DNA of 64,000 bases from Paramicrobacterium fandaimingii (GTDB lineage: Bacteria > Actinomycetota > Actinomycetes > Actinomycetales > Microbacteriaceae): positions 434,001-498,000 of the forward strand of contig NZ_CP061170.1 in assembly GCF_011751745.2 (NCBI RefSeq), given 5' to 3'. How positions within the stretch are numbered: position 1 is the stretch's first letter; each line of letters begins with the position of its first letter. A program made the translations under genes and the position numbers. The notes under the pieces were generated by a model that worked only from the letters and a program-made list of their open reading frames with translations, made no database searches and had not been told where the DNA came from. Positions 1 through 64,000 of this stretch are shown piece by piece.

Positions 1-682
1 GCTCGCCGCCGCGCCCGATGGTCTGCAGCACGACGCCGTCGTCTGTAGACATGGCGGCAGGAATACTGCGCGTGAGGAGCGTGCGCACCTCGGCGTGCAC
101 GTCGAGCGGGTCGGCAGCCGTGTGAAGCGCGTCTCCTCGAGCGTCAAACAGTGTGACTGCACGGTTGAGCTGACGAGAGAGTTCGACGATGCTCGAGCGC
201 AGCCCGTCGTCGCGCAGCGCCGCGCCAGAGATCGTGCGCTGGGCATCTGCTGCCCACACGCTTCGCCCGTGCGCTTCGGCGGTGACGAGATCGGCGACGT
301 ACCGGGTGATGGCGATGAACGGCGTGCGGTACGGCACATCGAACAGCGGCAGTCCCTCGCGCTCGCACGCGGCGAGAAGCTCAGTCGGAACATCGCGGAT
401 CACCCCCGTGGCAAACCCGATGGCGCGGATGCCGAAAGTGGCGAGCCGCGTGACATAGGCGTCGTAGGTGTCGGCAGCCGCTTCGCCAAACTGTCGACCG
501 GTTGTGAGCACGACGTTTCCCTCGGCGAGAAACGGCGTTGGATCGTCGAGATCGGTTCCCGCGACCCACGTGATGGCTCTGTCGAGCGGATGCGTCTCTG
601 AGCCCGTGAGATCGGGCAGGCGGGAAATCAGGTGGAGACCGAGGTCGGTGCGCGACAGCAGTCGGCGAACGGTGATTGTCAT
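1..682 (-). CDS. PucR-family transcriptional regulator (partial, C-terminus off the left edge)
   Basis: The open minus-strand frame starts at ATG 682 (MTITVRRLL) and runs off the window, so about 227 N-terminal residues are seen. They match the PucR N-terminal sensor domain (PDLTGSE, then the GTDLDDPTPFLAEGNVVLTTG block and the GFATG/VPTELLAACEREGLPLFDVPY region). The C-terminal PucR-type HTH would lie outside. It is divergent from gabT with about 113 bp between the starts. In Corynebacterium glutamicum a PucR-type protein (GabR) activates the gabTDP operon, so an equivalent role here is a reasonable inference. A short inverted repeat, ATGCT(742-746)/AGCAT(757-761), lies in the shared intergenic region. 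Confidence 0.85.
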   Translation of the reverse strand, partial: MTITVRRLLSRTDLGLHLISRLPDLTGSETHPLDRAITWVAGTDLDDPTPFLAEGNVVLTTGRQFGEAAADTYDAYVTRLATFGIRAIGFATGVIRDVPTELLAACEREGLPLFDVPYRTPFIAITRYVADLVTAEAHGRSVWAADAQRTISGAALRDDGLRSSIVELSRQLNRAVTLFDARGDALHTAADPLDVHAEVRTLLTRSIPAAMSTDDGVVLQTIGRGGE

Positions 683-795
683 GATCTTGCCATTATGTAT
701 TGTTTATCGGCTCTCACGCTCCACAACGGCACACTCGCACGATGCTCAGAGTTCGTAGCATGAGAGAGACCCTCGACCTCGATGCGGAGCACGCC

Positions 796-2169
796 ATGAC
801 CCTTGCAGAGCCCACGTTCACACCGGGCGGGCCGACGCTGCCGCAGGAGCGCAGGCTCGTCACCGGCATCCCCGGGCCCCGCTCTGCCGGGCTCATGCAG
901 CGCAAGCAGCAGGCAGTCGCCACGGGTGTGGGAACGACGATGCCGGTGTTCGCCGCCGCCGCGGGTGGCGGAGTCGTCGTCGACGTCGACGGAAACTCGC
1001 TCATCGACCTCGGGTCGGGCATCGCCGTCACCGGAGTGGGCAACGCGCACCCCGGGGTCGCGAAGGCCATCGCCGATCAGGCGGCAAGCGCCACCCACAC
1101 CTGCTTCATGGTGACCCCGTATGAGGGTTATGTTGCCGTCTCCGAGGCGCTGAACCGGTTGACCCCTGGCGAACACGCGAAGCGCAGCGCACTGTTCAAT
1201 TCAGGCGCAGAGGCCGTGGAGAACGCCATCAAGATCGCTCGCGTTCACACGGGACGGCAGGCCGTCGTCGCCTTCGACCATGCGTATCACGGGCGAACGA
1301 ACCTCACGATGGCTCTGACGGCCAAGTCCATGCCTTACAAGAAAGGCTTCGGCCCATTTGCGTCCGAGGTGTATCGTGCGCCCGTGTCATACCCTCTGCG
1401 TGACGGGGGCCTGAGCGGAGTGGATGCTGCCCGCGCAGCCATCAGCCGGATCGAAGCGCAGGTCGGGGCCGATCAGGTCGCCGCGATCATCATCGAACCC
1501 GTGCTCGGTGAGGGCGGCTTCATCGTGCCAGCCGAGGGATTTCTCACCACGCTTGCCGGGTGGGCGCGCGAGAACGGCGTTGTGTTCATTGCGGACGAGG
1601 TGCAGACAGGTTTCGCCCGCACCGGCCGCATGTTCGCGAGCGAGCATGAGGGAATCGTCCCCGATCTCGTGACGACGGCCAAGGGGATTGCCGGCGGCAT
1701 GCCGCTCTCAGCGGTCACCGGCCGCGCGGAGATCATGGATGCTGTTCAGGGAGGCGGACTCGGCGGAACGTACGGCGGCAACCCCGTCGCGTGCGCGGCC
1801 GCGCTCGCCGCAATCGATGCATTCGAGAACGACGGACTCTGCGAGGCTGCCGAGCGCATCGGCGAGACCATCACGCGCCGGTTCGGCGAGATCGCCGAGT
1901 CGGATCCCAGAATCGGCGACGTGCGCGGGCGGGGCGCCATGATCGCCATTGAGCTCGTGAAGCCGTCAACGGGCGAACCGGATGCCGCGCTGGCGGCCCG
2001 TGTCGCAGGATCCGCCCATACCCAGGGTGTGATCGTGCTGACCTGCGGAACCTTTGGAAACGTGATCCGTTTTCTGCCTCCGCTGACGATCCCGCTCGAG
2101 CTGCTCGTCGAGGGCATCGACATTGTCGCCACGGCATTGCGCGATGCGGCTTCCGAGGCCGGCAGCTGA
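796..2169 (+). CDS. gabT: 4-aminobutyrate aminotransferase (class III PLP aminotransferase)
   Basis: 457 residues, the usual GabT length. The enzyme transfers the amino group of GABA to 2-oxoglutarate, giving succinate semialdehyde and glutamate. Visible marks are the substrate/PLP region FNSGAEAVENAIKIAR, the FIADEVQTGFARTG aspartate motif that holds the PLP pyridine nitrogen, and the Schiff-base lysine (Lys296) in TTAKGIAGG. ATG 796 is chosen because GGAG lies 6-7 bases upstream and the protein then begins MTLAEPTF. An upstream in-frame ATG at 700 or 760 would add sequence without homology and lacks a ribosome site. First gene of a three-gene operon. Confidence 0.93.
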   Translation: MTLAEPTFTPGGPTLPQERRLVTGIPGPRSAGLMQRKQQAVATGVGTTMPVFAAAAGGGVVVDVDGNSLIDLGSGIAVTGVGNAHPGVAKAIADQAASATHTCFMVTPYEGYVAVSEALNRLTPGEHAKRSALFNSGAEAVENAIKIARVHTGRQAVVAFDHAYHGRTNLTMALTAKSMPYKKGFGPFASEVYRAPVSYPLRDGGLSGVDAARAAISRIEAQVGADQVAAIIIEPVLGEGGFIVPAEGFLTTLAGWARENGVVFIADEVQTGFARTGRMFASEHEGIVPDLVTTAKGIAGGMPLSAVTGRAEIMDAVQGGGLGGTYGGNPVACAAALAAIDAFENDGLCEAAERIGETITRRFGEIAESDPRIGDVRGRGAMIAIELVKPSTGEPDAALAARVAGSAHTQGVIVLTCGTFGNVIRFLPPLTIPLELLVEGIDIVATALRDAASEAGS

Positions 2170-2232
2170 CCCCCAGACTCTGCGCGCCGACACAGGCTCG
2201 CGCGCGACAATCGCACTGTAAGGAGATGTCTC

Positions 2233-3684
2233 ATGATTTCAGAAGAAGATCTGCTCGCAAAGGTTCCGACCGGACTGTTCATCGGAGGTGAATGGCGAGA
2301 ATCCGACTCGACGTTCGCCGTCAACGACCCGTCAACAGGCACAGCGCTCGTCGAGATCGCGAACGCGACAGTGGCCGAGGGCACGGCGGCTCTTGATGCC
2401 GCCGTCGCTGCCCAAGACGACTGGGCCGCCACGTCAGCACGTACGCGCTCGAACATTCTGCGAGATGCGTTCGACCTGATGCAGGAGCGCCGAGACGAGT
2501 TTGCGCTGCTGATGACTCTCGAAATGGGCAAGCCGCTCGCCGAGTCGAACGGCGAAGTCACCTATGGCGGAGAGTTTCTGCGCTGGTTCAGCGAAGAGGC
2601 GGTGCGCATCACGGGGCGTTACGGCCTCAACCCCGAGGGCACGGGGCGCACGATCGTGTCGCAGCATCCGGTTGGCCCCTGCTTTCTCATCACCCCCTGG
2701 AACTTTCCGCTCGCCATGGCGACCCGCAAGATCGCGCCTGCGCTCGCCGCGGGATGCACTGTCGTCGTCAAGCCGGCATCACTCACGCCGCTGACGACGC
2801 TGTACTTCGCCAAGCTGCTTGAGGATGCCGGGCTGCCGAAGGGGGTGGTCAATGTCGTCACGACAAAGCGCACGGGCGACGTCTCAGACGCGATCATCGC
2901 CGACCACCGCCTGCGCAAGCTCAGCTTCACCGGCTCGACTCCCGTGGGACAGGATCTCATCGCCAAGTCGGCGACGAACGTTCTGCGCACGTCGATGGAG
3001 CTCGGCGGCAATGCCCCATTCATCGTCTTCGACGACGCCGACCTCGATAAGGCGGTTGACGGTGCGATTGCCGCGAAGTTCCGCAACATCGGCCAGGCCT
3101 GCACTGCGGCGAACCGCTTCATCGTGCACGAGTCTGTTGCAGACGAATTTGCTCGTCGCGTCACCGAGAGGGTGAAGGCGATGCAGATCGGTCGCGGCAC
3201 AGAAGAGGGCATCACGATCGGCCCGCTCATCAATGACGGAGCCGTCGATAAGGCAGACAGGCTCGTTCAGGATGCCGTCGGGCACGGCGCCTCGCTGCTG
3301 CACGGCGGCTCGCGCGTCGAGGGTGAGGGAAGCTTCTACGAGCCGACGGTGATCTCGGGAGTGCCGAGCGGCGCGGAGATCTTGGCGGAGGAGATCTTCG
3401 GTCCGGTTCTCGCGATCGCGCCGTTCTCGACCGAAGACGAAGCGGTCGCCATGGCAAACGGCGTTGAGTACGGGCTGATCGCCTACGCGTTCACGCAGGA
3501 TCTCGCTCGAGGGCACCGCTTGATCGACCGCCTCGAGTCGGGCATGGTCGGGCTCAATGCTGGCGTCATCTCCAACGCGGCAGCGCCGTTCGGCGGCGTC
3601 AAGCAGTCGGGCCTCGGCCGAGAAGGCGGGCTCGAGGGCATCCACGAATACCTCAACACCAAGTACACGATGATGCCGGCCTGA
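2233..3684 (+). CDS. gabD: Succinate-semialdehyde dehydrogenase, NAD(P)+
   Basis: 483-residue aldehyde dehydrogenase, preceded by a strong AAGGAG 63 bp after gabT. It oxidises succinate semialdehyde to succinate, which enters the TCA cycle. Visible residues are the NAD(P)-binding ITPWNFPLAMATRK segment, FTGSTPVGQ, the general base Glu256 in MELGG and the nucleophile Cys290 in GQACTAANR. The QACTAAN context is typical of succinate-semialdehyde dehydrogenases. Together with gabT it completes the GABA shunt. Confidence 0.92.
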   Translation: MISEEDLLAKVPTGLFIGGEWRESDSTFAVNDPSTGTALVEIANATVAEGTAALDAAVAAQDDWAATSARTRSNILRDAFDLMQERRDEFALLMTLEMGKPLAESNGEVTYGGEFLRWFSEEAVRITGRYGLNPEGTGRTIVSQHPVGPCFLITPWNFPLAMATRKIAPALAAGCTVVVKPASLTPLTTLYFAKLLEDAGLPKGVVNVVTTKRTGDVSDAIIADHRLRKLSFTGSTPVGQDLIAKSATNVLRTSMELGGNAPFIVFDDADLDKAVDGAIAAKFRNIGQACTAANRFIVHESVADEFARRVTERVKAMQIGRGTEEGITIGPLINDGAVDKADRLVQDAVGHGASLLHGGSRVEGEGSFYEPTVISGVPSGAEILAEEIFGPVLAIAPFSTEDEAVAMANGVEYGLIAYAFTQDLARGHRLIDRLESGMVGLNAGVISNAAAPFGGVKQSGLGREGGLEGIHEYLNTKYTMMPA

Positions 3685-3751
3685 CGGCGTGGGGAGCGCG
3701 GCCACACGCTTCGCTCCCCTTGGCTCATCACCAGCGCAAAGGAGCGAAAAC

Positions 3752-5191
3752 ATGCCGAACGTGCTGCCGAACGAGGCACCACTACAGAATTTCGTCGACG
3801 GTCGTTTCGTCGATGCGGCGGGAACCGCGACGATCGACCTGGTGAGCCCCGTCACCGAAGAGCGCGTTGCGGTCTCTCCCGTGTCGAATGAGGTAGACGT
3901 CGACGCCGCGTTCGAGGCGGCGCGGCGGGCGGCAGCCACCTGGGGGCGCACGACACCCGGTGAACGACAGGCGGCATTGCTGGCCTTCGCCGATGCGCTG
4001 GAGGCTCGAGCCGACGACATCGTCGAGGCACAGCACCGCAATACGGGCCAGCCGAAAGAGACGGTGAAGATCGAAGAGGTGATCACCGGCTGCGACCAGA
4101 TTCGCTACTTTGCCGGGGCAGCACGCGTGCTTGAGGGCGCAGCCGCAGGCGAGTACTTCGAGGGCCACACCTCGTATGTGAGGCGCGAGCCGATCGGTGT
4201 CGTCGCGCAGGTGACGCCGTGGAACTACCCGTTCATGATGGCCGTCTGGAAGATTGCGCCGGCGATCGCGGCGGGAAACACGACGGTGCTCAAGCCGAGC
4301 GACACCACTCCGGAGTCGACGCTCGTTCTCGCCGAGGCGAGCAGGGGGGTGCTGCCAGACGGCGTGCTGAACGTTCTGCTGGGCGACGCCTCGACGGGGA
4401 GCCTCATGGCGGAGCATCCGGTACCGGGCCTTGTGTCGATCACGGGATCCGTGCGTGCCGGTCATGAGGTTGCGGCATCAGCGGCAAAGCGCTTGCACCG
4501 GTCGCACCTCGAGCTGGGCGGAAAAGCCCCGGCCGTCGTGTTTGACGACGTCGATCTCGCGTCGACGGCCGATACGCTCGCCGAATCGGGCTACTTCAAC
4601 GGAGGCCAGGATTGCACGGCCGTCACCCGCGTGCTCGTGCACGAGTCTGTGCACGATGCGATGGTCGACGAGCTGGTGCGCGCCGCGGAGGCGACAAAGA
4701 CAGGAACGGATGCTGACGCGCTCTACGGACCGCTCAACAACGTGAACCACCTCGCGAAGGTGCAGGCCGTGCTTGACGATCTTCCCGCGCACGCGACTAT
4801 CGCCACGGGCGGGCGCCGGGTGGGGGAGCGTGGCTTCTTCTTCGCGCCGACGGTTGTGACCGGGGTGCGGCAAGACGATGCGTGTGTGCAGCAAGAGACA
4901 TTCGGCCCGGTGATCACCGTGCAGCAGTTCAGCGATGAGGCAGAGGCCGTCGCGCTCGCAAACGATGTCGACTACGGCCTGGCGGCGAGCGTGTGGACGA
5001 CGGATCATGCGCGGGCCATGCGGCTGACGCGCGACCTCGACTTCGGGTGCGTGTGGGTGAATACGCACATTCTGCTCACCGCCGAGATGCCGCACGGCGG
5101 CTTCAAGATGTCGGGCTACGGCAAAGACCTATCGATGTACGGGCTCGAGGACTACACCCGGGTGAAGCACGTGATGCACGCGCTCGACTGA
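3752..5191 (+). CDS. patD: Gamma-aminobutyraldehyde dehydrogenase-like aldehyde dehydrogenase
   Basis: 479-residue aldehyde dehydrogenase starting at ATG 3752 behind AAAGGAG; the frame is open 63 bases further upstream but that part has no homology. VTPWNYPFMMAVWKIAPA, the base Glu254 in LELGGKAP and the nucleophile Cys288 in GGQDCTAVTR are all present. QDCTAVTR together with the C-terminal HGGFKMSGYGKDLS resembles PatD/Prr enzymes, which oxidise 4-aminobutanal from putrescine to GABA. This would feed gabT and gabD upstream, so the operon covers aminobutyraldehyde to succinate. The GABA permease that follows in corynebacteria is absent. The exact aldehyde is inferred; a betaine-aldehyde-type activity is the main alternative. 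Confidence 0.8.
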   Translation: MPNVLPNEAPLQNFVDGRFVDAAGTATIDLVSPVTEERVAVSPVSNEVDVDAAFEAARRAAATWGRTTPGERQAALLAFADALEARADDIVEAQHRNTGQPKETVKIEEVITGCDQIRYFAGAARVLEGAAAGEYFEGHTSYVRREPIGVVAQVTPWNYPFMMAVWKIAPAIAAGNTTVLKPSDTTPESTLVLAEASRGVLPDGVLNVLLGDASTGSLMAEHPVPGLVSITGSVRAGHEVAASAAKRLHRSHLELGGKAPAVVFDDVDLASTADTLAESGYFNGGQDCTAVTRVLVHESVHDAMVDELVRAAEATKTGTDADALYGPLNNVNHLAKVQAVLDDLPAHATIATGGRRVGERGFFFAPTVVTGVRQDDACVQQETFGPVITVQQFSDEAEAVALANDVDYGLAASVWTTDHARAMRLTRDLDFGCVWVNTHILLTAEMPHGGFKMSGYGKDLSMYGLEDYTRVKHVMHALD

Positions 5192-5245
5192 CGCGCGTGG
5201 TGTGCGCGCCCGTCGCCGCGAGATCGAGCAGTCGGCCGCCTGCGA

Positions 5246-5797
5246 TCACGGCTGGGGCAACACCTTAAGGAATGCCTTCATCCATGTGCCGTTGTCGGGC
5301 CAGGCCCGGGCACTCACGAGGTTGCCGTCGACAACAGCGCCGCCATCTTCGAAGACGCCGCCAGCCGTCTCGACATCGACGGCCAGCTCCGGGTACGCCG
5401 ATGTCGTGCGGCCCTTCAGCACTCCCGCTGCCGCGAGAATCAGCGGACCGTGGCAGGTGACCGCAACCGGTGCATCCTTCTCCATGAAGTGCCTCACGAT
5501 GCGCTTGGCGTCGGGGTTGTTGCGCACGTACTCCGGTGCACGACCACCGGGAACGACGGCCGCGACGTAGTCGTCCGGGTTGACGTCGGCGAAGGCAATG
5601 TCTGCAGGCCAGTGATGCCCGGGCCCCTCGGTGTAGGTGTCGAATCCGTCGATGAAGTTGTGAACGACAAACTGAAGCTTCTTCTTCTCGGGGGCGGCGA
5701 TATGCACCTCGAAACCGGCCTCCTGCAAGCGGTGATAGGGGTAGAAGACCTCAAGGGTCTCGGCAGCATCCCCGGTGAGAATCACGATCTTCGACAC
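5246..5797 (-). CDS. DJ-1/PfpI family protein
   Basis: 183 residues with the class I glutamine-amidotransferase-like fold. The nucleophile elbow is AVTCHGPL (Cys115, His116) and the conserved N-terminal acidic residue is Glu16. Members act as glyoxalases, deglycases, chaperones or peptidases, and the activity cannot be told from sequence alone. The GTG start at 5797 is fixed by AAGGAGG five bases upstream. It converges on the gab operon with a gap of about 54 bp. Confidence 0.85.
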   Translation of the reverse strand: MSKIVILTGDAAETLEVFYPYHRLQEAGFEVHIAAPEKKKLQFVVHNFIDGFDTYTEGPGHHWPADIAFADVNPDDYVAAVVPGGRAPEYVRNNPDAKRIVRHFMEKDAPVAVTCHGPLILAAAGVLKGRTTSAYPELAVDVETAGGVFEDGGAVVDGNLVSARAWPDNGTWMKAFLKVLPQP

Positions 5798-5911
5798 GAG
5801 TACCTCCTTGTACGTGAGCGAAAGTGCTCACCCCTATATTCGGCGATCTTCGATGCCGAAACAAGGCTCAGCACGTGCTGTGCCTCAGAGCAGCCGTTCC
5901 GCAAGCGCTGC

Positions 5912-6400
5912 TTAGCGCATATTGATGAACTGCAGGTCGATGTCGAGGTCACTGCCCTTGAGCAACGCGATCGTCGACTGCAGGTCGTCGCGGCTCTTTG
6001 ACTGCACGCGCAGTTCGTCACCTTGAATCTGGCTCTTCACGCCCTTGGGAGCCTCGTCGCGGATGATCTTCGAGATCTTCTTCGCCTGATCACTCGCGAT
6101 GCCGTCTTTCAAGCCGACCTCGATGCGATACTCCTTGCCGCTCGGGTAAGGCTCACCATCTTCGAGGCTCTTGAGAGAGATGCCGCGCTTGATGAACTTG
6201 GTCTGCACGACGTCGAGAATCGCCTTCACGCGCTCTTCCGTGTTTGCCTTGAGAAGGATGGATTCGCCTGCCCACTCGACCGACGGGTCGGTTCCCTTGA
6301 AGTCGTAGCGCTGCGTCACTTCCTTGCGCGCCTGGTTGACGGCGTTCTCCGCCTCCATCTTGTCGACCTTGCTGACGATGTCAAACGATGAATCTGCCAT
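5912..6400 (-). CDS. yajQ: YajQ-family nucleotide-binding protein (DUF520)
   Basis: 162 residues, the normal family length, beginning [13 protein letters not shown] and ending DLQFINMR. The core [17 protein letters not shown] and the [18 protein letters not shown] segment are diagnostic. YajQ proteins bind nucleotides; some bind cyclic di-GMP and act as effectors. ATG 6400 is the start of homology, and the open frame beyond it to 6991 is not coding. Monocistronic. Confidence 0.92.
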
Positions 6401-6547
6401 GCCCACATGGTAGCCGCATGCGCGGCCGAGCGTGGAACTCATGAGGTGCGCGCACCAGAGAGCTCTGGCTATTCCATTTCCCCGCCCGCGAGGCCAGACT
6501 AGAGGTTCATAGTGGGTGGCTCTCGCGAACCGTGAGGAGTGCAGAAG

Positions 6548-6979
6548 ATGAACACGAATGGACTCGTTCGCCAGCTGGATGAATCGGAATGCTGGAACCG
6601 CCTTGACAGCGAAGAGCTCGGTCGGCTGGCCCTTGCAGCGGGCGGGGAAGTCGATATCTTCCCCATCAACTTCTACAGCGACGGCGAGAGCATCCTCATT
6701 CGCACGGTGCCGGGAACGAAGCTGCTCGAGCTCACCATCCGCGATGCCGTCGCATTTGAGGTTGACGGATTCGATTCCGACTCCGCATGGAGCGTTGTGG
6801 TCAAGGGCCACGCACGGGAGCTGCAGCTGCGCAGCGAGATCGACGCGGCCGACGCGCTCCCGTTGACCACCTGGATACCGACGCCGACATACCGGTATGT
6901 GCGGATCACGCCCTCCACGCTCACGGGCATTGAGTTTTTGCGCACGCGCGATGGCGAGCGTGTCACGGGCGATGACTGA
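6548..6979 (+). CDS. Pyridoxamine 5'-phosphate oxidase-like flavin-binding protein
   Basis: 143 residues resembling the Pyridox_ox_2 split-barrel family. The pattern is an N-terminal [28 protein letters not shown], the [11 protein letters not shown] strand that usually contacts FMN or F420, then [10 protein letters not shown] and [11 protein letters not shown]. Actinobacterial relatives bind FMN, F420 or haem, so the cofactor is unknown. ATG 6548 is preferred over GTG 6539 because GAGGAG sits at 6534-6539. It lies just upstream of two universal-stress genes and may share their dormancy or redox-stress context. Confidence 0.82.
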
Positions 6980-7005
6980 CTCGAGGGGCACGGGGGAGTC
7001 GAGAC

Positions 7006-7515
7006 ATGAATGAGGAGGCAGAGGCTGTGGGGAATCTGGGCGCGCAGGGTGGGGACAGCAGCCGCATCATCGTCGGCGTTGATGGGTCTGGCTCATCGCG
7101 CTCAGCGCTCCGCCGGGCGGTGACGCTTGCCAGATCGCTTCAGTCGAGTCTTGTCGCGATCACCGTCTGGGAGGTTCCGGAGTACTGGTCGATGCACGAA
7201 GACACCGGGCGGCTCGCCCTCGAAAACGCAACACGGGCCGCCGCTGCAGCCAGTGAGGATGTCTTCGACGGGGACCCACCTGAGTGGTTCTCGAGTATCG
7301 TCACCGAGGGGTCTGCCGCCCGAACTCTCATCGAGCAGAGCGCGGATGCCTCAATGCTCGTCGTCGGAAGCCGCGGGCTCGGCGGATTCAGCGGGCTCCT
7401 GCTCGGCTCCGTCAGCGCTGAGTGCTCGCGGTACGCCGAGTGCCCCGTTCTCATCGTGCGCGGACGACGCCGAGAGACCGAGCCCACAACGGACCGCCGT
7501 GATGAGACGCAATGA
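7006..7515 (+). CDS. Universal stress protein, single UspA domain
   Basis: 169 residues with one UspA domain. The ATP-binding signature G-x2-G-x9-G-S is intact near the end ([19 protein letters not shown]), and an N-terminal [18 protein letters not shown] begins the domain. Two starts are possible: ATG 7006 behind GGGGGAG, or GTG 7027 behind GAGGAGG, which would remove seven residues outside the domain. It ends 13 bp before the start of the next universal stress protein gene. Confidence 0.88.
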
Positions 7516-7528
7516 ACCAGGAGAACAG

Positions 7529-8329
7529 ATGACAATCTCGAAAGTCGTCGTCGGCTGGAATGCCGACGCTGCGGGCGAAGCCGCACTTGAATGGGCGCTC
7601 GAACGGGCGCGGTTGCACCCGCAGCCGATCGCCCTCCTGCGCGTTGTCGATGATTCGGTCGAGCATCCCGGGAGAGACGCGGCTGCAGAGCTTGACGAAC
7701 GAGTGAATCGCGTGCGTCGCGAGAATCCGTCACTCACCGTGAGTGCTCGGGTCGTGGCGGGCGAAATCATCGCTCGATTCATGGAGGTCTCCGATCCGAC
7801 GACGCTCACGGTGGTGGGCGTCAACACCAGAGGTGCGATGACGGTGCCGTTCGAATGGACGCTCGCCGTGCTTCTGGCGGCGCGGTCGCACGGCCCCGTC
7901 GCCGTGATTCCGACGGAGGTCGAGGACGACCGGCAGGGGATTCTCGTCGGGGTCGACGACTCTGAGTCGGCGCTGAGAGCGGCCGAACTCGCGGTGGAAG
8001 AGGCTCTCCCATCTCAGGCGCAGGTGCAGCTCGTGCACGCCTGGCGCCCTCCGCATGTCTGGCGCGGAGGGCAGGACACGAGCGCGCTTGCCTCACCGCA
8101 CGAGCAGCTCGTTGCGGACTTCGCGTCGGCATTGCACGATCGCCACCCGGAGATCACCCTGACGAACAGTGCGCAGAAGGGCGTTCCGGTCGACGTGCTT
8201 CTCGCAGCAACGCCAGCCGTCGTCATTGTGGGCCGTCGAAACAAGACGGCATTCGGGCGGCTGTTTCTCGGCTCGGTCACGAGGGATCTGCTGTACAGCC
8301 TCGAGGTTCCCGTCATCGTCGTGCCATGA
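7529..8329 (+). CDS. Tandem-domain universal stress protein
   Basis: 266 residues starting at ATG 7529 after CAGGAG. It has two UspA repeats, VVVGWNADAAGEAALEWAL and ILVGVDDSESALRAAELAVEEA. The first domain ends VVGVNTRGAMTVPFEWTLA and lacks the ATP-binding G-x2-G-x9-G-S. The second has VGRRNKTAFGRLFLGSVT, with Asn in place of the second glycine. ATP binding is therefore uncertain for both halves, unlike the upstream single-domain protein. The open frame extends upstream over that gene, but only the part from 7529 is homologous. Confidence 0.87.
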   Translation: MTISKVVVGWNADAAGEAALEWALERARLHPQPIALLRVVDDSVEHPGRDAAAELDERVNRVRRENPSLTVSARVVAGEIIARFMEVSDPTTLTVVGVNTRGAMTVPFEWTLAVLLAARSHGPVAVIPTEVEDDRQGILVGVDDSESALRAAELAVEEALPSQAQVQLVHAWRPPHVWRGGQDTSALASPHEQLVADFASALHDRHPEITLTNSAQKGVPVDVLLAATPAVVIVGRRNKTAFGRLFLGSVTRDLLYSLEVPVIVVP

Positions 8330-8343
8330 GCATACGGGCAAGC

Positions 8344-8829
8344 TCAGGAGTCTGACGGTCGCTCACCGTCGACGGAATGGATCACGCGCGCCGGTGATCC
8401 GACGACGATTGTTCGCGCCGGCACATCCTTTGTCACGATCGAACCGGCGCCGACGACGGCATCCTCGCCGATGGTGACGCCGGGGAGCACAGTGACGTTG
8501 GCGCCGAGCCAGAGGTTGCTGCCGATCGCGATGCCGCCCTGGTCTTGAAACCGGCACCCGGAAATGATGAAGACGCGTTTTCCGAGCCGGATGTTCTTGC
8601 CGAAATCTGATGTGAAGGGTGGAAACACGGTCACGGAATCGTCGACGGGTGCGCCGATCAGCCGCGAGAGCAGCTCCCGAACACGTGCAGGGTCGTTGTA
8701 ACAGCCGTTGAGCTCGCCCGTGATGCGCAGGGCTTCTTGGCTGGTCTTGTGCATCACCCCGTGCAGGGGAGAGTCGCCTGTGATGGTGCGACCCGAGTTG
8801 AGTGCCTCAAGAAGATCATCGAGTTCCAT
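8344..8829 (-). CDS. Sugar O-acetyltransferase of the left-handed beta-helix type, with apparent internal deletion
   Basis: 161 residues, shorter than the usual 185-200 of maltose/galactoside acetyltransferases. An N-terminal Mac domain (about 15-60) is followed by hexapeptide repeats ending [37 protein letters not shown]. In related proteins a segment of roughly 35 residues, carrying the catalytic histidine in a T-x-x-H or N-H-x-L context, lies between GGI-x-IG and the WIGANV repeat. Here residues GGIAIGSN (98-105) run straight into LWLGANV. The missing block suggests an in-frame deletion between two similar hexapeptide repeats, and the enzyme may be inactive. The frame and both ends look intact. 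Confidence 0.8.
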
Positions 8830-8950
8830 AAGCCCAGGTTATGATGTTACGCCGCGAGAGGCACCGAGAGTTTTCGCAGGGGGCAACTTCGGCGCTCTGG
8901 GAGTTGGTCTACTTTTTAGCGACGGGATGTCATGAGCCCGCATTTCGAGG

Positions 8951-8967
8951 TGTAAGCGGTACCATTA
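8951..8967 (+). promoter_or_regulatory. LacI-type operator upstream of the lacI-family gene
   Basis: TGTAAGCGGTACCATTA closely matches the site at 11752 (TGTAAGCGGTAACATTA) and shares TGTAAGCG with the palindrome at 20651. It lies about 100 bp upstream of the TTG start at 9069. Autoregulation by the LacI protein is inferred. Confidence 0.6.
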
Positions 8968-9068
8968 ACCCCAAAGTTGAGCGGGGACAATGCGCGGGCC
9001 AGGTTGCGTTGATGCAGCGTGCGCGTGGAGTCTGCGAAGCACAATGATATTCAGAAAGCCGGTTCGAA

Positions 9069-10151
9069 TTGGGCAAAGCGCCAACTGTCTATGACGTCGC
9101 GGCAAAAGCCGGCGTGTCCGTAGCAACGGTTTCTCGTGTACTGCACAATCCCACCGCTGTTCGTGACAAAACTCGTGATCGAGTGATGGACATCATCCAA
9201 GAACTTGCATACCTGCCCAGCGGAAGCGCCCGGACACTAGCCACTCGCCGAAATGGGATCTTCGGACTCTTTTTTCCCGGCTTCGACGGAATCGAACAGC
9301 CTGGACCCGTCACACCGACGGATTCTGAGATAACGATTGTCGATGACACGGAATCTGGTTATACCGTTCCGCGCCCCAACACGTATTTTGATGAGGTGCT
9401 ATTCGGGGCAGAACTGGAGGCGTGGCACAGCGGGTTCGCCCTCATGGTTGCTGCTGGCCGCGGCCCTAGCCAGGAGATGATACTGAACAATATTGCCGGG
9501 CACGTCGATGGTCTGGCTGTGATCGCTCGCACCGTAGAGAATGACGTGCTGGAGCGCGTGGCTCGACGCATTCCCGTCGTTGTGGTGTCCGGGGTCCCGG
9601 ACGACGGCGCGTTCGACCATGTGGTTGTCGACAATGAGCGTGGCATGCATGCTCTGGTGGCACATTTGATTCAGACACGGGAGATCGCGAGTCTGACCTA
9701 CGTTTCTGGACCTGAGGACTCTCCAGATAATCACGAGCGCCTTCGTGGGTTTCAATCCGCGGTCGCAGACTCCGTACGAGAACTGAGATCGACAGTCACA
9801 GAACATGGTGACTTCACCCAAGAGCGTGGATTCGACCTGGGAAGCAGGCTCATCGATGAGGGAGAACTCAGCGATGTCCTGGTGTGCGGGAACGATCAGT
9901 TGGCGCTAGGAGTGCTGGATGCGTGCGCATCGCGGGGCGTGAGCGTTCCTCGTGACGTTCTTGTCTCGGGCTTCGACGGCATTGAGGCGACACTCCAATG
10001 CATCCCACGATTGACCAGTGTTCAGCAGCCGATGGCAGCACTCGGTCGGGCTGCGATGCGCATGCTAATTGCGCGATTAGACGACCCGTCACGGGAGCCC
10101 CAGACCGAACAGTTGCCCGTGCGGATTCTGCTTCGTCAGAGCACGGAGTGA
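9069..10151 (+). CDS. LacI-family transcriptional regulator of the glycan locus
   Basis: 360 residues with a TTG start. The N-terminal LacI HTH and hinge helix are clear (PTVYDVAAKAGVSVATVSRVLHNP). The effector domain ends in VLVSGFDGIEATLQCIPRLTSVQQP, typical of sugar-responsive members. Unusually, about 30 extra residues (roughly 65-100, rich in P, T, D and E) separate the first strand GIFGLFFPGF from YFDEVLFGAELEA, where most LacI proteins continue directly. AGAAAG about 10 bases upstream is a weak ribosome site. Base and codon use look more AT-rich than in the flanking genes. It converges on the sulfatase gene. Confidence 0.9.
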   Translation: MGKAPTVYDVAAKAGVSVATVSRVLHNPTAVRDKTRDRVMDIIQELAYLPSGSARTLATRRNGIFGLFFPGFDGIEQPGPVTPTDSEITIVDDTESGYTVPRPNTYFDEVLFGAELEAWHSGFALMVAAGRGPSQEMILNNIAGHVDGLAVIARTVENDVLERVARRIPVVVVSGVPDDGAFDHVVVDNERGMHALVAHLIQTREIASLTYVSGPEDSPDNHERLRGFQSAVADSVRELRSTVTEHGDFTQERGFDLGSRLIDEGELSDVLVCGNDQLALGVLDACASRGVSVPRDVLVSGFDGIEATLQCIPRLTSVQQPMAALGRAAMRMLIARLDDPSREPQTEQLPVRILLRQSTE

Positions 10152-10163
10152 GGCGGCCGCACC

Positions 10164-11603
10164 TCAATCACCGCGTTTGTCGCTTGCGCGGGCTCTGGTG
10201 TCCGTGTGGTGCGGGGCGTCACCGACGTCCCGCTGGGCGCGTACAAGTTCAGCATGCAGGTCGCGTTGAACATCAGCGTAGTCCGGGTGATCGTAGATGC
10301 TTACCATCTCATGAGGGTCGTTTTCGAGGTCGAACATCTCCCATTCAGGCTCGTAGGTTGTCTTGGCTGCTCCTCGTAACCCGAGCCCGTCGTTGTAGTA
10401 ATAGATCAACTTGTACTTCTCGGTGCGGATTCCGTAGTGGGCCCAGACATGGTGGATGCCGTCATCGTGCTCCCAATATCGGTAATAGAGCGATGTGCGC
10501 CAATCCTCGGGCTTCGGGTCGGAAAAGAGCCGCCGCATGCTTCTACCCTGCATGCGGCTCAGATTCGGAACGTCGGCGATGTCAAGGAACGTCTGGGCAA
10601 AATCAACATTGGCGACGATCGCGTCTGAGTGAGTTCCCGGTGCGATTTCAGGCGGATAGCTCATGACCAGGGGCATGCGCAATGACTCTTCGTACATGAA
10701 TCGTTTGTCGTACCACCCATGCTCCCCGAGGAAGAACCCCTGGTCCGACGTATACGAGACCAGCGTCTCGTCCTCGATGCCGCGCCTCTCGAGATAGTCG
10801 AGAAAGCGCCCGACATTGTCATCGATCGAGGCCACGCAGCGGAGATAATCTTTGATGTACAGCTGGTATGCCCACGCGGCGTACTCGTCATCTGAGAGGC
10901 CTTCGGGCGGATCTTGTTTGAGATCTCGCTTGTACAGGTGCTCGCCAACTCGCATCTTCGCGGCGGCGGGTGCCTTCGACCGGTTCTCATAGCTGTCGTC
11001 GAACGTATCTGGTACCGGAATGTCCTCCTTGAGGTACATATCGGCATGGCGCTGATCCGGCTCCCAACTGCGATGGGGCGCCTTATGAAACATCAGGAGG
11101 CAAAACGGGCGATCGGGGTCGATGCTGTCCAGCCACTCCATCGACATGTCTGTGATCAGGTCGGTGACGTATCCCGAGCGAGTGTGCTCGCCATCGGAGG
11201 TGAGAAAGACGGGATCATGGTATGCACCTTGGTCAGGCAAGATCTCCCAATAGTCGAACGCGCGAGGATTGTGCGATTCGCCGTGCCCCAGATGCCACTT
11301 CCCGACGATCGCTGTTTGATATCCGGCCTCGTGGAGCTGCGAGATGAACGTCGGCTGAGCCGAGTCAAAATGTGTGCTCAGCGTCGTAACGTGATTGACA
11401 TTGCTGTACGTTCCGGTGAGGATCGACGCTCGCGATGGAGTGCACAGAGCGTTGGTGCAAAAACAGGAGTCAAAGCGCATCCCCGCGTCGGCGATACGGT
11501 CGATATTCGGCGTCTCATTGATGGCACTGGTGTAGGCGCTGACGGCCTGCGCGGCATGATCATCGGACATGATCATGACGAGATTTGGACGTTTTGAATT
11601 CAT
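10164..11603 (-). CDS. Type I sulfatase (S1 family), glycan sulfatase, predicted cytoplasmic
   Basis: 479 residues. The cysteine-type sulfatase signature C-T-P-S-R (Cys54 to Arg58) followed by ASILTG marks the formylglycine site. Metal ligands are Asp14-Asp15 near the N-terminus, with GKWHLG at 101-106 and TSDQGFFLGEHG in the second half. Segments such as YIKDYLRCVASIDDNVGRFLDYLE and HGWYDKRFMYEESLRMPLVM recall the S1_11 group that includes N-acetylglucosamine-6-sulfatases; this is remembered similarity, not a search result. No signal peptide or lipobox is seen, so it should act on imported material. ATG 11603 begins the homology. It is divergent from the ABC importer and probably under the same operator. 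Confidence 0.9.
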   Translation of the reverse strand: MNSKRPNLVMIMSDDHAAQAVSAYTSAINETPNIDRIADAGMRFDSCFCTNALCTPSRASILTGTYSNVNHVTTLSTHFDSAQPTFISQLHEAGYQTAIVGKWHLGHGESHNPRAFDYWEILPDQGAYHDPVFLTSDGEHTRSGYVTDLITDMSMEWLDSIDPDRPFCLLMFHKAPHRSWEPDQRHADMYLKEDIPVPDTFDDSYENRSKAPAAAKMRVGEHLYKRDLKQDPPEGLSDDEYAAWAYQLYIKDYLRCVASIDDNVGRFLDYLERRGIEDETLVSYTSDQGFFLGEHGWYDKRFMYEESLRMPLVMSYPPEIAPGTHSDAIVANVDFAQTFLDIADVPNLSRMQGRSMRRLFSDPKPEDWRTSLYYRYWEHDDGIHHVWAHYGIRTEKYKLIYYYNDGLGLRGAAKTTYEPEWEMFDLENDPHEMVSIYDHPDYADVQRDLHAELVRAQRDVGDAPHHTDTRARASDKRGD

Positions 11604-11942
11604 GTGTCGTTGCCTTTCGTCGGCGAAATGGCCTTCGGAGCACTCGCGCTGGTTCCGCACGGCAACACAACGCCAACTGAACGCACTGATGCGAAATCAG
11701 TTGGAGACCGGTGTTGCACCTGGTGCTTCCTGTGCTAGTCTCGCCACCAATTGTAAGCGGTAACATTACACCGATCGCAACCCCTGAGAAGACAAGTCAA
11801 AGACCATGGGCGCGAGGTCAACGCTCTCTGAGGCCCTCGCCGACAGCGAAATTTGAGCTGCTCACAGCGGAACAGCCGACGTTGTCGTTGGCCCGTCAGT
11901 GAGCGGAGTTCGCGAAATGCGTGCGTGATGAGGAGATCAAGG
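11604..11942. promoter_or_regulatory. Divergent control region between sulfatase and ABC importer
   Basis: This 339 bp stretch holds no convincing gene. A candidate sigma70-like promoter for the importer is TTGCAC (11714-11719), a 16 bp gap, then TAGTCT (11736-11741). The LacI-type operator at 11752 begins about where transcription would start. A long untranslated leader of nearly 190 bases would precede the lipoprotein gene; I see no known riboswitch in it. Confidence 0.45.
11752..11770 (+). promoter_or_regulatory. LacI-type operator of the importer/sulfatase region
   Basis: TGTAAGCGGTAACATTACA has outer arms TGTAA/TTACA and also reads as two half-sites of a CG-centred LacI operator. It sits just downstream of the candidate -10 element at 11736, where bound repressor would block initiation. 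Confidence 0.65.
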
Positions 11943-13583
11943 ATGAAACTCAAATCTGCAGTGCGAAGGGTGGCCGTAACGGCCTTGGCTGCATCACTAT
12001 TGCTCGTTGCTGGTTGCAGCCCGCCGGAGGACGATGCTAGCTCAAAAATCACCCTGTCGATCGGCATTGGTGATGATGGGCCACCGACGATGGTGAAGAA
12101 CTTCAACCCATTCGGCACAGATAATCGACATGGCACGTTCTACATGTATGAGCCGCTCTTTGTGGTGAACACCATCAACAGCGAGAAGACGCCGTTTCTC
12201 GCCGAGAGCTTCGAAGTCGCAGACGACGCAAAATCGGTGACTTTTACGTTGCGGGACGGCGTCACATGGACTGACGGTGAAGATTTCGACGCGGAGGATG
12301 TCGTCTTCACCTTCAACATGCTCAAGGAGTACCCTGCGCTTGATCGAGGCAGTCTCTGGAGCAGCATCGAGTCCGTGACCGGAGAGGACAAAACGGTCAC
12401 GGTCGAATTCACCGGGCCCAACGCGCCAGCGGTCTCGCGCGTCGGCGAGACCTTAATCGTTCCCGAACATGTCTGGAGCGAAGTCGATGATCCGGTGACT
12501 TTCATCAATGAAGAACCGGTGAGTACCGGGCCGTATGAGTTGGGCGCCTTCAGTCCCAACCAATACTCGTTGGTCAAAAACGAAGACTATTGGCAGGCAG
12601 ATTCTGTCGTCGCAGACGAACTGGTCTTTCCCAGCACCGTCTCTGAACTGGACATTGTCAACAAAGGATACGACTGGGCATACAGCTTCTTGCCAGATCC
12701 GAAGTCGACCTGGGTCGGCAAGGCACCCGAGACCAATCGATTCTGGTGGCCGCCGGGGGCACCGACAGCGCTGTTCCTCAACAACGCGAAGCCGCCTTTT
12801 GACAATGTCGACTTCCGAAAAGGACTGTCGTTGTCTCTCGATCGAGAGGACATCTCGGAAAAGGCGAATCAGGGTTGGGGAAGCGTGGCCAGCCAAAGCG
12901 GCCTTATTCTGCCAAGTCAGAAGGACCTTCTCGATCCGGCGATTCCCGACAAAGGCCTCATTTCACAGAATTCGGACAAAGCACTCGAGGCGTTCGAGCG
13001 TGCAGGATTCGACATGAGCGATGGAAAGCTTGTTGGGGAGGACGGCGCGCAGGTCGAGATCTCCATGATGGTTCCTAACAACTACGCGAATCAGGTGCAA
13101 GCAGCCAAGGTGATCAAGAAACAACTGGCTCAGGTTGGCATCTCGCTTCGTGTCGAAACACCGCAGGCAGCGGCAGTGCAACAGAGCCTCACAAACGGCG
13201 ACTTTGAGATGACGTTCAACTGGCTCGGTGGCACGACGATGTACGACGTCTATCGGGGAGTCCTCGACTCGCGACTCACAGCTCCGATTGGAGAGGCCGC
13301 GAGCGGCAATACGATCCGGTACCAGGACCCCGAGACCGACGCCCTTCTGGACTCGCTGAAGGCTGCCGTTGACGAGGACACGCGTACCGAACTGATCCAC
13401 CAGCTCGAGCAGGTGATGATGAACGAGGTTCCGGTGATTCCGATTTACCACGGAGGAACCTGGGGGCTGTACAGCACCAAGAAGGTTACGGGATGGCCGA
13501 GCGCGGAGAATCCGTACGCTCCCGGGACGCCCTATAACACCACTGCCCTGCTCGTCGTGACCAACCTGGAGCGCGCTGGTTGA
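11943..13583 (+). CDS. ABC importer substrate-binding lipoprotein (family 5, DppA/OppA-like)
   Basis: 546 residues starting at ATG 11943 after GAGGAG. A lipoprotein signal ends in LVAGC (Cys25), so the mature protein is membrane-anchored and faces outside. The body has the SBP_bac_5 pattern: FEVADDAKSVTFTLRDGVTWTDGEDFDAEDVVFTFNM, GPYELGAFSPNQYSLVKNEDYW, and the late VPVIPIYHGGTWGLYS. Family 5 proteins bind peptides or, in several lineages, oligosaccharides. The neighbouring sulfatase, GH1 and GH172 genes make an oligosaccharide ligand more likely. Its stop overlaps the next start (TGATG), so the importer genes are translationally coupled. Confidence 0.9.
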   Translation: MKLKSAVRRVAVTALAASLLLVAGCSPPEDDASSKITLSIGIGDDGPPTMVKNFNPFGTDNRHGTFYMYEPLFVVNTINSEKTPFLAESFEVADDAKSVTFTLRDGVTWTDGEDFDAEDVVFTFNMLKEYPALDRGSLWSSIESVTGEDKTVTVEFTGPNAPAVSRVGETLIVPEHVWSEVDDPVTFINEEPVSTGPYELGAFSPNQYSLVKNEDYWQADSVVADELVFPSTVSELDIVNKGYDWAYSFLPDPKSTWVGKAPETNRFWWPPGAPTALFLNNAKPPFDNVDFRKGLSLSLDREDISEKANQGWGSVASQSGLILPSQKDLLDPAIPDKGLISQNSDKALEAFERAGFDMSDGKLVGEDGAQVEISMMVPNNYANQVQAAKVIKKQLAQVGISLRVETPQAAAVQQSLTNGDFEMTFNWLGGTTMYDVYRGVLDSRLTAPIGEAASGNTIRYQDPETDALLDSLKAAVDEDTRTELIHQLEQVMMNEVPVIPIYHGGTWGLYSTKKVTGWPSAENPYAPGTPYNTTALLVVTNLERAG

Positions 13584-14560
13584 TGTTTGCTCTGAAGAGG
13601 ATCCCTGTGTTCCTGCTCACGGTGTGGGCAGCTATCACACTGAACTTCATACTCCCGCGGCTGATGCCTGGTTCTCCCGCCGACGCTATCTTGGCCAAAC
13701 TGGCGTACAACGGACCGGTCAGCCCGGGCGCACGTGCATCCATCGAGGCAATGCTGGGAGTTCCTGACGGCACGATCTGGGAACAGTACGTGAACTATAT
13801 CGGGGCGCTCTTCCGGCTTGACTTCGGACTCTCCTACACATTTTTTCCGCAGGAAGTCTCAGTTCTCGTGGCGGACGCCCTGCCATGGACCCTGTTCCTG
13901 ATCGGCACGACATCGATTATTGCCTTCTTCATCGGCACCATTCTCGGCATTTTTGCAGCATGGAGGCGGAACGGCCGCTTCGATACGTTCGCGACTGTCG
14001 GGAGCACTTTTATCGGGACCGTGCCGTACTTTTGGCTTGCATTGATACTGCTGTTCGGCCTGGGGTACATGTCGGGGCTATTTCCCACGAGCGGGGCCTA
14101 CGGGCCGACGGCGGTTCCAGAGTTCAGCCTTGAGTTCATCATGGACGCGTTGTACCACGCTGTCTTGCCTGCCCTCTCGATCTTGATATCCGGCCTGGCC
14201 GGGTGGGTAATCGGCATGCGCAACAACATGGTCAACTCGCTCGGCGATGACTACGTCAGGTTCGCACAAGCGAACGGCCTGCGGTCGCGAACGGTAGCCA
14301 TCAAATATGCGGCACGCAATGCGATGCTTCCACAGCTGACCTCGTTCGGCATGACCCTCGGGGCAGTGGTAGGCGGCTCACTACTGACGGAAATGGTCTT
14401 CGCGTATCCGGGAATCGGGTACCTCTTGTTCAACGCACTGACGAACCAGGACTTTCCACTGATGCAGGCGTTGTTCCTCGTGATCACGTTGAGCGTGCTG
14501 ACCGCCAACTTTGTTGTGGATCTGCTCTATGGATTCCTTGACCCCAGAACTCGAAGGTGA
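13583..14560 (+). CDS. ABC importer permease 1 (DppB-like)
   Basis: 325 residues with about six membrane segments. The N-terminus has the DppB pattern TLNFILPRLMPGSPADAI, and the EAA-loop region is FAQANGLRSRTVAIKYAARNAMLPQLTSFG. It forms the transmembrane channel with the following permease. ATG 13583 overlaps the lipoprotein stop codon; a TTG three bases earlier is less likely. Confidence 0.9.
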   Translation: MFALKRIPVFLLTVWAAITLNFILPRLMPGSPADAILAKLAYNGPVSPGARASIEAMLGVPDGTIWEQYVNYIGALFRLDFGLSYTFFPQEVSVLVADALPWTLFLIGTTSIIAFFIGTILGIFAAWRRNGRFDTFATVGSTFIGTVPYFWLALILLFGLGYMSGLFPTSGAYGPTAVPEFSLEFIMDALYHAVLPALSILISGLAGWVIGMRNNMVNSLGDDYVRFAQANGLRSRTVAIKYAARNAMLPQLTSFGMTLGAVVGGSLLTEMVFAYPGIGYLLFNALTNQDFPLMQALFLVITLSVLTANFVVDLLYGFLDPRTRR

Positions 14561-14565
14561 CACGC

Positions 14566-15495
14566 ATGAGCAACACAGGCCAATTAGGCAGTACGACGAC
14601 GAACGAGGTCAGTGAAGGGCTGCGCTCATTGCCGTCCGGCTTCGAAGTGGGAAAACGCACACTCGGAGTGATCTGGATGAACAAGCGCGCACGCGTGGGA
14701 ATCATCATTTTGGCGTTCTTCGTTGGCATGGGGGTACTGGCACCATGGCTCTCCCCCTATGCTCCAGACAATGCAACGTTCGCCAGGAACCAAGGCGTTT
14801 CAGCCGCGCATTGGCTGGGGACCACAGGCGCAGGCGAAGACGTGCTCTCCCAGATCATGTACGGAACGCAAATCTCGCTACTTGTGGGACTCGTCGCCGG
14901 AGGAGGAGTCAGCGTGATCGCCGTCATCGTCGGGCTGACGGCCGGGTATCTCAAGGGATGGCGCACCGACGTCATCAACTTCTTCATCAATCTGTTCCTC
15001 GTCATTCCCTCGCTTCCCCTGATGATCGTGATCACCACCTATGTTCCTGGACAAGGCATACTCGTGATAATCGCCGTCATTGCGTTTACAGGGTGGGCAG
15101 CGGGATCGCGTGTTTTGCGGTCGCAGACCCAGACGCTTCGCTCTCGCGACTTCATTGATGCCGCGATCTTCAGCGGCGAGGGGCGATTGCGCATTCTCTT
15201 CCGGGAGATCATGCCGAATATGACCTCGTTGATCGCTGCGAGCTTTTTCGGCGCGGCGACGGCGGCGATTGGAGCCGAAGCCGGACTGTCATTTCTCGGT
15301 CTGGGAGATTTGAGCACGATCAGCTGGGGCACGATGCTCTATTGGGCGCAGAACAATAACGCGCTGTTGACCGGACAGTGGGCACTTCTGGTGGCACCCG
15401 GTCTGTGCGTTGCGCTCTTGGCCACCTCATTGGCACTCATCAATTTCGGCATCGATGCGGTCAGCAATCCGCGGCTACGGGAGAGCACCTCATGA
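14566..15495 (+). CDS. ABC importer permease 2 (DppC-like)
   Basis: 309 residues with the DppC pattern: a cytoplasmic N-terminus, FFVGMGVLAPWLSPYAPD, HWLGTTGAGEDVLSQIMYGTQISL, and an EAA loop around FIDAAIFSGEGRLRILFREIMPNM. ATG 14566 is preferred since GAAGG lies about eight bases upstream; GTG 14557 would overlap the previous stop by four bases and add three residues. It ends in an ATGA overlap with the ATPase gene. Confidence 0.9.
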   Translation: MSNTGQLGSTTTNEVSEGLRSLPSGFEVGKRTLGVIWMNKRARVGIIILAFFVGMGVLAPWLSPYAPDNATFARNQGVSAAHWLGTTGAGEDVLSQIMYGTQISLLVGLVAGGGVSVIAVIVGLTAGYLKGWRTDVINFFINLFLVIPSLPLMIVITTYVPGQGILVIIAVIAFTGWAAGSRVLRSQTQTLRSRDFIDAAIFSGEGRLRILFREIMPNMTSLIAASFFGAATAAIGAEAGLSFLGLGDLSTISWGTMLYWAQNNNALLTGQWALLVAPGLCVALLATSLALINFGIDAVSNPRLRESTS

Positions 15496-17219
15496 CGGAG
15501 CGTAATGACGATCGAATACTAGGCGTTGATCGCCTGAGCGTCGAGTATGGACAGGGCAAAGGAAGTGTGGTCGCGGTCGACGGGGTGACCTTCGCCGTCA
15601 ATCGTGGTGAATTCGTCGGCCTCGTCGGCGAATCAGGCTCAGGAAAGACGACGCTCGGCTTCGCACTGACCCGTCTTCTGACCAGCCCTGCGCGAATCAC
15701 GGGTGGCACGATTGAATTCGAAGGGCGAGACATCTCCGAGATCGGCGGGGAGGAGTTGCGGCAGATGCGGCACCGCGGAATTGCCATGGTGCTGCAGAGC
15801 GGCATGAACGCGCTCAATCCCGTCAGGACGATCCAGAATCACTTTGTCGATGTGATGAGGGCGCACGAGAAGTTGTCGAAGAAGGAAGTCCTTCGTCGGT
15901 CAATTCCGCTGCTGGAAAAGGTTCATCTTTCTCCCGACGTGCTCTCACGCTATCCTCACGAACTTTCGGGCGGTATGCGCCAGAGGACAGCGATCGCCAT
16001 CGCTCTCGCCTTGGAGCCGAAACTGATGGTTTTCGACGAACCAACGACGGCGCTCGACGTTCTCGTTCAGCGTCGCGTTGTTGAAACCATCAAAGTGCTC
16101 CAGGAGAACATGGGGTTCACCGCGATTCTCATCAGTCACGACTTAGGCCTGGTCCTTGAGACCACAGACCGAGTCATGGTGATGAGGCAGGGGGAGATCG
16201 TTGAACGCGGAACCGCGTCAGACATCCTCGAACGTCCACAACACCAGTACACTCAGATGCTTCTGGAGTCCTATGTTGATCCGAGTGGCGGGCGTGATCA
16301 GCTCCGAGAGAAACTGCTTCGGCGTGCGGACCACGCACCGGCTGACAACGCCGAGAACGACTCCGCGAGAGATCCGAATCAAGAAACGGCCCCGGCTACG
16401 ACCAGCAGCACATCCGCCGGCTGGGCAAGCCGGTCGCTGGTCGTCGAGGATGCGCTCAAGATCTATCCGGGGCGTCGGCGAGACCCTGCGGTGACTGCTG
16501 TTGACGGTGTCTCCTTCGAGCTGAATCCGGGAGAGGCTGTTGCGCTGGTCGGCGCGAGCGGCAGCGGAAAATCGACTCTCGCACGGCTTGTGTCGGGAAT
16601 GGAGAAGCCCACCTCCGGGACGGTGAGCTTTGGTGATGGACGGGTCGACAAGTACCGGTCACGGCAACTCGTCGAGTATCGACGACATGTGCAGATGGTG
16701 TTTCAGGACCCCTACTCGTCATTGAACCCACTACAGAATGTGGCGTACATTCTCTCGCGGCCACTCATCAATCACGCCCGCCTCTCCGGCGACGAATTGC
16801 TCACCAGAGCGGGGGAACTGCTGGAGCGCGTCGGTTTGACCCCCGTGAGCGCTTTCGGGGCGAAAATGCCTCATGAACTCTCGGGTGGCGAACGGCAGCG
16901 CGTCGTGATTGCACGGGCGCTGGCGTCCGAGCCGGAGGTCATCATCGCCGATGAACCGGTGTCGATGCTCGACGTATCGCTTCGTGCCGAGATCTTGAGT
17001 CTGCTTGAGGATCTCAGGACGGACCTGGGAATGAGCATGCTGTACATCACGCATGATCTTCATAGTGCACAGGCCGTGACTGACAGAACTCTTGTGCTCA
17101 ATAAAGGGCAGATCGTTGAGTCCGGATCGACCGAGCAGGTTCTGCGGCATCCGAACGATGAGTACACGCGGTCACTGATCGCGGCTATTCCGAACCCCTA
17201 CGCAAGTACGCAGCAATGA
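15492..17219 (+). CDS. ABC importer ATPase, fused DppD-DppF type
   Basis: 575 residues with two complete nucleotide-binding domains. The first has Walker A GESGSGKTT (46-54), signature LSGGMRQR (near 158) and Walker B LMVFDEPT (near 178). The second has Walker A GASGSGKST (from 354), signature LSGGERQR (near 463) and Walker B VIIADEPV. A linker of about 60 residues rich in charged residues, Ala and Thr joins them. A single fused protein replaces the two separate ATPases of typical peptide importers. The start overlaps the previous stop (ATGA). Confidence 0.92.
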   Translation: MTERNDDRILGVDRLSVEYGQGKGSVVAVDGVTFAVNRGEFVGLVGESGSGKTTLGFALTRLLTSPARITGGTIEFEGRDISEIGGEELRQMRHRGIAMVLQSGMNALNPVRTIQNHFVDVMRAHEKLSKKEVLRRSIPLLEKVHLSPDVLSRYPHELSGGMRQRTAIAIALALEPKLMVFDEPTTALDVLVQRRVVETIKVLQENMGFTAILISHDLGLVLETTDRVMVMRQGEIVERGTASDILERPQHQYTQMLLESYVDPSGGRDQLREKLLRRADHAPADNAENDSARDPNQETAPATTSSTSAGWASRSLVVEDALKIYPGRRRDPAVTAVDGVSFELNPGEAVALVGASGSGKSTLARLVSGMEKPTSGTVSFGDGRVDKYRSRQLVEYRRHVQMVFQDPYSSLNPLQNVAYILSRPLINHARLSGDELLTRAGELLERVGLTPVSAFGAKMPHELSGGERQRVVIARALASEPEVIIADEPVSMLDVSLRAEILSLLEDLRTDLGMSMLYITHDLHSAQAVTDRTLVLNKGQIVESGSTEQVLRHPNDEYTRSLIAAIPNPYASTQQ

Positions 17220-17304
17220 CGGAGTGCGCGCGATTCCCGAGCGGCCTGCCTGGTACGCGAATTCCGTGCACGATGCCGCGGCGTGTCGACGTTCAGGATG
17301 CCGC

Positions 17305-18219
17305 GTGAGTGCAGGTTCAGCACCCGTCCAGTTCGATCCCGTCGCGCCGTTCGGTGGCGACACCGTACCGATGGGGATCGAGGTCGTCGGCGTTCCTGCT
17401 GCAGCGGGAATCCTCACCGCGTACAACGCGCGGGGAATCACTCACAGCGCCGAAGCGCGTAAACCAGTGGTCATCATTCCCGGATTCACCGGTTCCAAAG
17501 AAGACTTCCGCACACTTGTTCCGCTGCTGGCGGAGCGACGTTGGCCCGTTGTGGTTTACAGCCAGCGCGGTCAGGCGGACTCGGCTGCCCCGCTGGGCGT
17601 GCACAACTACCGTCTCGATGACTTCGTCGCTGACGCCGTCATTGTGGCGACGCGTGTCGGCGGTGGACGGCCTGTGCATCTTGTCGGTCACAGCTTTGGC
17701 GGAATCGTTGCGCAACATGCTGCACTGGCGGAACCTGCTCTTTTTCGCAGCGTCACGCTCCTCTGCTCTGGGCCGTACGGGTGGCCGGGGCGCCATGCTG
17801 ACACCATGAGGATCGTCGCTGACCGCGGAAGCATCGGGCTCTGGGAGCGTGATCACCCGGGAAGGCTGGCGCTCAGCGATGCCGAACTCGGCGCAGAGTC
17901 AGCGTTCCTCCGGGCCCGCGCTCGAGCAACGTCACGCGACAATCTGCTCGCAGGCGCGCAGATTCTGCGCGATCAGGTCGACGTCACTGATCAACTCCGG
18001 CGGACTGGGATTCCCCTGCACGTCGCGCACGGCGAGTTCGACGACAAATGGCCGATCAACGATCAGCACGGCATGGCGGAGCGGTTGGGGGCCAGTTACA
18101 GCGTCATCGCTGGCGGGGCACATTCCCCGCAGCTCGAAGCGGCGGACGCGACAACTGCAGCCCTTGATGGCTTCTGGGCGCGTCTGCCCAGACCGCATCC
18201 ATCATCTAACGATCATTAA
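17305..18219 (+). CDS. Alpha/beta-hydrolase (esterase-like)
   Basis: 304 residues from GTG 17305, which has AGGA six bases upstream; the frame is open back to GTG 17224, but those 27 residues look unlike the family. The fold is clear: KPVVIIPGFTGSKEDFRTL (oxyanion region), the nucleophile elbow GHSFGG (Ser130), an acid in HGEFDDKWP and the histidine in AGGAHSP. Its place in the operon suggests it removes an ester substituent from the imported glycan or releases an aglycone; the substrate is unknown. Confidence 0.82.
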   Translation: MSAGSAPVQFDPVAPFGGDTVPMGIEVVGVPAAAGILTAYNARGITHSAEARKPVVIIPGFTGSKEDFRTLVPLLAERRWPVVVYSQRGQADSAAPLGVHNYRLDDFVADAVIVATRVGGGRPVHLVGHSFGGIVAQHAALAEPALFRSVTLLCSGPYGWPGRHADTMRIVADRGSIGLWERDHPGRLALSDAELGAESAFLRARARATSRDNLLAGAQILRDQVDVTDQLRRTGIPLHVAHGEFDDKWPINDQHGMAERLGASYSVIAGGAHSPQLEAADATTAALDGFWARLPRPHPSSNDH

Positions 18220-18233
18220 CCGAAAGGAGCATT

Positions 18234-19406
18234 GTGCCGAGCTTTCCACGTGACTTTCTCTGGGGCGCGTCAACTGCGGCCCATCAGGTCGAAGGCAACA
18301 ACGTCAACAGCAATTGGTGGGTGAAGGAGCATGCTGCGCAAACTCACGTCGTCGAGCCGAGCGGCGACGCCATGGACAGCTACCACCGGTATCGGGAGGA
18401 CATGAAACTGCTCGCGGATGCTGGTCTGAACTCGTACCGTTTCAGCGTCGAGTGGGCGCGAATCGAGCCCGAGCGTGGGTTTGTCTCGCGGGCCGAGCTC
18501 GACCATTACAAGCGCATGATCGACACCGCACGAGAGTTCGGTCTCGAACCAGTTGTGACGCTCATGCACTTCACCGTTCCTCGATGGATGCAGGACTCCG
18601 GGTTCTGGCGTGCGGCAGATGCGCCCGATCTTTTCGCGCGATACACCGAGATGGTCCTGCCGATTCTCGACGGCGTTCGCTACGTGTGCACCATCAACGA
18701 GCCGAACATCGCGGCGATGCTCGCGGGCGGCGAGGACGCGGCGAATCTTGTGGCATATGGGCTGCCGAACCCGGACCTCGGTGTCGCTGACGCCCTTCTT
18801 GAGTCGCACCGAAGGTCGCGCGAGGTGCTCTCGAGCGTGAATGGGCTGAAGAGTGGCTGGACCGTCGCCACACAGGCATTCCACTCGACGGGGGAGCCGG
18901 GTGCCGACGAGAAACTTTATGAGTACGGCTATCCGCGCGACGACTGGTACCTCGAGCAGTCGGCTGGCAACGACTTCGTCGGCGTGCAAGCGTACACTCG
19001 GACGTTTATCGGTCCCGAAGGTCCACGGCCCCGCGCTTCCGATGCCGAAAAGACATTGACTGGCTGGGAGTACTTTCCCGCTGCGCTGGAACTCGGCGTG
19101 CGAAGCGCCTGGGAGCTGAGCGGGAACGTGCCGATCATGGTGACGGAGAATGGTATAGCGACAGCGGACGACAGCCGACGGGTCGACTATACAGACGCGG
19201 CGCTGCGTGGCCTCCAATCAGCGATGGCCGACGGCGTCGAGGTGCTCGGTTATCAGCATTGGAGCGCGCTCGACAACTTCGAGTGGGCGAGCGGTTTTGC
19301 TCCGACGTTTGGGCTGATCAGCGTAGACCGTGAAACGTTCGAGCGCACCCCCAAGCCGAGCCTTGCGTGGCTGGGCGAAATTGCTCGCCGGGGATCTCTG
19401 AACTAA
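18234..19406 (+). CDS. Glycoside hydrolase family 1 (beta-glycosidase)
   Basis: 390 residues from GTG 18234 behind AAAGGAG. GH1 marks are the N-terminal FLWGASTAAHQVEGNN, the acid/base Glu156 in INEPN, the nucleophile Glu305 in VTENGI and the late YQHWSALDNFEWASGF. Many GH1 enzymes have 440-480 residues, so this is a compact member. There is no signal peptide, so it acts inside the cell on imported oligosaccharide. It probably ends the importer operon, 15 bp after the hydrolase gene. Confidence 0.93.
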   Translation: MPSFPRDFLWGASTAAHQVEGNNVNSNWWVKEHAAQTHVVEPSGDAMDSYHRYREDMKLLADAGLNSYRFSVEWARIEPERGFVSRAELDHYKRMIDTAREFGLEPVVTLMHFTVPRWMQDSGFWRAADAPDLFARYTEMVLPILDGVRYVCTINEPNIAAMLAGGEDAANLVAYGLPNPDLGVADALLESHRRSREVLSSVNGLKSGWTVATQAFHSTGEPGADEKLYEYGYPRDDWYLEQSAGNDFVGVQAYTRTFIGPEGPRPRASDAEKTLTGWEYFPAALELGVRSAWELSGNVPIMVTENGIATADDSRRVDYTDAALRGLQSAMADGVEVLGYQHWSALDNFEWASGFAPTFGLISVDRETFERTPKPSLAWLGEIARRGSLN

Positions 19407-19506
19407 TCTCCGCGGGGCGTCGTCCGGTGAAGATCGGGTTGAGGTGAGCATGTCGCAGCGATCCGACGTCGACATAGGTCACGCGCGTGCTGGATATTCT
19501 CGCCGA

Positions 19507-20607
19507 TCAGAGAGGCTCGAGTTCGTCGACGTTCGGAAGTTGAGGCCGCGACGTCGATGTCCGATCAAGGTAGAAGAACGCTGTAGACGCAATGTCATCG
19601 TGCCGCTGGAGGTACCGGCGGCGCGACCGCCAGCCCAGTGCCTGCACCTGAACCCGCAGTCGCTCCGCGAACCTAATCGGGTCGAGAACGTGCCATCGGT
19701 ACATGCCGAATCGCTGTTGGCTCTCGTAGAGTCCGTCAGGACGGATCACTTGATGGAGCCCGAGGTACGGAGTCGAGTACAGAGCGTATCCCTCACCCGG
19801 GACGTTAAAGTCCCATGCTCCACCGAAGTAGTCCTCGGTCCCCGTGCCGTTGATCGTCGGGTAAGCGGTGTCGCTGTCCATGAAGAACTTCATCTCGCCT
19901 TCGCCCCACCAGCCGCGACTGGTGACTCCCCATGCCAGGTAGGTTCCGACATAGTGCCCACGACCCTCAACGTCGTCGAGCAATACGTGTTCAGCTCCGC
20001 TGGTGAGTGGATTGCTTCGGTGCCAATGCGCGTGAAACCACCCGTTCGAGCCGGGTGGTCTGCCCTCGTCGTAGGTGATCTCGTAATACAGGTTCTGCGG
20101 GGTGTCGCTGAGGTTTTCCACAGTGACCCGCGCCCGTGAATGAAACGGCATCGGCCAATACGAATTGAGACCGCCATTCGGCGCGACCGTCACGGGGATT
20201 GAACTGAGGTGGGCATATTGTGCCCACCCTTGCCCAAAGAAGTCTCCAAGCGGTGTCTCCACAGCAGGTTGCTGGTCACTGTCCCAGTACATCCGGAGCA
20301 CCATCTCGCGCCACGCCTCGTGGCCGGTCGTCATCCAGATGTGGCGAATTGTGCCAGCGCCGTTGACATCGGCGATCTCGGCAGTTGTTCCCGGCTCTAC
20401 AACGATGTTCGGGGATACTTTCCAACCCGGGCCGAGCTCTCGAGCGAAGTTGGCTCCAGTCCCCTCGATAGCGCTCCCGCCGCCACTTGGAGCCCCGTCG
20501 CGGTTCTCCGGACTGATTGAGCGTGTCACGGTGTTGCGGATGCTGGCGAGGCCCTCGACACCACCTGGATGTTGGGCCTGATGATCTTGACTTTCGGTGC
20601 CCTGCAC
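19507..20607 (-). CDS. GH172-type glycosidase (DUF2961 protein)
   Basis: 366 residues from GTG 20607, preceded by AAGGAGG about ten bases upstream. DUF2961 is marked by GTIRHIWMTTGHEAWREMVLRMYWD, WWGEGEMKFFMD and GTGTEDYFGGAWDF. Characterised members of family GH172 act on fructofuranose or D-arabinofuranose linkages, including difructose dianhydride and mycobacterial arabinan. Candidate catalytic acids are Glu238 in GEGEMKFF and Glu258 in TGTEDYF, by position relative to the motifs. No secretion signal is visible. It converges on the GH1 gene and carries its own LacI-type operator. Confidence 0.85.
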   Translation of the reverse strand: MQGTESQDHQAQHPGGVEGLASIRNTVTRSISPENRDGAPSGGGSAIEGTGANFARELGPGWKVSPNIVVEPGTTAEIADVNGAGTIRHIWMTTGHEAWREMVLRMYWDSDQQPAVETPLGDFFGQGWAQYAHLSSIPVTVAPNGGLNSYWPMPFHSRARVTVENLSDTPQNLYYEITYDEGRPPGSNGWFHAHWHRSNPLTSGAEHVLLDDVEGRGHYVGTYLAWGVTSRGWWGEGEMKFFMDSDTAYPTINGTGTEDYFGGAWDFNVPGEGYALYSTPYLGLHQVIRPDGLYESQQRFGMYRWHVLDPIRFAERLRVQVQALGWRSRRRYLQRHDDIASTAFFYLDRTSTSRPQLPNVDELEPL

Positions 20608-20650
20608 GATGCGCCGACCTCCTTGTCGTCGGTACGTATTCCTCGTCTAC

Positions 20651-20664
20651 TGTAAGCGCTTACG
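20651..20664 (-). promoter_or_regulatory. LacI-type operator of the GH172 gene
   Basis: TGTAAGCGCTTACG is a near-perfect CG-centred LacI palindrome, 44 bp upstream of the GTG start on the minus strand. It is the most symmetrical of the three sites. A possible TTGCCT / TACAGT promoter pair on the minus strand would place it between -35 and -10. Confidence 0.65.
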
Positions 20665-20818
20665 AATTGTGCAGGCAAGACATTTTCGGCCTTCGTCAGT
20701 TCGTGGCTGCACGTGATGCGCGGCGGGCAGGCAACGATTGTCGAGCGTGGAGCACCCTGCAAAATCGGGAGCGCAGAGGACTCAGGGAGAACGCTTGCGA
20801 ACTGCGCCGTGACGGTGC

Positions 20819-21736
20819 TCAGGGCGCGATCTCGGCGACGGCTTCGGCCAGGGCAGCGCGCACGGCGAGCACCCCTGGGCGCGACGCGTTGGCGGGCCGG
20901 GCCGAGGTGAAGACCTCCCGCTGCGGATTGCCCGGCAACTCGTGCAGATTCACGGACGGAGCCTCGCCTGCCCACACCAGATCGGGGAGCAGCCCCACGG
21001 CGTTGCCGCTGCGGATCAGGCGAATGTGCGCCATAAGGTCGGCGGTTTCGAACCGCACATCCGGCTCGAATCCCGCGTGGCGGCACAGCTGCAGCGCCCA
21101 GCTCCGCGACGCCGTGCCCTGCGGCTCCATCACCCAGGGGAGCGTGCGAACGGATGCCGCGAAGTCGTCGACCGTGGCGATCGATGTGTCGACGGCATCC
21201 GGTATTGGCGGCATCGCCAGCCGAATCGCGTCGTGCCCGAGCCGCACGCGGTCGAGATCGGTGCGGAGCGCCCGCGTGTGCCCCGGGTATTGCTCGGCGA
21301 TGACGAGATCGAAGTCGCGGGCGGCCACTTCGAACAGCGCTTCGTCTGGCTCCCGTTCGACGGTGATCACGCGCAATTGCGGATGCTGCTCGGCGACGAG
21401 GCTGATCGCGCGCGGAATGATCGCGTGCGCCGCCGACTGAAAGACGGCGAGCCTCACGGTGCCCGACACGGACGCGAGCGTCTGAGACACAGCCGACTCT
21501 GCGGCCTCGAGTCCGTCGAGCAGAGTGGCAGCGTGCGCGGCGAGCACCTCGCCCTGTGGCGTCAATGCAACACGGCGTCCCGCCTTCGTCACGAGGGGAA
21601 CGCCGGCCTCGCGCTCCAGCTGCGCAAGCTGCTGCGACACGGCAGAAGGACTGTAGGCGAGGGCGTCTGCCACGGCCGAGAGGGTGCCACGCTGCTTCAG
21701 CTCGTGAAGCACGCGCAACCGTCGCATATCCAGCAT
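20819..21736 (-). CDS. LysR-family transcriptional regulator
   Basis: 305 residues. The N-terminal winged HTH is RRLRVLHELKQRGTLSAVADALAYSPSAVSQQLAQLE, followed by the LysR substrate domain starting VRLAVFQSAAHAIIPRAI. TGGAGG lies just ahead of ATG 21736. It is divergent from putA, so control of proline catabolism is the simple guess. It could instead serve the GH172 side, but it is separated from that gene by about 210 bp and reads the same way. Confidence 0.88.
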   Translation of the reverse strand: MLDMRRLRVLHELKQRGTLSAVADALAYSPSAVSQQLAQLEREAGVPLVTKAGRRVALTPQGEVLAAHAATLLDGLEAAESAVSQTLASVSGTVRLAVFQSAAHAIIPRAISLVAEQHPQLRVITVEREPDEALFEVAARDFDLVIAEQYPGHTRALRTDLDRVRLGHDAIRLAMPPIPDAVDTSIATVDDFAASVRTLPWVMEPQGTASRSWALQLCRHAGFEPDVRFETADLMAHIRLIRSGNAVGLLPDLVWAGEAPSVNLHELPGNPQREVFTSARPANASRPGVLAVRAALAEAVAEIAP

Positions 21737-21836
21737 CCGCGGCCTCCAGTTTCATGAAGCAAATCTGGTGAATATTGTCGCAGACTCCATGGGTTTGGTG
21801 ATGAATCCCGGATGCCGTCACGCATTGTGCATGGTC

Positions 21837-21876
21837 ACGGACAACGTGCAGGGGTGTGCGGTTGCACGTTGTCCGT
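21837..21876. promoter_or_regulatory. 14 bp perfect inverted repeat in the lysR/putA intergenic region
   Basis: ACGGACAACGTGCA (21837-21850) and TGCACGTTGTCCGT (21863-21876) are exact complements separated by 12 bases. The element sits about 95 bp upstream of putA and 100 bp upstream of the LysR start. A regulator-binding site is the likely role. A terminator is less likely, as neither side is followed by a T run. Confidence 0.55.
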
Positions 21877-21970
21877 ACCTGTGCACATTCTCCGAGGTGG
21901 TGGACGCTGCGGCGCGCGAACCGCGCCACTGCTCAGCGCAACTCGCGCGATGGCGTAATAGTCTCGGGGC

Positions 21971-24900
21971 ATGGCACAGGCATCAACGCAGACTCTGCGA
22001 CAGGACCTCGCTCGCGAAGCGGTGCAGTTGGCGCACACGTGGGTCCGCGAAAGCGCGGACTACCCGACGGACCCCGCTGCTGAACGGCTGGCCGGTGTGT
22101 TGAAAGACCCCAACGGGTTGCCCTTCACGGTTGGCTTCGTTGATGGTGTGATGCGGCCCGAGGACCTCTTTGTCGCGGGGTACGGGCTGCAGAAGGTGGC
22201 GAAACTGACACCACAGTTTCTGCCCTGGTACATGCGCGCGGCGATCGCGTGCGGGGGAGTTCTTGGCCCGGTGATTCCCGGCATCGTCATTCCGATCTCT
22301 CGCCGAGTGCTGCGTGAGATGGTTGGTCACCTCGTTGTCGACGCCACCCCAGAGAGGCTCGGTCCGGCTATTGCCCAGCTGCGCGCAGACGGTTCTCGGC
22401 TCAACCTCAACCTGCTGGGAGAGGCTGTGCTTGGCGAGAAGGAGGCGCAGCGTCGCTTCGACGGAACGCTGCGGCTGCTCGAGCGTGACGATGTCGACTA
22501 TGTGTCGATCAAGGTGTCGTCGATTGTGTCGCAGCTGTCGATGTGGGCGTTCGACGAGGCCGTCGAGCACGTCGTCGAGAAGCTCATTCCGCTCTATCAG
22601 GTGGCGGCCGAAGCTGAGAAGCGCGGCCATCGCAAATTCATCAACCTCGATATGGAGGAGTATCGCGATCTCGACCTCACGATCGCGGTCTTCACGCACG
22701 TGCTCGAGCACGATGATCTGAAGTACCTTGAGGCAGGCATCGTGCTGCAGGCCTATCTGCCCGACGCTCTCTCTGCCATGCAGCAGCTCACAGCCTGGGC
22801 TCGCGTGCGCCGCAGCGGTGGCGGAGCCCCCATCAAGGTGCGCCTCGTGAAGGGCGCGAACATTCCGATGGAGAACGTCGACGCGCAGGTTCACGGCTGG
22901 CCCGCGGCGCCGTACTCGTCGAAGCAAGACACCGACGCGAACTACAAGCGCGTGCTCGAGTGGTCGATGACCCCAGAGAACACAGATGCCGTCAGGGTCG
23001 GCGTCGCCGGGCACAACCTCTTCGATGTCGCGTACGCGTGGCTTCTTGCGAAGCAGCGCGGCGTGTCGGATGCCGTTGACTTCGAGATGCTTCTCGGCAT
23101 GGCCACCGGGCAGGCGAAAGCCGTGCGAAGGGTGGTAGGCAACCTGCTTCTCTACACGCCCGTCGTCAACCCGCATGAGTTCGACGTCGCCATTTCGTAC
23201 CTCATCCGCCGGTTGGAAGAGAACGCGTCGACAGAGAACTTCATGTCTGTCGTCTACGAGCTGCACGAGAACAACACGCTGCTCGAGCGGGAGACGAAGC
23301 GCTTTCTCGCGTCGATCGAGGAGCTGGGGCGTGACGGCGGCGCGCCTCCCGAGCCTAACCGAACGCAGAACAGGCAGACAGAATGGACGCTCGCGGGCGA
23401 AGTGTCGGCAGACGCCTCAGCCGAGGGCGTCGAGCCCGCGGCATCCACAACCGCTGATCTCTCTGCTGACCTCGCCGCTGGAGTCACGACTGAGCAGGCA
23501 GACGACGGGCTCACGCAGCAGGTGCTTCATCTGGGCCGACCAGCCGGCGACAAGCCGGGGCCCTTCGACACAACACGCGTCTTCACCGGACGATTCGACG
23601 CCGTCACGCGCAGCGACGCCGGAATGCCCGGATTTCACAACACCCCAGATACCGACCCGGCACTCCCGGCGAACCGCGAGTGGGGCCGGGAGATCATTGC
23701 CCGCATGGAGGCATCGCGTCTCGGCATCGACAATGTTCAGGCAAACACGGTGACGGATGCTTCTGAGCTGGAGCGCATCATCGAGACGGTGCGAACCGCA
23801 GGTGCCGAGTGGGGCGCGAAATCGGGTGCCGAGCGCGGTGCCGTCATCGAGCGTGCCGGCGATGCGCTGTCCGCGCACCGCGACAGTCTTCTCGAAGTGA
23901 TGGGCTCTGAGACGGGCAAGACCATCGCCGAGGGAGACCCCGAGGTGAGCGAGGCAGTCGACTTCGCCCACTACTACGGCGCGCAGGCACGCCAGCTCGA
24001 CCGCGTGCAGGGCGCCGTCTTCGAGCCGTCGAAGCTCATCGTCGTGACGCCGCCGTGGAACTTCCCCCTCGCCATTCCGACCGGAGGGGTGCTCGCCGGG
24101 CTCGCGTCGGGCGCCGGCGTGATCATCAAGCCCGCACCGCAGGCCGAGCGGACCGCCGCGGTCATGGTGGAAGCGCTGTGGGAGGCCGGTGTTCCCCGCG
24201 AGTTGCTCGCCTATGTTTCCATCGAGGAGGGCGAGCTCGGCAAACAGCTCATCTCGCACGACGCGGTCGATCGTGTGATTCTGACCGGTGCGTGGGACAC
24301 CGCCAAACTGTTCCGCTCGTGGAAACCGACGCTGCCGCTGCTGGCCGAGACGAGCGGCAAGAACGCACTCGTGGTGATGCCGAGCGCAGACATGGACCTC
24401 GCGGCGGCCGATCTCGTAAAGAGCGCTTTCGGTCACGCGGGGCAGAAATGCTCGGCATCCAGTCTGGTGATTCTCGTCGGTTCGGCTGCCAAGTCAGAGC
24501 GGTTCCACCGCCAGCTCGTGGATGCCGCCATGTCGCTGCGCGTCGGGTACCCCTCAGACCCGAGCGCACAGATGGGGCCGATCATCGAACCCGCAGAGGG
24601 CAAGCTGCTTCACGCCCTCACCGAACTCGGCGTCGGTGAAGAGTGGCTCGTCGAGCCGAAGCGCCTCGACCGGTCGGGGCAGCTGTGGTCTCCCGGCATC
24701 CGCACCGGTGTGAAGGCGGGGTCGTACTTTCACCTCACCGAGTTCTTCGGGCCCGTGCTCGGTGTCATGCACGCCCGAACCCTCGACGATGCGATTCGCT
24801 ACGTCAATGCGATCGAGTACGGCCTCACCTCGGGGTTGCATACCCAGGATCCGAACGATCTTGCTGAATGGCTCGCCGGTGTTGAGGCCGGCAACCTGTA

Positions 24901-25705
24901 CGTCAACCGAGGCATCACCGGCGCCATCGTGCAGCGTCAGCCGTTTGGCGGGTGGAAGCGCTCATCGGTCGGAGCGGGTACGAAGGCGGGCGGCCCGAGT
25001 TACCTGTATGGCTTGGGGTCGTGGCGTCCGGCGCGCGGAAGCTCCAGCTCGACACTTCACCTGCGCGGTCTCGACTCGCGCATCACGCGCCTGATTGAGT
25101 CGGCGCAGCCGTCGATGGAGTACGAGCAGTTCGATGTGCTGCGTCGCAGTGCGCTCTCGGACGCCGTGGCCTGGGCGAACGAGTACGGCGAAGTGACGGA
25201 GGCAACGGGGCTCGATGTGGAGCGCAACCTCCTGCGCTACCGCGCGATGCCCGTCGCGATCCGCGCAACAGTCGACGCTGCGCTCAGCGAGGTGCTGCGT
25301 GTCGTCGTCGCAGGGGTTCGCGCCAGGTCGCGGGTGACGGTGAGCACCGCAGCTGCGCTGCCGACAGCGGTGCTGCGGGTTCTCGATGGGCTGGGCGTCC
25401 CGGTCACCGTGGAGTCCGATGCCGAGTGGGTGCAGCGCACGGCGCATCCGCCGGTTCGTGCCGGTGAGGCGGATGGGTCGCGTGTTCCACGTGTGCGCCT
25501 TGTGGGGTCGGATGCCGAGCGGCGCGCTGCTCTTCACCGCGAGCTTGCCGACGCCGTGGAGGGCGACCCCGACCTCGCCATCTATGCCGGCCCCGTGACG
25601 CAGTCCGGCCGTGTGGAGATGCTGCCGTTCCTGCGTGAGCAGTCGATCTCGATTACGATGCATCGCTTCGGCACCCTCGACCCGTGGAGCAACGACGTCA
25701 TCTAA
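21971..25705 (+). CDS. putA: Bifunctional proline dehydrogenase / L-glutamate gamma-semialdehyde dehydrogenase
   Basis: 1244 residues. The N-terminal half is the FAD-dependent proline dehydrogenase barrel (YVSIKVSSIVSQLS, FINLDMEEYRDLDLTIAVF, VRLVKGANIPMEN). The second half is the P5C dehydrogenase (TPPWNFPLAIPTGGVLAGLASG, the LAETSGKNALVV glutamate, nucleophile Cys827 in GHAGQKCSASS). A further C-terminal stretch of about 200 residues ends the protein, as in long PutA forms. There is no N-terminal ribbon-helix-helix, so it should not be its own repressor. The linker around 440-540 is acidic and Ala/Thr-rich. It oxidises proline to glutamate, passing electrons to quinone and NAD+. Confidence 0.93.
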   Translation: MAQASTQTLRQDLAREAVQLAHTWVRESADYPTDPAAERLAGVLKDPNGLPFTVGFVDGVMRPEDLFVAGYGLQKVAKLTPQFLPWYMRAAIACGGVLGPVIPGIVIPISRRVLREMVGHLVVDATPERLGPAIAQLRADGSRLNLNLLGEAVLGEKEAQRRFDGTLRLLERDDVDYVSIKVSSIVSQLSMWAFDEAVEHVVEKLIPLYQVAAEAEKRGHRKFINLDMEEYRDLDLTIAVFTHVLEHDDLKYLEAGIVLQAYLPDALSAMQQLTAWARVRRSGGGAPIKVRLVKGANIPMENVDAQVHGWPAAPYSSKQDTDANYKRVLEWSMTPENTDAVRVGVAGHNLFDVAYAWLLAKQRGVSDAVDFEMLLGMATGQAKAVRRVVGNLLLYTPVVNPHEFDVAISYLIRRLEENASTENFMSVVYELHENNTLLERETKRFLASIEELGRDGGAPPEPNRTQNRQTEWTLAGEVSADASAEGVEPAASTTADLSADLAAGVTTEQADDGLTQQVLHLGRPAGDKPGPFDTTRVFTGRFDAVTRSDAGMPGFHNTPDTDPALPANREWGREIIARMEASRLGIDNVQANTVTDASELERIIETVRTAGAEWGAKSGAERGAVIERAGDALSAHRDSLLEVMGSETGKTIAEGDPEVSEAVDFAHYYGAQARQLDRVQGAVFEPSKLIVVTPPWNFPLAIPTGGVLAGLASGAGVIIKPAPQAERTAAVMVEALWEAGVPRELLAYVSIEEGELGKQLISHDAVDRVILTGAWDTAKLFRSWKPTLPLLAETSGKNALVVMPSADMDLAAADLVKSAFGHAGQKCSASSLVILVGSAAKSERFHRQLVDAAMSLRVGYPSDPSAQMGPIIEPAEGKLLHALTELGVGEEWLVEPKRLDRSGQLWSPGIRTGVKAGSYFHLTEFFGPVLGVMHARTLDDAIRYVNAIEYGLTSGLHTQDPNDLAEWLAGVEAGNLYVNRGITGAIVQRQPFGGWKRSSVGAGTKAGGPSYLYGLGSWRPARGSSSSTLHLRGLDSRITRLIESAQPSMEYEQFDVLRRSALSDAVAWANEYGEVTEATGLDVERNLLRYRAMPVAIRATVDAALSEVLRVVVAGVRARSRVTVSTAAALPTAVLRVLDGLGVPVTVESDAEWVQRTAHPPVRAGEADGSRVPRVRLVGSDAERRAALHRELADAVEGDPDLAIYAGPVTQSGRVEMLPFLREQSISITMHRFGTLDPWSNDVI

Positions 25706-25747
25706 CGCTCTGGCTGCCCCATCTGACGCTCTGGCTGCCCCATCTGA
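25701..25747 (+). repeat. 21 bp tandem repeat over the putA stop codon
   Basis: The unit CGCTCTGGCTGCCCCATCTGA occurs twice (25706-25726, 25727-25747), and a degenerate third start (CGCACTGCC) follows. The unit is a multiple of three, so each copy repeats an in-frame stop: TAA, then TGA, then TGA. Confidence 0.8.
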
Positions 25748-25794
25748 CGCACTGCCAGGTGCCCACCGTCGCGCCCAGTCTGCTCCCGGCCATC

Positions 25795-25848
25795 GCGGGC
25801 CATTTTCTGCTACTTCAGCTCGAGTTTTTCCAGCAGAAAGTGGCCCGC
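25795..25848. repeat. Long inverted repeat (hairpin) downstream of putA
   Basis: Arms GCGGGCCATTTTCTGCT (25795-25811) and AGCAGAAAGTGGCCCGC (25832-25848) pair over 17 bases with one mismatch around a 20-base loop. There is no T run on either side, so it is not a typical intrinsic terminator. It may be a dispersed palindromic element. Confidence 0.65.
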
Positions 25849-25884
25849 GGTCAATGGGACTTTTGGGAGGCGTGGATGCTGACC

Positions 25885-25969
25885 GCCAGGTGTGTGCAGG
25901 CACGGCCAGATGTGTGTGCAGGCACGGCCAGATGTGTGTGCAGGCACGGCCAGATGTGTGCAGGCATGC
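25885..25969 (+). repeat. 22 bp tandem repeat array
   Basis: About four copies of the unit GGCCAGATGTGTGTGCAGGC plus AC. The middle two (25904-25925, 25926-25947) are identical and the outer ones are degenerate. It belongs to the 418 bp gene-free spacer 25706-26123, which otherwise holds the tandem repeat and the hairpin just before it. Frames through it give only repetitive peptides. Confidence 0.8.
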
Positions 25970-26123
25970 GATGCCGTGCACGCCGCCACGGCGCTGGCGT
26001 ACGCATCGAGACGATTGCCTCGTCCGATGCGGCGTTCGACGGCATCCCGGGCCTGAACGCGTGGACTCTCTCGCCGGCTGAATTCCCGGATGCTGTTCCA
26101 GACACGCCCGTTACGGTGATCGT

Positions 26124-26672
26124 ATGGGTATCTCACTGACGAGACTGGATCCGACCGGCAACGATCGCGACGCACTGATCGATTTCATGACGGGGAACGA
26201 TTTCCCTTTCCACATGAACACGCAGCCCACGCGAGAAAGCGTCATGCGCGGCATCGACGACGGTGCGTACCGTGACGAGGACAACGACTCGTACTGGATC
26301 GACCACTCCGACGCAGGGCGGATCGGGTTCGCCCGGCTCGAAGATCTTTCGGAGTTTGCGCCGCTGTTCGACCTGCGCCTGAGCAGCGAGTTTCGTGAGC
26401 GTGGGTTCGGAGTGCCGGTGCTGCGCGCCATGACTGAGCTGGTGTTCACAAGCATGCCCGGCGTAACGCGGTTCGAGGGGCAGACGCGCGAAGACAACGC
26501 GGCGATGCGCCGCGTCTTCGCTCGAGCAGGCTGGGTGCTCGAGGCCTACTACCGTGAAGCATGGCCCGTACACGGGGCCGATCCTGTGGCCTCCGTCGCG
26601 TATTCGCGATTGCGACGAGACTGGACATCGGGCGAGACAACGCCCGTTCCCTGGAACGAACTGATCGGGTGA
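26124..26672 (+). CDS. GNAT-family N-acetyltransferase
   Basis: 182 residues of the GNAT fold. GRIGFARLEDL and the acetyl-CoA loop region FRERGFGVPVLRAMTELVF (motif A, with RGFG in place of the usual R/Q-x-x-G-x-G/A) are visible, then TREDNAAMRRVFARAGWVLEAYYREAWP near the C-terminus. This RimJ-like ending suggests protein or small-molecule amine acetylation; the substrate is unknown. ATG 26124 has only a weak ribosome site. Confidence 0.8.
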   Translation: MGISLTRLDPTGNDRDALIDFMTGNDFPFHMNTQPTRESVMRGIDDGAYRDEDNDSYWIDHSDAGRIGFARLEDLSEFAPLFDLRLSSEFRERGFGVPVLRAMTELVFTSMPGVTRFEGQTREDNAAMRRVFARAGWVLEAYYREAWPVHGADPVASVAYSRLRRDWTSGETTPVPWNELIG

Positions 26673-26744
26673 GTTCGCGGTCAGCGCAGTGCTGACGCGG
26701 CTCTTCTCTCGACTCCGTCTGGTCGCCGGGGCATAATCGAAATC

Positions 26745-28145
26745 ATGGATGCTGTCGCGCCAGGCCCGCGCGCAAAGAAGCTCGTACTCGTCGTGGCGAT
26801 CCTCGCTTCGTTCGTGTCGTTTCTCGACGGCTCGATCGTCAACGTTGCGCTGCCGGCAATTGAGAACGAGTTCGGCGGCGGCCTCGCCGTGCAGCAATGG
26901 GTCGTCGATTCGTACATGCTCACGCTCGGCGCGTTCATTCTGCTCGCCGGTTCGTTGTCTGACTCGTTCGGCCGCGGTCGCGTGCTCACCGCGGGACTCA
27001 TCTGGTTCGGCATCACGTCGCTGCTGTGCGCGGTCGCGCCGACAGCATCCCTGTTGATCGTCGCTCGCGCTCTGCAGGGCATCGCCGCCGCGCTGCTCGT
27101 TCCGAGCTCACTTGCGATCATCACGTCGACATTCGACGACAACGAACGCGGCCGAGCGATCGGCACATGGACGGCGTGGACCGGAACAGCCATGATCATC
27201 GGCCCGCTGCTCGGCGGCGGGCTCGTCGACCTCGTCAGTTGGCGTCTGATCTTCGGCATCAACGTTCTTCCCATCGTCGTGACTCTTGTGCTCATGGTGC
27301 GGATGCCGCGACAGCCGCGCCCCGAGGCTGCAACGCGCGTCGACATTCTCGGCGCCGTGCTCGGAGCTGCGGGGCTCGGCGGTCTCGTGTTCGCGCTCAT
27401 CGAGCAGCAGCGGTTCGGCTGGGTGAGCCCGATCGTCTTCATTCCGCTCGTGGTCGGCATCGCGGCATCCATCGCCTTCATCATCTGGCAGGCGAAGTCG
27501 AGGGCGCCGATGCTTCCGCTGAGCCTCTTTCGCGCACGCAACTTCTGGGTCGGCAACGTGGCGACGGTGTTCGTCTACGGCGCGCTGAGCTTCGGCACGT
27601 TCGTGATCGTCATCTACCTGCAGCAGGTCGCCGGATTCGCCGCAACCCTCGCCGGTGTCGCGCTCATGCCGCCGACGCTCGTGATGCTTGCGCTTTCCGG
27701 TCGCATGGGAGATCTGGCCAGCCGGTTCGGTCCGCGCTTCTTCATGAGTGTCGGCCCGATTGTCGCAGGGCTCGGGTTTGCGTTGATGCTCATGGTCGCG
27801 CCCGACATCAACTATTGGCTGCAGCTACTCCCCGGACTTCTGATCTTCGGCCTCGGTCTCTCGATCACCGTCGCCCCGCTGACGAGTGCCATTCTCGGGG
27901 CCATCGAACCGGCTCGAGCGGGAATAGCCTCGGCAGTGAACAATGCTGTCTCGCGCGTTGCGGGACTCGTGAGCGTCGCGTGTGCCGCCCTGATCATCGG
28001 CGGCACCCTCGATATCGACGGTTACCGGCGAGCGATGGCGGCGACGGCGATCATGCTCGTGGCGGGCGGAATCATCTCGGGCCTCGGCATCGTGAACAGG
28101 CGGCTCCCAGCGGACGCTGTGAATCTCCCAGACTCAGGCGGGTAG
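26745..28145 (+). CDS. MFS transporter, DHA2 (14-TM drug:H+ antiporter) family
   Basis: 466 residues. The N-terminus FVSFLDGSIVNVALPAIENEFGG and QQWVVDSYMLTLGAFILLAGSLSDSFGRGRV carries DHA2 motifs D1 and A, and motif C is seen as WTGTAMIIGPLLGGGLVD. About 14 hydrophobic segments are expected. It is a proton-driven exporter of unknown substrate. No regulator is adjacent. Confidence 0.88.
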   Translation: MDAVAPGPRAKKLVLVVAILASFVSFLDGSIVNVALPAIENEFGGGLAVQQWVVDSYMLTLGAFILLAGSLSDSFGRGRVLTAGLIWFGITSLLCAVAPTASLLIVARALQGIAAALLVPSSLAIITSTFDDNERGRAIGTWTAWTGTAMIIGPLLGGGLVDLVSWRLIFGINVLPIVVTLVLMVRMPRQPRPEAATRVDILGAVLGAAGLGGLVFALIEQQRFGWVSPIVFIPLVVGIAASIAFIIWQAKSRAPMLPLSLFRARNFWVGNVATVFVYGALSFGTFVIVIYLQQVAGFAATLAGVALMPPTLVMLALSGRMGDLASRFGPRFFMSVGPIVAGLGFALMLMVAPDINYWLQLLPGLLIFGLGLSITVAPLTSAILGAIEPARAGIASAVNNAVSRVAGLVSVACAALIIGGTLDIDGYRRAMAATAIMLVAGGIISGLGIVNRRLPADAVNLPDSGG

Positions 28146-28185
28146 TGTTCCCCACCATGCTCAAAATCAGCCGAAGGATGCTGCC

Positions 28186-29457
28186 ATGAGTCGGCGCGAC
28201 GCGAATGAAGCGCCGGTGCGCCATGGCCGTCAGCCGCGTCGCAGCGGCCTGCGGACGACGCTGAAGGTGGCCATCGCGTCGGTGGCGGTGCTGGCGTTGA
28301 CCGTTGTCGGCGTTGCCGCGTGGGGCGTCGCCGACATCTTCGGCCGGCTCGATCGCGGGGGAGTGTCGCTTCCGGGAAATTCCGGGCAGCCGGTCCCCGA
28401 CGTCAACGCGATCGAGGGCGGCTTCAACCTTCTGCTTGTCGGCAGCGACAGCCGCGAGGGGCAAGGCGACGGCTTCGGCGATCCGAAGCAGCTCACGGGG
28501 CAGCTCAATGACGTCACGATCCTCGTGCACATCTCAGAAGACCACTCGAATGCGACGGCCATTTCGATTCCACGCGATACCTTCGTTGACGTTCCGGCGT
28601 GCCCGTACCCACAAGACGAAGACGGCACTGTTCCCGAGGGCGAGCAGCCTCCAGCCGGCATCCAGAAGGTGAACACCACACTGAAGCACGGCGGTCTCGG
28701 CTGTACGGCAGCGACAGTGCAAGAACTTACCGGGCTGACCGTGCACTACGCCGGCGCCATTCAGTTCAATGGCGTCACGGCCATGGCCAATGCGATCGGC
28801 GGCGTCGAGGTGTGCTTGAGTGAGCCCATCGTCGATCCGAAGACCAATCTTGATCTGCCGGCGGGCGACGTCACGCTGAAGGGCGAGACGGCGCTGCAGT
28901 TTCTGCGTACGCGCTACGGCGTCGGCGACGGCTCTGATCTCGGCCGCATCAGCAACCAACAGGTATACATGTCGGCGCTCATGCGCAAGATTCTGTCTGG
29001 GGAGACGCTCTCCAACCCGGTCAAGCTCTACAACCTGGCAAATGTCGCTGCCGACAACATGACGCTGTCGAACGAGCTCAGCAATCCCAACACCATGGTG
29101 TCGATTGCGTTGGCGCTCAAGGGCATGCCTACCGAGAACATCACGTTCGTGAAGTATCCCACCGGCTCGGGAATGCTCAATGGTCAGGAGGGCGAGATTC
29201 CGGTTGAGGCGGATGCCGCAGCCTTGCTCGACGCGGTGAAGGCAGACCGCAGCCTGTCCATCACGGGTGGTACCGGTGAATACGGCGCTGTGCCGAAGGA
29301 CGGGGACTCCACCGAACCTCCTGCGGACGATGGCGAGACAACGCCCCCCGAGGATGATGCGACCGCTCCGCCCTCCACAGACGGCCCCGTCGAGCTGCCC
29401 GACAGCGTGAAGGGTCAGACGGCGGCGGACGAGACCTGCTCGAACGGAAACGGCTGA
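28186..29457 (+). CDS. LCP-family (LytR-CpsA-Psr) cell-wall ligase
   Basis: 423 residues. A basic cytoplasmic N-terminus is followed by one membrane segment (about 25-47) and the extracellular LCP domain: FNLLLVGSDSREG, DVTILVHISEDHSNATAISIPRDTFVDVP, GIQKVNTTLKHGG, and LKGETALQFLRTRYG with its conserved arginines. LCP enzymes transfer polyprenyl-phosphate-linked polymers such as arabinogalactan or teichoic-type glycans onto peptidoglycan. The C-terminal 60 residues are Pro/Asp/Glu/Thr-rich and probably unstructured. The start is ATG 28186. Confidence 0.9.
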   Translation: MSRRDANEAPVRHGRQPRRSGLRTTLKVAIASVAVLALTVVGVAAWGVADIFGRLDRGGVSLPGNSGQPVPDVNAIEGGFNLLLVGSDSREGQGDGFGDPKQLTGQLNDVTILVHISEDHSNATAISIPRDTFVDVPACPYPQDEDGTVPEGEQPPAGIQKVNTTLKHGGLGCTAATVQELTGLTVHYAGAIQFNGVTAMANAIGGVEVCLSEPIVDPKTNLDLPAGDVTLKGETALQFLRTRYGVGDGSDLGRISNQQVYMSALMRKILSGETLSNPVKLYNLANVAADNMTLSNELSNPNTMVSIALALKGMPTENITFVKYPTGSGMLNGQEGEIPVEADAAALLDAVKADRSLSITGGTGEYGAVPKDGDSTEPPADDGETTPPEDDATAPPSTDGPVELPDSVKGQTAADETCSNGNG

Positions 29458-29536
29458 CCTGAGATTGCGCCGAGCTGAGAGACTCGGGGTGCCGAGGTGC
29501 AAGGCAGCCTGTGTCTCGTAAGTGCGGCAGAGTTTC

Positions 29537-29553
29537 GTGGGTACGGCACCCAC
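29537..29553. promoter_or_regulatory. Candidate operator of the toxin-antitoxin operon
   Basis: GTGGGT and ACCCAC (perfect 6 bp arms, 5 bp spacer) lie 21 bp upstream of the antitoxin start. A second short inverted pair, ATAAG (29561-29565) and CTTAT (29571-29575), overlaps the start codon. Because the antitoxin carries its own HTH, autoregulation through one of these is plausible. Confidence 0.35.
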
Positions 29554-29573
29554 CTTGTTGATAAGATGTCCTT

Positions 29574-30047
29574 ATGCAACTGGTCGACGAGTACTTCAAC
29601 GCACAGCGGAGTGAAGGGATTTCACGCCTTCGCCGCGTGATTGCATTGCGAGCGATGATCGCGACCGGAATGACGCAGCGGCGTATCGCCGATGTGCTGG
29701 GAATCACTCAACCTGCAGTGAGTCAGCAGCTGAAGTTCGCACCGGATCTCGGCTCTGTGCACCCGGAGATGCTTCTTGAGTCTGCTGCGGAGATTCTCAA
29801 GACCGTGGCCGAAGAGCGCGGATACAGCAGTCTTGCGGTGTTTGGGTCGACCGCCCGCGGCGAAGCCGAGAGTGGGTCGGATATCGACCTCCTCGTTCAA
29901 GCACCGACGGGAACGTCGTCGTTCGCTTTCGTTCAGTTCAAGCAGCTGATTGAGCAGATCCTGGGGCGCAAGGTGGACCTCGTGTCGTACGGGGGTCTGA
30001 AGCCGCATTTGGATAACGATATTCGCGAAGAAGCAGTGCTCCTGTGA
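29574..30047 (+). CDS. mntA: MntA-type antitoxin: HTH fused to minimal nucleotidyltransferase
   Basis: 157 residues. Residues 33-54 form an HTH (TQRRIADVLGITQPAVSQQL). The C-terminal half is a minimal nucleotidyltransferase with the G-S-x10-D-x-D motif intact (Gly91-Ser92, Asp103, Asp105). In type VII toxin-antitoxin systems MntA AMPylates the HepT toxin on a tyrosine to silence it. Most MntA proteins I recall lack the HTH, so this form may also repress its own operon. Its stop overlaps the HepT start (GTGA). Confidence 0.85.
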   Translation: MQLVDEYFNAQRSEGISRLRRVIALRAMIATGMTQRRIADVLGITQPAVSQQLKFAPDLGSVHPEMLLESAAEILKTVAEERGYSSLAVFGSTARGEAESGSDIDLLVQAPTGTSSFAFVQFKQLIEQILGRKVDLVSYGGLKPHLDNDIREEAVLL

Positions 30048-30403
30048 TCAATCGTGCCGTGTCGAAGGAAGTACTTCACATACATGCATGGCTGCAGCGG
30101 GTCGCCGAAATTGTGCGGCACGGTCGAGAGGCCTATATGCGAGACGAGCTCTTGCAGGAGGCAGGCGATTCGCTGATGATGAAGTTGGGCGAAGCCGCAA
30201 AGAGGCTCTCTCGCCTCGAACTGCTCGCGCCCGATGGGGTGGATTGGTCGCTTGCCATTGCCAATCGCAACTTCATTATTCATCAATATGATGAAGTAGA
30301 CCGAGAACAGACGTGGCTCACGCTCTCGCAAGATCTGCCTCGATGGCACTCATCATTGCGACCGCTGATTGAGGACGCACAGATTGCACTTGGGCTTTCA
30401 TGA
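30044..30403 (+). CDS. hepT: HepT-type HEPN toxin (DUF86)
   Basis: 119 residues, all-helical HEPN fold. The RX4HXY motif is intact at Arg75-Asn76, His80 and Tyr82: the Arg/His pair is the RNase active site and the Tyr is the residue AMPylated by MntA. The GTG start at 30044 overlaps the antitoxin stop by four bases, and the stop overlaps the next gene in the same way. When not modified it should act as an RNase that halts growth. Confidence 0.87.
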   Translation: MINRAVSKEVLHIHAWLQRVAEIVRHGREAYMRDELLQEAGDSLMMKLGEAAKRLSRLELLAPDGVDWSLAIANRNFIIHQYDEVDREQTWLTLSQDLPRWHSSLRPLIEDAQIALGLS

Positions 30404-30768
30404 TGCGGGCATCTCGCGAATGGTTGAGGCAAATACAGCATGCCGAGATAGCACTGCAATCGCCGGAAGTGCGCGGCGACGCTGCCCGGGTAGACGCCCT
30501 GCTGCACGATGACTTTGCCGAGATCGGGCGCTCGGGTCGGCTGTGGACGCGCGACGAGATTCTCGCCATGCTCGCTGACGAAACGCGCGGTGAATCGCCG
30601 CAGACCGCTGAATGGCAGTTCACAGAGCTTGCGCCACACAACGTGCTCGTGACATACGCCATTGTGCGGGAAGGCGACGTCTTCAGCCGGCACTCGTCAA
30701 TCTGGGATCTCAGCTCAAGCGAGCCGCGTCTGCGATTCCACCAGGGAACCCGGGTAGCCGAACACTGA
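30400..30768 (+). CDS. NTF2-like / DUF4440 protein coupled to the toxin-antitoxin operon
   Basis: 122 residues of the SnoaL/DUF4440 cone fold. Recognisable parts are EVRGDAARVDALLHDDFAEIGRSGRLWTRDEILAML and the strands LVTYAIVREGDVFSRHSSIW. The start (ATG 30400, or ATG 30403) overlaps the hepT stop, so all three genes are likely translated together. The family includes small enzymes and ligand-binding proteins, and its function beside a toxin pair is unknown. It may be a chance neighbour. Confidence 0.75.
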   Translation: MMRASREWLRQIQHAEIALQSPEVRGDAARVDALLHDDFAEIGRSGRLWTRDEILAMLADETRGESPQTAEWQFTELAPHNVLVTYAIVREGDVFSRHSSIWDLSSSEPRLRFHQGTRVAEH

Positions 30769-30808
30769 CACTGCCCAGGCGTTGGCTGCTGGACGTAGCA
30801 TCAGCCAC

Positions 30809-31342
30809 ATGACTACCCACTACTACACGGCATCGAGCCTTGACGGGTTTATCGCGACTCCCGAGAACTCACTTGACTGGCTGCTGAAACAAGATATCGA
30901 TCTCGAGGGCCCGATGGCGTACCCCGCGTTCATCGACAGCATGGGCGCCATCGCCATGGGCGCGACGACGTACGAGTCGATTCACGCTGAAGAAGACGAC
31001 GACGGATGGCCCTACACGCGGCCGACGTGGGTCTTCACGCATCGGGCTCTTCCGGTGACAGAGGGTGCCGATGTGCGCATTGTTCAGGGCGATGTTCGTC
31101 CCGTGCACGCCGAGATGACGGCTGCCGTGCCGGGCAAAGACCTCTGGGTCATGGGCGGAGGCGAACTCGCTGGGCAGTTCGCCGATGCGGGTCTTCTGGA
31201 CGAAGTCTGGGTGCAGTATGCGCCTGTCACACTTGGCGCGGGCGCTCCGCTTCTGCCTCGAGCCCTCGACCTCGAGATCATCGATGTCGTGCGCAATCGT
31301 GCATTCACCTGCGGTCGGTATCGCGTGCGCGGGGCTCTCTAA
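30809..31342 (+). CDS. Dihydrofolate reductase-like / RibD C-terminal domain protein
   Basis: 177 residues. The N-terminus YYTASSLDGFIATPENSLDWLL and LWVMGGGELAGQFADAGLLDEVWVQYAPVTLGAGAPLLP carry the RibD-C/DHFR-like NADPH-binding fold seen in YyaP/YwjB proteins. The reductase substrate is unknown. ATG 30809 is the start of homology. Confidence 0.85.
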   Translation: MTTHYYTASSLDGFIATPENSLDWLLKQDIDLEGPMAYPAFIDSMGAIAMGATTYESIHAEEDDDGWPYTRPTWVFTHRALPVTEGADVRIVQGDVRPVHAEMTAAVPGKDLWVMGGGELAGQFADAGLLDEVWVQYAPVTLGAGAPLLPRALDLEIIDVVRNRAFTCGRYRVRGAL

Positions 31343-31354
31343 TCGCGGATGGAG

Positions 31355-31389
31355 AAAAAGGGCGGATGCCGCTGACGCAGCATCCGCCC
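31355..31389 (-). terminator. Intrinsic terminator of the tctCBA operon
   Basis: GGGCGGATGC (31360-31369) and GCATCCGCCC (31380-31389) form a perfect 10 bp stem with a 10-base loop. Read on the minus strand, it is followed by TTTTTC (31354-31359). It lies just after the tctA stop and would also lie downstream of the converging DHFR-like gene. Confidence 0.85.
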
Positions 31390-31416
31390 ACTGTGCCCTG
31401 ACTCACCCGGGCGTGG

Positions 31417-33015
31417 TCACTCCTCCTGGGGGCCGGAACGGTGTGACCCCTCGGTGACCTGCGCGTCAACCGAGATCGCCTCGCGTTCCCTGGTGGCCAG
31501 ATCTTCTGCTGCGAGACGAGCCTCGAGCTTTGACTGGCGATGACGCAGCCACAGGCCGGCGATCATCACGAGAAGCAGGAACGCGTACGCGCCGATCGCG
31601 AACGGACTCGTGACAAGGTAGATCGGGTCGCCCTGACTGATCATGAGTGACTTGCGCAGTTGCTCCTCTGCCATCGGACCGAGGATCATGCCGATCACCA
31701 GCGGCGCGACGGGGTAGCCGTAGCGGCGCATGAAGAAGCCGGCAACGCCGAGCACGAGCAGAATGATGACTTCGCGGTAGTTAAATTTGTTCGCGTAGGC
31801 ACCAAACCCGGCGAACACCAGGATGCCCGCATAGAGGTAGTGCCGCGGAATCTGCAGCAGCTTCACCCACATTCCCACGAGCGGCAGGTTGAGCACGACG
31901 AGCACGAGGTTGCCGATGTACAGGCTCGCGATGAGCGCCCACACCAGCGCAGGCTGGCTGTCGAACAGCAGGGGGCCAGGGCGGATGCCGTAGGTCTGCA
32001 GTGCCGAGATCATGATTGCGGCCGTGGCTGTCGTTGGCAGCCCGAGCGTCAGAAGAGGCACGAGCACGCCGGCAGCAGCTGCATTGTTCGCCGCCTCCGG
32101 CCCGGCGACGCCCTCGATCGCACCCTTACCGAACTGATCCTTGCGCTTCGAGAGCTTGCGCTCCGCCGCATACGACAGGAACGTCGCGACGTCGGCGCCA
32201 CCCGCTGGAACAGTGCCGATCGGAAACCCGATAGCCGATCCGCGAAGCCACGGCTTCCACGACCGCTTCCAGTCGTCACGTGACATCCAGGTGCGCCAGC
32301 CGCTCGTGATCGGAACCACAGAGACGGGGCCGCGACGCAGCCGCGATGCGACGTACAGCGTCTCGCCCACGGCGAAGAGCGCGACGGCAACGATCACGAC
32401 AGACACCCCGTCTGCGAGCACGGGAGCGCCGAAAGTGAACCGCTGCTGGCCGCTCGTCACGTCGGTGCCGACGAGCCCGAGCAGCAGTCCGCCCATGAGC
32501 GAGATGATGCCGCGCATCGGCGACGACCCGAGAAGCGCACCAACCGTGACAAAGGCGACGATCATGAGTGCGAAGTAGTCGTTTGGCCTCAACGAGACGG
32601 CCCAATCAGCGAGAAAAGGTGCAACAAACGTGAGGGCGATCGTCGCGAGGGTTCCCGCGATGAACGATCCGATTGCCGCCGTCGCGAGAGCGGCGGCCCC
32701 TCGCCCGAGCTTTGCCATCTTATGACCCTCGAGCGCCGTCACAATCGATGCTGATTCGCCCGGGGTATTCAGCAGAATTGACGTCGTCGAGCCTCCGTAC
32801 ATGCCGCCGTAATAGATGCCCGCGAACGCGATCATCGCCGCCGTCGGGTCGAGCGTGTACGTGAGGGGAAGCAGCAGCGCAACCGTCATGGCCGGGCCAA
32901 TGCCGGGCAACACGCCGACGGCGGTTCCCACGAGCACTCCGAGCAGCGCGAACAGTAGGTACTGAGGCTGAAGGGCTGTCGCGAACCCGTTCAGCAGAAG
33001 GTCGATGCTATCCAT
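31417..33015 (-). CDS. tctA: Tripartite tricarboxylate transporter, large membrane subunit TctA
   Basis: 532 residues, the normal TctA length, with about 11-12 hydrophobic segments. The family signature [44 protein letters not shown] and the later [27 protein letters not shown] are all clear. With TctB it forms the ion-driven channel for a carboxylate delivered by TctC. Its start overlaps the tctB stop by eight bases. Confidence 0.93.
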
Positions 33016-33568
33016 TGAAGATCGGTATCCAATTCAGAAGCGGCCCGGCCGGAAGCGAGAGCCCAAGACCGACGCCGAAGGCGAGTTCGATCAGGATGCC
33101 GAGCACCACCCCGGCGACGGCTGCACGCCAGAGCGACTTCGCCCCAAGTGCCCACGCCGCGCCGAAGAAGAGCAGCGCAGCGGCGAACGGCCAGCCGATG
33201 TAATCGATGAGAAATGCGTGGGCGAGAAAGAAGACGACGAGCTTCGCAACGGTGAGCCAGTCCGTTCCCTTCGCCGCATCAGCATCCTCGCTGTCTTCTG
33301 CTTCGCCCCGCGCGCCGAAGAAAACGGCGATGAGCGTCGCGACTCCCACAAGCGTCAGAGCACCTCCGACGATGTACGGAAACACCTGCGGGCCGACCGT
33401 GTTTGCTGTCGGGGGCACGTGAATCTGACTCGCGACGACGAGGGCGACGATGCCGATCGCCACGCACGACACGGCGAAGACGATCTCGCCGATCGTGTTG
33501 GCCGGCCGTGCTGCGACTGTGCGGGGCTCCCGCTCTGTAGCGGGAGCCCCATCGTGCTGCACAGACAT
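33008..33568 (-). CDS. tctB: Tripartite tricarboxylate transporter, small membrane subunit TctB
   Basis: 186 residues with four hydrophobic segments and low overall conservation, typical of TctB. Segments such as ANTIGEIVFAVSCVAIGIVALVVASQIHVPPTANTVGPQVFPYIVGG match the start of the family. It lies between tctC and tctA. Confidence 0.88.
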   Translation of the reverse strand: MSVQHDGAPATEREPRTVAARPANTIGEIVFAVSCVAIGIVALVVASQIHVPPTANTVGPQVFPYIVGGALTLVGVATLIAVFFGARGEAEDSEDADAAKGTDWLTVAKLVVFFLAHAFLIDYIGWPFAAALLFFGAAWALGAKSLWRAAVAGVVLGILIELAFGVGLGLSLPAGPLLNWIPIFNG

Positions 33569-33572
33569 GATG

Positions 33573-34592
33573 CTAGATCAGCCCAATGTTCTTGAGCGTC
33601 TTGGTGACAGACTCGATGTCAGCTGTGATGAAATCATCGAACTCGTCGCCAGCCATGAACGCGTCGGCCCAGCCCTTCTTCTCGAGCTCGTCTTTCCAGA
33701 CGCCCGTTTCGTACATCTGCGTCACGATGTCGACAAGGGCGTCGCGTTCGTCGTCGGAAATGTCTCCTGGAGCGAGGACTCCGCGCCAGTTTGTCAGCTC
33801 GACGTCGTAGCCGGCCTCGACGATCGTCGGGGTGTCGGGAAGCAACTCTGAACGCTCGGGGGACGAAACGGCGAGTGCACGCAGACTGCCTGACTCGATG
33901 TGCTCAGAGAACTCGGCAACGCCAGAGATTCCGGCCGAGACGTTGTTGCCGAGAAGCATCGTCACAGCCTCTCCGCCACCGGAGTTGGCGATGTAGTTGA
34001 GCGTTGAGTTGGTGTCTTCCGGAGCGACACCCGCGGCGGCGAGCAGCTGGCCGGCCAGAATATGATCGGCACCGCCGGCCGATCCGCCGGTAATCGTGAC
34101 ATCCTTCTTGTTCTTCACGACGTCTTCGACGAGATCTTCGAGTGTCTTGTACTTCGAGTCAGCGGGAACGACGACGACGAGTGCCTCTTCGGTGAGCTTC
34201 GCGATGGGCGTCGTGTCTTCGATGCGCGTCGCCGATTCGTTCGTTTCAACCGCGCCGACCATGACCAGCCCCGTCACGAACAGCGTGTAGGGGTTCTTCT
34301 CGGTAGCAAGCGAGGCGAGCCCGACAGTTCCGCCCGCCCCTCCGATGTTGGTGACCGGGGCGTCGTCGACGATCTTCTCCTGGGTCAGCACCTGCTGCAT
34401 GGTGCGGCCGGTCTGGTCCCAGCCGCCACCCGGGTCAGCGGGAACAATGATGTCGACACTCGATGGGCCGTCGGCTGAGTCGCCTCCGCCCCCACCCGCC
34501 TGCGCGGAGCACCCCGTGAGTGCGAGTGACGCAACTGCTGTGATCGCTGTGACGCCGATACCCCATCGACGTCGATTTCGGCTGTGTGCCAT
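33573..34592 (-). CDS. tctC: Tripartite tricarboxylate transporter binding lipoprotein TctC
   Basis: 339 residues from ATG 34592, behind GAGGAG. A lipoprotein signal ends LALTGC (Cys28) and is followed by a Gly/Asp-rich linker. The Bug-type binding fold follows: IVPADPGGGWDQTGRTMQQVL (carboxylate-binding loop) and ITGGSAGGADHILAGQLL. The ligand is probably a di- or tricarboxylate. It is divergent from the sensor kinase that most likely controls it. Confidence 0.92.
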   Translation of the reverse strand: MAHSRNRRRWGIGVTAITAVASLALTGCSAQAGGGGGDSADGPSSVDIIVPADPGGGWDQTGRTMQQVLTQEKIVDDAPVTNIGGAGGTVGLASLATEKNPYTLFVTGLVMVGAVETNESATRIEDTTPIAKLTEEALVVVVPADSKYKTLEDLVEDVVKNKKDVTITGGSAGGADHILAGQLLAAAGVAPEDTNSTLNYIANSGGGEAVTMLLGNNVSAGISGVAEFSEHIESGSLRALAVSSPERSELLPDTPTIVEAGYDVELTNWRGVLAPGDISDDERDALVDIVTQMYETGVWKDELEKKGWADAFMAGDEFDDFITADIESVTKTLKNIGLI

Positions 34593-34686
34593 GGGAACGT
34601 GATCCTCCTCATTGAGTGATGCGTGCCCTCGGTGCAGAGGGCTGGCAGTGACACTAGGGGCGAAACGGGGCATGGCGAAAGCATCC

Positions 34687-34720
34687 GGTCATTGAGTGCA
34701 TTGTGGTCATTGTGGTCACG
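34687..34720. promoter_or_regulatory. Direct repeats between tctC and the sensor kinase
   Basis: GGTCATTG occurs at 34687-34694 and again at 34705-34712, and GGTCA follows once more at 34714, giving CATTGTGGTCATTGTGGTCA in the second part. Such direct repeats in a divergent promoter region are candidate response-regulator sites. Confidence 0.4.
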
Positions 34721-34764
34721 GATGCCGGTGGGTTCGCGTGCCCGGCCGATGCGACAATGTTGCA

Positions 34765-36363
34765 ATGACTCGGCCAATGTCGCTACGAGTGCAGCTGCTT
34801 GTGCTGCAGGTGTCGATCGTGCTCGTCACCGTGGTGACGGCCGGCGTGGCATCGTCGTGGTTTCAAGAGCGAGAACTGCGCGAGGCTTATAAGAACCGCA
34901 TGATCTCCGTTGCCGAGTCCATCGCGTCGATGCCTGCGATTCTCAATGCCTTCGACGACGAAGACCCGGCCGAGACGATTCAGCCGATCGCCGAGGTGAT
35001 TCGTCAGGCATCGAACGTCACCTACGTCGTCGTGACGGATGCTGACGGCATCCGATACTCGCACCCCAACGAAAGCCGAATCGGCAAGCGGGTATCGACA
35101 GACCCGTCCGTTCCCCTGTCTGGTGGGATGTATGTCGGAACGCAGACGGGAACGCTGGGGGAGTCGTGGCGGGTGAAGGTGCCGGTGTTTCACCGCGACG
35201 AGGTGATCGGAACCGTCTCTGTCGGCATGCTTGAGTCGATGCTCGACGAGGCTCTCGTCGCCGATACCCTGCAGCTCGTGATCGTGCTCTCGATCGCGGC
35301 CGGGCTCGGTGTGCTCGGTTCGGCGTGGGCGACGCGGGTGATCAGACGACGTATCTACTCGCTCGAGCCGGAAGAGATCGCGGCGCTGCTCGAAACCAGG
35401 GACGCGATGCTTCACGGCATCCGCGAAGGGATCGTCGCCGTTGATGATCGGCAGCGCATCGCCCTCATCAACGATGAAGCGAGGCGCCTGCTCGATCTCG
35501 ACGACGAACACTACGTTGGCAGGGCAGCCGTCGATGTGCTGGAAACCGCGGTGCTCGAACTTGTCGATGAGGGTGACGTCGACGAGCGACTCATCTTGGC
35601 CGGGCACCGTGTGCTGATCGCGCACAGCGACCGGGTCAGCGTGCCCAGCGGGCCGACGGCAAGCGTGCTCATTCTGCGCGACCATACGCACCTGCACGAG
35701 ATGCTGCGAGAGCTTGAGGGCGTGCAGAGTCTGGCCGAGGGGCTGCGGGCACAGGCACACGAGTTCTCAAACCAGCTGCACGTGATCTCAGGGCTCATCG
35801 AGCTGGGTCACACAGACGAGGCCGTCGCAATCATCGAGCGCACAAACGGCGGCGGCACGTTGAACGGCGACAGCGCTCACCCGGGGATTGTCGATCTTGA
35901 AGTGGGCGCGCTGCTCATCTCGCTCGATGCCCGGGCGCGCGAACGGGCGATCGTACTCGACATCGATCCGCAGAGCTCGCTGCGCGACCTCTCGGAAAGC
36001 ATGGATGCCCGCATCGACGTGTTGACGGTGGTCGGTAACCTCATTGAGAACGCATTTGACGCCTGCGACCTGGGCGGAACTGTGAACGTCAGCATCCGAG
36101 ACGATTCGGGCTGTGTCGTTGTCGTGAGCGATGACGGCGAAGGTGTTCCCGATGAGTTGGCACAGCGCATCTTCGATACCGGAGTGTCGACAAAGACCTC
36201 GGCGAACGGTCGTCGAGGCATCGGGCTTGCGCTCGTTCGCCGAATTTCCCGCCGACGCGGTGGAGACGTCACCGTGGCCGCTGAGCCGGGCGGGGGCTCG
36301 ACATTCACTGCCGTGCTCGCCAACGTGAACACGCTGGCGGCACTACAGGGGAGCGTCTCGTGA
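34765..36363 (+). CDS. CitA/DcuS-type sensor histidine kinase
   Basis: 532 residues from ATG 34765. A first membrane segment (about 10-30) precedes a periplasmic-type PAS sensor (YVVVTDADGIRYSHPNESRIGKRVS). A second membrane segment, a cytoplasmic PAS, the phospho-acceptor His332 in AHEFSNQLHVISGL and an HATPase domain (NLIENAFDA, DDGEGVP, RRGIGLALV) follow. Kinases of this family sense citrate or C4-dicarboxylates outside the cell. Divergent transcription from tctCBA implies control of carboxylate uptake. Confidence 0.9.
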   Translation: MTRPMSLRVQLLVLQVSIVLVTVVTAGVASSWFQERELREAYKNRMISVAESIASMPAILNAFDDEDPAETIQPIAEVIRQASNVTYVVVTDADGIRYSHPNESRIGKRVSTDPSVPLSGGMYVGTQTGTLGESWRVKVPVFHRDEVIGTVSVGMLESMLDEALVADTLQLVIVLSIAAGLGVLGSAWATRVIRRRIYSLEPEEIAALLETRDAMLHGIREGIVAVDDRQRIALINDEARRLLDLDDEHYVGRAAVDVLETAVLELVDEGDVDERLILAGHRVLIAHSDRVSVPSGPTASVLILRDHTHLHEMLRELEGVQSLAEGLRAQAHEFSNQLHVISGLIELGHTDEAVAIIERTNGGGTLNGDSAHPGIVDLEVGALLISLDARARERAIVLDIDPQSSLRDLSESMDARIDVLTVVGNLIENAFDACDLGGTVNVSIRDDSGCVVVVSDDGEGVPDELAQRIFDTGVSTKTSANGRRGIGLALVRRISRRRGGDVTVAAEPGGGSTFTAVLANVNTLAALQGSVS

Positions 36364-37052
36364 CTCCGTTCACTGTGCTTGTCGTGGACGATGACTTCGC
36401 TGTTGCAGAAATTCACAAACGCTTTATCGAGTCGCTCGCCGAGTTCACCGTCGTCGCAGCAGCGCACTCGGGATCACAGGCGCTTCGCCAGGCGCGATCG
36501 CTGAGGCCCAACCTCATTGTGCTCGATCTGTACCTACCCGATATCGGAGGGCTCGACGTTCTCGCCGAATTGCGTGCGGACGACACGACACGAGACATCG
36601 ACGTGATCGCCGTCACCGCAGCCCGCGATCTTGACAGTGTGCGAAGAGCCAAGCTGGGCGGTGCTTTCCGCTACCTAGTGAAGCCCTTCAGCGCGGGGAT
36701 GCTGCGGGACGCGCTGGCTGAGTTCGCGCGCACAAGGCGCCAGCTCGATACGCAACCGCGTGCGACGATCGATCAGTCGTCAATCGACGTGTTCATGCAC
36801 GGTGGGCGCGTGAATCTGCCGCAGGCGACGCTGCCAAAAGGGATCGGCAAGTCGACGCTCGAGAAGGTGGCTTCCGCCCTTGCCAATGAGCCGGACTCGG
36901 CATCCGCCGCTGAAATCGCTGAAACAACGGGTCTCTCGCGAGTGAGTGCGCGACGCTACCTTGAGTTTCTCACGGAGATTGGGCGTGCGACAGTGACTCC
37001 CCGTTACGGCCAGGCCGGTCGGCCGGAGCTGCGCTACTCGGCAGTGCGCTGA
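36360..37052 (+). CDS. CitB/DcuR-type response regulator
   Basis: 230 residues from GTG 36360, overlapping the kinase stop (GTGA). The receiver domain has VVDDDFAVAEIHKRF, the phospho-accepting Asp56 in IVLDLYLPD and Lys in LVKPF. The C-terminal HTH (SAAEIAETTGLSRVSARRYLEFL) is of the CitB type. It is the partner of the adjacent kinase and the likely activator of tctCBA. Confidence 0.92.
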   Translation: MTPFTVLVVDDDFAVAEIHKRFIESLAEFTVVAAAHSGSQALRQARSLRPNLIVLDLYLPDIGGLDVLAELRADDTTRDIDVIAVTAARDLDSVRRAKLGGAFRYLVKPFSAGMLRDALAEFARTRRQLDTQPRATIDQSSIDVFMHGGRVNLPQATLPKGIGKSTLEKVASALANEPDSASAAEIAETTGLSRVSARRYLEFLTEIGRATVTPRYGQAGRPELRYSAVR

Positions 37053-37220
37053 CGACCACTCAGCCCATCGGGCGCGCACGCCTGCCCGTGCAGCGCGTGC
37101 CGTGCGTTGCTGTGCTCTTGTGCGCCCCGCAACGCGGGCGTACTGTGCAAAATGAGAGCCCCGTTGTACACGAGACCCTCGGAAGTAGAGACATCGATGT
37201 CGATACCCAGGAGGCTCATC

Positions 37221-38156
37221 ATGAGTGACATCACACCTCTGCGCGGTGCGCTGCGACACGGCAGCGGCCTGAAGCGCCTGAACGGCACGTGGGGGGAGGT
37301 GCTCGCGGAATTTCTCGGAACATTTGTTCTGATCGCTTTCGGGGACGGAGTCGTCGCCATGGCTGTCGCCGGTTTGCCGGGTTCTGGGCGCACCGAAGAC
37401 CCAACATCGTTTTTTCTCGGTGCGGGTGACTGGCTGCTGATCGGCTGGGGATGGGCGTTCGCTGTGGCGTTCGGCGTCTACGTCGCCGGGGGAGTGAGCG
37501 GCGCCCACATCAACCCCGCGGTGACGCTGGCGTTTGCTGTGCGACGCAAGTTTCCGTGGAAGAAGGTCGTGCCGTACATCGTTGCCCAGGTTGTCGGGGC
37601 GTTCGTCGGTGCGGCGCTGGTGTACCTGTTGTACTTCGATGCGATCAATGCGTTCAACGAGGCCATGGGCGTCGCCCGAACGGATCCAGACGGGAACATC
37701 ACGTTCTCAATCTTCGCGACATTCCCTGCGCCCTATTTCGACGGCAACATGTGGATTCCGCTTGCCGACCAGATCGTGGGCACAGCATTCCTCGTGATGT
37801 TCGTTGCGGCAATCATCGACATGCGCAATGCTGCTGTGAAAGCGGGGCTTGGCCCGCTTCTGATCGGCCTCGCCGTAGCGGCGATCGGTATGTCGTTCGG
37901 TGCAAACGCCGGGTATGCCATCAACCCAGCCCGTGACTTCGGGCCGCGGCTGTTCGCATGGATGGCAGGCTGGGGTGACGTCGCCCTACCCGGTACCGTC
38001 GATGGCTCATTCAGCGCCTACTTCTGGGTGCCGATCGTCGGGCCGCTCATCGGCGGTGTTGTCGGTGTGCTTCTCTACGACCTCTTTATCGGTGACATCC
38101 TCCACTCGCGCGACCTCGTGAACAAGGCCGAGCCAGCAGGGCGAACGCGCAACTGA
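37221..38156 (+). CDS. MIP-family channel, glycerol facilitator-like
   Basis: 311 residues from ATG 37221 behind AGGAGG. Six membrane segments and both NPA boxes are present: AHINPAVTL (Asn98) and AINPARDFGPRL (Asn235). Asp directly after the second NPAR is the usual mark of glycerol-conducting aquaglyceroporins; water-only channels have Ser or another small residue. There is no glycerol kinase nearby. Large loops after segments 1 and 4 are visible. Confidence 0.9.
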   Translation: MSDITPLRGALRHGSGLKRLNGTWGEVLAEFLGTFVLIAFGDGVVAMAVAGLPGSGRTEDPTSFFLGAGDWLLIGWGWAFAVAFGVYVAGGVSGAHINPAVTLAFAVRRKFPWKKVVPYIVAQVVGAFVGAALVYLLYFDAINAFNEAMGVARTDPDGNITFSIFATFPAPYFDGNMWIPLADQIVGTAFLVMFVAAIIDMRNAAVKAGLGPLLIGLAVAAIGMSFGANAGYAINPARDFGPRLFAWMAGWGDVALPGTVDGSFSAYFWVPIVGPLIGGVVGVLLYDLFIGDILHSRDLVNKAEPAGRTRN

Positions 38157-38186
38157 ACGCCAACAGTTCCCCCTGTGCGACACTTC

Positions 38187-38224
38187 CGGATCTGCGCCGC
38201 TGATTTTTCTGTGGCGCAGATCCG
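38187..38224. repeat. 12 bp perfect inverted repeat between mip and ligase genes
   Basis: CGGATCTGCGCC (38187-38198) and GGCGCAGATCCG (38213-38224) flank a 14-base loop with a T run inside. It follows the channel gene by 30 bp and may act as its terminator, though no T run follows the stem. Confidence 0.55.
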
Positions 38225-38310
38225 ATTGCGCAGCGCGCTCCAGTGGGAAGATAGACGGCAACCCCTTCCGGCACTCCGGAGCACGCACGACGATTCAAAG
38301 GAGAAGCATC

Positions 38311-39906
38311 GTGTTCTACAGCCCGTTCCCCGACGTGGAGATTCCCGATCTCAGCGTCTATGACTATCTCTTCGGTGACCTGACAAATGAGGATGCCGCC
38401 CGCGTTGCCCTCATTGATCCGGCCACCGGAGCCGAGACGACGTACGGGGCGCTGAAAGCCCAGATTGATGCGTTCGCCGGCGCTCTCGCTGCGCGCGGAG
38501 TCGACAGCGACACTGTTGTCGGGCTTCTGTGCCCGAACGTGCCGGTGTTTGCCACGGCATTTCATGGTGTGCTTCGTCTCGGCGCCGCGGTGACATCGTT
38601 CAATTCGCTGTACACGGCAACCGAGATCGAGAGTCAGATTCAGGATGCCGCGGCCACGTGGATCATCACTGTCAGCCCGCTGCTGGCCGCCGCAGCCGAG
38701 GCAGCTGAGGCCCGCGGCATCCCCGCCGATCACGTGATCGTGCTCGACGGCGCTGACGGTCACCCGAACCTGCGTGAGCTGCTCAGCGAGCAGCGCACCC
38801 CGCCTGTGGTCACCCTCGACCCAGCTACACACCTCGCCGTACTGCCGTACTCGTCGGGAACGACGGGAACCCCGAAGGGAGTGGAGCTCAGTCACCGCAA
38901 CCTCGTCGCCAATGTCGAGCAGTCGCGGGTGATCATCGATCTGCGCGACACCGACCGGGTGCTCGCCGTTCTGCCGTTCTTCCACATCTACGGCATGACT
39001 GTGCTGCTCAACCTCGCGCTTCGGCAACGCGCAAGCCTCGTCACAATGCCGCGGTTCGACCTTGAGGAGTTTCTGTCGAACATTCAGGAGCACGGGTGTA
39101 CGTATCTCTTCATTGCGCCGCCGATCGCGGTGGCTCTCGCGAAGCATCCGATCGTCGACAACTACGATATTTCGACGGTGCACTCGGTTTTCTCGGGGGC
39201 GGCGCCGCTTGACGGTGAAACGGCAGAACTCGCGGGGCACCGCATTCACGCCCGCGTCATGCAGGGCTACGGACTTACCGAGACGAGCCCCGTCACACAC
39301 GCAGTGCCGGTGGCGCGTGACGATATTCCGCTGAGCTCAATGGGCGTACTGCTTCCAAACACGGTGTGCAAGCTTGTCGACACAGACAGCGGCGGTGAAA
39401 TCACCGAATTCGGTGCCGACGGCGAGACGGCGCCTGGTGAGCTCTGGATCAAGGGGCCGCAAGTGATGATGGGGTACCTCAATAAGCCAGACGAGACGGC
39501 GCACGCCATTGACGACGACGACTTCTTCCACACCGGCGACGTCGCCACCGCGAGCGAGGGCGGATGGTTCTCCATCGTCGACCGCGTGAAGGAGCTCATC
39601 AAATACCACGGTTACCAGGTGCCTCCCGCAGAGCTCGAGGCGCTGCTGCTCGGGCACCCGGGAATTGCCGACGTTGCCGTCATCGGAGTGAAGGACGATG
39701 ACGGCCAGGAGATTCCGAAGGCGTTCGTCGTGCCCGCTGCCGACGGGAACGTCACGGCTGACGATGTGATGGCCTACGTCGCCGAGCGGGTTGCTCCATA
39801 CAAGAAGATTCGGCGCGTCGAGTTCATCGAGTCGATACCAAAGTCGAGTTCGGGAAAGATTCTGCGCAAAGACCTTCGTACTCGGGAGGGCGCTGCGACG
39901 TCGTAA
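38311..39906 (+). CDS. AMP-dependent acyl-CoA ligase, 4-coumarate-CoA ligase-like
   Basis: 531 residues from GTG 38311, behind AAGGAG. The adenylate-forming P-loop is SSGTTGTPKG (from about residue 181). GYGLTETSPVTH, DDDFFHTGDVA and the C-terminal PKSSSGKILRKDLR lysine are also intact. It activates a carboxylic acid, probably aromatic or medium-chain, to its CoA thioester via an acyl-AMP. The substrate cannot be read from sequence. Confidence 0.88.
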   Translation: MFYSPFPDVEIPDLSVYDYLFGDLTNEDAARVALIDPATGAETTYGALKAQIDAFAGALAARGVDSDTVVGLLCPNVPVFATAFHGVLRLGAAVTSFNSLYTATEIESQIQDAAATWIITVSPLLAAAAEAAEARGIPADHVIVLDGADGHPNLRELLSEQRTPPVVTLDPATHLAVLPYSSGTTGTPKGVELSHRNLVANVEQSRVIIDLRDTDRVLAVLPFFHIYGMTVLLNLALRQRASLVTMPRFDLEEFLSNIQEHGCTYLFIAPPIAVALAKHPIVDNYDISTVHSVFSGAAPLDGETAELAGHRIHARVMQGYGLTETSPVTHAVPVARDDIPLSSMGVLLPNTVCKLVDTDSGGEITEFGADGETAPGELWIKGPQVMMGYLNKPDETAHAIDDDDFFHTGDVATASEGGWFSIVDRVKELIKYHGYQVPPAELEALLLGHPGIADVAVIGVKDDDGQEIPKAFVVPAADGNVTADDVMAYVAERVAPYKKIRRVEFIESIPKSSSGKILRKDLRTREGAATS

Positions 39907-39957
39907 CGCTTTTCGACGGCAGCGCCTTTCGATGGCAGAGTTTTCTCAATGGCAGAG

Positions 39958-40329
39958 TCAGGGACGGATGCCGAGGGCCGCCCGCGCGTAGTCGAGGGCG
40001 CTCGCGGCATCCACCTTCAGCTCGTGCGCAAGCTGGGCGTAGTCGTGCGCGGCGCGCTGCAGGCGCTGCTGTGTGGCGTCGCCCTGCGCCGCGACGAACG
40101 ATCCGCTGCGGCCGCGTGTCTCGATGAGACCGTCTTCTTCGAGAGCGCGGTACGCCTTGGCAACGGTGTTGGCCGCGAGATGGAGCTCTGTGGCGAGCCC
40201 GCGCACGGTCGGCAGCTTCTCGCCTGCGGCGGCGCGCCCGCTTCTGACGGCATCGATCAGCTGAGCGCGCAGCTGCTCGAACGGCGGCTCGTACAGCTCC
40301 GGATCAATCGCTGAGAATGGCTCGGCCAC
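39958..40329 (-). CDS. Small GntR-family regulator (YtrA-like)
   Basis: 123 residues from GTG 40329 with GGGAG just upstream. The HTH is PTVRGLATELHLAANTVAKAYRALEEDGLIETRGRSGSFVA. The short C-terminal tail without an effector domain fits the YtrA subfamily. The longer open frame to 40569 runs antisense over the next gene and is not used. Divergent from the monooxygenase, which it may repress. Confidence 0.85.
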   Translation of the reverse strand: MAEPFSAIDPELYEPPFEQLRAQLIDAVRSGRAAAGEKLPTVRGLATELHLAANTVAKAYRALEEDGLIETRGRSGSFVAAQGDATQQRLQRAAHDYAQLAHELKVDAASALDYARAALGIRP

Positions 40330-40435
40330 TTGACTCCCGTCGTCGATTCGGCACATGCGAGGTGAGACAAGTGTGGCAAGGGCATGCGGATGCCGCAAGC
40401 TGCACGTGAGGGTCGCGCGGGCGTACGGTGGAGTG

Positions 40436-41947
40436 ATGGACGCCGACATCATCGTGGTCGGAGCCGGCCCGACCGGTCTCATGCTCGCCGCCTGGCTGGC
40501 AGAGTTGAACATCGACGCCGTCATCGTCGACGGCAAGCACGAACCGACGCGGGAGTCGCGAGCGCTCACCCTTCAGGCACGCTCGCTCGAGATCTATGAG
40601 CAGCTGGGGCTCGCCAAGCGGGTGATGGGCGAGGTGCGTGTGGCAGAGGGCGCGCGCCCCGGGTACGAGCGGCAGACATTCAACGCCGTCGAGTTCGGTG
40701 CGATCGGTGCAGGACAGACAGCGTACCCCCGGCTGTACATTCTCGAGCAGAGCCGCAACGAGAGCATTCTCAGTGACGCGCTGCGCGATCACGGGCACGA
40801 TGTGGAATGGGGAACGACGTTTGCCGGAGCCGAGACGATCGACGGCGGCGTCGCCGTTCGCCTCGTCGACGACGCGGGGACGGAACGCACGATCACCGCC
40901 CGCTATCTCGTTGGCGCCGACGGGGCATCGTCTGCCGTGCGCGAGGCTCGGGGAATCGCCTTCGAGGGAACAACGAGTGCCCAGAGTTTCTGCGTCATCG
41001 ACGCGATCGGTGTCACGGGCCTTGATCCAGACCTCGTCAACATTCGTGCCTCAGAGAGCGACCTGCTGCTGACGTTCCCTATGGAGGGCGAACGCCACGC
41101 CCGCGTGCTCACGCTCGTGACAGAAGACTCCGACGACCCGGATGCCGCAACGGACGCCGTTCGCGACAGAATCGGCACGGTCTTCGGCGTGACGTGGCAG
41201 TCGCTCTCCTGGTTTGCCACCTATCGCGTGCACCATCGCGTTGCCGAGCGGTTTCGCGACGGAGCGGTGTTTCTGGCGGGAGACGCCGCCCATCTTCACT
41301 CGCCCGTTGGAGCCCAGGGAATGAACACCGGGCTGCAAGACGCCCACAATCTCGCGTTCGCATTCGCCGACGTGCTGAAGAACGGCGCTGACGACAGCAT
41401 CCTCGACAGGTATGAGATCGAGCGGATGCCGGTGGCCCACCACCTGATCGAGACGACAGACCGGGCGTTCTCGTTCGTCACCTCGCGTGACATCGTGCCG
41501 CGAACGCTGAGGCGCATCGGCCCGCGGCTGCTCGGGCCGATTATCACGAGGGTTGTGCCGCGCACGTGGGTGGGAAACCGCGGCTTCGGCTATCTCGGCC
41601 AGCTGCGTGTGAGATACCGCATGCCGGGGAGCGTGCATGCCGGCGGCCGCAGAGATGACATCGTCGGTCGGCGGTTGCCGTGGACGGGCGGCAACTTCGA
41701 GACGCTGCGCTCACTGAAATGGCAGGTTCACGAGTACGGAAGCGTGAATCCTGGTGTTGTGAGCGCGCTGGAGCGCGAACTGGGCTGCGAGGTGCACGTC
41801 TTTGCCGCTGCCCCCAAAACGCCGCTTGTGGCGGGCGAGTTCTATCTCGTTCGGCCCGACGGATACGTTGCCGCTCGGGCACGCGCCTCAGAGGCCGCTG
41901 GGTCGTTTGCCGCTGCACTGCCCGGTCGTCGTACCCTCGAAGGGTAG
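40436..41947 (+). CDS. FAD-dependent monooxygenase (phenol hydroxylase/UbiH-like)
   Basis: 503 residues from ATG 40436. The FAD Rossmann motif is IIVVGAGPTGLMLAAWLAE, a middle motif is YLVGADGASSAVRE, and the second FAD-binding motif is LAGDAAHLHSPVGAQGMNTGLQDAHNLAF. Class A flavin hydroxylases of this type act on aromatic rings using NAD(P)H. A C-terminal thioredoxin-like tail of about 110 residues is present. The neighbouring quinone reductase-like gene suggests aromatic or quinone metabolism. Confidence 0.87.
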   Translation: MDADIIVVGAGPTGLMLAAWLAELNIDAVIVDGKHEPTRESRALTLQARSLEIYEQLGLAKRVMGEVRVAEGARPGYERQTFNAVEFGAIGAGQTAYPRLYILEQSRNESILSDALRDHGHDVEWGTTFAGAETIDGGVAVRLVDDAGTERTITARYLVGADGASSAVREARGIAFEGTTSAQSFCVIDAIGVTGLDPDLVNIRASESDLLLTFPMEGERHARVLTLVTEDSDDPDAATDAVRDRIGTVFGVTWQSLSWFATYRVHHRVAERFRDGAVFLAGDAAHLHSPVGAQGMNTGLQDAHNLAFAFADVLKNGADDSILDRYEIERMPVAHHLIETTDRAFSFVTSRDIVPRTLRRIGPRLLGPIITRVVPRTWVGNRGFGYLGQLRVRYRMPGSVHAGGRRDDIVGRRLPWTGGNFETLRSLKWQVHEYGSVNPGVVSALERELGCEVHVFAAAPKTPLVAGEFYLVRPDGYVAARARASEAAGSFAAALPGRRTLEG

Positions 41948-41971
41948 GCACAGACGTTCGGGAGGCGCTTC

Positions 41972-42871
41972 ATGCTGGCGGTCAGCTATGACGAGTTCGG
42001 TGACAGTTCGGTGATGCGTGTGGGGCCGCGTGACGAGCCGCACGCGCGTGAGGGCCGCGTGCGCATCCGCGTTCAGGCAGCGGGCGTGAATAGGGCAGAC
42101 ATCAAGAAGCGCAACGGCCAGATGGGCGAGGCGACGTTTCCCGCCACCCCGGGGTTCGAAGCCTCGGGCATCGTCGACGAGGTCGGGGACGGCATTGAGC
42201 ATGTTGCCGTCGGAGACGAGGTTTTCGGCTGGGGTTTTCGCACCCACGCCGAGTTCGCCGTGCTGAAGCACGTCGTGCAGAAGCCGCCGATGCTCGGGTG
42301 GACGAATGCCGCCGCGCTGCCTATGGTCACGGAGACCGCCGAGCGCAGCCTTCGCCTGCTGAACGTGCGGGAAGGCCAGACGCTCGTCATCGAGGGTGCG
42401 TCCGGCGGAGTCGGTGCGGCCGCTGTGCAGCTCGCCCGTGCCCGCGGTGCTCGCGTGATCGGCACGGCATCTGAGCGCAACCATGAATACCTCGCATCGC
42501 GCGGCGCTGAACCCGTCAGGTACGGTCGCGGCATCAGCGAACGCGTGCGTGGACTCGCGGATCACGTGGACGCCGTGCTCGACACCGCCGGCTCCGGGTC
42601 GCTGCCCGAGCTGATCTCCCTCGTCGACGACGCCGCACAGGTGGTGTCGGTGGCGGACTTCAGTGCTCCGGAGCTGGGAGCGCGGGCGACGGGCGGTGGA
42701 GCAGATGGCGCGTGGGACATCCTTACCGAGGTGCCGCGGCTCATCGCAACGCACGAGTACGGAGTTCGCGTTGACTCGGTGTTTCCACTCGTGGATGCCG
42801 CGGCCGCTTTCGACCGCGTCGAGAAGGGCAGGCCGCAGGGCAAGGTCGTGCTCGACGTCTCGCTTTCGTAG
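41972..42871 (+). CDS. NADPH:quinone reductase-like medium-chain oxidoreductase
   Basis: 299 residues from ATG 41972 behind GGGAGG, 24 bp after the monooxygenase. The GroES-like part (AAGVNRADIKKRNGQ, PGFEASGIVDEVG) is followed by the nucleotide-binding motif IEGASGGVGAAAVQLARARGARVIGTA. No zinc ligands are seen, so it belongs to the zinc-independent quinone reductase branch. Confidence 0.88.
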   Translation: MLAVSYDEFGDSSVMRVGPRDEPHAREGRVRIRVQAAGVNRADIKKRNGQMGEATFPATPGFEASGIVDEVGDGIEHVAVGDEVFGWGFRTHAEFAVLKHVVQKPPMLGWTNAAALPMVTETAERSLRLLNVREGQTLVIEGASGGVGAAAVQLARARGARVIGTASERNHEYLASRGAEPVRYGRGISERVRGLADHVDAVLDTAGSGSLPELISLVDDAAQVVSVADFSAPELGARATGGGADGAWDILTEVPRLIATHEYGVRVDSVFPLVDAAAAFDRVEKGRPQGKVVLDVSLS

Positions 42872-42885
42872 CGCGAGCGGTCAAC

Positions 42886-42958
42886 GATTCGGAACTTTCG
42901 TGGCGGCGACGGCGTGTTGCCGTCGGACCCGCCGCACGGGCGTCGAGATTTCCGAATC
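42886..42958. repeat. Nested inverted repeats upstream of the LPYTG protein
   Basis: Outer arms GATTCGGAA (42886-42894) and TTCCGAATC (42950-42958) enclose a hairpin CGACGGC (42907-42913) / GCCGTCG (42919-42925) with a 5-base loop. It may be the terminator of the previous operon or a leader structure for the gene at 43051. Confidence 0.5.
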
Positions 42959-43050
42959 TGTGAACAGAGTTCTGACGCGCAACCGGTTGTTCACCGGCCT
43001 GACATCCCGTACCTCTACAAAGACAGGGCCCCCTCTCACCGGAAGGTCCC

Positions 43051-45054
43051 ATGTCACAGTCACGCCCTGCGGCACGTTGCGCGCTCGCCGCATCCGCCAT
43101 CATTGTCGCCTCACTTGCTCTCTCTGTGCCCGCAGCTGCCGCCCCGGCAACGCCCGCGATCACACACTCAGCACCCGGCGCCGCGCTCGCACTCTCGGTG
43201 CTCGGAAGCTACGAGACCGAAGTCTTCGACGAGTCCGCCGCTGAGATCGTCGCCTACTATGACGGCCGCAGCTACACCGTCAACGCGCAGAAGGCCGTCG
43301 TCGACGTCGTCGATGTGAGTGATCCGAGCACGCCATCGTTGCTGTACTCCATCGGCGCAACCGGCGTCGCAAACTCGGTGGCGATTCGGGACGACGGCCT
43401 CGGTGTCGTCGCCCTTGAGGCCGAAACCAAGACGGATGCCGGCAGGCTCCTGCTCTTTGACGCGAACGCGGAGTCTGCCCGCATCCTCGGTTCGGTCGAG
43501 GTGGGTGCGCTGCCCGACATGGTGACGATCAGCGACGACGGCAGCTACGCCGTCATCGCCAACGAGGGCGAGCCGTCGGAAGACTTCGACGTCGATCCCG
43601 AAGGATCGATCAGTGTCGTGACATTGCCCGCGACCGTCGCGGCACCGGCACAGGATGCCGTGCGCACGGCGGACTTTCACGACTTCGAGGCGGGCGGCTC
43701 GAAGACCCTCGACCCTGCGGTGCGCATCTTCGGGCCGACGCCCGAGTCTGACCTTCCGATCTCGCGCAACCTCGAGCCGGAGTACATCGCCGTCTCGAAC
43801 GGCACAGCGTATGCCGCGCTGCAAGAGGCGAACGCTGTCGCCGTGATCGATCTGGCGACGGCATCCGTCACCGAGATCTGGCCACTCGGGTACAAAGACC
43901 ACGGCGCGATTGCCAACGGACTCGATGCGTCTGACCGCGACCCCGAAGACGGCCCTACCGCGAACATCTCCACATACGATGGACTGTACGGCGCCTACAT
44001 GCCCGACGGCATCAGCGCATACACGGTGGGTGGCGAGACGTACCTTGTCACGGCAAACGAGGGCGACTCGCGCGAGTGGGGCGACTTCGTGGATGCCGCA
44101 CGGGTGAAAGACCTGGGTGATGACGGCCTCGCGCCTGTGTGTGCGACGAGTCCGCTCTCGGGCGCGACGGGCGACGCCGATCTGGGGCGTCTCACCGTGA
44201 TCTCCGACCTGGGGTTGTCTGACGACGGGAGCTGCTATGAGAACCTGTATGCGTTTGGTGGCAGATCGTTCTCGATCTGGACGACATCAGGTGAGCTTGT
44301 CTTCGACTCCGGAGACGCATTTGAGCGGATCACGGCCGAGGCGATCCCCGAGTTCTTCAACTCAAACCACAGCGAGTCGAATCGCGAGGGCCGCAGCGAC
44401 GACAAGGGCCCCGAGCCCGAGAGCGTGACGCTCGGGGAGATCGACGGTCGAACGTATGCGTTCGTCGGCTTTGAGCGTGTGGGCGGAATCGCCGTGTACG
44501 ACGTTGCCGACCCTGCTCAATCGTCGTTCGTCACGTACCTGAACAACCGCGACTTTTCCGTGTCGGTTGAGGATGCTGATGCCCCCGTTGCCGTGCTGTC
44601 GGCCGCGGGAGACTTGGGCCCCGAGGGAATCGCGTTCGTGTCGGCCGCCGCATCGCCGACGGGCGAGGCGATGCTCGCCGTTGGCAATGAGGTATCAGGG
44701 ACGACGAGCTACTACGGCATCGCGCTGATGGCCGCCGAGGGCGAGATCCCGGGCGAGGGAACAGATGGCCCAGACGACGGTTCAGGCGACGGTTCGGAGC
44801 AACCGGGTGACGGCGCGAACGATGGTGAGCCGGGCGCGGGCGCGGGCGCGGGTGACGGTGCTGACGGCGAAGCCAGCGAGGCGAGCGATGGTGCTGCTTC
44901 AGGCGATGACGCTGTCGACGAGGCGTCGGATGAGCTGCCGTACACGGGAGCCGATGCCGGGCTGGTCGTCGTGCTTTCTGCGCTTGCCGCCGCCGTGATC
45001 GCGATCGGCACCACAGTGCTGATCGTGACGCGCCGTCGCGGCATACGTCGCTGA
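43051..45054 (+). CDS. Sortase-anchored choice-of-anchor I domain protein
   Basis: 667 residues from ATG 43051 behind GGAAGG. A secretion signal (about 1-31, ending in AAAAPA) leads to a beta-propeller-like domain with repeated DVVDVSDPSTPSLL, DMVTISDDGSYAVIANEGEPSEDF, YLVTANEGDSREWGDF and ESVTLGEIDGRTYAFVGFERVGGIAVYD. This is the choice-of-anchor I architecture. A Gly/Asp/Glu-rich linker precedes LPYTG (629-633), a hydrophobic helix and RRRGIRR, a complete sortase sorting signal. The protein should be on the cell wall. Relatives sit near phosphatases and nucleases, but no enzyme motif is visible here. Confidence 0.88.
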   Translation: MSQSRPAARCALAASAIIVASLALSVPAAAAPATPAITHSAPGAALALSVLGSYETEVFDESAAEIVAYYDGRSYTVNAQKAVVDVVDVSDPSTPSLLYSIGATGVANSVAIRDDGLGVVALEAETKTDAGRLLLFDANAESARILGSVEVGALPDMVTISDDGSYAVIANEGEPSEDFDVDPEGSISVVTLPATVAAPAQDAVRTADFHDFEAGGSKTLDPAVRIFGPTPESDLPISRNLEPEYIAVSNGTAYAALQEANAVAVIDLATASVTEIWPLGYKDHGAIANGLDASDRDPEDGPTANISTYDGLYGAYMPDGISAYTVGGETYLVTANEGDSREWGDFVDAARVKDLGDDGLAPVCATSPLSGATGDADLGRLTVISDLGLSDDGSCYENLYAFGGRSFSIWTTSGELVFDSGDAFERITAEAIPEFFNSNHSESNREGRSDDKGPEPESVTLGEIDGRTYAFVGFERVGGIAVYDVADPAQSSFVTYLNNRDFSVSVEDADAPVAVLSAAGDLGPEGIAFVSAAASPTGEAMLAVGNEVSGTTSYYGIALMAAEGEIPGEGTDGPDDGSGDGSEQPGDGANDGEPGAGAGAGDGADGEASEASDGAASGDDAVDEASDELPYTGADAGLVVVLSALAAAVIAIGTTVLIVTRRRGIRR

Positions 45055-45132
45055 GCGGTTCCGGGAGCGACCACCCTTGGCGCCCGCGTTCAGGCGGCCC
45101 AAATGCGCACCCACGACCGGGACGCCGAGCAT

Positions 45133-45276
45133 ATGGGCCGCATGAGAAACGACAAGGAGGTGCCCCGCCGTCGCCCCACGCGGCAGCCGCGGCATCTCAC
45201 GCGCACGCCTCGCGACATGAGCTTTGCGGTTGCGAATGCCGCGACGCGGTGGTGTGCTGGGCTCAGGGGTGCGTGA
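45133..45276 (+). CDS. Possible small basic ORF coupled to the next gene
   Basis: A 47-residue frame starts at ATG 45133 (or ATG 45142) and is Arg/Pro-rich (KEVPRRRPTRQPRHLTRTPRD). Its stop codon overlaps the next ATG as TGATG. There is no convincing ribosome site for either start, and no known family is recognised. It could be a leader peptide or plain non-coding sequence. Confidence 0.2.
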   Translation: MGRMRNDKEVPRRRPTRQPRHLTRTPRDMSFAVANAATRWCAGLRGA

Positions 45277-46808
45277 TGGAATCATCAGGGTTTGCCGACG
45301 TGCTCGGCTTTCTCAACGCCGACGATTACACGATCGCGCGCGAGGTGCTGCAGCGCGGCATCGCTGCCGTCTTCGTCGTCGCCTTTGTAGCGGCGATGGC
45401 GCAGTTTCCCGCGCTGCTCGGCGAACGCGGCCTTCTTCCCGCCCCAACGCTCATCGCCCGTACAACGGGGCGGCGGCTGCCGAGCATCTTCCGCCTGCGC
45501 GCTTTTCGCTACAGCGACAGGATGCTGCGGGCCGCCGCCGCGCTCGGCGCCGCCGTCGCGGCATCCGTCATTCTCGGTCTGCCCCAGCTCGGTCCGCCCT
45601 GGGTTCCGATGCTTGCCTTCGCCGTGATATGGGTGCTGTACCTGTCGATCGTGAATATCGGGCAGGTGTTCTACGGCTTCGGGTGGGAGTCGCTGCTGCT
45701 CGAGGCCGGTGCCGTTGCCGCGTTTCTCGGTTCGCGTGAGACGGCGCCTCCGCTGCTGATCATCGTGTTCTTCTGGTGGCTCGTCGTGCGCATTGAGCTG
45801 GGAGCCGGGCTGATCAAGATGCGCGGCGACAGCAGCTGGCGCGACCTCACGGCAATGACGTATCACCACGAAACGCAGCCGATGCCCGGGCCGCTCAGTC
45901 GCCGCGCGCACCTGCTGCCGCGAGCGGTGCACCGCGCAGAAACGCTTGGCAATCACCTCGTGCAGCTGGGCATGCCGCTGCTGCTGTTCGCGCCCCAGCC
46001 GATCGCGGGCTGCGCGGCGACGTTGATCATCGTCACGCAGCTGTGGCTCGTTGTCAGCGGCAACTTCGCTTGGCTCAACTGGATGACGATCATCGTCGCT
46101 TTCTCCGGAGTGAGCGACTCGTTTCTGCTGTGGATCACCGGGCGAGGCAGCTCAGGCGCGAGCTTGTCGGTTTGGAGCTGGTTTGGAGTGCCGCTTGGAG
46201 CGCAGAATCACACGGATGCTGTGGCGGGAGCGGCATCCATGTCGTCGATCTGGTGGATCGCTCTCACCACAGCGGTGTTTCTCACCTTCGCGTGGCTCAG
46301 CATTCCCGCGGTGGCCAATTTGTTCTCGCGCGGCCAGCTCATGAACGCGAGTTTCAACCGCCTGGGCATCGGCAATGCGTACGGCGCGTTCGGCAGCGTG
46401 ACGCAGGTGCGGCGCGAGGTGGTGATTGAGGGAACGCTCGCTGAGCACCCGGGTGACGATGACTGGCGGGAATACGACTTCAAGGTAAAGCCGGGAGCGG
46501 TGGCGCGTCTTCCTCGGCAGTTCGCGCCTTACCATCTGCGTCTCGACTGGCAGATGTGGTTTCTCGCCCTCGGCGGCTGGAATGCCACGTGGTTTGAGCG
46601 GCTCATCGAGAAGCTTCTCGCCGCCGACCCGGCAACGCTGCGGCTGCTTCGCGTCGATCCGTTCCGCGGAGTCGCCCCGCGAGCGGTGCGCGCACGCGTG
46701 TTCTCTTATCGGTTCACCACGCGCGACGAGAAGCGCACGACCGGCGACATCTGGATGCGGCGAGAGCTCGCCGTTCTGGTGCAGCCGACACGCCGAGTTC
46801 CGGAATGA
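45276..46808 (+). CDS. Lipase maturation factor family membrane protein
   Basis: 510 residues from ATG 45276 with AGGGG six bases upstream. It matches the LMF1 family: FPALLGERGLLPAP, the early membrane segments, and the conserved core VNIGQVFYGFGWESLLLEAGAVAAFLG, FWWLVVRIELGAGLIKMRGDSSWRDLTAMTYHHETQPMPGPLS. Vertebrate LMF1 helps fold secreted lipases; the bacterial role is not established. The C-terminal domain WREYDFKVKPGAV, FAPYHLRLDWQMWFLAL is complete. Confidence 0.9.
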   Translation: MESSGFADVLGFLNADDYTIAREVLQRGIAAVFVVAFVAAMAQFPALLGERGLLPAPTLIARTTGRRLPSIFRLRAFRYSDRMLRAAAALGAAVAASVILGLPQLGPPWVPMLAFAVIWVLYLSIVNIGQVFYGFGWESLLLEAGAVAAFLGSRETAPPLLIIVFFWWLVVRIELGAGLIKMRGDSSWRDLTAMTYHHETQPMPGPLSRRAHLLPRAVHRAETLGNHLVQLGMPLLLFAPQPIAGCAATLIIVTQLWLVVSGNFAWLNWMTIIVAFSGVSDSFLLWITGRGSSGASLSVWSWFGVPLGAQNHTDAVAGAASMSSIWWIALTTAVFLTFAWLSIPAVANLFSRGQLMNASFNRLGIGNAYGAFGSVTQVRREVVIEGTLAEHPGDDDWREYDFKVKPGAVARLPRQFAPYHLRLDWQMWFLALGGWNATWFERLIEKLLAADPATLRLLRVDPFRGVAPRAVRARVFSYRFTTRDEKRTTGDIWMRRELAVLVQPTRRVPE

Positions 46809-46861
46809 GGAATGAGTGCCATGATGACCCTCGTTTAGGGGGCGGAATCCGATACTCTGTA

Positions 46862-47003
46862 CACGGCGACGTCGCCGGCTCAGCCGCGATTGTCGTTTGA
46901 GGGAAATGCAGTCCGCGTGCAGTGGTTGGGGACCCTCCCGTTATCGGGTGGATTGCCGCGGATCGCATGGAGGCAGGATGGGGGCATCCTGCCTCCTTTC
47001 TCG
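46862..47003 (+). ncRNA. Candidate structured RNA ending in an intrinsic terminator
   Basis: The 235 bp gap after the LMF gene has no open frame but several nested helices: GGCGACGTCGCC (a 12-base self-complementary segment), TCCGCG/CGCGGA enclosing CCCG-TTAT-CGGG, and a final terminator. A possible -10 element (GATACT) lies at about 46851. No Rfam family is recognised. It may be only a long 3' UTR. Confidence 0.3.
46969..47003 (+). terminator. Strong intrinsic terminator
   Basis: GGAGGCAGGATG (46969-46980) and CATCCTGCCTCC (46985-46996) form a perfect 12 bp stem with a GGGG loop, followed by TTTCTCGT on the plus strand. It lies about 160 bp after the LMF stop. Confidence 0.85.
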
Positions 47004-47043
47004 TGCGCGAGATCGCTCGTGCGATCCCGTTCTGCGTCGAGGG

Positions 47044-48492
47044 CTACCGTGTTCGTCTCGCGCGTCGAAGCGAGATCTCGGCGGCGCGGTCGAGGCCGAA
47101 GCTGCGCCGCGCGAGATGGCCGCCGATCGTCGTGCCTGCGGCCAGACCGATGCCGACGGCGAGCGCGACGAACAGTTCACCGAGCGCGGCAACGATTCCC
47201 TGGGGACCATCCATGAGCGTGTAGAGGCCGCGATACACAGTGAGGCCAGGAATGAGGCCGATGATTCCGGCCATGGTGAGTGCCGCCTCCGGCACCATGA
47301 TCCAGCGGTACACCAGATAGCTGAGCACGCCGGCGACGATGCCGGCGACGCCTGGAGCGAGGCCCGGGTCGGGCATCAGAGGGTTCACGATGAAAAACAC
47401 GGCGAACACAATTGCGGCCAGTATTGCCATGATTGGCGCGATGATCATGCGCACGTAGGACGTCAGCGTAAAGCCGATTCCGATCAGCCCTGCTCCGACC
47501 ATTCCCGCCCAGATATTGTCGGTGCGGCCGAGACTTGTGCCGACGTCGATGGGAATTCCGATGCGAAGGGCGAGGCCGATGGTGAGCGAGATGCCCACGG
47601 CGAGGCCGAGGGTCATCATGATCACCTCGAGGCCGCGAGATGATGCGGTGATGTAATACCCGTCGATGGCATCTCGAGCGGCTGCGGTCAGCCCGATCCC
47701 CGACAGCAGCAGCATGATTCCCGAGATGACGATCACCGTCGGCTGCACTTCGCTCGTGAGTGCGAACCCAAACGTTCGCGTCCAGTACAACAGTCCGGCG
47801 ATTCCCGTGATGACGAATGCGGCGGCCATCTGCACAAAGAATGCCGAGATTCCCCACTTCTCGAGGCGTCGCGTGACGATGTCGGCGATGACCGCCGAGA
47901 TCGCGGCCGCGACGATAACGACGAAGCTGGCGTCGTACATGACGACGACGCCCGCGGCAAGAATGGCCTTTCCCGCCGACACGACCCAGCGACGATACGG
48001 GTGCGGCTGCTGCAGAATCTCGCTGAGGTGCTGGCGTGCGAGGTCGGGGTCGACCGGATCGGTCGCTGAGGTGATCTCGTCCATGAGTCGGTAGACGTCG
48101 CGCAGCCGCGTGTAGTCGGTGGTGCGCACCTTGACGACGCGCATGACAGAGATGGGGTCCTCGTCGAGCCCGCGGTGGACCGACACCGTGATGGAGCTGA
48201 AGTGAATGTCGACGTGCATGCCGGTGATGCCGAAGCTGGAGCTGAGCCGAAGCACCTGGGCAACGGTGTCGGCCGCTGAGGCCCCCGTTGCGATCATCGT
48301 CTCGCCGACGCGCAGGCACAGCTCGATCACGGATCGTGCGTGTCGCTGAGATACGGCATCGTCGCTGCCTGGCAGTGCGATGCGCTGTGTCGGCACGCCC
48401 ATGCCGCGCACCATGCCGCCGGCGAGCCCCTTTAAAGAGACACCCAGTCGCGCCCGAAGCTGGCGCTGCCTCTTGCTGCCCTGATCGCTCAT
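47044..48492 (-). CDS. thrE: Threonine/serine exporter, ThrE family
   Basis: 482 residues. The N-terminal cytoplasmic ThrE domain has the conserved LCLRVGETMIATGASAADTVAQVLRLSSSFGITGMHVDIHFSSITVS. It is followed by about ten membrane segments, including a second ThrE_2-like half (MAGIIGLIPGLTVYRGLYTLMDG). Members export threonine and serine in exchange for protons. ATG 48492 has AGGAAC upstream. Confidence 0.9.
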   Translation of the reverse strand: MSDQGSKRQRQLRARLGVSLKGLAGGMVRGMGVPTQRIALPGSDDAVSQRHARSVIELCLRVGETMIATGASAADTVAQVLRLSSSFGITGMHVDIHFSSITVSVHRGLDEDPISVMRVVKVRTTDYTRLRDVYRLMDEITSATDPVDPDLARQHLSEILQQPHPYRRWVVSAGKAILAAGVVVMYDASFVVIVAAAISAVIADIVTRRLEKWGISAFFVQMAAAFVITGIAGLLYWTRTFGFALTSEVQPTVIVISGIMLLLSGIGLTAAARDAIDGYYITASSRGLEVIMMTLGLAVGISLTIGLALRIGIPIDVGTSLGRTDNIWAGMVGAGLIGIGFTLTSYVRMIIAPIMAILAAIVFAVFFIVNPLMPDPGLAPGVAGIVAGVLSYLVYRWIMVPEAALTMAGIIGLIPGLTVYRGLYTLMDGPQGIVAALGELFVALAVGIGLAAGTTIGGHLARRSFGLDRAAEISLRRARRTR

Positions 48493-48509
48493 GTTCCTAG
48501 CGTAAAACC

Positions 48510-48947
48510 TCAGTCAATAGGGCGGTCGATCAACCGCGAGAGCACGATCGACGACCGCGTGTGGTCGACGTTGGGAGCCACACGAACACGCTCGAGGGCG
48601 TCTTCGAGAGCGGGGATGCTGCGTGCGCGAATGTGCACCATGGCATCGGCGCTTCCTGACACCGTGCACGCTTCCACCACCTCGGGAACGTGGCTCATCA
48701 TGCGGCGAAGTTCGTCGGGAGCGACGGTGCCGCGGCAGAAGAGTTCGACATAGGCTTCCGTACGCCTGCCGTCGATGGCTGGGTCGACCTGCACGGTGAA
48801 TCCGCGAATCACGCCGTCAGCGACAAGGCGGTCGACGCGGCGTTTCACCGCTGATGCCGAGAGTCCAACGACCTGGCCGATGTCGCCGTACCCTGCGCGC
48901 GCATTCTGCCGAAGCAGATCGATGATCCCGCGGTCAATATTGTCCAT
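48510..48947 (-). CDS. Lrp/AsnC-family regulator
   Basis: 145 residues starting MDNIDRGIIDLLRQNARAGYGDIGQVVGLSASAVKRRVDRL (AsnC HTH), then the RAM effector domain (AYVELFCRGTV, VVEACTVSGSADAMVHIRARSIPALEDAL). There is no clear ribosome site; ATG 48956 is a second choice. It is divergent from the dimethylargininase gene, a common actinobacterial pairing for arginine or ornithine metabolism. Confidence 0.88.
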   Translation of the reverse strand: MDNIDRGIIDLLRQNARAGYGDIGQVVGLSASAVKRRVDRLVADGVIRGFTVQVDPAIDGRRTEAYVELFCRGTVAPDELRRMMSHVPEVVEACTVSGSADAMVHIRARSIPALEDALERVRVAPNVDHTRSSIVLSRLIDRPID

Positions 48948-49129
48948 GTACGTCATTCTAAACACGAAAACTTGCGTTTGCCCGTGATAGAACGCATGAA
49001 TCCTGCACGCCATCAGAAGCTTTCGCGCGTCGACGATGCAAGAATTAAGCACGGAGGCGTGCCCGAGCGAATCGCGGCCGGGCCAAGAGGACAGCGTCCG
49101 CCGCATCTGAGATATTCACTGGAGACGCT

Positions 49130-49987
49130 ATGACCAGCACCGATTCCGTCACCGCACCCGCGCGCGAGCGCACGCCCAACCCTCGTACGTACCTCATGTG
49201 CCGACCAGAGCACTTTACCGTTTCGTACCGCATCAACCCATGGATGGAGCCCGAGAATCCCACGGACACGGCTCGCGCCGTGGCGCAGTGGCAGACCTTG
49301 TACGACACCTATGTGTCGCTTGGGCACACAATCGAGCTGATCGACCCGCTCGAGGGCCTGCCCGACATGGTCTACACGGCGAACGGTGGCTTCGTCATCG
49401 ACGGCATCGCCTATGGCGCGCAGTTCACCTATCCCGAGCGTCAGCCCGAGGGTCCCGCATTCATGGAGTGGTTCGCCGCCAACGACTATCGGGTCGTCGA
49501 GCCGAAGAACGTCAACGAGGGTGAGGGTGACCTGCTTCTCGTCGGAGACACCGTCCTCGCGGGCACCGGGTTTCGCACCAGCACCGAGAGCCACCGCGAA
49601 GTCGCCGCGACGTTCGACCGCGAGGTGGTTTCGCTGAACCTCGTCAACCCAAGCTTCTACCATCTCGACACCGCGATTTCGGTGCTCGACCCGCTCACGG
49701 GCGACGACGACGCGAACATCGCATACCTGCCGAGCGCATTCGATGACGCGTCGCGCGCAATTCTCGAGAAGCGGTACCCGAACGCCATCCACGTGAGTGA
49801 AGATGACTCCCGTATTCTCGGGCTCAACTCGATCTCAGACGGCTACAACGTCGTGATCGCCCAGCGCGCGACGGGATTCGAGGCGCAGCTGCGTGAGCGC
49901 GGCTACAACCCCATCGGCGTCGATCTCTCTGAACTGCTTCTCGGCGGCGGCGGGGTCAAGTGCTGCACGTTGGAGCTGCGCCGCTGA
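49130..49987 (+). CDS. ddaH: Dimethylarginine dimethylaminohydrolase-like amidinohydrolase
   Basis: 285 residues from ATG 49130 behind GGAGA. The guanidine-modifying fold is marked by YLMCRPEHFTVSYRINPWM, DMVYTANGGFVIDG, GEGDLLLVGDTVLAGTGFRTS, the histidine in NPSFYHLDT and the catalytic cysteine in GGGGVKCCTLELRR (Cys278). The family hydrolyses methylarginines to citrulline; some relatives are arginine deiminases or ornithine-forming hydrolases, so the exact substrate is inferred. Confidence 0.85.
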   Translation: MTSTDSVTAPARERTPNPRTYLMCRPEHFTVSYRINPWMEPENPTDTARAVAQWQTLYDTYVSLGHTIELIDPLEGLPDMVYTANGGFVIDGIAYGAQFTYPERQPEGPAFMEWFAANDYRVVEPKNVNEGEGDLLLVGDTVLAGTGFRTSTESHREVAATFDREVVSLNLVNPSFYHLDTAISVLDPLTGDDDANIAYLPSAFDDASRAILEKRYPNAIHVSEDDSRILGLNSISDGYNVVIAQRATGFEAQLRERGYNPIGVDLSELLLGGGGVKCCTLELRR

Positions 49988-50079
49988 CAGAACCTCGCGC
50001 GTGGCCTGACACCATGCGCCGGGGCAAGGGTGGTGGCGATTCATCAGTGGATCGCCACCACCGGCATGTGCATGCCGTG

Positions 50080-50664
50080 TTATGAGTTCGGCACTGTGTG
50101 GGACCCGCCGATCGTCGCCACCGCCTCTGCGAGTTCGTCTCCGCTCGGGAGAGCCTCAGAGTCCAGCAGCCAGAGGATGCCGAGGCTCTGCGTGAGCACG
50201 TAGTACAGACGAGCGATAGAGTTCGCCTGCCGTTCGTCAAGCTCCGGATGCGCGAGGACAAGATTCTTCGCCATTCCCCGATAGCCCTCTGCGACAGCCT
50301 CGTGCAGTTTGCGGCTCTCGCTCGAATCTCTCAGAACGTGCACAACGTTCTCGAGGCTCGCCAGGAGAGCCTCCCTGTTCGCTGCGAACACCGACGGAAC
50401 GTCGTTCACGAGGGTCGCGAAGCCGTCGAGCAGTGATGCGCCCGTGCCCTCGAGTACGAGGTTCTCAAGGTCGTCACCGATTCCGGTGCCGAGTGTCTCT
50501 ACAAGTGCCTCGGTCACCAATCGGTCCTTCGAGCCGAAGTGGTAGCCGATCGCGGCGAGGCTCACGCCCGCTGCAGCGGCGATGTCTCTGGCTGTCGTTT
50601 TCGCGATTCCCCGCTCGACGATGACCTTGCGCGCTCCAGCCAGCAGGTCTTCCCTGTTTCCCAT
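50080..50664 (-). CDS. TetR-family transcriptional regulator
   Basis: 194 residues with the TetR HTH KTTARDIAAAAGVSLAAIGYHFGSKDRLVTEAL and a helical ligand domain. It is divergent from a flavin monooxygenase, and the intergenic region is packed with GTCT-n-AGAC palindromes. It most likely represses itself and the monooxygenase until an aromatic or polyketide-like ligand binds. Confidence 0.9.
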   Translation of the reverse strand: MGNREDLLAGARKVIVERGIAKTTARDIAAAAGVSLAAIGYHFGSKDRLVTEALVETLGTGIGDDLENLVLEGTGASLLDGFATLVNDVPSVFAANREALLASLENVVHVLRDSSESRKLHEAVAEGYRGMAKNLVLAHPELDERQANSIARLYYVLTQSLGILWLLDSEALPSGDELAEAVATIGGSHTVPNS

Positions 50665-50683
50665 ACTGGGATTCTACTCAAAC

Positions 50684-50750
50684 GTCTCAGACATTTGTAT
50701 TAGACAAACATCTTTGCCATGCTGTACAAATGTCTTAGACAAACGTCTAA
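50684..50750. promoter_or_regulatory. TetR operator cluster
   Basis: Palindromes GTCTCAGAC (50684-50692), TGTCTTAGACA (50731-50741) and TTAGACAAACGTCTAA (50735-50750, exact 6 bp arms), plus a half-site ATTAGACA at 50699-50706, occupy the shared promoter region. They share the GTCT-n-AGAC core. Confidence 0.75.
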
Positions 50751-50770
50751 TTCTTAGGAAAGAGATTGCA

Positions 50771-52012
50771 ATGACCACACGCACTCCCCATGTTCTGATC
50801 TCAGGCGGCGGCATCGCCGGAACGGCTCTCGCCCTGCGCCTCGTAGAGCGGGGCATTCGCACAACCGTCGTCGAGAGGGCAGATTCGCCCCGCGAGGGAG
50901 GGCAGGTCGTCGACCTTCGGGGCGCAAGTCGCGAAGCGGCCGAACAGATGGGACTCATGCCCGGCATCCGCGAGTATCAACTCCACGAGAAGGGCATTGC
51001 CTATGTCGGATCCCGCGGCACCGTTTACGCCCGCATGTCCATGGAGGACTACGACGGTAAAGGTGCGGTTGCCGAGATCGAGATCGCGCGCGGTGACCTG
51101 CATCGCGTGATTCTCAAGCGACTTGATGCGGCCAGCAGTGCAGCGCCGGGTCTCCTGAGTCTTCGCTACGGCGAGCAGATCGACAGTCTTTCTCAGCACG
51201 ACGAGGGTGTTGACGCGACCTTCGCATCGGGAGCCGCCGAGCGGTTCGACCTTGTCGTCGGCAGCGACGGCGTGCACTCGGCGACACGGCGGATGGCCGT
51301 CGGGCCGGAGGAATCGTTCTCGACATATCTCGGTGGCTACACGGCGTTCTTCAGCATGCCGACGCCCGCCGGAATCGAGCCCGGCTGGTTCACGATGCGC
51401 GCCGTGGCGGGAGTCGCGGTCGGCGTGAGGCCGGGGCCGGACCCCGCAACGTCGATGGTGCTGTTGACGATCCGAATGGATCGCAATCCTGAGCTGCGAC
51501 GCGACCACAACGCACAGCTGGCGTTGGTGCGCCGGATGATCTGCGCTGCGGACTGGCATGCCCCGGCGATGCTTGCTGCGCTGGAGCGATCGCAGGACTT
51601 CTATTTCGACGAGCTCGTGCGCATCGACGTTCCTGATGTCTCGCACGGCCGTATTGCACTGATTGGAGACGCCCGTTCGTCTGGATCGCCGTTATCGGGA
51701 ATGGGAACGGCTACGGCGCTCATCGGAGCTCACCTGCTCTCCGCTGAGATCGCGGCGTCGCCAGATGACCTGGCCGAAGCGACGGCGCGCTTCGCGACGG
51801 CCATCGCACCATTTGCGAAAGCGGGGCAGACGCTTCCCGGTGGCGGCATCCGCTTCATGGTGCCGAGAGGCACGGTCGGAAGCGTCATGTCGCAGTGGGT
51901 CATGCGCGTGCTGGTTTCTCGTGCAATGCGGCCAGTGATGAAGCGCATGATCAGCGGTGGTCAGACCGACGAGCTGTCGCTGCCAGACAAGCAGCCAGCC
52001 GAGCGCTATTAG
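50771..52012 (+). CDS. FAD-dependent monooxygenase, TetX-like
   Basis: 413 residues from ATG 50771 behind AGGAAAG. The FAD motif VLISGGGIAGTALALRLVERGIRTTVVERA, DLVVGSDGVHSATRR and the second motif ALIGDARSSGSPLSGMGTATALIGAHLL are intact. The arrangement REGGQVVDLRG recalls the TetX/class A hydroxylase group. Substrate unknown; a resistance role is not implied by sequence. A C-terminal helix of about 70 residues after the FAD domain is present. Confidence 0.87.
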   Translation: MTTRTPHVLISGGGIAGTALALRLVERGIRTTVVERADSPREGGQVVDLRGASREAAEQMGLMPGIREYQLHEKGIAYVGSRGTVYARMSMEDYDGKGAVAEIEIARGDLHRVILKRLDAASSAAPGLLSLRYGEQIDSLSQHDEGVDATFASGAAERFDLVVGSDGVHSATRRMAVGPEESFSTYLGGYTAFFSMPTPAGIEPGWFTMRAVAGVAVGVRPGPDPATSMVLLTIRMDRNPELRRDHNAQLALVRRMICAADWHAPAMLAALERSQDFYFDELVRIDVPDVSHGRIALIGDARSSGSPLSGMGTATALIGAHLLSAEIAASPDDLAEATARFATAIAPFAKAGQTLPGGGIRFMVPRGTVGSVMSQWVMRVLVSRAMRPVMKRMISGGQTDELSLPDKQPAERY

Positions 52013-52060
52013 GCTTGGTGATCGCGTGCCGTTCGCGCACAGGCAGGAAGGGGAGTCGCC

Positions 52061-52795
52061 GTGGTCGAAACACTCGTCATCGTCCCCACCTACAACGAGC
52101 GCGAGAACCTGCCGGCCCTGATCTCCAGGGTGCGCGCGACGACGCCGAGGCTCGACGTGCTCGTCGTCGACGATGCCTCACCGGACGGAACCGGCGCGCT
52201 CGCCGACGAGCTGGCGGCATCCGACTCGCAGCTCTTCGTGCTTCACCGTGCGGGCAAGCAGGGGCTTGGCGCAGCATACGGGGATGCCTTCCGATGGGCG
52301 CTCGAGCGCGGTTACGAGCGGCTCGTCGAAATGGATGCCGATGGGTCGCATCTGCCCGAGCAGCTGCCTGCGTTGCTTGACGCCTCGGCCGCTGGTGCCG
52401 ACGTCGTTCTGGGGTCACGCTGGGTCGATGGCGGCGGTATCGAGAACTGGCCGTGGCACAGGCGGATGCTGTCGCGCGGAGGCAGCGCGTATGCGCGAAC
52501 GTTGCTCGGCATGCCGTACCGCGATGTGACGGGCGGTTATCGGGTCTTCACGCGTGAGGCGCTCGAGAACATGCACCGCGACGACGTGCACAGTCAGGGC
52601 TATGGCTTTCAGGTCGACATGCTGTGGCACGCGCACAAGGCTGGACTGCGAATCGTCGAGGTGCCGATCACGTTCGTCGAACGAACGAAGGGCCGGTCGA
52701 AGATGTCGGGCGGCATCGTGATTGAGGCGATGTGGCGCGTCACGCTGTGGGGGCTTGCGTCGTTGGCCACGCGATTCGGCGCACGACGTCGGTGA
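52061..52795 (+). CDS. Polyprenol monophosphomannose synthase (GT2)
   Basis: 244 residues from GTG 52061, behind GGGGAG. GT2 motifs are VIVPTYNERENLPALI, VVDDASPDG, EMDADGSHLP and VLGSRWVDGG, followed by TGGYRVF, QGYGFQVDMLW and PITFVERTKGRSKMS. This is the DPM1/Ppm1 pattern. It makes polyprenyl-phosphate-mannose, the donor for cell-envelope mannans and protein O-mannosylation. No acyltransferase domain is fused, unlike Mycobacterium Ppm1. Confidence 0.92.
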   Translation: MVETLVIVPTYNERENLPALISRVRATTPRLDVLVVDDASPDGTGALADELAASDSQLFVLHRAGKQGLGAAYGDAFRWALERGYERLVEMDADGSHLPEQLPALLDASAAGADVVLGSRWVDGGGIENWPWHRRMLSRGGSAYARTLLGMPYRDVTGGYRVFTREALENMHRDDVHSQGYGFQVDMLWHAHKAGLRIVEVPITFVERTKGRSKMSGGIVIEAMWRVTLWGLASLATRFGARRR

Positions 52796-53054
52796 TAAAC
52801 GACGGCTCAATCGTGTCTGATTTGGTTCGTACGGCGATCGCCATCAGGTGCCGGATGCCGGGCGTCGGCGTCTCGAGCTGATCGACGATCATCGCGGCGA
52901 AGTCCTCGGCGGAGATTCGCGAGGCACCCGTGTCGTCGACGAGCAGTGTGTCAGTGCCGAGAACGTAGTGGCCGGTGCGCTCGCCCGGCTCAATGCGGGC
53001 GGGCGGACTCAGATACACCCAATCGGCGGCCGAGCATGCGCCGGGGGATGTGCG
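52740..53054 (-). pseudogene. Remnant of an SDR-type NAD(P)H-binding oxidoreductase (C-terminal part only)
   Basis: The minus-strand frame encodes ADWVYLSPPARIEPGERTGHYVLG and LLVDDTGASRISAEDFAAMIVDQLE, the C-terminal third of YwnB/NmrA-like NAD(P)H-binding proteins. The nucleotide-binding N-terminus (GxxGxxG) is missing: homology stops near 53054, just beside the inverted repeat at 53062. The frame is open upstream but unlike the family. A deletion or insertion has removed the 5' part. It occupies most of the 369 bp gap 52796-53164. Confidence 0.7.
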
Positions 53055-53061
53055 CACAGAC

Positions 53062-53139
53062 TCGGAGATCCTGTGGCGTTGCGAAGATGCGTGACTCGTG
53101 ACCGGGTGTTTTTTGTGCATAGAGTCGCAGGATCTCCGA
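53062..53139. repeat. 78 bp element bounded by 12 bp inverted repeats
   Basis: TCGGAGATCCTG (53062-53073) and CAGGATCTCCGA (53128-53139) are exact complements, with 54 bases between them including a T run. The element sits at the breakpoint of the SDR remnant and could be a miniature insertion or a relict repeat. No target-site duplication is obvious. Confidence 0.5.
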
Positions 53140-53164
53140 AATTGATGCACGGCAGGGAGCTCGG

Positions 53165-53947
53165 TCAGGCGGCGCCGGCTTTGGGAGCGTCGAAGTAGTG
53201 GCGGAGTGTGCGGTGCCAGGCGTTGCTGGGCAGGTGCGGATACAACAGCGACGCGGCAACGCAGTATTTGCTCACCGAGTGCGGTCGTACCCCAGCCGTG
53301 AGCAGCGTCCGGTCGAGCGGGCCCCTCCCGCCCGGTGACTTCGTCTCGACGAGTACATCGCTCGGCCCGGCGTACGACGCGCCTCCGGCAAGGCACTCCA
53401 GGTCGAGATCGAGTGTGACGCGCTGGTCGTCGTGGCAGAGCGTCGCGCGATGATAGATGGTCTCGAGCATGGGTCGGAGCCGCGCAGCATCCTCTCCGAT
53501 GATTTCGTCGATGAACGAATGGTCCGTTGCGCTGAGCGTGTGCGGAGCCTCCGGATCGTGGTCGATGCGTTCTTTGACGGTCTGCCCGCGGTACCCCTTC
53601 GACTTCACCTCGAGCATGCAGTCGCCCGACTCGCAGTACGTGCGAGTGCGCACCTTGTAGCGGTGTCGTCGACCCTGCGCATGCTGGCGGAAGAACCGGA
53701 AGTCGGGCGAATCGAAGTAGATCGTGCGGTAGCGAAAGAGCCGGGTGCGCTCGATCTCGAGCACCCGGAACTCCCCGGGCATCTGGTCGAGGAGCTCGGC
53801 GAGAATCGCGCGGGGCACGAAGTACTTGCGATCGACACGGGTCATCAGCCGTGCCTGTTCGTTGAGCTGGTCGAGTGAGATCGGTTCGAGCGTATCGAGG
53901 TGATTGAGTAGCGGGGTCGCAGACGGCTCTGCGGACGTGCTGGTCAT
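53165..53947 (-). CDS. VTC-domain protein (polyphosphate polymerase-like)
   Basis: 260 residues from ATG 53947, overlapping the upstream stop (ATGA). The VTC tunnel-fold marks are LMTRVDRKYFVP, YRTIYFDSPDFRFFRQH, RYKVRTRTYCESGDCMLEVKSKG, VETKSPGG and SKYCVAA. The basic and acidic residues that line the tunnel (R, K, E) are preserved. Yeast VTC4 makes polyphosphate; bacterial members beside DUF4956 are thought to do likewise or to modify an exported polymer. No membrane segment is seen, so the partner DUF4956 protein probably holds it at the membrane. Confidence 0.88.
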   Translation of the reverse strand: MTSTSAEPSATPLLNHLDTLEPISLDQLNEQARLMTRVDRKYFVPRAILAELLDQMPGEFRVLEIERTRLFRYRTIYFDSPDFRFFRQHAQGRRHRYKVRTRTYCESGDCMLEVKSKGYRGQTVKERIDHDPEAPHTLSATDHSFIDEIIGEDAARLRPMLETIYHRATLCHDDQRVTLDLDLECLAGGASYAGPSDVLVETKSPGGRGPLDRTLLTAGVRPHSVSKYCVAASLLYPHLPSNAWHRTLRHYFDAPKAGAA

Positions 53948-54723
53948 CGTGTCACCGTTGCGTGCTGCTTCGCGGCATCGGCGTGCGTGTCTGGCCACTC
54001 GGACTCTGGTGCGGTGCCCGCCGGAACCTGAAAGCGCTGGGGCGCGGGTGCGTGCTCCTCGTGCCCTTCCGTTGAGGGTGTGCCGTGCCGGAAGAAGGAC
54101 ATAGTGCTCAGAAGAGGACGAAATCGGGAGTTCCGTGCATGTTTCAGCACAATGTCCTCGTCAGGGGCATCCCTGTCGGCACCGTGGGCGCTGTAGCGCA
54201 CGTCGACGACCGTGGTGTCGCGCACGATGTCGACATCGAGAACTTCCACGCGGGTGACGTGAGCATCGAGGGTCTGCTCGAGGTGCGCGTTCAGAGCGGC
54301 CTCGTTCGTGAAGGCCCGGTCGAGCGTGATGGTATGACGTCGGCTTCTCGGCGCGACGTGTGGGCTGTCGATGATGGCCATCACGAGGAGCATCAGCGCG
54401 GAGAGCGCCGGAGTTACCCACAACGGCGTCGGCTGCAGTCCGGCCAGAAGACCGAGCGCCAGTGACACGAAATAGTAGGCGATCTCCTGCTGAGTGATCT
54501 GGTCGCTGCGCAGGCGAATGATCGAGAGGATGCCGAAGAGGCCGATCCCGAGGCCAATGCCCACCTCGACCGAACTCAGCGCCACGGTCACGGCGAAGAC
54601 GCCGACGTTGAGCGCGATGTACGACAGCAGTAGGTCGCGCCGACGGTGCCTCCGGAAGTACAGAACGTACGCCAGGAGGGTGATGGCGACGAGGTCGGTC
54701 AAGATCGCGATAACGAATGACAT
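53944..54723 (-). CDS. DUF4956 membrane protein
   Basis: 259 residues from ATG 54723 behind AGGGAG. Four hydrophobic segments fill the first 120 residues (FVIAILTDLVAITLLAYVLYF, DLLLSYIALNVGVFAVTVALS and so on), with the family motif GLFGILSIIRLRSDQITQQEIAYYFVSLALGLLAG. A soluble C-terminal domain has RVEVLDVDIVRDTTVVDVRY. DUF4956 is commonly encoded next to VTC genes, as here, and is presumed to form a membrane complex with them. Confidence 0.88.
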   Translation of the reverse strand: MSFVIAILTDLVAITLLAYVLYFRRHRRRDLLLSYIALNVGVFAVTVALSSVEVGIGLGIGLFGILSIIRLRSDQITQQEIAYYFVSLALGLLAGLQPTPLWVTPALSALMLLVMAIIDSPHVAPRSRRHTITLDRAFTNEAALNAHLEQTLDAHVTRVEVLDVDIVRDTTVVDVRYSAHGADRDAPDEDIVLKHARNSRFRPLLSTMSFFRHGTPSTEGHEEHAPAPQRFQVPAGTAPESEWPDTHADAAKQHATVTR

Positions 54724-54779
54724 GTTTTTCTCCCTGATGATCTGTTGTCTCCAAGCCTCCATCGCCGAGTTAAGCGAGC

Positions 54780-54808
54780 TGTGAATCAGAGATGAGAGAA
54801 CTCACATC
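54780..54808 (-). promoter_or_regulatory. Candidate response-regulator site of the DUF4956-VTC operon
   Basis: On the minus strand TCTCATC is followed 11 bases later by ATTCACA, the spacing of OmpR/PhoB-type direct repeats. The same segment (GATGAGAGAACTCACATC on the plus strand) is nearly identical to the one upstream of the kinase operon at 57231. Confidence 0.5.
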
Positions 54809-54829
54809 GTGCGCAGGGACGCGCTGCCG

Positions 54830-55492
54830 TCACTGTGCGATGAGTCGATACCCGGCACCACGAACAGTTTCGAAACGGTCGACGCCGAGCTTGGCGCGCA
54901 GATAGCGAACGTAGACATCGACGACATTGGAACCGGGATCGAAGTCGAAGCCCCATACTTGGCTGAGCAGTTGCTGCCTGCTGAGCACCTCATCGGGGTG
55001 CCGCATGAACACCTCGAGCAGGGCATACTCACGCGTGGTGAGTTCGACGGTCCGTTCGCCAACAAGCGCGCGACGGGTGCGGAGATCGAGGGAGACATCA
55101 CCCGATTTGAGGATCGTCGCCTCGCTTGTGGATTCGGTGCGCAGTCGCAGTCGAACTCGTGCGAGCAACTCGTCGAAGGAGAACGGCTTTCGCATGTAGT
55201 CGTCGGCGCCGCCGGAGAGGCCGGCGACGGTGTCTTCGATCGCATCGCGTGCGGTGAGAATGATGATCGGCATCTCGATGCGGTCACCTCGAACTCGGCG
55301 CAGAACGCTGAAGCCGTCGAGCCCTGGCAGCCCGATGTCGAGCACCATCAGGTCGAAGTCGCCGGAGCGGGCGAACTCGACGGCCGAGTGACCATCGGTG
55401 ACTATTTCCGAACGTAAGCCGTTTGCACGCAGGCCTTTCTGAATGAACGATGAGATGCGCTCTTCGTCTTCGGCGATGAGAATTCGCTTCAC
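54830..55492 (-). CDS. OmpR-family response regulator
   Basis: 220 residues from GTG 55492, overlapping the kinase stop (GTGA). The receiver domain has IAEDEERI, Asp52 in MVLDIGLPG and Lys in RKPFSFDELLAR. The winged-helix DNA-binding domain is VELTTREYALLEVFMRHPDEVLSRQQLLSQVWGFDFDPGSNVVDVYVRYLRAKLG. It is the partner of the adjacent kinase. Matching sites upstream of both operons suggest it controls DUF4956-VTC and its own operon. Confidence 0.92.
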   Translation of the reverse strand: MKRILIAEDEERISSFIQKGLRANGLRSEIVTDGHSAVEFARSGDFDLMVLDIGLPGLDGFSVLRRVRGDRIEMPIIILTARDAIEDTVAGLSGGADDYMRKPFSFDELLARVRLRLRTESTSEATILKSGDVSLDLRTRRALVGERTVELTTREYALLEVFMRHPDEVLSRQQLLSQVWGFDFDPGSNVVDVYVRYLRAKLGVDRFETVRGAGYRLIAQ

Positions 55493-56904
55493 TGTTGCTC
55501 CTTGGGGCTCGTCAGCGGCAGATCAAGCGTGAATGTGGCTCCGTCGCCGGGGGTTGAGTCGATTCTTACGTGGCCGCTATGTGCCTCGGCAATGCGCGCA
55601 ACGATCGCGAGCCCGAGCCCTGTTCCGTGGCGACGGGTCTCGGCGCTGCCGCGCGCGAAACGCTGGAAGATGCGTTCGTGGTCGCCTTCGGCGATGCCGT
55701 CGCCCGTGTCGCTGACCCAGAGCTGCAGTCGGTCATCGGCAACGCGGCCGCCGAGGGCGATGGCGTCACCATCGTCGGTGTGGGCAACGGCATTGGTTGC
55801 CAGCTGGAGCAGCGCCTGAGTGAGACGCTGCTCGTCGACGATGGCGAAGGCCTCCGGTGTCTCAGCGATGCTCCAGCGGCGATCGGCAAGGGCCGTTGCC
55901 TTCGCAAACGTCTCGATGACGAGGTCGGTGAGGTCTGTCCGCGCGACCATCAGAAAATCGGGACGCTCACTTCGCGCAAGCATAATGAGGTCATCGACAA
56001 GACGTGACATGCGTTCGAGCTCGTCGTTCACAAGGTGCATCGTCTGTTCGCGGTCGTCGGGGTCATCACTCATGACATCGAGGTGTCCGCGGATCACCGT
56101 GATGGGCGTGCGCAGTTCGTGGCCGGCATCGTCGAGGAAACGCCTCTGACCGGTGAAGGCCGTCTCGAGTCGATCGAGCATGCCGTTGAACGTGACAGCG
56201 AGTTGCGCAACATCGTCGTTTCCGACCACGTCGATGCGACGCCCAAGATCGGTTTCGGTGATGCGCGCAGCAGTCGTTCGCACGTCACGTATCGGCGCGA
56301 GAACGCGGCCGGCGATGAACCAACCGGTGACGCCGGCGAGGAGAAGCGAGACGATGGCAACGATCGACATGATCCAGATTGTCGACCAGGCTTCGTCGTA
56401 TTCGGGCGCGAGAAACTCAGCGATAACAAGCTGTCCTGTCGCTGGGTCACCCTCAACCGAGACAGGAATGACGGCGTACTTCACGGGGCCAGCATCCGTT
56501 GTGAGGGTTCCGGTTGTCGGGGTCGTGACGGCCGCGGCCGTTCGAACGAAGGCCGAGTCCTGGTCGAGACGTACCGTAGGATCGCCCCCGCTTCGGCGAT
56601 CAGCAACCCCATCGATGATGCTGAAGAACATCTCAGAGTCTTCGGCGAGGTTGTGCTGCAGATGGCTTGTGAGAACCTCCCTCACCGCGAAAAACTCCGT
56701 ACCTGTTCTGGGGTCGGGTTTGCTGGCAAATGCGCGAAACTTATCTGCCTCGTGGCTCAGCTCCGCCGCTACTTGGGCGTCTGCACGAGAAAAGAGCGAC
56801 CGCCCTGTCACGGCGACAATCGCGACGATGGCGATCGTCACGAGCAGGAGAATCCATGCGAGAATGCGTGTGCGTGCCGTCACTCCGCGACGGTGTTCAG
56901 TCAT
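55489..56904 (-). CDS. Sensor histidine kinase with HAMP domain
   Basis: 471 residues from ATG 56904. Membrane segments lie at about 15-37 and 173-198 and enclose an extracellular domain of about 135 residues. A HAMP linker (PIRDVRTTAARITETDLGRRI), the phospho-acceptor His262 in GHELRTPI, and the catalytic HATPase motifs (NAVAHTD, DTGDGI, GTGLGLAIV) follow. The start lies inside the end of the upstream small gene by eight bases. The ligand is unknown; the acidic neighbour suggests a charged or metal signal. Confidence 0.9.
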   Translation of the reverse strand: MTEHRRGVTARTRILAWILLLVTIAIVAIVAVTGRSLFSRADAQVAAELSHEADKFRAFASKPDPRTGTEFFAVREVLTSHLQHNLAEDSEMFFSIIDGVADRRSGGDPTVRLDQDSAFVRTAAAVTTPTTGTLTTDAGPVKYAVIPVSVEGDPATGQLVIAEFLAPEYDEAWSTIWIMSIVAIVSLLLAGVTGWFIAGRVLAPIRDVRTTAARITETDLGRRIDVVGNDDVAQLAVTFNGMLDRLETAFTGQRRFLDDAGHELRTPITVIRGHLDVMSDDPDDREQTMHLVNDELERMSRLVDDLIMLARSERPDFLMVARTDLTDLVIETFAKATALADRRWSIAETPEAFAIVDEQRLTQALLQLATNAVAHTDDGDAIALGGRVADDRLQLWVSDTGDGIAEGDHERIFQRFARGSAETRRHGTGLGLAIVARIAEAHSGHVRIDSTPGDGATFTLDLPLTSPKEQQ

Positions 56905-57187
56905 CGTCGTCGCTGTCGTCGTCATCACCGTCGTCATCATCATCGTCGCCTGCATCGGGTGGGGGAGCAGGCGGAACTGTCGAGGCGCCGTCGCGGGGCG
57001 GTGTCGATGACGGCGGGTCAGTCGGGGCCGTCGTTCCGGAGTCGGGTGGCGGTGTTCCCGTCGGAGTGATGACGACGGCCGGCCCGAGCGTCGGCTCATC
57101 GGGTTGCAGCAGAACTTCTGCGCTCCACCAGATTCCTGCTGCGATGATGAGCGCAGCAGGAATCGCCAACCAGCTCAAACGTGCCAT
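56897..57187 (-). CDS. Small membrane protein with an Asp-rich tail
   Basis: 96 residues from ATG 57187. One N-terminal membrane segment (about 5-28) is followed by a Pro/Thr/Ser-rich stretch and an extreme acidic C-terminus (DAGDDDDDDGDDDDSDDDD). The stop overlaps the kinase start, so the two are coupled. Acidic tails of this kind can bind Ca2+ or other cations. No family is recognised. It heads the kinase-regulator operon. Confidence 0.7.
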   Translation of the reverse strand: MARLSWLAIPAALIIAAGIWWSAEVLLQPDEPTLGPAVVITPTGTPPPDSGTTAPTDPPSSTPPRDGASTVPPAPPPDAGDDDDDDGDDDDSDDDD

Positions 57188-57219
57188 GGCTCAAGTGTGA
57201 CTGAGAACCATGCGGCGTT

Positions 57220-57248
57220 GGTGAGATCTCGATGAGAGAGCTCTCATC
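57220..57248 (-). promoter_or_regulatory. Candidate response-regulator site of the kinase operon
   Basis: On the minus strand TCTCATC is followed 11 bases later by TCTCACC. It overlaps the perfect palindrome GATGAGAGAGCTCTCATC (57231-57248), which nearly repeats at 54791. It lies about 33-60 bp upstream of the small membrane protein gene. Confidence 0.5.
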
Positions 57249-57268
57249 ATCGCCCGCACTGCACGAGG

Positions 57269-57802
57269 TCAGGCCGCGAGCGGCAGTGCCTCGAAATCAG
57301 GGGCAGCGTCCGTCGCCAGCCGCGCATGCGTCTCGACGTCGAACCGCTCGGTTCCGTAGCGGAGCCTCTCACGTTCGATTCCCTCGGCGCGAAACCCGGC
57401 GCGCGTCGCGACGCGGCAGGACGCGGGGTTGTCAACGCGATGCCCGAGCGAAAGGCGGTGAAGGCTCTGTTCCGTGAAAGCCCACGCGCTGATCGTCGCG
57501 AGCGCGCGGGTTGCGATGCCCTGTCCGCGAGCGCTGGCGGCGAGCCAGTAGTAGGTCCATCCCGTGCTGTGGCGGTATTCGATGTTGCTGATGCCGACAT
57601 TGCCAACGGGAATGTCGTCGATGCATGCGGCGAGATTCACGGCGGATGCTTCGTTGGGCAGGGCATCCCGAATGAACGCGCGGCACGCCTCTATCGTCGA
57701 CACGTCGGCGGTGCCCACCTGGCGAGTGAGATCGGGCGACGTGACGATGCACTCTCGAAGCGCGGAGGCATCGGAGAGACTCCAGGGCCGCAGCGTGATC
57801 AT
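57269..57802 (-). CDS. RimJ/RimL-type GNAT acetyltransferase
   Basis: 177 residues starting MITLRPWSLSDASALRECI, with the acetyl-CoA motif ARGQGIATRALATISAWAF and the C-terminal RLSLGHRVDNPASCRVATRAGFRAEGIERERLRYG. This is the RimJ/RimL branch that acetylates protein N-termini or small amines. Monocistronic, downstream of the kinase operon and convergent with nothing. Confidence 0.87.
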   Translation of the reverse strand: MITLRPWSLSDASALRECIVTSPDLTRQVGTADVSTIEACRAFIRDALPNEASAVNLAACIDDIPVGNVGISNIEYRHSTGWTYYWLAASARGQGIATRALATISAWAFTEQSLHRLSLGHRVDNPASCRVATRAGFRAEGIERERLRYGTERFDVETHARLATDAAPDFEALPLAA

Positions 57803-57822
57803 GATGCGACCCTACAGGGCGG

Positions 57823-59088
57823 TCAGTCTGTTGTGCTCGCCACCTCGAGCGCATCCGTCGAAACCGGCACGAGACGCGCCAGCTGGGTCACATGACGCGG
57901 CTCTAATTCGGTGATCGACGAGACACCAAGCAACTTCATGGTGCGCACGATTTCGTCGCGCAGAATTGCGATTGTGCGGTCGACTCCTTCACGCCCGCCC
58001 GCCATGAGTCCGTAGAGGTAGGCGCGGCCGATGAGCGTGAAGTCGGCGCCGAGAGCAAGAGAGGCGACGACGTCTGCACCGTTCATGATGCCGGTGTCGA
58101 TCATGACGGTGGCATCTGCGCCGACCTCCTGGCGAACTTTCGGCAGCAGGTGGAAGGGAATCGGAGCGCGGTCGAGCTGACGGCCACCGTGGTTTGACAG
58201 CACGATTCCGTCAACGCCCCGATCGACGAGCTTGGCGGCATCCTGAACATTCTGCACGCCCTTGATGACGATCTTGCCCGGCCACATTCCGCGAATGACG
58301 TCGAGGTCGTCAAAGCTGATCGTTGGGTCCATCGCGGCGTCGAGCAGTTCGCCGACGGTGCCGCCAGTCGACGACAGCGACGCGAACTCCAGCTTGGGCG
58401 TGGTGAGAAAGTCGATCCACCACCATGGGCGCGGTATCGCGTTGATGATCGTCCCCGGCGTCAGCTGCGGCGGAATGGAGAAGCCATTGCGCGTGTCGCG
58501 CAGTCGTGCGCCGGCGACGGGCGTATCGACGGTAAAGAAGAGGGTGTCGAATCCGGATGCCGCTGCGCGACGCGTCAGCTCGTAGGACACTTCGCGGTCG
58601 CGCATGACGTACAGCTGAAACCAGTTGCGACCGTGCGGGTTCGCCGCTTTCACATCTTCGATTGACGTGGTGCCGAGTGTGGAGAGCGTGAAGGGGATGC
58701 CGGCATCGCGTGCTGCGCTCGCGCCCGCGATCTCGCCCTCCGTCTGCATGAGTCGCGTGAACCCGGTGGGCGCGATGCCGAACGGCAGGGCGCTGTGGTC
58801 GCCGAGGATCGTCGTCGATGTGTCGACGTGTGCAGCGGGACGCAGCACGTCGGGGTGAAACTCGATGTCTTTGAACGCTTGGCGGGCGCGGTCGAGCGAG
58901 AGCTCGCCTTCGGCGGCGCCGTCTGTGTAGTCGAAGGCGGCTGCGGGAGTGCGCTTCTTGGCGATCGTGCGCAGATCATCGATGGTGAGTGCAGAGCCAA
59001 GACGACGCTTCTTGCCGTTGAACTCCGGCTTCTTGAACGACATGAGCTCGAAGATCTCAGCGGGCTTCGGGAGCTGGCGAGTGACCAT
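57823..59088 (-). CDS. lldD: FMN-dependent alpha-hydroxy-acid dehydrogenase (L-lactate dehydrogenase)
   Basis: 421 residues from ATG 59088 behind GAGGAA. The start lies 32 bases inside the end of the upstream regulator gene. The enzyme oxidises L-lactate or a related 2-hydroxy acid to the keto acid. FMN-binding marks are [52 protein letters not shown], and [16 protein letters not shown] with the catalytic histidine. The adjacent FadR-type regulator supports lactate use. Confidence 0.9.
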
Positions 59089-59803
59089 TCTGCGATTCCT
59101 CTCGGTGTGGTGGTTCGGTGATCTGGGCGTAGTAGCCCGTGATGTGGGCGTGAACACGTGCTCGAGCGGCATCCGGGTCGTGCTCGGTGATGGCCGCGAG
59201 AACTCCGGCGTGCTCGGTGCGCAGTCGTGCTGCCGTCGCGGGCCAGTCTTCGATGCGTGCGCTGCCTTCGCGGGCGTACGATTCGATGGCGTCGCGAAGG
59301 CCGGCCATCGTCGCCGCGATGACGTCGTTGCCCGAGGCCTCCGCGAGAGCGAGGTGAAAGCGGGCGTCGAGCACCAGAAACTCGTCTGAGGTGAGGTCGT
59401 CGGCATCCATGGCGGTGAGCAGGACCTCTGCGGCGCTGAGATCCGGATGCTGGTTTGCAAGCTCTTCGGCGACCGCAGCCTCGAGAACGAGGCGAGTATC
59501 GACGATGTCGCGCAGTGCGAATCCCTGCGCGGCGACCTGAAGTCGCAGCAGTGCCGACATGCCGCCTCGTGGGGTGGCGACGATGATCGCTCCAGCGCTC
59601 GGGCCCGAGCCGGCGGCCGTGCGGATGAGGCCGAGAACCTCGAGAACGCGCAGTGCTTCGCGCACGCTTGAGCGCCCGACACCGAGTTCGGCCGCGAGAG
59701 CGCGCTCCCCGGGGAGGCGATCACCGGGAATGAGCGTGCCGTCGAGAAGATCGGCCTCCACGCGGGAGAGCACGGTCTCCCATGCGCGCTGCTCGTCAGC
59801 CAC
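59057..59803 (-). CDS. lldR: FadR-type GntR regulator (LldR-like)
   Basis: 248 residues. The N-terminal GntR HTH is [39 protein letters not shown], and the C-terminal FCD domain is marked by [33 protein letters not shown] and [25 protein letters not shown]. It should repress lldD until lactate binds. The palindrome at 59851 in its own promoter is of the FadR/LldR type. Confidence 0.88.
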
Positions 59804-59819
59804 GGCACCTCCGGTTGCG

Positions 59820-59865
59820 TTGTGTGGTCAGACCTGTGTGGTCAGCCTTGTGTGGTCAGACCACA
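59820..59865. promoter_or_regulatory. FadR/LldR operator with tandem half-sites
   Basis: TGTGGTCAGACCACA (59851-59865) is an exact 15 bp palindrome of the form TGGTC-n-GACCA. It is preceded by two copies of TGTGTGGTCAG-CC at 59821 and 59835. It lies 17-62 bp upstream of the regulator start. Confidence 0.8.
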
Positions 59866-59970
59866 GCGTACCACCGCCAACAACTGCGTGCCGGTCCGCG
59901 CGCGTTCGTGCGTCCCAAATGTTGCTGGGGGCAGTTCGTGCTCGTCACATGGGCCGCATGAGTTCCGCGG

Positions 59971-61827
59971 TCAGACGCCGCCTCCGCCGCCCCCTCCTCC
60001 GCCGCCGCCACCGGCAGAGCCGCCTCCACCCGAGCCGCCCGTGCTCGATGACGAGCTGACGGCGCTGGTCGACAGCGTTGAGATGCCGCTCGAGAATGCC
60101 GCCGCGCTGAATCCACCGGCGCCGTAGTACCACCCGGGCGTCGTGTTTCCGGTGTACTGGTACAGCACCGCGAGTTGGTCGGCCCACTGCTTTTCCTGCC
60201 CGAAGACCACGGCAAACGGCAGCAGCTTCTCGTACAGGTGCAGCACCTGGCGCGGATCGGTGGGGTCGAATGTTCTGCGCTCTGCACCAGACGGCGACTG
60301 CAGCATCCTGATTCGGTCTGCTTCCGCCCACCTGATGAACTCCTCAAGGCCCTTGAGATGATCGCGCACGTCCGCGCCCGCCGGCGAGAGCGGTCTGTGG
60401 ATCACGAGCACGAGCGAGGTGCCGAATGCCGCGACGGAGGCCAGTAGCAGAAGAATGGGCAGAGCCGGGTCAACGTGCACGGCAAGCGAGACAATTCCGA
60501 ACCCGACCGAAGCCAGCATGACGAGAAAACTGATCAGCACGCCGATCACGCCCGCCCTGGAGTTGTTGGTGCGCCACAGCCCGAGACCCTTCAAACTGGT
60601 CTTCGCCCAGGTGAGTGTGTCTTGGGCCACCTTGGAGAAGCGACGGTCGGTGCTGCCGAACTCGAAGACGGCGCCGGCGGGGGCACCTCCGAAAAGTCCG
60701 TACAGCAGCATCCGGCCGTCGACATCGGCCTTTGACGGATCGAGAAGCTGAGCCTGCAGTCGTGCGCCGCCAAACAGCTTGCGCTTGCCCTCGAGAATGC
60801 GGATGCTGCCGCTCACTGCCTGCTCGAGCACCTCGGCGGGAATCGCCTTGGGCTTCTTGCCCAGAAATACCGCGGCCTGCAGGGCGTCGATGCCGCGGGG
60901 CGGTTCGTACTCGGCGATGATCGTCGGTCGCCCAGGTGAGTCCTTGAGCGTGCGCACGCGGGTGATGATCGCGGGAATGATCATGCCCAGCGCGGCGATC
61001 GTCGCCAGAAGCTGCAGCCAGCCCCACGGGCGCGCGAAGAACGATGTGTCGTACGGCACGAACGTTCCTTGCTCGAAGCCGACCGCGAAGGTCATTGTCT
61101 CGTGGGGGTTCAGATCATACGCGGATGCCGTGACGGTGGCCGCCCCCTCGGCATCCGTCATCGCTGAAATCGTGCACTCGTCCGTCGCTCCCTGAGCGCC
61201 CTGGTAGCAGGACTGTTCACCGGTGAGTGCGTCGGCGAGCTCGGCCGGAACATGCAGGGTCGCCGTCACTGAGCCGAACGGTTGAACCCAGTCGACACCG
61301 TTGACGTCCCAGTAGAACTCTTCGGTGTCGGACTCTTCGAACGACCATGTGACGTGGTGAAGCGTGTAGGTGAAAACGAAGGTCTGCGAGCCGTGCAGGT
61401 AATCGTCGGAGCGCGACGTCATCTGAAATGTGCCGTCTTCGGAATCGGTCTCGGTCGGCCGCTCGATGCCCTCGCCATCGGTGATCGAGACAAGTTCGGG
61501 GTCAAGCGGCTGGCCGTTATAGGTGGTTGGGATGCTGCGACGCATTCCGTGGTTCTGGTCGATGTCGGGGAAGATCGCCGTGAACTCCTCGACCACCTTA
61601 AGCGTGCTGCCGCCGTCGTCATCGCGCCCCAGCGTGTAGTCGACGGAGAGCTCGGCGAACTCGAAGTCGTTGACGTCGCCCGCGAACGGGCCGAGTGCCG
61701 AGGCGGCGGGCGTCGTGCTGACGTCTGCTGCGAAGGCGGCCGGCCCGGTCAGCATCGTTGTGGCGATCGCCGCCCCCGCGACGATCGCCGCCCCAGAGAC
61801 GAGCACAGTGCGTGCGATTCTCCCCAT
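59971..61827 (-). CDS. DUF2207 membrane protein
   Basis: 618 residues from ATG 61827. A signal segment (about 8-32) leads to an extracellular DUF2207 beta domain (FEFAELSVDYTLGRDDDGGSTLKVVEEFTAIFPD). A membrane helix (WGWLQLLATIAALGMIIPAII), a cytoplasmic part (RPTIIAEYEPPRGIDALQAAVFLGKKPKAIPAEVLEQAVSG) and two more helices follow. The last 20 residues are almost only glycine, a feature shared by many DUF2207 proteins. The function is unknown. Divergent from the pseudouridine synthase, with 60 bp between. Confidence 0.87.
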   Translation of the reverse strand: MGRIARTVLVSGAAIVAGAAIATTMLTGPAAFAADVSTTPAASALGPFAGDVNDFEFAELSVDYTLGRDDDGGSTLKVVEEFTAIFPDIDQNHGMRRSIPTTYNGQPLDPELVSITDGEGIERPTETDSEDGTFQMTSRSDDYLHGSQTFVFTYTLHHVTWSFEESDTEEFYWDVNGVDWVQPFGSVTATLHVPAELADALTGEQSCYQGAQGATDECTISAMTDAEGAATVTASAYDLNPHETMTFAVGFEQGTFVPYDTSFFARPWGWLQLLATIAALGMIIPAIITRVRTLKDSPGRPTIIAEYEPPRGIDALQAAVFLGKKPKAIPAEVLEQAVSGSIRILEGKRKLFGGARLQAQLLDPSKADVDGRMLLYGLFGGAPAGAVFEFGSTDRRFSKVAQDTLTWAKTSLKGLGLWRTNNSRAGVIGVLISFLVMLASVGFGIVSLAVHVDPALPILLLLASVAAFGTSLVLVIHRPLSPAGADVRDHLKGLEEFIRWAEADRIRMLQSPSGAERRTFDPTDPRQVLHLYEKLLPFAVVFGQEKQWADQLAVLYQYTGNTTPGWYYGAGGFSAAAFSSGISTLSTSAVSSSSSTGGSGGGGSAGGGGGGGGGGGGV

Positions 61828-61887
61828 GCCCCGGAGTCTATCGACGGGGGCAGCCCCACCGGCAATGGGGAGGGGTACCCTCGATGG

Positions 61888-62805
61888 GTGCCGATCTCTC
61901 CTCTCCCTCAGCGCCATGGTCTTGATGCCGCGTGGGTGCGCACCCCGCGCGAACGGCGCTGGAAGAGCCTGAGATGGTTCCTCGTTGAGCGGCTGCCGAA
62001 GCTGGAGCCCGACCGCATCGACGAGATGCTCGCGAACGGGGAGTTCGCTAACGATGACGGCAAGCCGTTTCCCCCGGATGCCCCCTATGCGCCGCACACT
62101 TTTGTGTGGTTTCACCGCGACCTGCGCGACGAGGTTGAGGTGCCGTTCGAGATCGACGTGCTGCACTGCGATGAGCGCATCGTCGTGATCGACAAACCGC
62201 ACTTTCTCTCCACGATTCCGCGGGGGCGTCACGTGACGCAGAGCGTCGTCGTCAAGGCGAGGCGGATGCTGGGGATGCCACAGCTTGTTCCGGCGCACCG
62301 GCTCGATCGCGTCACCGCTGGAGTGCTGCTGCTCACCGCATCCCGCGAATGGCGCGGTGCCTACCAGACGATGTTCGACCGCCGTGAGGTCGAGAAGGAG
62401 TACGAGGCGATAGGGGATGCTCCGGGCGGCCGTGAGCTGCCAGCAACGGTGCGGAGCCACATCGTCAAGATTCACGGTGAGATGCGGGCATACGAGCTGC
62501 CCGACCGCGAGCCGAACGCCGAAACACGCATCGAACTTGTCGAGCAGCGCGACGGTCTTGGCCGATACCGGGCGATTCCCCACACGGGTAAGACGCACCA
62601 GATTCGTCTGCACATGAACGACCTGGGGCTGCCGATCGTGAACGATCCGTTCTATCCCGAGATTGTCGATGTCTCCATCGACGACTTCTCATCTCCGCTG
62701 CAGCTGTTGGCGAAGACGCTGCGCTTCATCGACCCCGTCGATGGCACACCGCGTGAGTTTCAGAGCAGGCGAACTCTCGAGGAGTGGGCAGCCGTCACTC
62801 GGTGA
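61888..62805 (+). CDS. RluA-family pseudouridine synthase
   Basis: 305 residues from GTG 61888. The catalytic aspartate is Asp140 in HRLDRVTAGVLLLT. IVVIDKPHFLSTIPRGRHV, EKEYEAIG and HTGKTHQIRLHMNDLGLPIVNDPFYP are also present. It converts uridine to pseudouridine in rRNA or tRNA; the target site is unknown. An N-terminal S4-like domain is not evident. Its last 11 bases overlap the converging lipoprotein gene. Confidence 0.88.
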   Translation: MPISPLPQRHGLDAAWVRTPRERRWKSLRWFLVERLPKLEPDRIDEMLANGEFANDDGKPFPPDAPYAPHTFVWFHRDLRDEVEVPFEIDVLHCDERIVVIDKPHFLSTIPRGRHVTQSVVVKARRMLGMPQLVPAHRLDRVTAGVLLLTASREWRGAYQTMFDRREVEKEYEAIGDAPGGRELPATVRSHIVKIHGEMRAYELPDREPNAETRIELVEQRDGLGRYRAIPHTGKTHQIRLHMNDLGLPIVNDPFYPEIVDVSIDDFSSPLQLLAKTLRFIDPVDGTPREFQSRRTLEEWAAVTR

Positions 62806-63301
62806 AGGGGCTGGCGTTCGGCACCCACGGGGTGTCGTTGTCGTGGTCTTCGGCGTATGCGGTCGGAACAAGAATCTGCCCGGGATAGATCGTGCTGCGG
62901 CAGTCGAATCCGGGCTGCACATCGAGTGTCTCGATTTGCCACCAGCGGCGGTCGAAGCGGTCGCAGATGACGCTGGCGACGTCACCAGAGACGACTTCGT
63001 AATACCAATATCCTGCGTCGTCTTGCTGTGCTTCGCCCGATGCCCCCGTGCGCGCACCCAAGTCCTGAATCTCGGCAGGGTCGAATTCGGTGGCGGCATC
63101 CTCGTCTGAATCGCCCTCATCATCGTCGGCAGGGGCAGGAACCTGTGTGGGTTCGGCGACGACAGACGGCGTCGGGCGCGGGGCGGTGGTTTCAGCATCG
63201 CCCTGTGAATCAGAATCACCTGACGAGCAGCCGGCGATGGTGAGCACGAGCCCGAGCGACAGCGCGCATGCCAGCATCCGTGATCTGCCCGAGCGTCCCA
63301 T
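62795..63301 (-). CDS. Lipoprotein with a LysM-like C-terminal domain
   Basis: 168 residues from ATG 63301. The lipobox is LTIAGC (Cys25), followed by a Pro/Asp/Glu-rich linker and a C-terminal segment YYEVVSGDVASVICDRFDRRWWQIETLDV with IYPGQILVPT that resembles LysM. Two cysteines in it may form a disulfide. It would be a membrane-anchored peptidoglycan-binding protein. Its end overlaps the converging gene by 11 bases. Confidence 0.78.
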   Translation of the reverse strand: MGRSGRSRMLACALSLGLVLTIAGCSSGDSDSQGDAETTAPRPTPSVVAEPTQVPAPADDDEGDSDEDAATEFDPAEIQDLGARTGASGEAQQDDAGYWYYEVVSGDVASVICDRFDRRWWQIETLDVQPGFDCRSTIYPGQILVPTAYAEDHDNDTPWVPNASPFTE

Positions 63302-63394
63302 GCGGGGGACTCTACCAGCCGATCGTGGCACAGCTCACGCGTGAAACTCAGGCAGTATTGTTGCGTTAATCGCCACGGATTTTCGGAGGTGTGT

Positions 63395-64000
63395 GTGAGC
63401 GACTCAAACAACGTGACGTGGATCATCGGTGCCAGCTCGGGCGTGGGTGCCTCGAGCGCTGTCACACTCGCAGCATCCGGTCGCACGCTCGCGCTCAGCG
63501 GGCGTCGCGTCGATGCTCTCGACGAGGTGCGGTCGCGGGTAGAGCAGCAGGGCGGCTCGGCGCTTGTCGTTCCCATGGATGCTGCAGACGACGCATCGAC
63601 GCGCGACGCACTCGACCGTATCGCCGCGGACGCCGGTACGGTGAGCGAGGTGGTGTTCTGCGCGGGGCTCAATGTGCCGAAGCGCAATTGGGATCTGCTC
63701 GAGATCTCTGAGTTTCAGGCTGTCGTGGAGACGAATCTCACTTCCGTCGCGCGCGGCATTGCTGCGGTGCTGCCTGGCATGCGGACGAACGGTGGCGGAC
63801 GAGTTGTCGTCATCTCGTCGTGGGCTGGCTGGTCGTTCGGACGTGGTGCGGGCGTTGCGTATTCGGCGAGCAAGACCGGCCTTGCATTGCTGACCGAATC
63901 GCTCAATGACCAAGAGAGTGCCAATGGCATCAGCGCGACAGTCATCTGTCCTGGTGATATCGACACGGAGTTCGTTGACAAGAGGCCCACGGTTCCGGAT
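63395..64000 (+). CDS. SDR-family oxidoreductase (partial, 3' end beyond window)
   Basis: 202 residues from GTG 63395, behind GGAGG. The NAD(P) motif is WIIGASSGVGASSAVTLAAS, the middle motif is VFCAGLN, and the catalytic YSASK follows VVVISSWAGWS, as in classical short-chain dehydrogenases. ICPGDIDTEF follows. The C-terminus is cut by the window edge, so the full length and substrate are unknown. Confidence 0.88.
   Translation, partial: MSDSNNVTWIIGASSGVGASSAVTLAASGRTLALSGRRVDALDEVRSRVEQQGGSALVVPMDAADDASTRDALDRIAADAGTVSEVVFCAGLNVPKRNWDLLEISEFQAVVETNLTSVARGIAAVLPGMRTNGGGRVVVISSWAGWSFGRGAGVAYSASKTGLALLTESLNDQESANGISATVICPGDIDTEFVDKRPTVPD

Follow-up and report, generated by a model that had tools for sequence, protein, structure and literature searches.

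A gene cluster in the window analysed here, a stretch of 64,000 nucleotides from Paramicrobacterium fandaimingii, appears, on a balance that tips slightly in favor, to direct the LacI-controlled import and intracellular trimming of a 6-O-sulfated beta-1,2-glucoside with an arabinofuranose-like cap. In the pathway predicted from sequence, LacI would control import, and the cargo of a lipoprotein solute-binding protein (SBP) with an Opp-type ABC importer would be a small gluco-oligosaccharide or glycoside with beta-1,2 linkages. This compound would be 6-O-sulfated at an end sugar of gluco (or L-galacto) configuration and capped with a furanose of the alpha-D-arabinofuranosyl type (or a similar one). 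Inside the cell, an S1 sulfatase, matured by the formylglycine-generating enzyme (FGE) of the same genome, would strip the sulfate, GH172 would take off the furanose, an alpha/beta hydrolase may take off an ester, and GH1 would free glucose, presumably in this order. We know of no sulfated, furanosylated beta-1,2-glucan, and the combination of sulfatase, GH172 and importer was not found in print in the literature searched. The initial annotation had placed these genes in a joint pathway, which is supported by recurrence of the set in operons of the Brachybacterium type.

The gene families named in that annotation (LacI, sulfatase, importer, hydrolase, GH1, and GH172) were verified by Pfam. The features of the locus are as follows.

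8951..8964, + strand: operator-like site 1, TGTAAGCGGTACCA, upstream of lacI (11/14 to the relatives' operator)
9069..10151, + strand: LacI-family regulator (Pfam PF00356, PF13377)
10164..11603, − strand: S1-type sulfatase with SGSH_C and a CTPSR motif (Pfam)
11752..11765, + strand: operator-like site 2, TGTAAGCGGTAACA, in the gap separating the sulfatase gene from the divergent SBP gene (12/14 to the relatives' operator)
11943..13583, + strand: family-5 solute-binding lipoprotein (SBP_bac_5, PF00496; lipobox LVAGC by eye)
13580..14560, + strand: importer permease 1 (BPD_transp_1, PF00528)
14557..15495, + strand: importer permease 2 (BPD_transp_1, PF00528; OppC_N)
15492..17219, + strand: fused double ATPase (two ABC_tran stretches in one protein, Pfam)
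17224..18219, + strand: alpha/beta hydrolase, possible esterase (Pfam)
18234..19406, + strand: GH1, candidate SGR_2426-like beta-1,2-glucosidase (E156, E305, Q214, W278)
19507..20607, − strand: GH172 (DUF2961), ExoMA1-like (Pfam; Asp266, E236, E258)
20651..20664, + strand: operator-like site 3, TGTAAGCGCTTACG, upstream of GH172 (13/14 to the relatives' operator)

The start of the fused ATPase was set at an internal Met at 15492, the open reading frame being listed from 15378; its best NCBIfam match is GsiA, below the GsiA cut-off. The island has a GC content of 59.1%, compared with 64.2% elsewhere in the window, and is absent from this site in all four congeners. The cluster was probably gained horizontally. 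Searches of plasmids gave nothing but relatives of less than 60% identity.

Sites 1 and 2 share 16 of 17 bases, and a search of the window with site 2, allowing up to three mismatches, returned two matches including itself against 0.01 expected. Site 3 resembles the other two chiefly in the left half, TGTAAGCG, which has three copies in the window, where 0.75 would be expected; three or more turned up in 3 of 100 shuffles. Of the three related operators first proposed, two are near-identical, and the third is linked to them mainly by its left half, though it agrees with all but one of the 14 positions in the operator of the relatives, TGTAWGCGCWTACA. The pattern TGTAAGCGNTNNCR, composed after the sites had been seen, has four copies in the 3.62-Mb genome, three of them at this locus; its reversed control has three genome copies, so the count is ordinary and only the placement is unusual. 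Site 1 alone is no better than the 11/14 matches at 11531 and 44010 in the window. Co-regulation of the genes through these sites may be envisaged.

The core of the locus, consisting of LacI, the family-5 SBP, two permeases, the fused ATPase, sometimes the alpha/beta hydrolase, and usually GH1, is a conserved and widespread operon of the Microbacteriaceae. LacI, SBP, both permeases, and the ATPase are found in all 15 core stretches and GH1 in 12. The window LacI is 45–53% identical to its counterpart in 13 of these stretches and 30–31% in the other two. Gene calls in the relatives' stretches came from a simple script of our own, and many loci end at contig ends. The impression that the combination was unheard of does not hold for this core, which is a widespread operon with a GH1 resembling SGR_2426.

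In other Microbacteriaceae, 17 core loci were read, and none contains the sulfatase or GH172. The genome sets used (299 and 396) are samples; among the 299 Microbacteriaceae genomes, 29, including that of the window, have a sulfatase match, and four of the 29 have the core SBP. The two genes lie 1.8 kb apart in the genome of the window and at least 122 kb apart in the other three. The initial annotation had expected co-occurrence in other Microbacteriaceae, and the genome of the window proved to be the only one with the two genes close together. A set common to the family was accordingly rejected. Outside the Microbacteriaceae, GH172, sulfatase, and importer do co-occur: a pair of closely related Brachybacterium-type genomes, from another family, carry the importer, GH1, sulfatase, and GH172 in one operon (L190 and L192) with the same type of operator as in the window. 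One genome is inferred to be that of Brachybacterium subflavum and the other that of a member of the same genus. This overturned the idea that the sulfatase and GH172 are additions unique to the window. Unlike in the window, all genes of these operons are co-directional, and a sulfatase of another clade is followed by a second, different one, which in L190 resembles solved sulfatases only distantly and gives no substrate hint. The two operons count as one recurrence because their DNA is approximately 95% identical. The ester group also postulated at first is indicated by a single gene, the alpha/beta hydrolase, which occurs in six of the 15 core loci and is absent among the matches listed for the Brachybacterium-type operons.

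The best solved match of the window GH1 is the beta-1,2-glucosidase SGR_2426 of Streptomyces, which favors sophoro-oligosaccharides (PMC12369401). Residues Gln229 and Trp291 of SGR_2426 are identical in the window GH1, and Met171 is replaced by Ile, with the numbering matched by hand count on the alignment. Q214 and W278 are retained in all 13 aligned rows, including the window, and are kept together with Ile159 in the GH1 of L190 and L192. PF10091 is a family that we take to be of the GH144 type; its gene is located between LacI and the SBP in L042 and L182, and L043 and L183 have it next to GH1. The core SBP is present in 16 of 18 genomes with PF10091 versus 34 of 281 others (Fisher p 5e-12, with related species that are not independent, hand-copied genome lists, and an SBP cut of E 1e-110 picked after the list was seen). 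Only three of the 18 genomes have PF10091 at most 10 kb from the core SBP, and hmmscan added a fourth case, G043; the genome search missed this genome, and other genomes without a match may likewise have been overlooked. The profile search gave no PF10091 match in the genome of the window. The SGR_2426-like GH1, with the specificity residues kept, and the PF10091 genes within or next to the core of four relatives point to a gluco-sugar with beta-1,2 linkages as the probable backbone, and the core is probably an import operon for beta-1,2-glucosides. The substrate guess of the initial annotation is thereby narrowed to this probable backbone, and its sulfated and furanose parts fit the enzyme families. 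The main reading is weakened by the small number of genomes with PF10091 near the core SBP and by the single recurrence.

The same pathway could serve a sulfated glycoside with an aglycone, such as a glycolipid, saponin, or flavonoid sophoroside, from which GH1 would trim beta-1,2-glucose. The authors on SGR_2426 remarked that most reports of sophoro-sugars concern sophorosides, and they speculated about alkylated ones (PMC12369401). The lack of a PF10091 match in the genome of the window, the alpha/beta hydrolase within the operon, and a GH78-type rhamnosidase gene downstream of the L190 operon are also in line with an aglycone. However, the PF10091 genes alongside the core in four relatives argue against it, and we regard it as unlikely. 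Among solved structures, the nearest relatives of the SBP carry peptide-binding or chitooligosaccharide-binding labels, which counts against both the aglycone and the main reading.

The closest solved relatives of the window sulfatase are the GlcNAc-6-sulfatase 5g2v and 7p24. The active-site C, P, and R (C-x-P-x-R) are present in all 18 aligned rows, and the genome of the window has one match for FGE. D299 and R301, also present in all 18 rows, align by hand count with D361 and R363 of BT4656; we take these counterparts to be residues of the recognition triad, and H389 is our guess for the triad His. No signal peptide was seen in the sulfatase by eye, and the enzyme is probably cytoplasmic, behind the ABC importer. 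The Bacteroides S1_11 sulfatases BT4656 and BT3177 are sequence relatives with a Cys-type motif and the aligned Asp/Arg pair; they serve host glycans, and the heparin-type ones are called periplasmic (PMC10154612), in contrast to the probable location of the window enzyme. Among the matches listed, at least 120 proteins in each search, P0002 is a relative of the sulfatase (80%) and P0243 of the SBP (75%). For both, the longest contig given has 78,305 bases and comes from the source 'lgn'; it is presumably one and the same contig, which favors the main reading. A sulfated GlcNAc oligosaccharide of the chito-, mucin-, or GAG-type would agree with the solved sulfatase and with the chitin-oligosaccharide-binding protein among the SBP relatives. 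Such a substrate is very unlikely, given that the GH1 is of the beta-1,2-glucosidase type, that, according to a review, about half of S1_11 lacks the region reading the C2 N-acetyl group, and that Pfam found no hexosaminidase family among the proteins of the operon.

The window GH172 is of the ExoMA1 type, and E236 and E258, which by analogy we take to be the catalytic pair, are found in all 14 aligned rows. Asp266 stands where ExoMA1 has Asn253, and most relatives have Asn. Because of this difference, the arabinofuranosidase activity predicted for the enzyme is not assured. A tree built from 65 of 119 relatives listed puts the GH172s of the window and the two Brachybacterium-type genomes in one clade, with Asp at 266 in all. 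Asp also occurs at this position in a second lineage (P0156, P0202/L196); none of the importer, GH1, or sulfatase was seen at L196. The D-arabinan locus of Microbacterium arabinogalactanolyticum likewise has an ExoMA1-type GH172 without a signal sequence and an ABC importer (PMC10509167), whereas the window has Asp for Asn253 and a sulfatase, and the importers seen here in relatives of that locus type are of the SBP_bac_1 kind. A mycobacterial D-arabinan locus was rejected on the basis of Asp266 and the different importer type; PF13810 (GH183, DUF4185) had no match in the genome of the window, and the 14 control genomes were equally silent.

The sulfatase and GH172 could also be only loosely co-regulated, the former scavenging sulfate and the latter handling D-arabinan fragments, with a common regulator and no common substrate. 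The sulfatase is a member of a large family found in many contexts (80 of at least 588 confirmed stretches were kept), and GH172 relatives of 56–61% identity adjoin D-arabinan-type genes in at least six of nine loci (one representative per gene cluster, Pfam). However, the same pair joined the same type of operon in the Brachybacterium-type genomes, where the sulfatase is not a sister of that in the window, and at the specificity position the GH172 clade of the window has a residue other than that of the nine relatives. We consider such loose co-regulation quite unlikely.

The sulfatases of the window and the Brachybacterium-type genomes are not sisters (AU p 4.8e-5; 6e-4 with P0002 and P0003) in trees of 39 and 11 sequences, with groups defined after the first tree was seen. 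The SBP and GH1 trees, which are quick trees with weak support around the window GH1, also set the two backbones apart. A single transfer of the whole set is thus less likely; one transfer with a later swap of the sulfatase and importer genes could also have produced the pattern. It seems that the enzyme set arose twice, separately, which argues for one substrate.

Lin1841 belongs to an SBP family other than family 5. The beta-1,2-glucan cluster SGR_2422-2427 of Streptomyces griseus has the same GH1 type and specificity residues as the window, an ABC importer, and a gene annotated as an acetyl-esterase; it differs in its Lin1841-type binding protein and GH193 gene, where the window has a family-5 SBP (PF00496) with a fused ATPase, and the accessible text mentions neither a sulfatase nor GH172, both present in the window (PMC12369401). 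It is conceivable, albeit doubtful, that the substrate is a new natural glycan, a beta-1,2-gluco-oligosaccharide or glycoside with a 6-O-sulfate and an unusual alpha-furanose, for which an import-and-trim operon was built at least twice in actinobacteria, and that the Asp-type GH172 clade has a new specificity. Two further trees were set aside: that of the ATPase, in which branches are long and the Brachybacterium pair falls outside the other cores without support, and that of LacI, which groups L190 with L051. The apparently independent assembly makes a good genomic case for a common natural substrate, which to our knowledge has not been isolated so far. The locus supplies enzymes and a binding protein for assays with sugars that are mostly available, draws attention to a GH172 clade in which the specificity residue is altered, and brings to light a widespread family-5 operon of the Microbacteriaceae, probably for the import of beta-1,2-glucosides.

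The host genome comprises a single contig of 3.62 Mb, of which the window covers bases 434,001–498,000. The genes named in the initial annotation of the island (a LacI regulator, an S1 sulfatase, a family 5 importer with a fused double ATPase, an alpha/beta hydrolase, GH1, and GH172) were all borne out by Pfam. The binding protein (SBP) possesses a lipobox, and no signal peptide was seen by eye in the sulfatase, GH1, or GH172; therefore, import should precede digestion. The flanks of the island, YajQ and LysR-PutA, are separated by 1.8–3.2 kb in all four congeners versus approximately 14 kb in the window. No island genes were listed between the flanks in the congeners, except for one LacI (28% identity) in one of them; DJ-1 was listed in two of the four and an acetyltransferase in one. 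The GC content is 59.1% in the island versus 64.2% in the rest of the window. Loss of the island in other lineages is the alternative explanation; given the congeners without island genes at this site and the lower GC content, the island looks to have been gained by this genome. A short hexapeptide-repeat O-acetyltransferase (window 8344–8829) adjoins the island. Because a relative with 66% identity sits at the same place in an island-free congener (G199), it is probably not an island member.

Matches to the SBP were found in 96 of the 299 family genomes at E 1e-60 and in 50 at E 1e-110. Fifteen stretches (up to 18 kb each) around core-type SBPs were examined for gene content, and every one contains LacI, the SBP, both permeases, and the ATPase. 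GH1, 71–81% identical to that of the window, is present in 12 of them and the alpha/beta hydrolase in six. The core is a recurring operon. Neither the sulfatase nor GH172 was found in the 15 stretches or in two further loci (L182 and L183) with LacI through GH1. The co-occurrence of importer, sulfatase, and GH172 on which the initial annotation built a joint pathway was not seen in these 17 Microbacteriaceae core loci, but it is found in two Brachybacterium-type genomes. The Bifidobacterium breve and B. longum SBPs (P0252 and P0312) are 46% identical to the window SBP; judging from this similarity, the core operon may reach gut bifidobacteria.

In 17 of 19 loci, both Brachybacterium-type loci among them, the palindrome TGTAWGCGCWTACA (13–14 of 14 positions) is located 27–210 bases upstream of the estimated start of the SBP gene; base-shuffled versions of the 15 stretches would be expected to contain approximately 0.5 such sites in total. 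It is missing before the SBP at L052 and L053 only, where a variant core operon has another operator-like site, TGTAACCGGTTACA.

The best solved match of the window GH1 is the Streptomyces beta-1,2-glucosidase SGR_2426 (8kap, E 1.9e-135). According to the accessible text of its report, this enzyme works on sophoro-oligosaccharides; its Gln229 matters for preference and its Trp291 for recognition, and the residue at position 171 is hydrophobic (PMC12369401). The corresponding residues in the window GH1 are Q214, W278, and I159; all 13 aligned rows have this Gln and Trp, as do both Brachybacterium-type rows. PF10091, which we take to be the GH144 family, is encoded between LacI and the SBP in two loci:

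L042:10230-12014, PF10091 gene
L182:7113-8837, PF10091 gene

In both, an operator match is placed at the 5' end of the PF10091 reading frame as called. A PF10091 gene adjoins GH1 in L043 and L183. PF10091 occurs in 18 of 299 genomes; the core SBP is present in 16 of these 18 versus 34 of the 281 others, and the two are within 10 kb in only three of the 18 (G078, G191, and G225). A profile search of the own genome gave no PF10091 match. GH35 genes are located near the variant core, which is without GH1:

L052:10976-13219, GH35 gene
L053:4906-7152, GH35 gene

The accessible part of PMC8861115 reports a GH35 enzyme with activity towards beta-1,2 linkages.

The window GH172 is closest to Microbacterium ExoMA1 (8ic8, E 2.7e-145), an exo-alpha-D-arabinofuranosidase whose Asn253 blocks fructose, as far as the accessible text states (PMC10509167). 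The window protein has Asp266 at this position. Asn is found in all nine family relatives (56–61% identical), at least six of which adjoin D-arabinan-type genes (DUF4185, FGGY kinase, fucose-isomerase-type, or SBP_bac_1), as called from one tested representative per gene cluster. In an 86-row tree, built by a quick method and with a long-branch warning for L065, the window protein, P0122, P0123/L190, L192, and P0124 fall into a single clade with SH-aLRT values of 98 and 100, and each of them has Asp. Asn occupies the position in 68 of the 86 rows and Asp in nine, representing seven distinct proteins; three Asp rows belong to a second lineage:

L196:8262-9509, GH172 of the second Asp lineage, with neighbours including an FGGY kinase and an iron-type alcohol dehydrogenase

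GH172 was matched at E 1e-130 in 39 of 396 genomes of the order, and the best two besides the own genome were G658 and G370 (family code f12, genus code g96). Both carry the SBP, two permeases, the ATPase, GH1 (72%), the sulfatase (54%), and GH172 (73–74%), all co-directional and followed by a second, different sulfatase:

L190:12969-18883, downstream of the operon in G658: second different sulfatase, M24 peptidase, and GH78 rhamnosidase

The two stretches (L190 and L192) are approximately 95% identical in DNA and therefore count as one recurrence. The L190 GH172 matches P0123 of Brachybacterium subflavum (Dermabacteraceae). Thirteen g96 genomes are in the GH172 match list, two with this GH172 type. 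Four more of the 41 listed matches (L194–L197) showed no importer, GH1, or sulfatase; two of them contain a LacI (28–29%), and in two there is an additional GH172 match.

Among solved structures, those nearest to the window sulfatase are 5g2v (N-acetylglucosamine-6-sulfatase), 7p24, 9s03, and others, among them 7lha (exo-L-galactose-6-sulfatase); this group scores at least 339 bits each, and the next solved structure scores 138 bits. In the accessible text of PMC10154612, S1_11 enzymes recognise O3 via His and O4 via Asp/Arg, the C2 region is variable, and some members accept L-galactose. D299 and R301 of the window sulfatase align with D361 and R363 of Bacteroides BT4656. In a 24-row tree, it groups with P0002 and P0003, and the Brachybacterium-type sulfatases group with sulfatases of the type found at the formylglycine-generating enzyme (FGE) locus. 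A single group of window and Brachybacterium-type sulfatases was rejected (AU p 4.8e-5, or 6e-4 with P0002 and P0003 included), with p-values that are somewhat generous because the groups were named after a 75-row tree had been seen. In the SBP and GH1 trees, the Brachybacterium-type backbone is placed among other Microbacteriaceae cores, away from the window. With separate sulfatase groups and backbones and one GH172 clade, the components of the pathway seem to have come together on two or more occasions, GH172 sharing a single origin. A 78,305-base contig (source 'lgn') is listed for both the sulfatase P0002 and the SBP P0243, presumably the same contig, which suggests a possible second locus of the window type.

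Alongside the observed gene content, operator-like sites, and recurrence, we infer the following substrate chemistry, step order, and co-induction. A decorated beta-1,2-gluco-oligosaccharide or glycoside would be taken up, sulfate and furanose would be stripped inside the cell, and glucose would then be freed, with all steps probably under one LacI. No beta-1,2-glucan that is both sulfated and furanosylated is known to us. Every protein family was already known; what is new is how they are combined, the apparently independent assembly of this set, and the GH172 clade with Asp. A literature search, with thin coverage of subscription papers, did not find the enzyme combination in print.

The own genome has one FGE match, in a block (L070, G000:C1:3174000-3192000) that also contains a second S1 sulfatase (57% identical), another sulfatase, a binding protein of the NMT1 type, a permease, and a ROK protein. 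Its gene clusters were found again in several Microbacteriaceae sulfatase loci, and the block looks like one for sulfate-ester scavenging. No copy of the window's core operon was found near a sulfatase in the 17 of 31 other family matches that were read, or in 80 of 588 confirmed loci from the genome_contigs collection, many ending at contig ends. An S1 sulfatase was found near a different Opp-type importer in three loci:

L077:6520-16212, S1 sulfatase and Opp-type importer
L084:1050-10019, S1 sulfatase and Opp-type importer
L081:1513-10192, S1 sulfatase and Opp-type importer

A GH3 gene was identified in L077 by Pfam and in L084 by the same blast cluster; these three loci may represent a different case in which a sulfatase is combined with an importer and a beta-glucosidase.
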